Shown here piece after piece: positions 1 through 30,915 of a stretch of DNA of 30,915 bases. Under the pieces are notes generated by a model. It was not told the origin of the DNA. It saw nothing but the letters and a program-made list of their open reading frames with translations, and did no database searches. The stretch lies in the IMG/VR virus record IMGVR_UViG_3300010885_013188, positions 1 to 30,915 of that record; one strand, 5' to 3'. Both the position numbers and the translations under genes were made by a program. Every line of letters starts with the position of its first letter. Position 1 is the first letter of the stretch. Source of the DNA: a virus.

Positions 1-107
1 CGGCACTAACAGACAATCCATTTTTTATTTCTGCTAACAGCAAGTTCAGGGTTGTCAAGGTAGATGATTCATCCTCTGGCTTAGGTAACATGACGGTTGT
101 ATCATGA
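1..107 (+). CDS. C-terminal end of a probable capsid protein (partial)
   Basis: An open frame enters from the left edge (codons in phase with base 3) and stops with TGA at 105-107, giving 34 visible residues that end in GNMTVVS. The part seen (for example KFRVVKVDD) looks like a beta-rich phage structural protein. Because the next genes are head-completion proteins, the major capsid protein is the expected gene at this place in siphovirus genomes. That is inference from gene order; no fold-specific motif is visible in so short a piece. Confidence 0.5.
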   Translation, partial: ALTDNPFFISANSKFRVVKVDDSSSGLGNMTVVS

Positions 108-175
108 CAACTCTTATTCATCCTCTTAGCCCTGCCCATATCAATAATTTTTAAAGGATAGGGTAGAATAGATTT

Positions 176-604
176 ATGTCAGATATTATTCCCCCAGACT
201 ACTCTACAGCCATTGGCCAAACAAGACTTCTTATTCCAGATACAGAAGTTTTAGATAATCCAGTCGATCCTCTTGAGCCCTCTGAATACATCTTCAATGA
301 TAATCAAATACAGGCTTTTCTAGCCCTTTACACCAATAATGTGAAGAGAGCTGCGGCTGCAGCTAAACTTGCCCTAGCGACCTCTGAAGCCCTTATAAGC
401 AAGGTTATCAAAACCGATGATCTTAGCACTGATGGTGCAAAATTGGGTGCAGAACTTAGAGCACAAGCAGATATGTTGAAAAAAGAAGCTGATGAAGATG
501 ATAGTGCAGACGCTTTCTCTATTGTTGAATATTCAAGAAAAAGTGATTATCCATATAGTGGAACATACTATACTCAAGGCTATTATATTCAAGATTTGGA
601 TTAA
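176..604 (+). CDS. Head-to-tail adaptor protein
   Basis: 142 residues. It starts at ATG after an AAAGGATAGGG stretch. After an acidic Pro-rich N-terminus, residues about 40-105 form a helical region (NDNQIQAFL, then Ala-rich VKRAAAAAKLALA, then a TDGA...LRAQAD helix). This is the layout of actinophage gp6-like connector proteins that form the ring below the portal. The Tyr-rich end (YPYSGTYYTQGYY) is probably flexible. The protein would act in the virion neck. The next gene starts two bases after its stop, so the two are probably co-translated. Assignment is by pattern and position. Confidence 0.75.
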   Translation: MSDIIPPDYSTAIGQTRLLIPDTEVLDNPVDPLEPSEYIFNDNQIQAFLALYTNNVKRAAAAAKLALATSEALISKVIKTDDLSTDGAKLGAELRAQADMLKKEADEDDSADAFSIVEYSRKSDYPYSGTYYTQGYYIQDLD

Positions 605-606
605 AT

Positions 607-1071
607 ATGGGTTTGAACACTAGAAGCATATTAGATTCTCGCTGGATAGGCCATCATAGATCAGTAGCTACTGGTTTACAGGTATGCGACATAACTATCT
701 ATAATGAAAACCTTGGTGCAAGAACTTATAATGCTACAACAAATGTTTGGACTACATCAGATACTGCTATTTGGTCTGGTAAGGCTAGAATTCAACCTTT
801 AGTTAGAGGTTCTAATCATTCTGCTAAAACTAATCCTACTAATATTCGTGAAGTAGAGATCCAGATTGATTTCAATAAAAATACTGTTGCTGGTGCTACA
901 GCACCTATAGCTGATCTTCGTCCCGGAAATTATATTATTGTAAATACTAGCCCATATGATGCTACTCTAAAAACTTTCTCATATATTGTTAGATCTGTTA
1001 TGAATAGTTCTAATCCTTGGCAAAGAACTATTATTGCTGAGGTAGATATGGAATCAGATCCTAATGCCTAA
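607..1071 (+). CDS. Head closure protein, DUF6093-like
   Basis: 154 residues. The N-terminal RSILDSRWIGHHRSVATG, the central IWSGKARIQPL followed by REVEIQIDF, and the LRPGNYIIV strand match the arrangement of DUF6093-type proteins, which occupy the head-closure (stopper) slot in many actinophages. It would sit between the adaptor ring and the tail and help keep DNA in the head. Its stop codon overlaps the start of the next gene by 8 bases (ATGCCTAA), which suggests coupled translation. Family naming is from memory of the pattern. Confidence 0.7.
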   Translation: MGLNTRSILDSRWIGHHRSVATGLQVCDITIYNENLGARTYNATTNVWTTSDTAIWSGKARIQPLVRGSNHSAKTNPTNIREVEIQIDFNKNTVAGATAPIADLRPGNYIIVNTSPYDATLKTFSYIVRSVMNSSNPWQRTIIAEVDMESDPNA

Positions 1072-1573
1072 AATAGAAGAATTTCCTGTATATACAAAAA
1101 ATATAACTACACAAGTTATTACTTTGAGTGCTGGTGCTTTGAAGGTTGGTTCTGAGTCCGGTGCAAACTATATGAAGCAGTTTATTGAGGCTGGAAGCCC
1201 TACTGGAACTAGATGGCATATTAGAAAAAATGATGCTGCTGGAACTGATGGTGCTCGTATAACTTCTAGGGCAATGCTTGATGCTGTCGGTTCTACTGCA
1301 CCTGCTGCTAGTGGACAAAAAATTGTTACAAAATTTGGTTGGGTCAAAAATCAGCAAACCTATTTCTTAGATCAAGATACTGGTGGCTATTGGCATAGTG
1401 CTTATGGTAAACCTAGCGGTATTGGTATGGGCTTATTGAATATGGCAGAAGATGGTGGTGGAAAAAGCACAATTAGAGTTTTAGGTGCTTATAATAAGGG
1501 TGTAAATGATTTTATTTCAGAAATGAAACGTCTTGGTTTCAAATCATCGGCTAGTAGTCAGGAAGTATTTTGA
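1064..1573 (+). CDS. HK97 gp10-like tail completion protein
   Basis: 169 residues. The segment AGSPTGTRWHIRKN, followed by GARITSRAMLDAVG and later FGWVKNQQTYFLDQ, is typical of actinophage gp10-like proteins of about this size, found between head closure and tail terminator. The likely role is joining of tail to head or tail completion. Start ATG overlaps the previous stop; the stop TGA overlaps the TTG start of the next gene by four bases (TTGA). The gene is recognised by motif style and synteny. Confidence 0.65.
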   Translation: MPKIEEFPVYTKNITTQVITLSAGALKVGSESGANYMKQFIEAGSPTGTRWHIRKNDAAGTDGARITSRAMLDAVGSTAPAASGQKIVTKFGWVKNQQTYFLDQDTGGYWHSAYGKPSGIGMGLLNMAEDGGGKSTIRVLGAYNKGVNDFISEMKRLGFKSSASSQEVF

Positions 1574-2001
1574 GTTTAGATCTATTAGCAGTACATGACC
1601 AGATTACTACAAAGCTTAATGAGCTAAATCAAGATGTTTATGATATCTCTGTGCCAGAAGATACAAAAATAAAAATGGGTGCTAATGGCTTGTTTTTGCC
1701 ATATGTTGTTGCAGTGTATAGCGATATGCAAGAATCGTCAAATGGCAAAGGAATACTATCAACAAGATATAATACAGGAACAAGTTTTTGTGTTGTAGAG
1801 TGTGTGGGTCCAACCCAAAGATCTGCCAGACAGGTGGCCAACCTTGTACGAGATAAACTAACTGGATTTATCCCTACTGATGCCGGAGAACTAAGGCTTG
1901 TTGGCGGTACAAACTATACACAATTAGACAGTTCTGCTGTCCCAAAGAAATACATTTCAGAAGTATCATTCATCTTCACAGTGAATACTGTGGTATTATA
2001 A
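1570..2001 (+). CDS. Probable tail terminator protein
   Basis: 143 residues, starting with TTG at 1570 that shares bases with the previous TGA stop. It shows an alpha/beta pattern: an N-terminal helix (AVHDQITTKLNELNQ), a strand with FLPYVVAVYS, a SARQVANLVRDKL helix and a C-terminal strand SEVSFIFTVNTVVL. This resembles the Neck1/gpU-type terminators that cap the tail tube and set its end. It lies directly before the tail-tube region, as expected. No single diagnostic motif exists, so the name is mostly from context. Two stop codons in a row (TAATAA) end it. Confidence 0.6.
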   Translation: MSLDLLAVHDQITTKLNELNQDVYDISVPEDTKIKMGANGLFLPYVVAVYSDMQESSNGKGILSTRYNTGTSFCVVECVGPTQRSARQVANLVRDKLTGFIPTDAGELRLVGGTNYTQLDSSAVPKKYISEVSFIFTVNTVVL

Positions 2002-2022
2002 TAATGGTTTGAAAGGACTATT

Positions 2023-2208
2023 TTGGCTACATTAATTAGAAACACAAAAACAAACGTTATTGACTTAGTGCCAGATCACTACCTCAACCACCCAATCTTG
2101 GGTGCAGAAATTGTTGCTGTTGAACAAGAAGTTGCACCCGTATCCATAAAAAGGCAATTACAGGTTGAAGAACCTGAAGTTGTTGAAACTACTAACGAAC
2201 AGGAATAG
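2023..2208 (+). CDS. Small hypothetical protein before the major tail protein
   Basis: 61 residues, TTG start at 2023 preceded by GAAAGGA at a good distance. The N-terminal half is mixed (MATLIRNTKTNVIDLVPDHYL) and the C-terminal half is acidic and probably disordered (EEPEVVETTNEQE). Small acidic proteins of this kind often sit just before the major tail gene in actinophages, but I know no firm function. It could be a minor virion part or an assembly helper. The next gene starts three bases after its stop. Confidence 0.6.
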   Translation: MATLIRNTKTNVIDLVPDHYLNHPILGAEIVAVEQEVAPVSIKRQLQVEEPEVVETTNEQE

Positions 2209-2211
2209 AAG

Positions 2212-3528
2212 ATGCCAAGCAAACTTCTCCGCCCCAACGTAGGCATTTACATCGCTTCTGCCGATGCTTTTGCCAACGCAGATATTACCGCATCGGGTTG
2301 GCAACCAACCCTTGCACAAGTTTCAGACTTAACTAAGGTATTCAACATTTCACCTGCAGTTACTGATGCTTATACACTAAATCTTACAGATTCAGATAGC
2401 GACAGTTCACTTTCTGTTGTTGACAATGCACAGGTTTCAACTCCAACCACTTATAACTATGAGGTTTCACTTGATGGTTTCCGTGATTCAGCTACAGCTG
2501 CAGATTCTTACTTTAATAAGTTTAAGACTCTTGTTGCAGATGCTGCTGTTGGAACAAAGTATTACATTATTAAAAGAACAGGCAAGGCTCACAACGCAGC
2601 TTTTGCTCTTGGCGATAACATTAGCGTTTTTGGTGTAACCACTGACTTTGCAGATGATCTAGTTGCTGATGGTGAAATGATCCGTGTCGGTGGCCGTTTT
2701 ATTCAGTCTGGTGAAGTTGCAGTAAATACTACTGTTGCTGCAGGAAGTTTAGGTTCAGGTCCTTGGGGAACTGTTACTGATTCTACTGCTAGACCTACTG
2801 GAACTAAAATGCAATCAAATGGAAACATTGCTGTATGGTGGATTCCAGCAGCTTCTGTTACCAGCGATAGTACTTTTATTACAGCTCCTACTGCGGCAAT
2901 TATCAATGGTGCAGGATCAGTAAACCTTACTGAAGCTATCGCTTGGGATGGTTATACTCTTGGTGCTACCGAGTCAAACAAAATTGATGACAAAAGCATT
3001 ATTGATAAAACAAACTCTAAGATTCGTGGTTTTGCACAGTTCTCTGGTGCTCTAACATTCTTCCGCCCTAAGTTCCCTACAGGTTCTTATGCTGGAACTG
3101 GCACTAGCGCATTATTTGTAATTACTCTAACTACATCTACTGATGCTCTAAAAGTTGAACTTGGTATGAAGGTTTCTGGAACTAACGTTGGAACTAATGC
3201 AGTTGTTACTGGTATCAATACAAGTACTGGTGCTATTACTGTTAGCGTAGCTAACGCAGGTGCAGTATCTGGAAACATTACTTTCACTAGCTCATACTCA
3301 CTAGCATTTGATACATTCAAAGCAGCAACTAATGCTCGCCCTAATGGATGGTTAGTTACTAGAGTTGGAAAAACTGCATCATCTGCGCTAATTGCAACTG
3401 ATGTTGTTTCTGTATTCAAGTTCACTGCTGACGCAGTTATGGATAACACCGAAGGTGAAGATTCAATGAAGTTCATGGTTAACTTCATGCCACAGGGTCT
3501 TGTCGGAGTAAACGTAGCAGTCGCATAA
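2212..3528 (+). CDS. Major tail (tube) protein with an inserted beta domain
   Basis: 438 residues, ATG at 2212. The N-terminus (SKLLRPNVGIYIASADAF) and the conserved-looking TTYNYEVSLDGFRDS, KYYIIKRTGKAH and GALTFFRPKFP segments fit actinophage major tail proteins, whose subunits stack as rings to build the tube. Residues about 292-362 look like an inserted Thr/Gly/Val-rich beta-sandwich with a typical VGTNAVVTGINTSTGAITV pattern, probably displayed outside the tube. Codon choice differs somewhat from the neighbours, with more GCA, GTT and AAC, as might suit a highly expressed gene. A strong hairpin follows the stop. Confidence 0.8.
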   Translation: MPSKLLRPNVGIYIASADAFANADITASGWQPTLAQVSDLTKVFNISPAVTDAYTLNLTDSDSDSSLSVVDNAQVSTPTTYNYEVSLDGFRDSATAADSYFNKFKTLVADAAVGTKYYIIKRTGKAHNAAFALGDNISVFGVTTDFADDLVADGEMIRVGGRFIQSGEVAVNTTVAAGSLGSGPWGTVTDSTARPTGTKMQSNGNIAVWWIPAASVTSDSTFITAPTAAIINGAGSVNLTEAIAWDGYTLGATESNKIDDKSIIDKTNSKIRGFAQFSGALTFFRPKFPTGSYAGTGTSALFVITLTTSTDALKVELGMKVSGTNVGTNAVVTGINTSTGAITVSVANAGAVSGNITFTSSYSLAFDTFKAATNARPNGWLVTRVGKTASSALIATDVVSVFKFTADAVMDNTEGEDSMKFMVNFMPQGLVGVNVAVA

Positions 3529-3534
3529 CAAACT

Positions 3535-3578
3535 GGTTGGGGAAGGGTTTTACGCCCATTTTCCCTTCCCCAACCTTT
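3535..3578 (+). terminator. Hairpin terminator after the major tail gene
   Basis: A perfect 13-base inverted repeat: GGTTGGGGAAGGG at 3535-3547 and its complement at 3563-3575, with a 15-base loop, followed by only TTT. The stem is strong and GC-rich in an AT-rich genome. The short T run suggests partial termination or an mRNA 3'-end stabiliser rather than a full stop, since tail genes continue downstream. This would give more major tail message than chaperone message. Confidence 0.75.
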
Positions 3579-3612
3579 CACAACATTAATGGGATAAAAT
3601 TAAAGGATAAAA

Positions 3613-4218
3613 ATGGATGAAATAAATGAACAAGTAGTTCAAGACACACTAAAACTTGTTGAGCAAGCACAAGAAAAAGGCACATTTGATATTACGGCTT
3701 TTGCTAAAGATCGTGCATACCCACAAGATACTGTAACTGCATACTTAGATGTTGATGCAGCATATCAACTAACATTTTTAAATGAAAAACTTTCAAATAC
3801 TCCTGCAGGTAAAGAATATGATGCTTTAGAAGTTGAAGCTAATGATCTTGCAAAAAAGATTATGGAATCAAAAGTGGTATTTCATCTTCGTGGTGTGAAT
3901 CAAGAAATTATTGAACGTATTACTGAACTTTGTAATAAAGCTTATCCAACTGCTAAGAATAGTTTTGGTCAGAGTGATGAAAGCGAAGATTGGATTCGTT
4001 ATTGGACTACATCACTTGTTGCGGAAAATCTTGTAAAAATTGTTAATGCTAATGGTGATGAAGATGAGAAAAAGTTTAGTCAGCAAGATATTGCTGAACT
4101 TCGTAAGTATCTTCCTAAAGAAGTCTGGGAACTTATTGTTGAAAAGATGCAGCAACTAACCCTTGCTAGTGCATATTTTAAAGGACTAACTGATGCAGGT
4201 TTTTTACCGAAGTCCTAA
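3613..4218 (+). CDS. Tail assembly chaperone (gpG-like, zero-frame product)
   Basis: 201 residues, ATG at 3613 after AAAGGATAAAA. The protein is soluble, mainly helical and acidic, with long helices (for example EYDALEVEANDLAKKIMES) and no membrane segment. It lies between the major tail and tape measure genes, the fixed site of the two tail chaperones that coat the tape measure before the tube polymerises. Near its end, codons GGT TTT TTA contain the slippery heptamer TTTTTTA (4200-4206), so some ribosomes shift by -1 and make a longer fusion. Without a shift, translation stops at 4216-4218 four codons later. Confidence 0.8.
   Translation: MDEINEQVVQDTLKLVEQAQEKGTFDITAFAKDRAYPQDTVTAYLDVDAAYQLTFLNEKLSNTPAGKEYDALEVEANDLAKKIMESKVVFHLRGVNQEIIERITELCNKAYPTAKNSFGQSDESEDWIRYWTTSLVAENLVKIVNANGDEDEKKFSQQDIAELRKYLPKEVWELIVEKMQQLTLASAYFKGLTDAGFLPKS
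4200..4206 (+). promoter_or_regulatory. Programmed -1 ribosomal frameshift site
   Basis: The heptamer T TTT TTA lies in the correct phase of the 3613-4218 gene, so both tRNAs can re-pair after slipping one base back. The -1 frame read from 4206 is open without a stop to 4629-4631 and continues directly into the second chaperone part. A small stem can form at 4207-4223 (CC-AAGT with ACTTGG, one bulged base), but it lies very close to the site, so its role is doubtful. Frameshifting at this gene pair is a well-known feature of long-tailed phages, as in lambda G/GT. Confidence 0.85.
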
Positions 4219-4631
4219 CTTGGAAGCACAATCGCCAATACATCACTAAGATAAAGGCGGCTATCAAAGTTGGGATTAGACCAGTTGCAATGCTATTTCA
4301 TGAGCAGCCAACAAATCCTTGGATTGCATTAGATTTTCTTCTTATAGAGGCTATGGAGATTCTTGAAGAAGAAACCTGCTCTCATTGCGGTAATCCTATC
4401 TGGGTGTGCAGAAATGAAAATGCAAATAATGTTGGATTTAAGATAAAGACTGCTGTTTGCTATGCAAAACTTGAATTTGATAAATGGGAAGAAACTCAAG
4501 AAAAGAAAAAAGATCAAAAGAAAAAACATGGACAGTTTCCATACATTGAGGCTTATACCTATGATAATAGTGAGATGCCTAGTAGGATGCAATTTTATAA
4601 GGGTCTAATTGAAAATGATGTTGTAGAATAG
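4206..4631 (+). CDS. Frameshifted second part of the tail assembly chaperone (gpGT-like)
   Basis: This frame has no convincing start of its own; the first ATG is at 4290, without a ribosome site. From 4206 it is open and begins TEVLTWKHNRQYITKIK, then PVAMLFHEQPTNPWIALDFLL. Joined to residues 1-198 of the upstream gene it gives a fusion of about 339 residues. Residues after EEETCSHCGNPIWVCRNE carry a CxxC and further Cys (TAVCYAK), a possible zinc site seen in actinophage versions of this protein. The end is charged (EETQEKKKDQKKKHG). In known phages the T part recruits tail-tube subunits. Confidence 0.8.
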   Translation, partial: TEVLTWKHNRQYITKIKAAIKVGIRPVAMLFHEQPTNPWIALDFLLIEAMEILEEETCSHCGNPIWVCRNENANNVGFKIKTAVCYAKLEFDKWEETQEKKKDQKKKHGQFPYIEAYTYDNSEMPSRMQFYKGLIENDVVE

Positions 4632-4657
4632 TATAAGGCAATCTATAGGCGGTATCT

Positions 4658-7600
4658 GTGGCACTGAATTTTGATGCGAAACTCACACTTGATGTTTCGG
4701 AATTTCTTGCATCTATAAAAAGGGCTGAGAATGCTGTAGATGGCCTCAAAAAGAAGCTAGCCCAACCTATGCCTATGGGTGGTGCTACAGGGACTCCTAG
4801 TGGCGTTCCAGCCCGTCAGGAGGCCGCAAATCAGCAGGCTGGCAAGCAGATGGCAGATAGTGTTGTAAAAAACTCTGCTAGAGCAAGATATGCCCTATAT
4901 GACGTTGCTGCAGCATACAAACAAATTGAACGAATTGCTGTAGATGCACTAAAAGCAATGATCGGCACAGCAGCAGAATACGAAAGATCTTTCGTAAACG
5001 TTGCAAGAACAACAGAATTTCAAAGCGTAAAAATTGGTGAAGCTGCCAGAGCAATGAAATATTCATTGACTGAACTTGCAACCCAAATTCCTGTATCATT
5101 CTCAGGTATTACAGAAATTGCTACTATTGGTAACCAACTTGGTATTGCACAAGGAAAACTTGTTAGCTTCTCTAAAGCAGTCGCACAGTTCTCATCTATT
5201 ACTGGTGTTGGAATTGAAAGTGCCGCACTTAGCTTTGGTCGTATTGGTGAACTTTTATCTAGTGCTGGTGAACAAATTGACTATAACCAACTTGGATCAT
5301 CTATTGCTTATGCCGGTGTAAAAGCTGTTGCTACTGAAGCACAGATTCTTTCCGTAACAAAAGAAATTGCTACTACAGCTAAAATGGCTAAGTTTACTGC
5401 ACCTGAAGTTGTTGGTCTTGCAACTGCACTTTCATCTCTAGGTATTGCTCCTGAAGCTGCTCGTGGATCTATTATTAGAACTTTTGCACTTATCAACCAA
5501 GCTGTCGGTGAGGGTGGAACTAAACTTAGTGCCTATGCATCTGTTGCTGGTCTTTCAGCTAAAAAATTCTCTAGTGAATGGACTAAGAATGGTCAAGTAG
5601 CATTTGATAAATTCTTATCTGGACTTCAAGGAATGAGCGATAAAGGACAGAACCTTGATACTGTGCTTCGTGGTCTTGGTATCCATAACGTTCGTGATAT
5701 TCAAACTATTCAAAAACTTGGAGATAACTATAACGTTTATGCTGAAGGAATTGCTAACGCAAATAAAGGATTTAGCGAAGGAATCTTCCTATCTGCTGCA
5801 TACGGACAAATTCAAGAAACTGTTTCAGCAAAACTAACTATTATTCAAAATCAATGGAATAACTTTTTAGCTAGTGCTGGAGATGCATCTTTTCCCGGAA
5901 TCAAATTCCTTCTTGATATTGTCGGAAAAGTTATTGATCAATTAAATTCTTTTGCTAGAAATCCTTTTGGAAAAGTTATTTTAACTATGACTACAGTTGC
6001 ACTTGGTTTAGTTGCTGCTATTGCAGCTATCAATGCTATTGTCGCTATTTCTAAAGCAACAATGATGGCATATGCAACAGCAATGGAAATAGATACTGCT
6101 GCTGTTCAAGCAAAAACAGGATCAATAGAAGCACTTATTCTTGCTGAAGAAGGACTTATTATTGCTGAAGAAGGAGCTATAGCTACTACAGAAGCAGAGA
6201 TAGTTGCTTTAGAAGGTGCAACAGTAGCTGGAAATGCTGCCGCAGGTGGAATTACTAAAGCTAGCATTGCAATGAAAGCTTTAAGTGTTGCAGGTAAAGC
6301 AGTTGTTTGGATTGCTGCTATTTATGCTGCAATTGAGGTCGTTGGTGCATTAGGTGATGCTTGGCAAAAAGCAACTGACTCAACTGCATATTATGCTCGT
6401 AAAGCAGAAGAATCTCTTGGTGGTTTTGCTGGATTACAAGATGCTGTAACTTCAGACTTTACGGCTGCTATGGAACAATATGGTAGCGTAACGGCTATTA
6501 GTGCCGCTATAGCATCAGGTGCTTTAAATGGTATGACTGTTGATGTTGAAAGTAATACTGAAGCCGCTAAACAAGCTAGAGATGCAGCTAATGGATATGC
6601 TGAAATTCTTGGTAGTGGATTAACTGATGGTGTAAATAGTGCAAGTGATGCAATTCAACAACAAACTGTTATTCTTGGTGAAAATTATGATGCATGGATA
6701 AGAAACCAAATACTTAATAGTGGAAACTTTAAAGATTTAGCAACAGACACTGAAACAGTAAAACAACTTAAAGCTGTTGGTTTTAGTTTTGATGGTGCAA
6801 ATAATGCTGCTAAAAAAGGTAAAAAATCATTAGATGATTACTATACATCATTAATTGAAAATGCCAAAGCATCTGGTGTTTCCTCTAGCATAACTGGTGG
6901 TCTTAGCGTTAAATTAGGTATATTAAGTGCAGCTGGTATGGGTGGAAATTCAGCACTTACTAGATTTAATGAAGCATTAATTGGTTCAGCAGCTGAAGCA
7001 TATCTTCTAGGTAATGCTGTAGTATCAACTGCAGATAAACTAAAGGCTCTTGGTGATGCACCAGAAAAATTTATTACAACAACTGAAACACTTAAAAAAG
7101 CAAGAACCATTTGGGACTATATTGCTGAAGTTCAAACAAAACTAAAAACCGCCTTTGACTGGCGTTATGCAGCACAAAATGCTGCAGACGTTTTACATAC
7201 TGGATGGAAAAAGGTTGCAGATGATTTTAAGGCTGCAAACAAAAACTTACTTGAACTAAAAACAACTATGAAAGGTCTTGTTGCAGATCGTTCAATTCTT
7301 CAATATCAATTAACTATTGCACAAAAGTATGGTGATACTCTTCGTGCTAATGCTATTCAAGCCGAACTTGCCGCTAATAAAGATAAGATAACACAAAACA
7401 CAACAGATCAAGCATCCGCTACAGATGATGCTAGTCGTGCACTGACGGGTAATACTGATGCTGCAATTAGAAATCGTCAAACTATGCAAGGTTTAGTGAC
7501 TTCTAGCTTAGATTATCTAACTACTTTAAAAATGACTAGCAAAGATACTGATACCCTTGTTGCAAGTGCGGAAAGCTTAAAAACAGATTTTATGAATCAA

Positions 7601-8332
7601 GGTAAGGCTCTTGGGTATAACTCTAAAGAACTTGAAACTTATTCATCATCATTTGATGACTTTATTTCTATTGTAAAGGGAACATCAGACAAACTTGATG
7701 TCTCAATGGATGTTTATCTAGGTTTCACTGGAGCTGATGCTGCCTTACATAAATGGAAAACTGATAATGCAAGTCTTTCAATTACAACAAAACTTTTAAA
7801 TCCTGATTGGACTGCTTGGGATAAAGCACAGAAACATATTATTACTGTTTCAACTGTTACTCAAGATGAAATTGATGCCTATAAATCAGCTAAATCTACT
7901 ATAAAATTTGATAAAGCAGCACATATTACAATTCCTACATCATTAACAGATATTGTTACTGCTTTTGAAAAAAAATATGGAACTGGTTTTGCTACTGGTG
8001 GATTAGTTACTGGCCCCGGAAATGCAACTAGCGATAGCATTAGAGCTAATCTATCTAATGGAGAATATGTTGTAAAAGCTGCTGCAGTAAGTCGTGTAGG
8101 TGTTGGCTTCCTAAATGCATTAAACAATCAGCAAGGCCTAACAATGCCAGCTTCTGCAATGGTTTCAACAACATCATCTTCTGGAAGTAATATTGTATAT
8201 CTATCGCCTGCTGATCGTGCTCTTCTTCGTGAAGCAATTGATCGCCCAGTAAATCTTTATACGGAGAACACTAGGATAGCGCAGTCAGCCAATGCTGGAA
8301 ATGTTCTTTTAGCTCAGAGAGGTAAAAACTAA
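4658..8332 (+). CDS. Tail tape measure protein
   Basis: 1224 residues, the longest gene here; GTG start at 4658 after TAGGCGGT. Residues about 105-310 resemble the TP901-type tape measure core (AAEYERSFVNVARTTEF, IPVSFSGITEIATIGNQLGI). A strongly hydrophobic stretch at about 440-475 (TTVALGLVAAIAAINAIVAI) could insert into the host membrane. The C-terminal FATGGLVTGPGNATSDSI and NGEYVVKAAAVSRVG are common in actinophage tape measures. At roughly 0.15 nm per residue, it predicts a tail near 180 nm. No peptidase domain is apparent. It follows the frameshifted chaperones, as expected. Confidence 0.92.
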   Translation: MALNFDAKLTLDVSEFLASIKRAENAVDGLKKKLAQPMPMGGATGTPSGVPARQEAANQQAGKQMADSVVKNSARARYALYDVAAAYKQIERIAVDALKAMIGTAAEYERSFVNVARTTEFQSVKIGEAARAMKYSLTELATQIPVSFSGITEIATIGNQLGIAQGKLVSFSKAVAQFSSITGVGIESAALSFGRIGELLSSAGEQIDYNQLGSSIAYAGVKAVATEAQILSVTKEIATTAKMAKFTAPEVVGLATALSSLGIAPEAARGSIIRTFALINQAVGEGGTKLSAYASVAGLSAKKFSSEWTKNGQVAFDKFLSGLQGMSDKGQNLDTVLRGLGIHNVRDIQTIQKLGDNYNVYAEGIANANKGFSEGIFLSAAYGQIQETVSAKLTIIQNQWNNFLASAGDASFPGIKFLLDIVGKVIDQLNSFARNPFGKVILTMTTVALGLVAAIAAINAIVAISKATMMAYATAMEIDTAAVQAKTGSIEALILAEEGLIIAEEGAIATTEAEIVALEGATVAGNAAAGGITKASIAMKALSVAGKAVVWIAAIYAAIEVVGALGDAWQKATDSTAYYARKAEESLGGFAGLQDAVTSDFTAAMEQYGSVTAISAAIASGALNGMTVDVESNTEAAKQARDAANGYAEILGSGLTDGVNSASDAIQQQTVILGENYDAWIRNQILNSGNFKDLATDTETVKQLKAVGFSFDGANNAAKKGKKSLDDYYTSLIENAKASGVSSSITGGLSVKLGILSAAGMGGNSALTRFNEALIGSAAEAYLLGNAVVSTADKLKALGDAPEKFITTTETLKKARTIWDYIAEVQTKLKTAFDWRYAAQNAADVLHTGWKKVADDFKAANKNLLELKTTMKGLVADRSILQYQLTIAQKYGDTLRANAIQAELAANKDKITQNTTDQASATDDASRALTGNTDAAIRNRQTMQGLVTSSLDYLTTLKMTSKDTDTLVASAESLKTDFMNQGKALGYNSKELETYSSSFDDFISIVKGTSDKLDVSMDVYLGFTGADAALHKWKTDNASLSITTKLLNPDWTAWDKAQKHIITVSTVTQDEIDAYKSAKSTIKFDKAAHITIPTSLTDIVTAFEKKYGTGFATGGLVTGPGNATSDSIRANLSNGEYVVKAAAVSRVGVGFLNALNNQQGLTMPASAMVSTTSSSGSNIVYLSPADRALLREAIDRPVNLYTENTRIAQSANAGNVLLAQRGKN

Positions 8333-9216
8333 TGGCAGGTAAAATTTATTTTGGTAATGCAAATTTTCAAACTTGGATTACAGCACCACAAAGCGGTATG
8401 ACTGCTGGTTCTTCAGGTTATAGTTCTACAATCGACTTGCTAAATGGTCGTTCTTTTGTTAAACGTTCTTATGGCGCATCAAGAAAATTTTCTCCTAATT
8501 GGCTTGGCCCTATAAATGGAACTGATCTTACACAAAATCTTCAAACTATAAAAGATTTTGCTGATGGAGTTTATGGTACTGGAAATGTTTATTGGCTTGA
8601 CCCTTATGCTATTGATAAAAATGTGCTTCCACCTCACTGGGCTTCACCGGGTTTAACTGGTAAAGATTGGCCTACATTAAATTCAACTACACCAACTGTT
8701 ACCACTCTTGCTGGTACTAACAATGTTTATGCAAATAATTTTCCTCAAACGTATGCAACATATACTGGTTCTGGTACTACAAAATATATAGATATTATTA
8801 TTCCTAGTTCTTATTATTTTCATTTTGGATGGCATGCAACATCTTCTGGCTTAGTTGCATCTAGCGTTCCCGGATTTTCTGTAACAAAATATCTTAGAAC
8901 AACAAATGTTGCCGATGCAACAATTGAATATCCTGCAAGCCTAGCTGCCGGTGGAACTACTAGAACAAATTTAGTTGTAAATGGAAATACATATAGTATG
9001 GTTAGAATTACTTTTACCGCAAATTCAGGAACATCTAGCATTGTTGGTGCTATTGCACAAGTTTTGAGTAGTGCTAGTGCAACTACTGGAGTTTTTATTC
9101 CCGGAAAAGGAACATCAGCATTACAGTTTGCTTCACCAGTTGAAATTGAGTATTATAGTTCGGCTATAAATAGTGGTCAGGTTGGTTTATCAACAACATT
9201 TGTTGAGGTTGACTAA
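8332..9216 (+). CDS. Distal tail / minor tail protein
   Basis: 294 residues. The start ATG shares a base with the tape measure stop (TAATG). The N-terminal part (WITAPQSGMTAGSSG, LLNGRSFVKRSYGASRKFSPNW) and the segment DFADGVYGTGNVYWLDPYA are characteristic of actinophage minor tail proteins directly after the tape measure. It probably plays the distal-tail (Dit-like) role that joins tube and tip. The second half is Thr/Ser/Gly-rich and beta-like, possibly a carbohydrate-binding type fold. Same one-base overlap with the next gene. Confidence 0.7.
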   Translation: MAGKIYFGNANFQTWITAPQSGMTAGSSGYSSTIDLLNGRSFVKRSYGASRKFSPNWLGPINGTDLTQNLQTIKDFADGVYGTGNVYWLDPYAIDKNVLPPHWASPGLTGKDWPTLNSTTPTVTTLAGTNNVYANNFPQTYATYTGSGTTKYIDIIIPSSYYFHFGWHATSSGLVASSVPGFSVTKYLRTTNVADATIEYPASLAAGGTTRTNLVVNGNTYSMVRITFTANSGTSSIVGAIAQVLSSASATTGVFIPGKGTSALQFASPVEIEYYSSAINSGQVGLSTTFVEVD

Positions 9217-10760
9217 TGGCAACTAAACTAACAAGTAGTGGTAGTGGAAAAATCAAAGATAATTCTATTATTTCTTTTTCTTACTCAGAAGATATTACTT
9301 CTTTAGAACCAAGTTCAATTAATGGTGGATCTAGTCAAGTAACCATTTCTGCTATTGAAGAAACATCTGATGCTGGCCTAATTAACACAAAGTTGATGAT
9401 TAATAATACTGCTAGCCTTACTGATGATGTTTATGGTACTGTGCAGTTTGATGTAAAAAACGTTTCAACCAATGCTGGCGGTGTTGCTACTATTGTTGGT
9501 GATTCTGTGCAAAACAAACTAAATGTTATCAAAACTGCTGCGTCTTTTAATGGAACACTTTCAGCAGCAATAACATATTATTGTGGATTATGTGGAGTTA
9601 CTCCAACAGTTGATTCAGCCCTAAATGGTAGATCGGTAAAATTTATTGGATGGTCTGGAAATGTCTGGGATTATCTTAAAATGCTTTGTTCAGTAATTAC
9701 ATATAATACTACAGATAGAAGTTCTATTGAAATGTATTTTAATGGAACAACAGTAGGATTTAGGCCTGCATCTACAAATACTCTTACTATTGAAGATTAT
9801 CAGTCAGATTTTAATCAAAGCGTTGAAACATTTAATGCGGCAGAAACTATAGATGTTTATTCATATAACACAGAATATAAAAGCAATGCTATTGTTTATG
9901 ACATAAATTATTATGATTCAAATTATAGTAATCCTAAAAAAGCTTTTCTTTCTAGTTTTTCAGATTCTCTTCAAGTTGAAGCTGGTGAAACTATTGTAAA
10001 ACGTTTTACTATTGATGCAACTCTTTCAAGTATAAAACAACCTGATTGTGTTGCAACTATTTCACCATTGCCATATAACCCATCAACTTCTGGTAATGGT
10101 CAATATGTTATTGTTGGTTCAGATAATTTGCCTATACAGCCTGCACAGTGGATTGCTCAAGGTGGAAGTCTTGTTGTGGCTTTAACTGAAAACCCTAATG
10201 AAATACAAATTACTATTACTGCACCAGCAGATAAATCTTTATTGCAAAATACTGGAATAAAATATGGATTTGCACCTTATCGCGTTGGTGTTGAAACTTC
10301 AGGTGGCGGATTTGATTATCCATCATTATATATTGTTGGTACTGGTATGTTTTATAAAAAAATAAAAACAACTTTTATTACCGGCGCAAATTCATCTAAC
10401 GTTTCAGCTGCTGAAATAGATAATATTTTTATTATTGATGATTTTACTTTAGCTAATGCTGGTATGGCTGCAGCACAAGCTGTTTGTGGTCCAAATATTT
10501 ATACTAATGGTTCTTCTGCTTCTGGTTTTGTTTTTGGATCTACTATTGGTAAGTCTTTTAAAAAGAATTCAAATAAATTTAGATTAGATACAGTAGACTT
10601 TAGTGCAAATGGTGTTTCTTGGCATGCAACAGATTCTGCAACTTTTTCTGATTTTGATGCAATAAATTCTGGTAAAACTTTTACACAATTTAATTCTATA
10701 GTAACAACATCAATGTTTTTTAATGAATTTTCTATAATACCATTAACGACTGGAGTATAA
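9216..10760 (+). CDS. Minor tail protein (tail-tip hub candidate)
   Basis: 514 residues, TAATG overlap at both ends. The N-terminal half has alternating strands (KDNSIISFSYSEDITSLEP, VTISAIEE) and a phage hub-like pattern: TYYCGLCGVTP, then GWSGNVWDYLKMLCSVITYN. The C-terminal half is beta-rich. In actinophages a second, larger minor tail protein of this type follows the Dit-like gene and probably forms the central tip (Tal-like). No peptidoglycan-hydrolase motif is visible. The gene is AT-rich with strong preference for A/T third positions. Confidence 0.65.
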   Translation: MATKLTSSGSGKIKDNSIISFSYSEDITSLEPSSINGGSSQVTISAIEETSDAGLINTKLMINNTASLTDDVYGTVQFDVKNVSTNAGGVATIVGDSVQNKLNVIKTAASFNGTLSAAITYYCGLCGVTPTVDSALNGRSVKFIGWSGNVWDYLKMLCSVITYNTTDRSSIEMYFNGTTVGFRPASTNTLTIEDYQSDFNQSVETFNAAETIDVYSYNTEYKSNAIVYDINYYDSNYSNPKKAFLSSFSDSLQVEAGETIVKRFTIDATLSSIKQPDCVATISPLPYNPSTSGNGQYVIVGSDNLPIQPAQWIAQGGSLVVALTENPNEIQITITAPADKSLLQNTGIKYGFAPYRVGVETSGGGFDYPSLYIVGTGMFYKKIKTTFITGANSSNVSAAEIDNIFIIDDFTLANAGMAAAQAVCGPNIYTNGSSASGFVFGSTIGKSFKKNSNKFRLDTVDFSANGVSWHATDSATFSDFDAINSGKTFTQFNSIVTTSMFFNEFSIIPLTTGV

Positions 10761-11392
10761 TGCTTTTTCCTAAAAATAATTTACCTACCGCTTCTTCTCC
10801 TTGGGGTAGGGAAGTTGAAGATCAAATAAAAACTTTAAAAAATATTGTTGAAAAAAATAGTATAAATAATTTTGCAAATAGCGCAACAGATCAAACTAAC
10901 ATAAAAAATATTAATGCTGTTCTTGCAGATCAACTAGAATTAGTAACATATTCTACTGAGTTAGATTTAGATTCAGGTAATGAAGCAACTTTTACTTCAT
11001 CAACGGGTTCTTTTACAGCTGATACGTCAAAACTAGATATTAATATTAATTTAAATAAAGCAAGAAAATTATTAATAAATTATTCTAGTTATTGTATTGC
11101 ACAGGTTGAATTTTTGACTGCTACTGGGGCTAATTATTATGGTTTTACTGCAACAATTTTTGTTGATGGAATTGCAGTAGATTATCAAACTGTAGCTAAA
11201 TATAAATACAAAAATGTTGTTAATGATTTTATTCAAGATTTAGGATCAATAAATGTAACTAAATTGATTCCAGTTTCTGCGGGTTCTCATATAATTTCAG
11301 TTAGAATGGACTATTATGCAATAACTCCCTCTCCAGCATCTACACTTATGGCGACTTCTGGCGATAATCTAATAGTTTCAGTAGTTCAGTAA
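10760..11392 (+). CDS. Minor tail / baseplate protein with beta-sandwich domain
   Basis: 210 residues. Residues about 10-60 are helical (SPWGREVEDQIKTLKNIVEKN, probably trimeric coiled coil). The rest is a beta sandwich with TGANYYGFTATIFVDGIAVDYQ and PVSAGSHIISVRMDYYAI, a build common in tail-fibre or baseplate accessory proteins. A short coiled coil followed by a beta domain suggests a trimer attached to the tip. No enzyme motif is seen, so function is inferred from position and shape. Confidence 0.6.
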   Translation: MLFPKNNLPTASSPWGREVEDQIKTLKNIVEKNSINNFANSATDQTNIKNINAVLADQLELVTYSTELDLDSGNEATFTSSTGSFTADTSKLDININLNKARKLLINYSSYCIAQVEFLTATGANYYGFTATIFVDGIAVDYQTVAKYKYKNVVNDFIQDLGSINVTKLIPVSAGSHIISVRMDYYAITPSPASTLMATSGDNLIVSVVQ

Positions 11393-11394
11393 GG

Positions 11395-11400
11395 TATAAT
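11395..11400 (+). promoter_or_regulatory. Possible -10 element before the fibre gene
   Basis: TATAAT lies in AAGGTATAAT just after the stop at 11392 and eight bases before the fibre start. The same ten bases recur before the endolysin gene (12094-12103). No good -35 hexamer is found 16-18 bases upstream, and the AAGG may equally be a weak ribosome site, so this is tentative. Confidence 0.25.
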
Positions 11401-11407
11401 ATAATCT

Positions 11408-12064
11408 ATGGCAGCTAACACATCAAAAGGCATAACCTACCCAACTTCTGGGGATGCAATTGCACCCTTAGAAACAGTCTTTGCTACTATGGCAAGCACT
11501 ACAAATACGGCAATTGCGGCCCTTGATACAACAGTATCTACTGTTGCATCACATACAACATCTATAGCAACTCTAAATACAAATGTATCGGCTATAAATA
11601 CTAGACTTGCGTTAAATTTACAAACTTCAGCCGGAACACCCAGTGGTGTACCACTTAACTCTGGGCCTGAGGGCACAATGCATTGGGATTCTACAAATAA
11701 TATTTTATATATTTATAATGCAGGTGCTTGGAAGGCAATTTATGGTAGCACTAGCTGGACAAATATAACTATAAATTCAGGATTTGTTGCATCGGGTGCT
11801 GTTCCACAATATAGAATTGTTGGAGATATTGTTTATGTTCGTGGTGCTTTTTCTAGCACAGGTTTTACGGCTGGTACTGCTGGTGCGTGTGGACAACTTC
11901 CTGCATCAGCATATCCAGCTACATCAGTAGTATATTCAGGAGCAACAAATGCTTCAACGGCTTTATTTAATAAAATATCCATTTCAAGTGTTGGTACTAT
12001 TTCAATAACACCAGAATCTGCAACAACTACTAACTACATAACTTTTTCATATCCACTTGGATAA
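11408..12064 (+). CDS. Tail fibre-like protein, probable receptor binding
   Basis: 218 residues. The N-terminal PTSGDAIAPLETVFATMA, then Thr/Ala heptad-like repeats (VSTVASHTTSIATLNTNVSAI, about residues 25-70), suggest a coiled-coil stalk. Next comes GPEGTMHWDSTNNILYIYNAGAW, a short beta segment frequent in phage fibres. The C-terminus (about 115-218) has TINSGFVASGAVPQYRIVGD and VYVRGAF, a beta domain typical of actinophage receptor-binding tips. It would contact the host surface. It ends the tail gene series and is followed by the lysis genes. Confidence 0.65.
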   Translation: MAANTSKGITYPTSGDAIAPLETVFATMASTTNTAIAALDTTVSTVASHTTSIATLNTNVSAINTRLALNLQTSAGTPSGVPLNSGPEGTMHWDSTNNILYIYNAGAWKAIYGSTSWTNITINSGFVASGAVPQYRIVGDIVYVRGAFSSTGFTAGTAGACGQLPASAYPATSVVYSGATNASTALFNKISISSVGTISITPESATTTNYITFSYPLG

Positions 12065-12097
12065 TAAAAGAACAAAAATAACTTATTTTTTATAAGG

Positions 12098-12103
12098 TAT
12101 AAT
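12098..12103 (+). promoter_or_regulatory. Possible -10 element before the lysis genes
   Basis: TATAAT in the 70-base gap between the fibre and endolysin genes, inside AAGGTATAAT. An AT-only small inverted repeat (CTTAT-TTTTT-ATAAG, 12082-12096) lies directly before it. A -35 box is not clear. A late promoter for the lysis genes would fit the position, but this gap is so AT-rich that chance is a serious alternative. Confidence 0.3.
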
Positions 12104-12134
12104 AATAATATTCAATGGGCATGATTGGAAAATT

Positions 12135-12596
12135 ATGACCAAATATATTGAACCTTTTACTCCTAAGCTTCGTGGCGATGAGTTTGGTAATCTTGCTGCT
12201 TATCGTAATGGCAGACCACACAGAGGCCAAGACTGGCATCCTGCTGAGAAATCACCTATTCATGCCATTACTTCTGGAACTGTTTTCGTAAATGAATGGA
12301 CTGATGTTTTAGGACATATTCTTATCCAGTCTGCTGGTGATGGCTATTGGGTTTTATACGCACATCTAGCTGAAGCTTCTACTCTAAAAAAGGGCGACAA
12401 GATCAAAGTTGGCGAAACTGTAATTGGTCGAGTTGGTGGTGGCAAGAATACGCCTAGCGGGTCTGCCTCAACTGGTGCACACCTTCACCTATCTATCGGT
12501 AAGGCAAATAAAGACTGGGGCAATCCAAACATTCACTTGGCTTCCTATGAATCACTTGTTGATCCATTGAAGCACATCTTAGCTAATAAGGAATAA
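12135..12596 (+). CDS. Endolysin, M23-family metallopeptidase
   Basis: 153 residues, a single catalytic domain. Zinc-site motifs of LytM/M23 peptidases are complete: H29-x3-D33 in PHRGQDWH, H77 in YAHLAE, and H116-x-H118 in TGAHLHLS. It should cut peptide cross-bridges of peptidoglycan. No signal peptide or separate wall-binding domain is present, so release would depend on a holin, which fits the following gene. The size is short for an actinophage lysin, which often carries several domains. Start ATG after TTGGAAAATT. Confidence 0.88.
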   Translation: MTKYIEPFTPKLRGDEFGNLAAYRNGRPHRGQDWHPAEKSPIHAITSGTVFVNEWTDVLGHILIQSAGDGYWVLYAHLAEASTLKKGDKIKVGETVIGRVGGGKNTPSGSASTGAHLHLSIGKANKDWGNPNIHLASYESLVDPLKHILANKE

Positions 12597-12598
12597 AT

Positions 12599-12859
12599 AT
12601 GAAACCTCTTGGTAATGTTCTTCTTCGTGTGCTTGCAACATTTGTTGCTTCTGCTTTAGGTGTTATTGGTGCTGGTAGTCTTGGTGGCGTAGCTCCAGCT
12701 ACCGCTGCAGCTATTGGTGGTATCCTTGCTGTTGCTAAAGTTATTGAGCGTCTATCTTTGGCTTTTCTTGAAGATGGAAAACTTAGCAAAAATGAAATTG
12801 ATGCTGCTTTTCAGCAGTCTGTTCAGCTAAAGAATGTGAAGCCTGAGCCTAAAGACTAA
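12599..12859 (+). CDS. Putative holin
   Basis: 86 residues, two bases after the endolysin stop. Hydrophobic segments at about 8-30 (LLRVLATFVASALGVIGAG) and 33-50, rich in Ala and Gly, are followed by a charged C-terminal tail (FLEDGKLSKNEIDAAFQQS). Size, two membrane segments and place next to the lysin are those of a class II-type holin. It would permeabilise the cytoplasmic membrane at a set time to free the M23 enzyme. The sequence alone cannot prove lysis activity. Confidence 0.7.
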   Translation: MKPLGNVLLRVLATFVASALGVIGAGSLGGVAPATAAAIGGILAVAKVIERLSLAFLEDGKLSKNEIDAAFQQSVQLKNVKPEPKD

Positions 12860-12861
12860 TA

Positions 12862-14148
12862 ATGAAATCTAAGTTTTTTACTTCATTATTTTTTACTTTA
12901 GCGTTTGCTTTTTGGCCGCTAACTGCTGCTAATGCAGAATCTGTTTCTGGCCTTACTCAAGATGTTTATACTTACGTTGAAGGTGCTACCCCAGATAGAA
13001 CTGAGTACGCTCTCTGTAATACAAGTGTTGTTGCAAATATTAACTGGGATGTTGGTGGTGATGTAGTTGCCAACTGCCAGCAAGACTTTGTTCTTATTCA
13101 CTGGTATGGTTATATTACTTTGCCTGTAGATGGTGAGATTACTTTTCAATCTATGGCTGATGATGGCTTTTATCTAGATATCGGTGGTCAAAACGTTATT
13201 GATAACTGGACACTCAAAGGCTGTGGTGGTGGCACAGGTACACACTCATTTGAATCAGGAGTATCACAAAAGGTAGATATCTGGTGGTATGAGTATGGTG
13301 GTGGGGCTTGTAATTTTCTTTATTACACTGATTTATCAACTTTTTATAATTTAGTTCCAGATTCTGTTTGGACTACTGAAGAAGTTGCTATTGTAGTTCC
13401 ACCAGTAATTGTTGAACCGCCAGTAATTGTTGAACCGCCAGTAATTGTTGAACCGCCAGTAATTGTTGAACCGCCAGTAATTGTTGAACCGCCAGTAATT
13501 GTTGAACCACCAGTAATTGTTGAACCACCCATTATTATTGAACCGCCCATTATTATTGAGCCGCCTTTAATAGTTGAACCACCTATTGATCCAGTCGATC
13601 CACCAATTGATCCGGTTATTCCAGATCCATCAATAGACCCTGAGCCATCCATTATTCCTGATTTGCCAGTAGTAATTCCAGAACTTCCTGAAACCCCGCC
13701 TACAGTCCCTACAGAGCCTGAGAGGCCCATTGTAGAACCAGTTGTTGAGCCACCTACAATACAAGAATCACTAAATACTTTGATAGACATTGCACCTTCA
13801 GAGATGACGGATCTACAGGTATCTCAGCTTCAAGAGGCTGCCTATTCCGTGCTTGAAACCTCTGAACAAGGTAGCCCTGAATATGAACAAGCCCTTGATG
13901 CGCTTTATTTGGTGGCACAGGCAGATGACATTGTTATTGACGAGCAACTAGCCAATACTCCTGTTGTTGGTGCGGCTGTAGTTGCATTTGCTAACGCAAT
14001 AAATTTCTTAGGAAACATTGGTTCAGACATTTCACCAAAAGTTCGTGAAGAATCAAAAAAAGTTGTTATTGGTGCAGTTATTGCAGGGCAAATTGCACAA
14101 GTAGCAGGGGCAACGTCATTATCCGCAACTAAGAGAAATGGAAAATAA
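12862..14148 (+). CDS. Secreted PA14-domain protein with proline-repeat stalk
   Basis: 428 residues. A signal peptide covers 1-25 (KSKFF start, hydrophobic core, ANA cut site). Residues about 31-160 match a PA14 domain, a glycan-binding beta barrel: hallmark MADDGFYLDIGGQNVIDNW, plus four Cys (52, 72, 121, 150) that could form disulfides. Residues 180-245 are about ten copies of the hexapeptide (V/I)EPP(V/I)I, followed by a looser Pro/Asp-rich region to about 290. The C-terminal part is helical and ends with a hydrophobic stretch and basic KRNGK, a possible membrane anchor. It sits inside the lysis region. Function is unknown: adhesion, virion surface display or lysis help are possible. Confidence 0.75.
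   Translation: MKSKFFTSLFFTLAFAFWPLTAANAESVSGLTQDVYTYVEGATPDRTEYALCNTSVVANINWDVGGDVVANCQQDFVLIHWYGYITLPVDGEITFQSMADDGFYLDIGGQNVIDNWTLKGCGGGTGTHSFESGVSQKVDIWWYEYGGGACNFLYYTDLSTFYNLVPDSVWTTEEVAIVVPPVIVEPPVIVEPPVIVEPPVIVEPPVIVEPPVIVEPPVIVEPPIIIEPPIIIEPPLIVEPPIDPVDPPIDPVIPDPSIDPEPSIIPDLPVVIPELPETPPTVPTEPERPIVEPVVEPPTIQESLNTLIDIAPSEMTDLQVSQLQEAAYSVLETSEQGSPEYEQALDALYLVAQADDIVIDEQLANTPVVGAAVVAFANAINFLGNIGSDISPKVREESKKVVIGAVIAGQIAQVAGATSLSATKRNGK
13402..13581 (+). repeat. 18-bp coding tandem repeat (10 copies)
   Basis: Ten in-frame units of CCAGTAATTGTTGAACCG run without gaps. Copies 1-5 (13402-13491) are identical. Copies 6-7 differ at the last base, and copies 8-10 diverge (CCCATTATTATTGAACCG and then further). 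Each unit encodes a PVIVEP-type hexapeptide. The gradient from identical to diverged copies suggests recent expansion at the 5' side by slippage or recombination, so copy number may vary between isolates. Confidence 0.95.
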
Positions 14149-14318
14149 TGAAAAATTTTCTAAAAGATATGTTAGAACAAAGTTGGACTTTGCTTGGCCT
14201 TGGAACTGCTTGGCTTGTGCTCGAAGGCACTGCTAAAGAAGTTACTGGAAACCTTATACTTATTACATTAGGTATTTGGGCAGCAACCTATAAACTTAGA
14301 AATCCGAAAGAAAAGTAA
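14148..14318 (+). CDS. Small membrane protein, second holin-like candidate
   Basis: 56 residues. ATG shares one base with the previous stop (TAATG), and the next gene begins two bases after its TAA. It begins MKNFLKDMLEQSW, has hydrophobic segments at about 13-26 (WTLLGLGTAWLVLEG) and 35-48 (NLILITLGIWAATY), and ends with a basic tail (KLRNPKEK). This two-helix hairpin layout with short polar ends fits a small holin or pinholin-like protein. Place between the PA14 gene and another membrane protein supports a lysis role, by inference. Confidence 0.6.
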   Translation: MKNFLKDMLEQSWTLLGLGTAWLVLEGTAKEVTGNLILITLGIWAATYKLRNPKEK

Positions 14319-14319
14319 A

Positions 14320-14568
14320 ATGCCAGATAATTATACAGAATTGTTTGTTGCTATTGGTCGAATAGAGGAAGGTGTTAGACATATGCGTGAATCTATTGAT
14401 CGCGTAGAACGTAAAGTAAACCTTCAAGATGGAAGATTAAAAGATCTTGAACTTGATGTTCAAGAACTAAAAACTCAGAGAAACTCTAAGTCTAATAGCA
14501 TTGCTGTTTGGTTGAGTGTTGCCGCTATTTTAGTTGCAGTTATTACTATTATTGCACAAGGCTTTTAG
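14320..14568 (+). CDS. Coiled-coil protein with C-terminal membrane anchor (XhlA-like)
   Basis: 82 residues. Residues 5-55 are a charged heptad helix (IGRIEEGVRHMRESIDRVER, LKDLELDVQELKTQ), followed by one membrane helix at 61-80 (IAVWLSVAAILVAVITIIAQ). This layout matches XhlA-type lysis accessory proteins, which work with a holin and endolysin. It is the last gene on the + strand. Its end overlaps the end of the converging minus-strand gene by four bases, leaving no room for a separate terminator. Confidence 0.65.
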   Translation: MPDNYTELFVAIGRIEEGVRHMRESIDRVERKVNLQDGRLKDLELDVQELKTQRNSKSNSIAVWLSVAAILVAVITIIAQGF

Positions 14569-14951
14569 TAGGGTTTTCTACCATCTTGGGTCATAACCCA
14601 AAGTTTTGCACCAGTTTCTAATTTTTTGATTCCTGCAAGTATTTCACGATTATTATCTGTAAAGTCTGTAAGGTTTAATTCTTTGATTAGTCGTGCTTTT
14701 TCTTCAATTACTTTTGCTGTGCCACCTTCTACAAAATATACACGCTTACAGTTTGGAAAAGTTTGATGCACCCATTCAGTAGTTGCTTTATGCACTATTT
14801 CGCTGCCTTTTCGGGCTGTAATGATCACAAATTCACTTTTAGGGGTGTAGATTACTTTTGCTGCTTTTAGAGCGTCTATGAGGCTTGTAGCCCCAAATAT
14901 AGACTGATAATTGACGTGGGCTAAGGTATCATCAAGGTCAAAGCCTTGCAT
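14565..14951 (-). CDS. HAD-superfamily phosphatase
   Basis: 128 residues. HAD motif I is at the N-terminus, FDLDDTLA, with D5 as nucleophile and D7 as general acid. A later EFVIITARKG supplies the motif II Thr (T in ITAR), and the C-terminal LTDFTDNN segment is the likely acidic motif IV. There is almost no cap domain, so large or polymeric substrates, or small 5'-nucleotides, are possible; a nucleotide or polynucleotide phosphatase role is inference. The ATG overlaps the previous stop by one base (TAATG), and its 3' end meets the converging lysis genes. Confidence 0.75.
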   Translation of the reverse strand: MQGFDLDDTLAHVNYQSIFGATSLIDALKAAKVIYTPKSEFVIITARKGSEIVHKATTEWVHQTFPNCKRVYFVEGGTAKVIEEKARLIKELNLTDFTDNNREILAGIKKLETGAKLWVMTQDGRKPY

Positions 14952-15316
14952 TATTTTTTATCCAAGTTTATTCGGTTTACCCACGCTTGTCCAGCTGTGC
15001 CGCCCCAAGCATCCCAAGCTACACGACCCGGAGATGGATAACCTTCTTCACCAGCATTGAAGCCAGTAGCTCGCTTATCAACAGTATGTCTAGCGAAGTA
15101 GGATTTCATCCTTGCGACTGTATCTCTGCTAACTGATTGGCCTGATGCTAGTTGTCCTGCTCTTCTGCGACCTACGCTTGTAAAGCCAGAACCAGCCTTA
15201 CCTTCAGAGATCCATTTCAAAGCCCTCTTAGCGGCGTTCTGAACGCCCTGTGGCGGACTATATGTTGAGTCTGCGGCCTCGGTAAAGATTGATTTTTTAT
15301 CGTCTGTATTAGCCAT
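14951..15316 (-). CDS. Conserved phage protein (GEEGYPS-type), function unknown
   Basis: 121 residues. It contains a pattern I recognise from many phage genomes: PPQGVQNAAKRALKWISEGK, then SRDTVARMKSYFARHTVDK, and GEEGYPSPGRVAWDAWGG. In other phages this module occurs alone or attached to head proteins, and its role is not established. It is small, basic and helical, so nucleic-acid or capsid association is possible. Its start overlaps the upstream stop by eight bases (ATGGCTAA). Confidence 0.7.
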   Translation of the reverse strand: MANTDDKKSIFTEAADSTYSPPQGVQNAAKRALKWISEGKAGSGFTSVGRRRAGQLASGQSVSRDTVARMKSYFARHTVDKRATGFNAGEEGYPSPGRVAWDAWGGTAGQAWVNRINLDKK

Positions 15317-15509
15317 TTGAAGCCTTCTTTGTCTGTTTTTTATCCGTGCTATAAAAACCTGAACCTTTGAAAATAGGGTTTATGTTGTATTTACGCATAG
15401 CCTTATTAAGACAAATTGGGCAGATTGATTCATTACTTGAATCGCTCATTGGGCGTTCTTCATTGTAATCGATCTTACAAGTTTCACACCAAAACTCATA
15501 TATTGCCAT
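15309..15509 (-). CDS. FmdB-like zinc-ribbon protein
   Basis: 66 residues. Two Cys pairs, C8-x2-C11 and C30-x2-C33, form a zinc ribbon, followed by NPIFKGSGFYSTD, which is the typical end of FmdB-family small regulators. The C-terminus is basic (KKQTKKASNG). Members are thought to bind nucleic acid or proteins, but the role in phages is not known. A ribosome site AGGAA lies eight bases before ATG. It is the first gene after the leader with a palindrome and hairpin at 15532-15630. Confidence 0.8.
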   Translation of the reverse strand: MAIYEFWCETCKIDYNEERPMSDSSNESICPICLNKAMRKYNINPIFKGSGFYSTDKKQTKKASNG

Positions 15510-15531
15510 TTGTTTGTTCCTAAAAGTTTAG

Positions 15532-15567
15532 ATGCGGCAGGGGGCGTTATTTTGCATTCTGCCGCAT
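15532..15567 (-). promoter_or_regulatory. Inverted repeat in the leader of the zinc-ribbon gene
   Basis: ATGCGGCAG (15532-15540) and its exact complement (15559-15567) flank an 18-base loop. On the minus strand it lies between a candidate promoter and the 15509 start, in a 122-base gene-free stretch. Nine GC-rich pairs in AT-rich DNA argue for a real structure. No T run follows, so an RNA leader structure or protein-binding site is more likely than a terminator. Confidence 0.5.
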
Positions 15568-15613
15568 AGATGTGTTCTGTGAATCGTTCTTATGAGTGAT
15601 ACTAACAACATCT

Positions 15614-15630
15614 TGCTATAAATTATAGCA
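15614..15630 (-). promoter_or_regulatory. Palindrome containing an extended -10 promoter element
   Basis: TGCTATAAATTATAGCA is an inverted repeat with 7-base arms. Read on the minus strand it contains TGCTATAAT, a perfect TATAAT preceded by TGN, which can function without a strong -35. It would start transcripts near 15615 into 15509, leaving a leader of about 105 bases. A symmetric -10 could also be an operator. It lies just after the stop of the 15632-15967 gene. Confidence 0.5.
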
Positions 15631-15631
15631 C

Positions 15632-15967
15632 TTATTGGCGTTCATCAACATATTTATTGTATTTTATGCAACGTTGACAAGTATTTTTTGTTCCCCAACA
15701 TTCGTAATCACAATGTTGGCAATAGAAAAAACCCTCATATTTATCTGTTAAAGATAGCACAGGTAAGCCACAGGAACAAATAAGTATTACTTCTAAAACC
15801 TCATCAGATTCTTCATCGTAAAACTCTACAACTACCTGAGAACTTGCTTGTCCTGAAAACGATTCGAGGTCGTTACGACCCAACTGTTCATTCCATGCTT
15901 TGGTTTGTGCCCTGTTGCTTCTACGAAATAGTTGCTTCCACCATCCATTGTTGGATTTTGAACCCAT
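15632..15967 (-). CDS. Small Cys-rich zinc-ribbon protein overlapping the phosphoesterase gene
   Basis: 111 residues if started at ATG 15967, which has GGGGGG seven bases upstream; TTG at 15982 and a later TTG are alternatives. The C-terminal half carries seven Cys (64, 66, 83, 86, 90, 97, 100) in CxC, CxxC, C, CxxC spacing, probably binding one or two zinc ions. The first 45 residues are read from the same DNA as the phosphoesterase C-terminus, in the -1 frame. The unique part (after SSQVVVEFYDEE) looks like real protein with acidic and aromatic strands. The start is uncertain; function unknown. Confidence 0.6.
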   Translation of the reverse strand: MGSKSNNGWWKQLFRRSNRAQTKAWNEQLGRNDLESFSGQASSQVVVEFYDEESDEVLEVILICSCGLPVLSLTDKYEGFFYCQHCDYECWGTKNTCQRCIKYNKYVDERQ

Positions 15968-17136
15968 AGTGTTGCCCCCCAATCTTCTAAAGCATCGTGA
16001 TGAAAGTGATGTGTTACTAATACATCTGAGTTTCCTACTGCGTGGCGGTTAGCAGCCATTGTTTTATACCAGTTAAAAACTTTGTTACGGATTCCGTTTC
16101 CAGATCCTTTTCCATAAACATCTCCGTGAGTGATGCCGTAAGTCCAACCTTTAATATCAGTTATAATTGACATTTCACGATCTGCTATTTGAAATGAAAC
16201 GTGGTCAAAATTTGGATCATTTTTTAGTCCAAGTTCGGCTATCTCGAATACAAGTAGGTCATCATTATCACCTAACTCAGTTTTGTATCCGTTAATGCGA
16301 TGTTCTCCGTGATTTCCGGGAGCAACTACTACTCTAACTTTTTCAAATAATGGTGCAAGAATGTATAGACCATTGAGTATTGTGGCTACAGTTGTTTTGA
16401 TTTGATCTCTTCTACTCATATCGATACCAAATGATTGTTGTGGATAGATTACACAGCCTTCAATCATATCTCCACCACCAATAATAACTAATTCATTTAG
16501 TTTTCTACCGGTTTTGCGTAGTTCTGTGATTCTTTCAGTTGTGGCTTGCATTGCAGAATCAAATCGTTCTAGGAATTCTTTTGTGCCACCACCTTCTTTT
16601 TTACCTACTTGCCAGTCTGCCCAGTCAAGCACAAAGGTAGATTCAACTCCAGTAAGGTCTTTTGTATTGCGTGTTTTTGATTTGATACCAAGCTCTTTGA
16701 TTAGTTGAATTGGATCAATAGTTTCAACGCCTTGCTTTTTCTTTTGAACAGAGAAAGCATATGAATGTTTCCAAATCTTTCTATCAAGATCTCTTGAATA
16801 GTATTCGCTATGTCTTTCACGAAGAAGTCCAACCATTTCAGTTTCAGACAAGTCATAACCAAATAATTTTAAGATTGAGTCTGGAGAAACATCTGCTAAT
16901 GGCTCATCTAATGCTCCTGTACGGAGTTCACCTAAATCACCATTCCAAATTATTTCTCGCATATCATCTTTGTCAAATTGCTTAGATGATTCATTTTTTG
17001 CACACTTGTTGTTATGTCTGCTTACTGTTGTGCGACTAAAATCGTATCTTTCAGCAATATATCTAGTAGTTTGTTCTACTAGCATTTTTTCTAAATCGGC
17101 ATTAGGTAGCAACGCACATATTTTACAGTTATTCAT
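15832..17136 (-). CDS. Calcineurin-like metallophosphoesterase with N-terminal Cys/HTH domain
   Basis: 434 residues. The N-terminus (about 1-46) has CKIC, a helix-turn-helix-like stretch (YIAERYDFSRTTVSRH) and C45, as in small zinc/HTH modules. From about 165 the metal-site motifs appear in order: DWADWQVGK, IIGGGDMIEG, APGNHGEHR, GITHGDVYG and THHFHHD. These are the DxH-like, GD, GNH and GH blocks of the family. Substrate may be a nucleotide or nucleic acid; the DNA-binding N-terminus favours the latter, by inference. Start ATG follows AAGGCGAG. The 3' end overlaps another gene by 136 bases. Confidence 0.82.
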   Translation of the reverse strand: MNNCKICALLPNADLEKMLVEQTTRYIAERYDFSRTTVSRHNNKCAKNESSKQFDKDDMREIIWNGDLGELRTGALDEPLADVSPDSILKLFGYDLSETEMVGLLRERHSEYYSRDLDRKIWKHSYAFSVQKKKQGVETIDPIQLIKELGIKSKTRNTKDLTGVESTFVLDWADWQVGKKEGGGTKEFLERFDSAMQATTERITELRKTGRKLNELVIIGGGDMIEGCVIYPQQSFGIDMSRRDQIKTTVATILNGLYILAPLFEKVRVVVAPGNHGEHRINGYKTELGDNDDLLVFEIAELGLKNDPNFDHVSFQIADREMSIITDIKGWTYGITHGDVYGKGSGNGIRNKVFNWYKTMAANRHAVGNSDVLVTHHFHHDALEDWGATLWVQNPTMDGGSNYFVEATGHKPKHGMNSWVVTTSNRFQDKQVLR

Positions 17137-17156
17137 CTCGCCTTTTTTCTGTTAGA

Positions 17157-17660
17157 TTATTCTGTGATTTTTGATTCTGGAATTACCCAAAGTTTACAGA
17201 TTGCTTCTGGTTCAATCTTACCGGAAACGATTTGACATTGGCCATTTTCGTTGAAAAACACGCAGTTTTGACACATTAGACCTGCTGGTTTGAATGGATT
17301 TTTTGCGGCTGGAGCATAGTGCGCTCCATTAGACATTGATGTTTGGTCGAACATTCCATATTCGGCGGCAACTTTAGCATTATTTTCTACCATATGTTTT
17401 TGACGATCAGTGAGCATATCCCACTCTTCTACTGCCGGCATAGGCATTGCTGCTTCTGCTTGACGAATAAAGACTTCAATTGCTGTTTCTTTTTTCTTAC
17501 CTAGTTCTCCACCGGCTTTTTCACCAGTAGCAATAGATAGAGCAACCATATGTTGGATAGCATCATTTTTGCTTTTGTGGCAGGTTATAACTGATCCGTC
17601 AGATTTGACTGTAGCCCAACCCGTACAACCTTTAGCACCTTGTTTAATGTAATATGGCAT
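17157..17660 (-). CDS. Phage protein with C-terminal four-Cys domain
   Basis: 167 residues. The N-terminal YYIKQGAKGCTGWATVKSDG and CHKSKNDAIQHMVALS is a module seen in phage genomes, sometimes joined to head protease genes. The C-terminus has C130-x2-C133, C142 and C155 in CQNCVFFNENGQCQIV ... CKLWVIPE, the form of a small metal or Fe-S binding domain resembling high-potential iron-sulfur proteins. Role unknown. The ribosome site is TTGAGGAA, and a TATAAT lies 20 bases before the start. Confidence 0.65.
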   Translation of the reverse strand: MPYYIKQGAKGCTGWATVKSDGSVITCHKSKNDAIQHMVALSIATGEKAGGELGKKKETAIEVFIRQAEAAMPMPAVEEWDMLTDRQKHMVENNAKVAAEYGMFDQTSMSNGAHYAPAAKNPFKPAGLMCQNCVFFNENGQCQIVSGKIEPEAICKLWVIPESKITE

Positions 17661-17679
17661 AATTCCTCAATTCAATTCC

Positions 17680-17685
17680 ATTATA
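17680..17685 (-). promoter_or_regulatory. Possible -10 element before the four-Cys gene
   Basis: On the minus strand TATAAT stands 20 bases before ATG 17660, in the 40-base gap after the nuclease gene. It lies next to a small palindrome (TTATA-CGC-TATAA, 17681-17693). There is no clear -35. Two such TATAAT-with-palindrome sites in this part (see 15614-15630) make it somewhat more credible. Confidence 0.3.
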
Positions 17686-17700
17686 CGCTATAAGCCAGTA

Positions 17701-18135
17701 TTATTCATCAGGCCAACCTTTTTTCATTGTTGGTATGTGATTTACTTCAATTCTCAAATATGCTACTGCGTGTCTAATTGCATCTCTAGCGTGTTCTTTG
17801 CCTTTTATATAAAATTCAAGTCTTTTTAGTGCATCATTATTACAAAATACTTTATATGATGGCGGATAAAAAACTATTGATTTATCCGCTAAAGCATATA
17901 GCACACCAATAACATAACAAGGTTCTAGGTTTACGCTAGGCATTCCGGGGCGGAGGCTAAATGATTCACACACTATTACATCTGCTTCAATATTTGAATT
18001 TAGGTAAAACTCTTTGAAACCTTTGTATCCACCTGTGATTTGACCATAATCTAATAGTTTAGATTCTTTTTCATTGTATTCAATCAATGCCCAGCCTGTT
18101 GTGCCACCGGGATCGAATGAAAATATTTTAGTCAT
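17701..18135 (-). CDS. RuvC-like Holliday junction resolvase / RNase H-fold nuclease
   Basis: 144 residues from ATG 18135; a TTG nine codons earlier is less likely, because ATG 18135 forms the ATGACTAA overlap seen at many junctions here. Motifs: FSFDPGGTTGWA with D8, ADVIVCESFS with E57, and EHARDAIRHAVAYL with D118, the acidic set of RuvC-like enzymes. It would resolve branched DNA from replication and recombination before packaging. Length is near that of phage RuvC-like proteins. Metal-binding residues are all present. Confidence 0.8.
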   Translation of the reverse strand: MTKIFSFDPGGTTGWALIEYNEKESKLLDYGQITGGYKGFKEFYLNSNIEADVIVCESFSLRPGMPSVNLEPCYVIGVLYALADKSIVFYPPSYKVFCNNDALKRLEFYIKGKEHARDAIRHAVAYLRIEVNHIPTMKKGWPDE

Positions 18136-18301
18136 TTTTGTATTCTTGTGCCTTAGATTCAATCATTTGAAAACATTGTATAGCCAAAAGATCTCTATCA
18201 CCAAGTCGGTATCTGCTGTAATGGTATGTGAGTGCTTCATAATCATTTTTTACTAATTCAAATGGTGATTTTTTTGAGAATAAACTAATCAAAGAGATCA
18301 T
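18128..18301 (-). CDS. Small hypothetical protein
   Basis: 57 residues from ATG 18301, which has AGAAAGAAG directly before it; an ATG at 18346 would extend deep into the methyltransferase gene. It overlaps the methyltransferase end by 17 bases and the nuclease start by 8. The sequence (SLFSKKSPFELVKNDYEALTY, then RLGDRDLLAIQCFQMIE) is mostly helical and mixed in charge. No known motif. Tight packing on both sides supports that it is translated. Confidence 0.5.
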   Translation of the reverse strand: MISLISLFSKKSPFELVKNDYEALTYHYSRYRLGDRDLLAIQCFQMIESKAQEYKND

Positions 18302-19571
18302 CTTCTTTCTGCATTTGCTTTTCTGCGTGAGCAAGTCTTGCTTCAATAATTGGGATATATTCTGGAGTTAATTCTATTCCAATAAAATTAAAGCCTTCAA
18401 GAATTGCAGCCTTGCCTGTTGAACCTGAACCTGTAAATGGGTCTAGCACAACACCATTTGGTGGCGTAACTAATTTTACTAGATAACGCATTAGGTCTGT
18501 TGGTTTTACTGTTGGATGATTATTATTTGTATCACCCTCATTGCGATCTTTTTTATTTGCTTTAGAAACATAAAAGAAACAACTAGCACCACCAGAATCA
18601 CTAAAGCCCCTCATAGTACCCTCAAGATCTTCTCTTAGACCATATTCAGAACCATATTTACCTGAACGGATGTCTGGCAAAAGACCTTTATTTGAACTGC
18701 TTCTAGTAATTCCACTTTGCTCATCAAGAACTTCTGCCATACTCTCATCAAGAATTGCGTTTGCTGGCCACCTACCAACTGATTCTCTTGATGTAAAAGG
18801 CTCTCCAACCGCATCACCCCAAGGTTTAGCACCATTGTCAAAAGTATTTATAGTTACTGTTTCTGTTCCAATGCGACTTCCATCAATGTTAATACCACCA
18901 GTTCCATATTCTAATACATTTTCTACAACAGTACCAATAAGGGGCTTGCGAGCCATTACAATAGGCTCAAACGATGGCTTTAGGGCTGTTCCCCAGCCAT
19001 CCCACTTCTTGGCTTCATGAGTCGATGGAGCAGTAAATTCATAAACATCTTGTTTTACTGTTTCGCCAGCACCAGTTCCATCTGGTTGATGGAAACCTGA
19101 TTTCAAAGTTTTGCCATTACCAGTCAAGGGTCTAGAACCTATTACTTCTCTTTGAGCACCAGCGGCCCTGTCTATTGCTTTACTTATGTTGTGTGATTTA
19201 GGAAAACCTGAACCATACAACCAAGCAATACCATCTCGAATTTCAAAACCCGCAAGTCTAATAGACAATGCCCCAACGTCCTGTGTCCGAGAACCAAAAA
19301 AGGCTAGAAGATGACCGCCCGGTTTTAGCACACGAAGGCACTCGTCCCATACGGCTGGCGGTGGAACAAAAGCATCCCAAGATTTACCCATAAAACCTCT
19401 ACCATCAGGAATAAAATCTCTTTCCCCTTGAATCCATCTGGTAATAGTTTCAGCAACGTTATCATTGCTATTCAATCCGTATGGTGGATCAGTAACTATT
19501 GAATCAACACTATTATCTGGAATGCCTTTTAGAGCATCTAAACAATTTTCATTCATAACAACATATGTCAT
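18285..19571 (-). CDS. DNA methyltransferase, beta-type amino methyltransferase
   Basis: 428 residues. Catalytic DPPY is at 28-31 (SIVTDPPYGLN), and the AdoMet-binding DPFTGSGSTG begins at 377, so the order is catalytic motif, recognition region, FxGxG-type motif: the beta class. Such enzymes methylate N6 of adenine or N4 of cytosine; target sequence cannot be read from the protein. The central 120-330 region is the probable target recognition part. NHPTVKPTDLMRYLV before motif I is also typical. No restriction enzyme gene is nearby, so it is an orphan, likely protecting phage DNA. ATGA overlap with the previous gene and AAGGAG ribosome site. Confidence 0.88.
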   Translation of the reverse strand: MTYVVMNENCLDALKGIPDNSVDSIVTDPPYGLNSNDNVAETITRWIQGERDFIPDGRGFMGKSWDAFVPPPAVWDECLRVLKPGGHLLAFFGSRTQDVGALSIRLAGFEIRDGIAWLYGSGFPKSHNISKAIDRAAGAQREVIGSRPLTGNGKTLKSGFHQPDGTGAGETVKQDVYEFTAPSTHEAKKWDGWGTALKPSFEPIVMARKPLIGTVVENVLEYGTGGINIDGSRIGTETVTINTFDNGAKPWGDAVGEPFTSRESVGRWPANAILDESMAEVLDEQSGITRSSSNKGLLPDIRSGKYGSEYGLREDLEGTMRGFSDSGGASCFFYVSKANKKDRNEGDTNNNHPTVKPTDLMRYLVKLVTPPNGVVLDPFTGSGSTGKAAILEGFNFIGIELTPEYIPIIEARLAHAEKQMQKEDDLFD

Positions 19572-19969
19572 TTTATTCTCCTTATATTTTTGCTTATTGC
19601 ACTTTGGCTAATACCAGTTAGTTTTGATATGATTCCTTGCGATGTGCCATTTTTTGTTATTTCTTTTGCTAAAAGATAATTTACTAGACCATTAGATTTT
19701 CCATAAAATAAATCTCTAATTTTTTCTAAATCATTTATCTTCAACTTGCCACCACTCTTATTATTCTTTTTGCATAACTTAGATATGGTTTGATGTGAAA
19801 CTATTCCATTAGTCATAGATTCTATTTGGCGAGCAGAAAAAATATTATATTCACCAATATCTTCAATAATTTTAAAAAGATCTTTTCTTTCTAAATTTTC
19901 TGAATGATCTCTAATCCAGATTGCTTCATTTATTGCTCGCAATCTCATTAGGTCGTCATCAATTTCCAT
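19568..19969 (-). CDS. Helix-turn-helix DNA-binding protein
   Basis: 133 residues. Two HTH-like stretches occur: IFSARQIESMTNGIVSHQTI (about 43-62) and SQGIISKLTGISQSAISKNI (about 110-129). The N-terminal part is acidic and helical. It overlaps the primase stop by 11 bases and the methyltransferase start by 4, so it is translated with them. It could regulate this operon or bind an origin. Family not identified; no enzyme motif. Confidence 0.6.
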   Translation of the reverse strand: MEIDDDLMRLRAINEAIWIRDHSENLERKDLFKIIEDIGEYNIFSARQIESMTNGIVSHQTISKLCKKNNKSGGKLKINDLEKIRDLFYGKSNGLVNYLLAKEITKNGTSQGIISKLTGISQSAISKNIRRIK

Positions 19970-22160
19970 TTGCTATCTCCAAAAATATTTTTGAATTATC
20001 TACAACAATAGATAATCTTGCCTGTGATTTTAGAGCATCAACCATTTCATCAAATTCACGCTTGCGCTTATTAGAAAAACGTTTGTAGGCTTCTTCATAG
20101 CGTAGCCGACCACCTTTTTGTGCAATTAAATCTTCTAGTGAATCTACTTCTCGTTGCCATTCTGATGCAGAGATAGCCCCAGCCATACGAACAAGGTTTC
20201 TAAACCATTCTTCTGAATAATGAATAGCAACAAGCATATGTTTTAGTTGGACTTCATCAGACCGGTCATACATAGCAAGCAGAACTGCGCACTTCCAGAT
20301 AGACAATGCCAGACGCTGGCGTGATGGTTCAATTGATTCTTCTTGTTCGTGTCCTTCAGTATAGTTTCCCATTTCCCATTTGAATTTATTGAATCTTTCA
20401 AGTGCTTCTTCGGTTAGTCTAATTGGTCTAGGGAATGGAGCGCCTTTTTTCTGCCAGTAAAGGTAAGAATCGTAAAGGGATCTAATCATAGAATCCATTT
20501 CTTGATCCCTAGTAATAACTTCAACTTCATTGGCTTGCTCAATAGCTTCAGTTTCGTATGAACGATCTGGAGCATCCGCAATTACATAGATGAAACGAGC
20601 AAGGAAACCGCTACGGAAGTATTCTGTTGTAAGCACATCGGCGGTTTTGCTTGTAATGCCCATCAGATACATTAGGAAGTTAGTTTCTGCTCTTTCTGAC
20701 TGCATACCCCTTCCCGGCATAGTGCCACCAGTAGAGCGAACTACAACGGGAACGTGGCCATCATAGAGTTCTGTGAATCGTTCTGCAGCTGTTGCCATAT
20801 ATGTTTTGTTGATAAAATCTTTGAACATACCTTGAACTTCATCACGATGAAATAGTGAAGTCTGTTTATCTCTTGAAGATAATAGTTTTACTAAACCTTC
20901 AGCAGTAACGTCTGAACCAACATCAATTTGGTATCCAGCAAACTTTTCATATTCTCTAACTACACGCAACATTAGTTGTCGTGAAGTTGATTTACGGCTA
21001 CGAGTAGTTTCTCCAAGTATCATAAACCACAGGTTTAAACCCATTTTTCCGTATTTAGGTACTGCGTGTCCGCTATCTGAGAATGCTGAAGATAAAACTG
21101 TAAAAGCACTTGCTATCTGGTATTCATTTGCAGCATCAGTTTTCTTTGATGCCCAATCAACATATTTGTCAATAAATGTTTTAGAGTTGGCAACAATATC
21201 TCGTTCTTCGGCAGTAAGAAAATCTACTGGCTTCACAACTTCTTGTTCGATTGCATCTGCCTGAAATGCTGAATTACCTTCTAATGCATAAGTTTGTTCT
21301 GCTCTTTTTACTTCACGCCAAAGATCACCATCAGGGTCTAAACGCTTTAGTCTATCTGGGCGATGATACTTGTTACATTTAGCGTGGCGAACTACTGAAA
21401 ACACTTCTTGTGCAGTTAGTCCTGCTCGGAATAATTCTAATTCTAGTTTCCAAAGCCTACGAGATAAGTCTGAACCTACTGGTGGCTCTTGTAGGTATAG
21501 TGAAATAATTTCAGGATTATTTGGTATCTTCTTAAAGATCTCTACAACATCTATGCTTTGTTCTGGCACAGGTTCTAATGATGGTTCTAATACAGCATCA
21601 ACTTTTATGTCATTATAAACTTCACCAACCTCAGCAAGCGTATAGATTAGGCCATTTGTGCTGGCATTGACTGTATAACTTTTATCATATTTACGATTAC
21701 TTGTATTAGCGATGCGAAGTAGTTTTGTTGGATTCCATCCAGAAAGATCACAGCCATCATCTTTTTGAGCGTAAGCAATCTTTTTTGCCATAAGGGCAAC
21801 TTCACTTGGTTCATATTCTCTATCAAGAACCCAGTAGCAATGCCAGCGATTTGGACTTGTTTCAACTGAAATGCTCGGTATTAGTAAAAACTTTTCCGGT
21901 GGGCAAGTATCTGCATCAGCATAAACTACTGAAACGCATTTAGCATTTTCACGGATGCGTCTTTGTTCATAGAAAATGATTGGTGAAAAATATACATCTT
22001 CACTAGCAAACTTATTTGCATACTCGACCATCTCATCAAGTTCATCAGGGTAACTAAAAAACTTTTGCACAGTCGGCTGGCCGTGTGCATCCTTGATTAC
22101 AGCAGTAGCATAACCGCCTGCTGTTCCTAATATTGTTTCTAGGAAATCCTTGGTTTCCAT
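19959..22160 (-). CDS. Primase-polymerase fused to a DUF3987-like P-loop domain
   Basis: 733 residues. The N-terminal part resembles archaeo-eukaryotic primases: SVVYADADT supplies the DxD (82, 84) and SPNRWHCYWVL supplies the sxH motif (H107). A helical linker and PriCT-like region (about 200-300) follow. From about 320 a P-loop domain appears: WFMILGETTRSRKST (383-392) is a divergent Walker A, and TSLFHRDEVQGMF has the Walker B-type DE (440-441). It probably primes, and may unwind, phage DNA at the origin. Ribosome site AAAGGAGAAATAA is strong. A 145-base gene-free stretch lies before it. Confidence 0.8.
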   Translation of the reverse strand: METKDFLETILGTAGGYATAVIKDAHGQPTVQKFFSYPDELDEMVEYANKFASEDVYFSPIIFYEQRRIRENAKCVSVVYADADTCPPEKFLLIPSISVETSPNRWHCYWVLDREYEPSEVALMAKKIAYAQKDDGCDLSGWNPTKLLRIANTSNRKYDKSYTVNASTNGLIYTLAEVGEVYNDIKVDAVLEPSLEPVPEQSIDVVEIFKKIPNNPEIISLYLQEPPVGSDLSRRLWKLELELFRAGLTAQEVFSVVRHAKCNKYHRPDRLKRLDPDGDLWREVKRAEQTYALEGNSAFQADAIEQEVVKPVDFLTAEERDIVANSKTFIDKYVDWASKKTDAANEYQIASAFTVLSSAFSDSGHAVPKYGKMGLNLWFMILGETTRSRKSTSRQLMLRVVREYEKFAGYQIDVGSDVTAEGLVKLLSSRDKQTSLFHRDEVQGMFKDFINKTYMATAAERFTELYDGHVPVVVRSTGGTMPGRGMQSERAETNFLMYLMGITSKTADVLTTEYFRSGFLARFIYVIADAPDRSYETEAIEQANEVEVITRDQEMDSMIRSLYDSYLYWQKKGAPFPRPIRLTEEALERFNKFKWEMGNYTEGHEQEESIEPSRQRLALSIWKCAVLLAMYDRSDEVQLKHMLVAIHYSEEWFRNLVRMAGAISASEWQREVDSLEDLIAQKGGRLRYEEAYKRFSNKRKREFDEMVDALKSQARLSIVVDNSKIFLEIANGN

Positions 22161-22305
22161 TTATTTCTCCTTTTTTCCGTATCCTTACCAAGAATTGAAC
22201 TTGATTACCTAATAGAAAAGGAGAAAATTAGGCATCGCCAGAAAGGATTTATATGCGTTTTATAGTAGACGCACCCCTACTGCCCATTTGTAGCGAAAGG
22301 CTATT
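22161..22305. other. 145-base gap before the primase gene
   Basis: The only long gap within the replication block. On the minus strand it holds CTACTATAAAACG (a TATAAA-type -10 without a clear -35), a polypyrimidine run TTTTCTCCTTTTCT and the primase ribosome site. It may contain a promoter or part of the replication origin. No tRNA, iteron set or long inverted repeat was found. Confidence 0.35.
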
Positions 22306-22785
22306 TTACCAGACAGTTGAATCTGAAACTGGTGTTGCACCTAAAGTGCTTTTTAGCAGATCTTCAACAGGTAGTTCTGTTCCTGCTTCAAAGCCAGCAA
22401 CATTATTGTCTGCTGGATAATCACCTTGAGCATCACGAACAGTAACTCTTGTGTTCAATGGTTTGCCCAACAGGTCATTGATCTCTGGAACTTCAAACTT
22501 ACCCTTTAATGAATAACCCAATGCTTCAAAGAAACTTTGTGTTTTCCAGAAATCTCCAGCCACATAAAGTGGGATTAGAGTGAATAGTCTGCGGTTCTCA
22601 TACTGGCCTGATACAACCTTTAGTTGCACCTTCCAGCGTGGCTTACCAGCATTTTCGCCACTCTTCACAGTATCGTGCTGAATGTCAAAGATGGCGGTTT
22701 CATATTTACCCTTTGGTAGCGGATCATATGATGTTGTTGATGCACTGCTTGCGGGCAGGTTAGTAGGGATATCAATGAATGTCAT
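22306..22785 (-). CDS. DUF669-like protein, probable DNA recombination/ssDNA-binding partner
   Basis: 159 residues. The pattern LPKGKYETAIFDIQHDTVKSG, WKVQLKVVSGQYENRRLF and TQSFFEALGY is that of DUF669-type phage proteins, OB-fold-like and usually encoded beside a Sak4-like ATPase, as here. It has an acidic, flexible C-terminus. Probable role: binding single-stranded DNA or assisting strand annealing. Starts two bases after the ATPase stop and has the site AGGAGAAAAG. Name from the family pattern; not proven. Confidence 0.65.
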   Translation of the reverse strand: MTFIDIPTNLPASSASTTSYDPLPKGKYETAIFDIQHDTVKSGENAGKPRWKVQLKVVSGQYENRRLFTLIPLYVAGDFWKTQSFFEALGYSLKGKFEVPEINDLLGKPLNTRVTVRDAQGDYPADNNVAGFEAGTELPVEDLLKSTLGATPVSDSTVW

Positions 22786-22787
22786 AA

Positions 22788-23519
22788 TTACTTTTCTCCT
22801 AGTTCTTTGATGATAGACATAATTGTTTTGATAGTTGGCTCGTAAATTTTTGCTGGCAAACCAAAGCGGTTTCCCGATACGAGTCGATCTGATGATTGGC
22901 AGTATAGCACACGCTTTAGGCCATCTTCAGTTCTCTCTGCTGTCATATACCCGATGATGTCTGGGATTGCTGGCAGAGTGTTTTTTGCTGAACCGGCGAG
23001 CATCGGTAAAATCTTTACCGCACCAGTCGATTCATCTTTCTCATCCTGTGCGTGAGCAATCAGGATAGTCAAGAATGGGGCAGAGTGGAGTTTTCGGGTG
23101 AGTTGTGTAGTCCATTCCTTCAAATCTCCCCACTTGCCAAATCTATTGTTTTTATTTTCAGGTTTTTCAGCAAAAAACTTTTCAGCACGATCCATTGCAA
23201 CGCCTAGCGTATCAACAATAACTGTTTTGTACTTATGCTCCTGTGTAGTTAGACCAGCAATAACTGATTCTAACTGTTCGTGTGATTCAACACTGATAAC
23301 ATCAACATCTTTCCAATCACGAGCGATAGCGGATGCTCCGCCTTCAACATCAATCAGCAAGACTGGTGAAAGTTCTTCCAGTTCTGCGGCTGAGTTTGCT
23401 AACCAAGTTTTACCACTTTTTGGATCTCCATAAAGCAAGATAGTTTTTGGCGTATTTAGTTGTTCGGCCTTCTTCACAAACTGTGCAAAAGGTAATACTG
23501 GGATTTCAGGTTTTGTCAT
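22788..23519 (-). CDS. Sak4-like RecA-fold ATPase (AAA_24 type)
   Basis: 243 residues. Walker A is at 31-38 (YGDPKSGKT) and Walker B at about 99-105 (TVIVDTLG, D103). The strand-helix SPVLLIDVEGGA and ILIAHAQDE (sensor-like) complete a short RecA core. Sak4-type ATPases are common in phages and promote single-strand annealing with help from SSB. Neighbours DUF669-like, nuclease and SSB form the usual recombination set. The site AAGGAGAAAAAA precedes ATG. Confidence 0.8.
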   Translation of the reverse strand: MTKPEIPVLPFAQFVKKAEQLNTPKTILLYGDPKSGKTWLANSAAELEELSPVLLIDVEGGASAIARDWKDVDVISVESHEQLESVIAGLTTQEHKYKTVIVDTLGVAMDRAEKFFAEKPENKNNRFGKWGDLKEWTTQLTRKLHSAPFLTILIAHAQDEKDESTGAVKILPMLAGSAKNTLPAIPDIIGYMTAERTEDGLKRVLYCQSSDRLVSGNRFGLPAKIYEPTIKTIMSIIKELGEK

Positions 23520-23546
23520 TTTTTTCTCCTTATGACTTTAGATTTT

Positions 23547-23801
23547 TTATTCTACTACATCTTCTTGAATAGTGATACGAGCGACACGCCGTAAAACTAA
23601 AAGAATATTTATAAGTTTTCTAAGAGTAAATACGATAACTACCGCACTTACAACTATCAAACCATAACTTACTGTTAATGTTTTTGAATCAACTGCGGCT
23701 AAAAACATAAAGCCAGCAAACAGCAATCTCAAGAATGCTACTGTAAATAGGCTAACATAAAGCATCCTTTTAATGCTTACGCTGGATCTGTTACTTTGCA
23801 T
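23547..23801 (-). CDS. Two-helix membrane protein, unknown
   Basis: 84 residues from ATG 23801, with AGAGGAG eight bases ahead; GTG 23810 would be too close to that site. Membrane helices at about 14-36 (LYVSLFTVAFLRLLFAGFMF) and 43-62 (LTVSYGLIVVSAVVIVF) are followed by a basic amphipathic stretch (RKLINILLVLRRVARI). It overlaps the nuclease end by 25 bases. Small membrane proteins inside early replication operons are sometimes superinfection-exclusion factors, but nothing here proves it. Confidence 0.6.
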   Translation of the reverse strand: MQSNRSSVSIKRMLYVSLFTVAFLRLLFAGFMFLAAVDSKTLTVSYGLIVVSAVVIVFTLRKLINILLVLRRVARITIQEDVVE

Positions 23802-24481
23802 TTGAAACACTCCTCTTCTCTATTAAACTGCTCTGGGTCTGGATTTATTCCCAAATTCTCCCAAATAGTTTCTAATCTTTTCCAAGCAATTTCTGCGTGT
23901 TGTGGCTCATAGTCAAAAGTATATGACCAGATATCTGTATCAGTAGTGCCATCACGATTAATAAATACTAATGAACAGGTATCAACCGGTGTTCCAGCCC
24001 TATTCAAACCCCAAGCATAAATTTGTGCCTGTGTATAGTATTTTTGTAGATTATAGATTACACCTGCATCCTGCTTATCTTCAAACAAGACACGCTGATA
24101 TTTTCTACTCTTATCTCTAGTGCTTGTTTTCCAATCAACTAGATGACGATCTTCTGCTAGAACAAGGTCTGGCTTGCTGTGTATTTCACCATAGCCTTCT
24201 AGTGTGCCTAAAAAGATCTTTTGTTCAACTACTGCTGAACTCATTTCTGGTAGATCAGATTTAGTTATAGCATCTTCAAGGAAACTATGTGTTGCAGTTC
24301 CAATCTTCGCACCTAACCAATATTTGAATGGCGCTTCAGGCATACCTAAAAGTTTTTTAGCCAAATGGTATGCACAAGGATCAGAAAAGTCCGATGCACC
24401 AATTTTCTTTTGCTTATCTCTATCACTCTCCTGCTTCAATAGCGAGAGAGTAATTTCAAGCATTCTATCATTTGTTAACAT
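23777..24481 (-). CDS. PD-(D/E)XK exonuclease, Cas4/RecB-like
   Basis: 234 residues. Nuclease motifs in order: IGTATHSFLED (H65, E69), SKPDLV with D105, LVDWKTST with D116 and K118, and YYTQAQIYAWGL with Q151. This is the RecB/Cas4-type layout. C36 (DPCAYHL) and C225/C228 (CFKC) could bind an Fe-S cluster, though one Cys short of four. It would resect DNA ends to give single strands for the Sak4-like ATPase. It has its own strong promoter (24500-24528) and AAAGGAGAAAAAA ribosome site. Confidence 0.82.
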   Translation of the reverse strand: MLTNDRMLEITLSLLKQESDRDKQKKIGASDFSDPCAYHLAKKLLGMPEAPFKYWLGAKIGTATHSFLEDAITKSDLPEMSSAVVEQKIFLGTLEGYGEIHSKPDLVLAEDRHLVDWKTSTRDKSRKYQRVLFEDKQDAGVIYNLQKYYTQAQIYAWGLNRAGTPVDTCSLVFINRDGTTDTDIWSYTFDYEPQHAEIAWKRLETIWENLGINPDPEQFNREEECFKCKVTDPA

Positions 24482-24499
24482 TTTTTCTCCTTTGTCCTA

Positions 24500-24528
24500 A
24501 TTGTATAGAACTTTTTATCTTTTGTCAA
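24500..24528 (-). promoter_or_regulatory. Consensus sigma-70-type promoter for the exonuclease gene
   Basis: On the minus strand TTGACA (24528-24523) and TACAAT (24505-24500) are separated by exactly 17 bases, matching the housekeeping consensus at 11 of 12 positions. The predicted start near 24493 leaves a leader of about 12 bases before ATG 24481. The -35 and part of the spacer lie within the last codons of the WhiB gene. This is the clearest promoter in the window. Confidence 0.7.
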
Positions 24529-24871
24529 TACCTTTTGTAAAATTTATTCCGCCCCAAATACCGAACTGTTCGTCATTTGCAACTGCAAAATCATAGCATA
24601 ATTTAAGTAGTGGGCAGTCTGAACATAACTGCTCACATTCATCTGCTGTAAGATCTCTGGCTTTTCCACCATTTTGCTCATCTTCAAAACCATAACCATC
24701 ATAATCTTGATAATAATATGGATTATCTTTACAAGGCCAATTTCTAACTTCTTCCATCTTTTGATGTAGTTGGTCATATTTATGTACAGCCTCTTTTTTT
24801 ATACCAAAATAAACTGGCTTTTCATTACTTGCTTTATCTACTGTGTAGCCACGCTTAATCTTTTTGGTCAT
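24515..24871 (-). CDS. WhiB-family Fe-S transcriptional regulator
   Basis: 118 residues. Cluster-binding Cys are C47 (NWPCKDNP), C83 and C86 (CSDC) and C92 (LLKLCYDFA), the C-Xn-CxxC-x5-C pattern; C79 is extra. GIWGG at 104-108 is the family's diagnostic turn, binding region 4 of the principal sigma factor in known members. Basic KGIDKR at the C-terminus is a short DNA-contact tail. An added N-terminus of about 45 residues is basic then mixed. Phage WhiB proteins can alter host transcription or block superinfection; here the role is inference. Confidence 0.9.
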   Translation of the reverse strand: MTKKIKRGYTVDKASNEKPVYFGIKKEAVHKYDQLHQKMEEVRNWPCKDNPYYYQDYDGYGFEDEQNGGKARDLTADECEQLCSDCPLLKLCYDFAVANDEQFGIWGGINFTKGIDKR

Positions 24872-24998
24872 ACCAATCTTCCAGATGCTCTTGATGGTTC
24901 AGGTTTATATGTTCTATAAGAAACATAGCAGCAAAACTTAATAAAGTCAAGCCAATTACTGCAATTAGTGAAACAATTACTATTGTTAAAATATCCAT
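24855..24998 (-). CDS. Small single-span membrane protein
   Basis: 47 residues, starting MDILTIVIVSLIAVIGLT and continuing with a hydrophobic helix to about residue 28, then a polar His/Glu-rich end (NLNHQEHLEDWYD). ATG shares a base with the previous stop (TAATG) and has GGGGGTGAG before it. It overlaps the WhiB start by 17 bases. It is the first of several micro-proteins in this part. Function unknown. Confidence 0.55.
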   Translation of the reverse strand: MDILTIVIVSLIAVIGLTLLSFAAMFLIEHINLNHQEHLEDWYDQKD

Positions 24999-25222
24999 TA
25001 CTCACCCCCAAGTCTATTTTTTAGAAGAATAGTTATAGATTGAATAAGTTTTGTTGCATCTTCACCAGAGTTAATAACCTTAATTATTTCATCAAGAATT
25101 TCTTGATTATTTAGATAATTTAGATATAAAGAATATTCTTCTGGACTAAATTTTGGTGGATCAAGTTTATTATCATTTACCCATTGAAGATAATCTTCAA
25201 CAAATTTTATTTTACTTTCCAT
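24998..25222 (-). CDS. Small hypothetical helical protein
   Basis: 74 residues, acidic N-terminal half (KFVEDYLQWVNDNKLDPPKF) then Tyr/Leu-rich helices (LYLNYLNNQEILDEIIKVI). It overlaps the DUF3310-like gene by 11 bases at its start (ATGGAAAGTAA). No motif known to me. Its end has GGGGGTGAG, which serves as ribosome site for the next micro-protein. Confidence 0.6.
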   Translation of the reverse strand: MESKIKFVEDYLQWVNDNKLDPPKFSPEEYSLYLNYLNNQEILDEIIKVINSGEDATKLIQSITILLKNRLGGE

Positions 25223-25439
25223 CTTTACTTTTCTCTATTCTTTTGATTTCATCTTCAATATAAAAAATTGCTTTACGAAGATCTTGAATAACAGTATCCT
25301 CATTTTTTATCCCTGCTCGCCAAAGATATTTGAAAGCATTACCAATGTTAAAGTTTCGGTGGCGTGTAATTTCAATACACTCAACGCCACTGGGGTCGCT
25401 AGTGTAGTGTGCTGGATTATTTACCATATCTTTACTCAT
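25212..25439 (-). CDS. DUF3310 family protein
   Basis: 75 residues from ATG 25439; GTG four codons earlier is possible, but ATG 25439 forms the recurring ATGAGTAA overlap. Family marks: NNPAHYTSDPSGVECIEI near the start, then NIGNAFKYLWRAGIK and QDLRKAIFYIEDEI. DUF3310 proteins are widespread in phages, sometimes called nucleotide kinase-like without experimental basis. It probably binds a nucleotide or protein partner in early infection; unproven. Confidence 0.8.
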   Translation of the reverse strand: MSKDMVNNPAHYTSDPSGVECIEITRHRNFNIGNAFKYLWRAGIKNEDTVIQDLRKAIFYIEDEIKRIEKSKDGK

Positions 25440-25593
25440 TATGGCTTTCACAGTTCTTTATGGCTTCTTGTTCAGTTGTATAATGCGACCAACAGTTATC
25501 TTCAATTCTTAGAGATAAAATTTGTATTAAAAGCCAAGTAGCAAATGCACAAACAATAATTGTTATAGCAATGAATTTATTTTTATTTGTCAT
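25432..25593 (-). CDS. Small single-span membrane protein with Cys
   Basis: 53 residues. One hydrophobic helix at about 7-27 (FIAITIIVCAFATWLLIQIL), then a polar end with two Cys (EDNCWSHY, KNCESHNE) that may lie outside the cell or form a disulfide. ATG overlaps the previous stop by 11 bases and the following start by 8 (ATGAGTAA). Packing on both sides is good evidence for a true gene. Function unknown. Confidence 0.5.
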   Translation of the reverse strand: MTNKNKFIAITIIVCAFATWLLIQILSLRIEDNCWSHYTTEQEAIKNCESHNE

Positions 25594-25699
25594 ATTTTTT
25601 TGGTTTTTCTGTAAAAAGTTTTATGTATAAAAGACCAGCAATGTTGAATAAAATAAAAAACAATCCAACACCTATAAACCAAGTATAAAAATTAATCAT
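25583..25699 (-). CDS. Very small membrane protein
   Basis: 38 residues: a short start (MINFYTW), one hydrophobic helix (FIGVGLFFILFNIAGLLYI) and a basic tail (TEKPKKYDK). GGAGA is five bases before ATG. It overlaps the Cys-rich gene stop by 8 bases (ATGATTAA) and the next gene by 11. Positive-inside rule predicts the tail in the cytoplasm. Function unknown. Confidence 0.5.
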   Translation of the reverse strand: MINFYTWFIGVGLFFILFNIAGLLYIKLFTEKPKKYDK

Positions 25700-25829
25700 T
25701 GTTCTCCAAACACCAATCACATCTTTTGCCCCAACAATCGCATTCACGATCACCACAAGGGTCGCAACAACATTCAGTTATTGGAGTACCATCTTCATCA
25801 AATACAACTATATTTTTATCTGCCATCAT
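25692..25829 (-). CDS. Cys-rich micro-protein
   Basis: 45 residues, eight of the last 26 being Cys (20, 21, 22, 25, 30, 32, 37, 40) in the region CCCDPCGDRECDCWGKRCDWC, ending LENND. Acidic N-terminus (VVFDEDGTPITE). Two ATGs in tandem follow TAGGAG; the second (25826) has better spacing. The Cys spacing could bind metal (zinc or Fe-S). The stop overlaps the next start by 8 bases. It matches no family I know. Confidence 0.6.
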   Translation of the reverse strand: MMADKNIVVFDEDGTPITECCCDPCGDRECDCWGKRCDWCLENND

Positions 25830-25843
25830 TTTCTCCTAATGAA

Positions 25844-26377
25844 TTATTTTTGATTTACTACACGCACAAACCGGATTTGGCTTTGCGAATATTCTTTTAA
25901 TGATTCTAAAACTGTTGTTCCATAAAATAGATTAGCATTTATTACCCTATTTTGTCCAGCATACACGCCAGAATGATAAAAATCTGTTCTACCTTTATGG
26001 GCAAAAACAACAATATCTCCCAAAGCCGGCCTAGAAACCCTAATACCAATGTGGCCTTGCTTGTCTGCTGAATGCGGTATGTCTAAACCAAAATGTTTAT
26101 AAACCCATACAACAAGACCTGAACAATCCCAGCCCCTAGTATCAGAGCCAGAAAAAACATAGTTAGTTTTACCTAAACGCATCATCAACAAACCAATAGT
26201 TTTTTTCATTTGAAAAGCATTGCGACTAGGTTTAACCATTTCTAAAAAAGTTTTGTTCCCCAAATGAGTATTTGAGTATTTTGGCTCTGGTACTTTGTTT
26301 GTAGATCCATAGTTGCCACACAGCAACGATGTAGTTAAGGCTGTTGCTAAAAAGATTGCGCCCACTTTGTTATTCAT
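25844..26377 (-). CDS. Secreted NlpC/P60 peptidoglycan hydrolase
   Basis: 177 residues from ATG 26377, chosen because it forms the ATGAATAA overlap and yields a signal peptide (KVGAIFLATALTTSLLCGN, about 1-21; SLLC is a poor lipobox). The catalytic domain covers about 60-175: GWDCSGLVVWVYKHFG with C85, FYHSGVYAG with H135, and RVINAN where N147 takes the third polar place. It should cut D-Glu-diaminopimelate type peptide bonds. Presence among early genes, far from the lysis region, is unusual. An upstream start at 26434 would hide the signal. Confidence 0.82.
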   Translation of the reverse strand: MNNKVGAIFLATALTTSLLCGNYGSTNKVPEPKYSNTHLGNKTFLEMVKPSRNAFQMKKTIGLLMMRLGKTNYVFSGSDTRGWDCSGLVVWVYKHFGLDIPHSADKQGHIGIRVSRPALGDIVVFAHKGRTDFYHSGVYAGQNRVINANLFYGTTVLESLKEYSQSQIRFVRVVNQK

Positions 26378-26615
26378 CGTTAGCCAACTTTGTATCCGCA
26401 ACTTTTGCTTCACGCAAAATCCTACCACCAACATCCGACAAAAACATTAATTTATTTGTATCCTTATCTTCAACGGCTTCTTTGGTCATTATCCTAGTAA
26501 TATTCAAAATTCGTTCTCTCTCCGCAAGCACACCGGTCATAAAGATCTCACGCTGTCCATCAGTCATTTCTTGCCACAGTAATCTAATCTCAATCTCGGT
26601 CATCATCATAATCAT
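26370..26615 (-). CDS. Small hypothetical helical protein
   Basis: 81 residues; the start is uncertain because four ATGs occur in the first five codons (26615, 26609, 26606, 26603). It overlaps the helicase end by up to 26 bases. Sequence is helical and charged (LLWQEMTDGQREIFMTGVLA, then GGRILREAKVADTKLANDE). No known motif, but such proteins beside phage helicases are frequent. The end overlaps the hydrolase start by 8 bases. Confidence 0.55.
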   Translation of the reverse strand: MIMMMTEIEIRLLWQEMTDGQREIFMTGVLAERERILNITRIMTKEAVEDKDTNKLMFLSDVGGRILREAKVADTKLANDE

Positions 26616-28074
26616 ATGCTTCTAAAAAGTGGTTTATACCCAATCGCTCATAAGTTTCTTGGGCTTGATACGCAAATGTATCATCATCAGCATCTAAACG
26701 CAAACTCTGGTTCATCTGTATTTGATCTATAAGCAACTTAGATAACTGTCCTTCATCATAGGTATCTTCCGCAATAACTTCATACGAAATCACAGCATTC
26801 TTTTGCCCCTGCCGGTCTAGACGACCCATAGCCTGTTCATTGAGTAACCTATTATCATCCTTAGATAACCAAACCATAGTCGAACAGCGTTCCTGTAAGC
26901 CATCAGTGCCTTCACCAATCGCGGCGATAACACCAACAATAAACTGTATTTCACCCGCTATAAAGCGTTCCAGAGCATCATCTCGTTGCTTTTGAGATAC
27001 AGCACCAGACCATTCAAAAGCAACAAAGCCAGCCTTATTCAATCTGTTAGTAACAACTTTGGCAAACTTTTGGCTATGAGTAAGCACAAGCATCGCATCA
27101 CCATCTGGATGGTCGCCAATAATATTGAACAGTTCATCAATCTTCGTAGATTTACAGTCATCAGCAAAATATACAACATCATCATTACTAATACTTGGAG
27201 TTCCCAAAGTAATTTGGCGCAACCTAATACGAGTAGCCACAGGTATCTCTGCCGTCAATGGATGCTCACCCAACCATACAAGCAAATCCTTTTCCATCTT
27301 ACGATATATACGAGCCTGTTCAGGCGATAACTGTACTGTGCGTTCAATAGAAACAAGACTTGGCAAATCAGCATCCATACCATCTGGATGAAACTCACAA
27401 CACTTCTCACGCTTTAGATGACGGATGTAGCAAGGAATACTTTTAGCAATCTCACCAGACTTCTTCTCACCAATAACAACTTGACCAGCAAAATAATCTG
27501 GCTTTGTTAGGCAATAAGTATTCACCCAACGCCAAAAAGATCTTCCAGCAACATCAGGGTAAATCCAACGCAACACAGACCAAAAACCTTCAATACGATT
27601 ACCGGCAATAGTTCCAGACATCCCTATACGCTGTTTGGCTTTTAGTGTAAGCAACATCTTGGCAGTTTTACTATCACGATTTGATGCTCTATGTATTTCA
27701 TCAAAAATCGCTAAATCAGGTTTGATACCAACCCAAGTCATTGTTCTAAAAAACTCTGGCGTAATCAAATACCAGCCATCTTCATCTCTCTCCAATTCAA
27801 GTAAATTATCATTACCTTTATTGGTAGAGTTCAAATACTTTATTTGAGCATTAGGGATTTGCCGTAAAATAGTTTTCTGCCAAGCCCTACGATGCGTTCC
27901 TTTTGGGGCAATAACCAAAACAGATCTTGCTTCAATATGTTTAGCAACTTCAATAGCAACTAATGTTTTACCGCCACCAACCTGCGTAGCAACAATACCC
28001 GTTCCACCATTGAAAACCAATTTGTCAATATCTCTTTGCTGATATGGGTATGGCTTTAATGGGTTATCCATCAT
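26590..28074 (-). CDS. SNF2-type superfamily 2 helicase
   Basis: 494 residues from ATG 28074, preceded by AAAAAGGAAA; ATG 28071 is also possible, and 28107 is unlikely. Motifs: PYPYQQRDID (Q-like), TQVGGGKT (Walker A, 30-37), AIFDEIHRA (DEIH), IGMSGT (motif III), and NEQAMGRLDRQGQ (motif VI) with a GVIAAIGEGTDGLQ motif V. This is a compact two-RecA-domain enzyme that probably moves along or remodels phage DNA in replication or recombination. It ends in an Asp-rich tail (AYDYDDDRD). It overlaps its neighbours at both ends. Confidence 0.85.
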   Translation of the reverse strand: MMDNPLKPYPYQQRDIDKLVFNGGTGIVATQVGGGKTLVAIEVAKHIEARSVLVIAPKGTHRRAWQKTILRQIPNAQIKYLNSTNKGNDNLLELERDEDGWYLITPEFFRTMTWVGIKPDLAIFDEIHRASNRDSKTAKMLLTLKAKQRIGMSGTIAGNRIEGFWSVLRWIYPDVAGRSFWRWVNTYCLTKPDYFAGQVVIGEKKSGEIAKSIPCYIRHLKREKCCEFHPDGMDADLPSLVSIERTVQLSPEQARIYRKMEKDLLVWLGEHPLTAEIPVATRIRLRQITLGTPSISNDDVVYFADDCKSTKIDELFNIIGDHPDGDAMLVLTHSQKFAKVVTNRLNKAGFVAFEWSGAVSQKQRDDALERFIAGEIQFIVGVIAAIGEGTDGLQERCSTMVWLSKDDNRLLNEQAMGRLDRQGQKNAVISYEVIAEDTYDEGQLSKLLIDQIQMNQSLRLDADDDTFAYQAQETYERLGINHFLEAYDYDDDRD

Positions 28075-28234
28075 TTTCCTTTTTAAGTTTTGCTCGTTCA
28101 ATAGCATCAGCCCGAGTATATTGGGCGTGATACATCATTTCAATAAGTTTGCGGTCTATCTTAGGCACAGCGGTCAAGATTGCTTTAGAAAACTCTGCCA
28201 TAGACAGATTGCGCTCTTCATCAGATAAAGGCAT
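28064..28234 (-). CDS. Small hypothetical protein before the helicase
   Basis: 56 residues, PLSDEERNLSMAEFSKAILT at the start and a basic end (AIERAKLKKENDG). Mostly helical and likely soluble. The ATG shares a base with the previous stop (TAATG at 28234), and the TAA overlaps the helicase start by 11 bases (ATGATGGATAA). It contains the helicase ribosome site. Function unknown. Confidence 0.55.
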   Translation of the reverse strand: MPLSDEERNLSMAEFSKAILTAVPKIDRKLIEMMYHAQYTRADAIERAKLKKENDG

Positions 28235-28728
28235 TACCTGCCCAGTGCGTTTATAACAAAACCTACCAAATTATTGCGGTAAATTTGTGTAATAACCGCA
28301 AGATCTCCGTCAATGAACTCTAATTCATTATCATCACTAACAGCAATAAGGGCAGTTCCGCTAAACGCATTATCTCCAACATCAGTCAAATAAACTTGGC
28401 AAGTATGTTCAGACACAACATCAATCTTAAGTTTTTCAGCACCAATAATGTTTTCACTAACGCTGGTAAGCGTTGGAATACCAGAACCAATTATCTCTTG
28501 AATAGTTTTATAGTTGCTAGTGCCAATGGCTTTACCTAAAATAGTTTTAGGCACACCAATTTGGGAAGCATAGCGTAAAGCATTGTCCCGTTCATTTCGA
28601 CTTGCTTCCAACCGGATAGCCATTTCACGCTTCATCTCTGCTTCAATGTTTGCTTTGGTGAGCGTGTAGGATAAATGTTTTTCACGAACAGCGTCTAACG
28701 CTGATTTAGCAGATGGCGATAATTTCAT
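28234..28728 (-). CDS. Hypothetical protein with HTH-like region
   Basis: 164 residues. A charged helix (KANIEAEMKREMAIRLEASR, about 25-44) leads into ALRYASQIGVPKTILGKAIG, which reads like a helix-turn-helix. The C-terminal half is beta-rich and acidic (VYLTDVGDNAFSGTALIAVS). It starts three bases after the preceding gene. It may be a DNA-binding early protein; no family is recognised. Confidence 0.5.
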   Translation of the reverse strand: MKLSPSAKSALDAVREKHLSYTLTKANIEAEMKREMAIRLEASRNERDNALRYASQIGVPKTILGKAIGTSNYKTIQEIIGSGIPTLTSVSENIIGAEKLKIDVVSEHTCQVYLTDVGDNAFSGTALIAVSDDNELEFIDGDLAVITQIYRNNLVGFVINALGR

Positions 28729-28731
28729 TTG

Positions 28732-29001
28732 TTACGCCACTTTTAGAGTTGGATATAGTTTTTTTACTATGCTAGTAAGCAAACTAAGGTCAAATGATGT
28801 GCCTTTTAGATTAAGTGATGCGTTTGCGTGATAGGGATCTTTTTTACTAGGGTTCAGGTGAATAGACTTGACTTCATAATCGTCAAACTTAAAACTATCT
28901 TCCGCACCTTCAATTTCATATCTGATCTTTTTGTTGTTGATAGCATCAACTACATAGCCGACAGTTTCGGCATTTCCGCTTAGGGTAAGTTTCTTTTCCA
29001 T
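28732..29001 (-). CDS. Small hypothetical protein
   Basis: 89 residues with a strand-helix-strand start (KLTLSGNAETVGYVVDAINN), then FDDYEVKSIHLNP and a C-terminal helix (LSLLTSIVKKLYP). A small soluble alpha/beta protein. TTGGAGA precedes the start. It follows SSB after a 78-base gap that contains only small hairpins. Function unknown. Confidence 0.55.
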   Translation of the reverse strand: MEKKLTLSGNAETVGYVVDAINNKKIRYEIEGAEDSFKFDDYEVKSIHLNPSKKDPYHANASLNLKGTSFDLSLLTSIVKKLYPTLKVA

Positions 29002-29079
29002 TTGTTCTCCAATGTTTATTTATTTAGGGGTGAGCAGTTTAATTCACCACTTACTCAGGTGATGTTTGACTAACGCAAG

Positions 29080-29532
29080 TTAGTTTATATTACAATCTCT
29101 ACAAGTACAAGAATGTCTGCTCTCTTCAACTGGGTCGGCATCGGCGACCTCAGTTTCCGATGTAGGTGTATCAGTAGCATTCACAGCAAATACTCTAGTG
29201 TAAGTACTTTGACCCCACCACAGATCGTGTCCAATTGTTTCTGCTTCAAGTTCTACCGAAGTACCGGCGCGTTCGCCATTATCCCAGTCGCGGATACGCA
29301 AATCACCAGAAACAATAACTCTATCGCCCTTGCTGATGCTTACAGCGACATTAATAGCCAACTGACGGAACGATGTAATAGTAAGCCAATTAGTTTCAGC
29401 AATAGTGCGACCATTAGCATCAAGACGACTTGATGGACTAGCAATACGAAAGGAAGTAATTGGCAGACCATCCTGCGTAACAAGATGGCGTGGTGTAGTG
29501 GCAACTAAGCCAGTAACTGTAATTTGTGTCAT
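29080..29532 (-). CDS. Single-stranded DNA-binding protein
   Basis: 150 residues. The OB fold covers about 1-112: MTQITVTGLVATTPRHLV, ITSFRIASPSSRLD, TNWLTITSFRQLAINVA, KGDRVIVSGDLRIRDW and SVELEAETIGHDL, the standard SSB order. The linker is short (about 30 residues) and acidic. The usual C-terminal acidic tip (DDDIPF type) is missing; instead it ends SCTCRDCNIN with C142, C144 and C147. It covers ssDNA in replication and should work with the Sak4-like ATPase. Ribosome site AAGGAGAAATATTT. Confidence 0.88.
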   Translation of the reverse strand: MTQITVTGLVATTPRHLVTQDGLPITSFRIASPSSRLDANGRTIAETNWLTITSFRQLAINVAVSISKGDRVIVSGDLRIRDWDNGERAGTSVELEAETIGHDLWWGQSTYTRVFAVNATDTPTSETEVADADPVEESRHSCTCRDCNIN

Positions 29533-29565
29533 AAATATTTCTCCTTATTTATTGTTATGTTTAAA

Positions 29566-29594
29566 ATGCTACCCTATGTTTAGGGAAAAAGCAA
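29566..29594 (-). promoter_or_regulatory. Candidate promoter with operator-like palindrome before SSB
   Basis: On the minus strand TTGCTT (29594-29589) and TAGCAT (29571-29566) lie 17 bases apart. The spacer holds a perfect inverted repeat CCCTA-AACA-TAGGG (29572-29585) that ends right at the -10. A repressor there would block transcription of the SSB gene. Box matches are only moderate, so this is tentative. Confidence 0.35.
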
Positions 29595-29599
29595 GTTTA

Positions 29600-30031
29600 T
29601 TACTTATTTTCTTCTTGAAAAGAATAGGCAAGATTATCGAGCATCTCAGAAAACTGAGTTTCAGTAAGCAAATCTGCGAATTCACGAAACTTTGATGAAA
29701 CATCAGACTTATGCCAGTCAATATCATAGCCTTCAAACTCTGAATAATAGATCTTTACAACACACAATTCAGGCACATCAGAACCATCAGGCAACCAGTT
29801 GAACCGAATAACTCTACTCCAAGATAAATACTCTTCATCAACATTTATTACAGTAATTTGATTTGGAGTAATAGTATTATCGCTATCAAACCCAAGCACC
29901 TTAGTCAATTCCCAAATACGATGTTTTAGCACATCAAGAAATTCTTGTTTTATATCTTCATTCCAGCCAGCATCTTGTTTGATATCGGCAATAACTTGTT
30001 CATAGGCTAAAGATAATGTTGAATTATTCAT
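29600..30031 (-). CDS. Hypothetical early protein
   Basis: 143 residues from ATG 30031, which forms the ATGAATAA overlap and has AAGGAGA at a good distance; an ATG at 30040 is too close to that site. It is acidic, with helices at both ends (YEQVIADIKQDAGWNEDIKQ and SKFREFADLLTETQFSEMLD) and strands between (LSWSRVIRFNWLPDGSDVPE). Function and family not recognised. Confidence 0.55.
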   Translation of the reverse strand: MNNSTLSLAYEQVIADIKQDAGWNEDIKQEFLDVLKHRIWELTKVLGFDSDNTITPNQITVINVDEEYLSWSRVIRFNWLPDGSDVPELCVVKIYYSEFEGYDIDWHKSDVSSKFREFADLLTETQFSEMLDNLAYSFQEENK

Positions 30032-30341
30032 TTGTATCATTCTCCTTATTTGTAATGGTATTTTTTTCTACCATCTGGTTTAACATTACACACACACTAG
30101 CCAAAGTGTCAATAATCTGTTTGTTCATAGTTTTTTCGCTATCACCATTAGCGGTACGCCATCCACCAAACTTTTCATCATAAATAGTATCAACACTCTC
30201 AATGTCCGCATTGACGCTAAATAAACCGGTGTGTAAATCATAACGCACAATAGTGTTGATGTCGAACGCTGGTTGCTTATTTCTGAACGCTGGATGCCTT
30301 GCCTTAGACTTAGCAATCTGTTCTTCTCTGGACTTACTCAT
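30024..30341 (-). CDS. Hypothetical early protein
   Basis: 105 residues from ATG 30341, which overlaps the previous stop as ATGAGTAA and has AAGGGAC ahead; an upstream ATG at 30476 would run through the neighbour gene. The start is basic (SKSREEQIAKSKARHPAFRN), the middle is beta-like (VRYDLHTGLFSVNADIESVD) and the end is a helix (MNKQIIDTLASVCVMLNQMV). Unknown function; perhaps nucleic-acid binding from its basic start. Confidence 0.55.
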   Translation of the reverse strand: MSKSREEQIAKSKARHPAFRNKQPAFDINTIVRYDLHTGLFSVNADIESVDTIYDEKFGGWRTANGDSEKTMNKQIIDTLASVCVMLNQMVEKNTITNKENDTNE

Positions 30342-30525
30342 TGTAAGTCCCTTCTTTGTAATCTTGGATAACGAGTTCCAGCAACGCGTCAATAAAGTTC
30401 TCGGCTCTGCCAACAATGTCGTCAGCAATCGCATTCCATTGGCTTTCGGTGATAGTATCCCCTGTCCAGTTTTCAAACTGTTCTTTTGTAATCTCTTGTA
30501 TCTTTGCTACTGCTTTTTTACTCAT
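30334..30525 (-). CDS. Small hypothetical early protein
   Basis: 63 residues from ATG 30525 (ATGAGTAA overlap, AAGGAGAG ribosome site). SKKAVAKIQEITKEQFENW and DDIVGRAENFIDALLELVIQ form helices and the rest is acidic. No motif. It is one of a run of small genes transcribed in the same direction with the same overlap form. Confidence 0.55.
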   Translation of the reverse strand: MSKKAVAKIQEITKEQFENWTGDTITESQWNAIADDIVGRAENFIDALLELVIQDYKEGTYNE

Positions 30526-30742
30526 TGTTACTCTCCTTAGTTGGTTTTCCATCTTCATCTACTTCTTCAAGTAGGGCAACATCCCAATCTTCATTACCCT
30601 TAATCCACTTCTGTGAAGCATTAGGTAATTCATCTAGGTTGCGTGTAGCATTCAAGATCTGTCTAGCGTGTTCTCGACTATCGGCATCAAAAATAATTTG
30701 ATACTTTGAAGTTTCCCACACATTAAAAGCATATTTAGCCAT
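30518..30742 (-). CDS. Small early protein, MxKY type
   Basis: 74 residues from ATG 30742 (ATGGCTAA overlap, AAGGAGA before it). It starts MAKYAFNVWETSKYQIIFDA, has SREHARQILNATR, and ends acidic (LLEEVDEDGKPTKESNNE). A strand, strand, helix order with ADSREHA recalls DpnD/PcfM-like small proteins, but the match is loose. The next gene upstream has a similar start. Confidence 0.55.
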   Translation of the reverse strand: MAKYAFNVWETSKYQIIFDADSREHARQILNATRNLDELPNASQKWIKGNEDWDVALLEEVDEDGKPTKESNNE

Positions 30743-30914
30743 TTTCGTTCTCCTTAGTTGTTGCGTTGAATTCCCATTGGGCATTAGTTTCAAAAGGTTC
30801 AAAATCATCTGAAATCCAGTCATCAAGTTCAGCGTAAGCGCTAAGTTCATCTACCGCATCAACTTCAACTGAGTACCAGTGCGTTCGTGTTGCTTCAATA
30901 ATGTATTTAGGCAT
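30735..30914 (-). CDS. Small early protein at the right edge, MxKY type (start may lie outside)
   Basis: At least 59 residues. The visible ATG is at 30914-30912, one base from the window edge, so no ribosome site can be checked and the gene may extend further. It starts MPKYIIEATRTHWYSVEVDA, continues DELSAYAELDDWISDDFEPF, and ends TTKENENG. It is acidic. It resembles the next gene in its opening strand pair, which suggests an old duplication. Confidence 0.55.
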   Translation of the reverse strand: MPKYIIEATRTHWYSVEVDAVDELSAYAELDDWISDDFEPFETNAQWEFNATTKENENG

Positions 30915-30915
30915 C

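Follow-up and report, generated by a model that had tools for sequence, protein, structure and literature searches.

What a phage might do with a secreted PA14 protein, held at the end of a proline-rich stalk and encoded among its lysis genes, is the question raised by the gene at 12862-14148 of an IMG/VR virus record. The record was analysed over its whole length of 30,915 bases (the window). It carries tail genes and lysis genes, and its opposite strand encodes a WhiB protein (PF02467, 2.5e-9), SSB, an SNF2/DEAD helicase, an AAA_24 protein and a DNA methylase. The WhiB gene, which has been used as an actinophage marker (PMC6802176, PMC10202952), indicates an actinobacterial host. Besides the endolysin, another putative hydrolase of the cell wall (NlpC/P60, 2.8e-16), with a hydrophobic segment at its N-terminus, is encoded amid replication genes at 25844-26434 on the minus strand, opposite to the lysis genes. 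The Pfam search returned no convincing family for two sizeable ORFs, at 15832-17136 (-) and 10760-11392 (+).

Architecture of the protein and its neighbours

The gene and its surroundings comprise the following features.

12135-12596 (+): M23 peptidase (endolysin), 153 aa; PF01551 at 3.8e-17, PHROG endolysin at 5e-14
12599-12859 (+): holin-like small membrane protein (c3), 86 aa; phrog_443 holin at 2.9e-4
12862-14148 (+): secreted, stalked and anchored protein, 428 aa, ATG start
12862-12939 (+): its signal peptide, residues 1-26 (ANA^ES), from the sequence and the family pattern
12940-13377 (+): its PA14 domain, residues ~27-172, from Pfam, AlphaFold2, Foldseek, profile search and the DDG motif
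13378-13740 (+): its proline-rich stalk, residues ~173-293, a repeat array with low pLDDT, extended
13744-14145 (+): its conserved C-terminal module (CTD), residues 295-428, from a 45-member alignment and AlphaFold2
14148-14318 (+): c14, the partner protein, 56 aa with two hydrophobic segments; start codon overlapping the CTD stop codon (TAATG)
14320-14568 (+): XhlA-like coiled coil with a C-terminal transmembrane (TM) segment, 82 aa; weak PHROG 'hemolysin' match (0.003-0.03)

The preliminary description had proposed a surface-anchored, adhesin-like protein made of a signal peptide, a PA14 domain, a proline-rich stalk and a hydrophobic C-terminus, flanked by a holin-like gene on one side and two small membrane proteins on the other. 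This layout was borne out by sequence, Pfam and AlphaFold2, the neighbours are as described, and many relatives show the same fold, signal peptide, anchor and synteny. The overall architecture is thus well supported. The signal peptide, MKSKFFTSLFFTLAFAFWPLTAANA^ES, has its cleavage site placed by the AxA rule as read from the sequence; a hydrophobic core and an AxA site are present in 138 of the 148 distinct family segments examined. The VEPPVI array of the stalk (13402-13580) has a period of 18 bp, 9.9 copies and 91% matches, figures that place the repeat far beyond chance. The AlphaFold2 model was built with an alignment of 54 relatives and superseded a poor single-sequence model (pLDDT 48).

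The head matches PF07691 with an E-value of 2e-9 and 37.8 bits, above the gathering cut-off of 24. Structure prediction gave the PA14 β-sandwich that had been expected, with pLDDT values of 86-97, mostly above 90, over residues ~31-172. Among solved structures, Foldseek placed first the PA14 domain of RsgI3 (6qe7, E 9e-11), with a Marinomonas ice-binding adhesin (~7e-8) and yeast Epa/Flo proteins also matched; the probability was 1.00 for 6qe7, 6x8a and 4cov. The RsgI3 domain was also matched by profile search, at 3e-32. Residues D100-D101-G102 form the DDG motif of calcium-dependent PA14 lectins. They are invariant in 25 of 25 homologues, and the motif aligns in the PA14 domains of RsgI3 and of Lap/RTX adhesins upon profile comparison. 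A carbohydrate-binding head with a wall glycan as its ligand is plausible. RsgI3, the adhesin MpAFP and the Epa/Flo adhesins share the head fold with the phage protein, but are cellular proteins whose architecture outside PA14 is unrelated to it. A toxin reading, after the PA14 domains of protective antigen and Vip1, was discarded, as the similarity is restricted to that domain and the remainder consists of stalk and anchor.

The best PHROG match of c3 is phrog_26427 (7.7e-19), labelled 'nuclease'; as the sequence is small, hydrophobic and of membrane type, this label may be wrong. The XhlA-like protein belongs to a cluster found at four loci, in the closest relatives only. Within 4 kb of the CTD gene, a set of 72 loci yielded 61 matches to the endolysin cluster (c1), 56 to c3 and 71 to c14, these being counts of matches, with two in a few loci. 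CTD genes sit in lysis cassettes and not among tail genes, so that the homologues are not the virion tail proteins that would have spoken against the initial proposal.

A conserved membrane module with exchangeable heads

A search of IMG/VR yielded 71 relatives, in which the constant part is the final ~130 residues, and at least 279 CTD stretches are present in that database. The CTD consists of a helical membrane-proximal domain with the motif EQGSPEYE, a hydrophobic helix (~392-425) and a basic tail, KRNGK. The 45-member alignment has 18 invariant columns in the CTD, GSPEYE among them, and residues 300-350 are modelled with a pLDDT of ~90. A PA14 ectodomain is found at 82 of 150 CTD loci. 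The other ectodomains are of unrelated sequence, with coiled-coil or Thr/Pro-rich stalks. The initial emphasis on PA14 holds in so far as the domain is present here, but other ectodomains can take its place; what stays constant throughout the family is the CTD together with its partner c14, which has two TM segments.

The last helix has a hydropathy above 1.6 (19-residue window) in 91% of 134 distinct CTDs, and the C-terminal tail is net positive in 99% of them. For the helix before it (369-386), just 25% of the members pass 1.6, which makes a second TM segment improbable as a general feature of the family. The protein is predicted to be N-out and C-in, with a single TM segment at the C-terminus. 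Two other kinds of membrane or wall attachment were considered and rejected. Sortase anchoring does not fit, as the sole LPETP belongs to the stalk and precedes the TM segment by over 100 residues, and the CTD consensus contains no LPXTG. A u-spanin is not indicated either, given the AxA type-I signal, the lack of a lipobox cysteine and a host presumed to be monoderm.

The CTD matched no Pfam or PHROG family, and nothing was found among 50,697 deposited phage records at E-values up to 1. This collection yielded no CTD although isolated phages of Planktophila have been described (PMC10202952). A scan of 84,980 bacterial and archaeal GTDB genomes with the CTD gave just four matches, in Chloroflexi, of ~40-50 residues each. 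A host origin was examined by running the profile in three of these Chloroflexi genomes, which left two matches at ~1e-4; the Chloroflexi matches were taken as chance. With no convincing match in host genomes, the CTD gives no sign of being a borrowed host surface protein. The top viral structure matches, UniProt A0A6J5KND8, A0A6J5L694 and A0A6J7WSJ6 (24-41% identity), are named 'PA14 domain containing protein [uncultured Caudovirales phage]', with function and module undescribed; they probably belong to the CTD-protein family, sequences of which would thus already be on deposit. The literature search found no description of the protein family and no characterised member. One paper on a PA14-domain phage protein deals with a Bacteroidetes-type secretion signal (PMC7468147). 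PA14 is known; in the sources searched, the full architecture, the two families (CTD and c14) and the pairing between them have apparently gone undescribed.

The 56-residue c14 protein is smaller than the 60-residue cut-off of the ORF list and was hence absent from it. It follows the CTD gene at all 147 loci that have DNA there; conversely, a CTD lies upstream of c14 at 76 of 78 testable c14 loci. At the two exceptions (L131:1290-4997 and L133:588-4295) a secreted PA14/stalk protein is present with a strongly diverged CTD, in which EQGSPEYE is missing while GADMS, the TM segment and the basic tail are kept. As the loci were collected via these genes, the counts inform on the partner and not on the prevalence of the module among phages. 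The two genes overlap or abut at stop and start in most loci. At ten loci a gap of ~300-420 bases precedes c14, with a staphylococcal-nuclease-like ORF inside it in the annotated cases (L046, L047, L060, L064 and L067). No Pfam or PHROG family, holins included, was matched by c14. It was compared with class II holins, of which two TM segments, a short loop, N-in/C-in topology and membrane permeabilisation are expected; its sequence has two hydrophobic segments, a short EGSAK loop and charged ends, and a holin function is putative. In our view, the gene order and overlaps point to the CTD gene and c14 being a translationally coupled, conserved unit.

The CTD gene also has unusual apparent starts. 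In 49 of 131 distinct family genes there is no in-frame ATG, GTG or TTG near the signal peptide; instead, ATT, ATA or ATC (ATH) stands 5-9 nt beyond a strong Shine-Dalgarno sequence. Ten further genes have such an ATH codon with a strong Shine-Dalgarno sequence, their canonical codons having none; one of the ten (L084) has a spacing of 11 nt and an ATG immediately after. Apparent ATH starts thus concern 59 of 131 genes (~45%: 43 ATT, 8 ATA and 8 ATC), examples being L008, L016, L019, L034, L080 and L186 with AGGAG or AAGGAG. By comparison, AGGAG lies 5-9 nt upstream of 0.6% of ATH sites in the family loci, and c14 starts with ATG at 27 of 27 ATH-start loci checked. These start sites were inferred from sequence, and the window gene itself has an ATG, 2 nt past the upstream stop, with no Shine-Dalgarno sequence. 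The pattern suggests a conserved weak initiation of the CTD gene, possibly sensitive to IF3, which represses initiation at AUU/AUC in infC and at GUC in sigR (PMC5472188).

The ectodomain was compared with the remainder of the phage in 553 pairs chosen to have terminases 80-99.5% identical, the pairs being mutually non-independent. The medians were 91% for TerL, 80% for the CTD and 90% for c14, against 27 (identity × coverage) for the ectodomain. In one pair (L023 and L030) the respective values were 98%, 86%, 90% and 29. An ectodomain far more divergent than the backbone, the CTD and c14 has the pattern of a specificity domain mounted on a constant machine, and is as expected of a head that specifies a ligand. 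Each of 23 related records of up to 111 kb has exactly one place with PA14, so that the tail fibres are without the domain.

Possible roles at the host surface

The reading that we favour, tentatively and at somewhat short of even confidence, is that of an accessory lysis protein which is anchored in the membrane, binds glycans and acts together with c14. Two points speak for this reading: in lysis cassettes the protein is invariably accompanied by a two-TM protein, and LysZ, discussed below, offers a precedent. The protein would be exported by the Sec pathway, presumably late in infection, and its C-terminus anchored in the cytoplasmic membrane of the host. The interchangeable head, PA14 in this case, would be borne outward on the stalk, whose reach of up to ~35 nm (118 residues at 0.31 nm, an upper bound) is about the thickness of a monoderm wall. 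The helical module of the CTD and the TM helix would join c14 to form a conserved membrane unit. The head may then grip surface or membrane-anchored glycopolymers of the host while the CTD/c14 unit works at the membrane, so that the envelope yields and progeny are released after the action of holin and endolysin. As the head would stand far from the membrane, wall or surface polymers would suit it better than lipid-anchored ones. Linkage to the cassette is by itself no proof of a role in lysis. Many phages lyse monoderm hosts without a comparable protein, and c14 and c3 are no more than putative holins.

The main rival, which we consider rather unlikely though it ranks next after the favoured reading, is that the anchored head covers the glycan used as receptor by this phage and its kin and thereby blocks superinfection and the sticking of progeny to the lysed cell, in the manner of T5 Llp but by means of a lectin and not a lipoprotein plug. 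Ectodomain swaps between near-identical phages are as expected if receptors vary, and a place in the lysis cassette suits protection from debris. Superinfection-exclusion proteins are described as stopping adsorption to infected cells and to post-lysis fragments, but they are usually expressed early (PMC9586334). Llp of phage T5 is likewise a phage-made surface protein able to guard progeny from adsorption to debris; it differs in being a small lipoprotein, without a lectin domain and outside any lysis-cassette pair. Masking would not explain why c14 and the lysis genes are obligate companions of the protein, and the single PA14 place per record indicates that the domain is not on the tail.

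An accessory lysis role also has to be weighed against sensing. Here the head would respond to an adsorbing phage or to a glycan outside the cell, with the CTD passing the signal on to c14, acting as a class-II-holin-like protein, to set the timing of lysis, on the model of T4 RI/T or of the RsgI polysaccharide sensors. The best matches of the head, by structure and by sequence, are indeed the PA14 domains of RsgI-type anti-sigma factors, and c14 is conserved along with the CTD and coupled to it in translation. Weak initiation, from AUH or from ATG without a Shine-Dalgarno sequence, suggests a low copy number, with which a regulatory role fits better than a bulk mechanical one. Against this, the identity of c14 as a holin and its contact with the CTD are putative, the tail on the cytoplasmic side is short and differs in length between members, and the likeness to RsgI is confined to one domain. 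RsgI moreover has the opposite orientation to that of the phage protein. We regard sensing as quite improbable.

A virion or tail-associated adhesin, suggested by annotated phage tail proteins with PA14-like folds (structure-match ranks 33 and 47), is very improbable in view of the signal peptide of nearly all members, the C-terminal TM segment with its basic tail, and a position in lysis cassettes rather than tail genes that is kept in other genome types, for example beside the terminase.

Relation to known lysis proteins and significance

Phage lysis of Gram-positive hosts is usually pictured as the work of a holin and an endolysin. A third, glycan-targeting component was proposed only recently, with LysZ. 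As reported from McKitterick et al. in PMC13056207, LysZ of the Corynebacterium phages CL31 and Cog is a one-TM protein of 177 residues, N-in/C-out, proposed to act on lipid-anchored glycans, and its deletion results in small plaques. Like LysZ as described there, the phage protein is a lysis-associated actinophage protein with a single TM segment and a large extracytoplasmic part, for which surface glycans are proposed; the CTD gene lies among endolysin and holin-like genes. The orientation is opposite, since the phage protein is predicted to be N-out/C-in, and the same source mentions no PA14, stalk or CTD/c14 pair for LysZ. No match was found in Corynebacterium phages among the 50,697 phage records, LysZ being likened by description only. 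The resemblance would be analogous, one of role and not of homology. In mycobacteriophage cassettes, LysF1a and LysF1b, one with two TM segments (N-in/C-in) and the other with a single TM segment (N-out/C-in), are encoded beside the endolysin (PMC13056207). These proteins differ in being small (~80-88 residues for the two-TM one) and devoid of a large ectodomain, and c14 and the CTD match no PHROG or Pfam family. The family is placed, provisionally, with the accessory membrane proteins of lysis cassettes.

The family is large and apparently undescribed; its partner is strictly conserved, its head can be swapped, and its phages presumably infect freshwater actinobacteria. The apparently conserved AUH starts would make it an unusual phage gene family organised around non-canonical initiation. 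Should a cultured phage with the module be found, it could be tested directly what part surface glycans play in lysis or re-adsorption. A more specific reading, which we hold to be unlikely, is that of a phage-only two-gene membrane unit, CTD protein and c14, that shows exchangeable glycan-binding heads outside the host at lysis under low, IF3-sensitive translation, which in many members would begin at AUU, AUA or AUC. If true, it would constitute a glycan-gated device for lysis or release and a functional class of its own, new among lysis-cassette proteins and widespread in phages that presumably infect freshwater actinobacteria.
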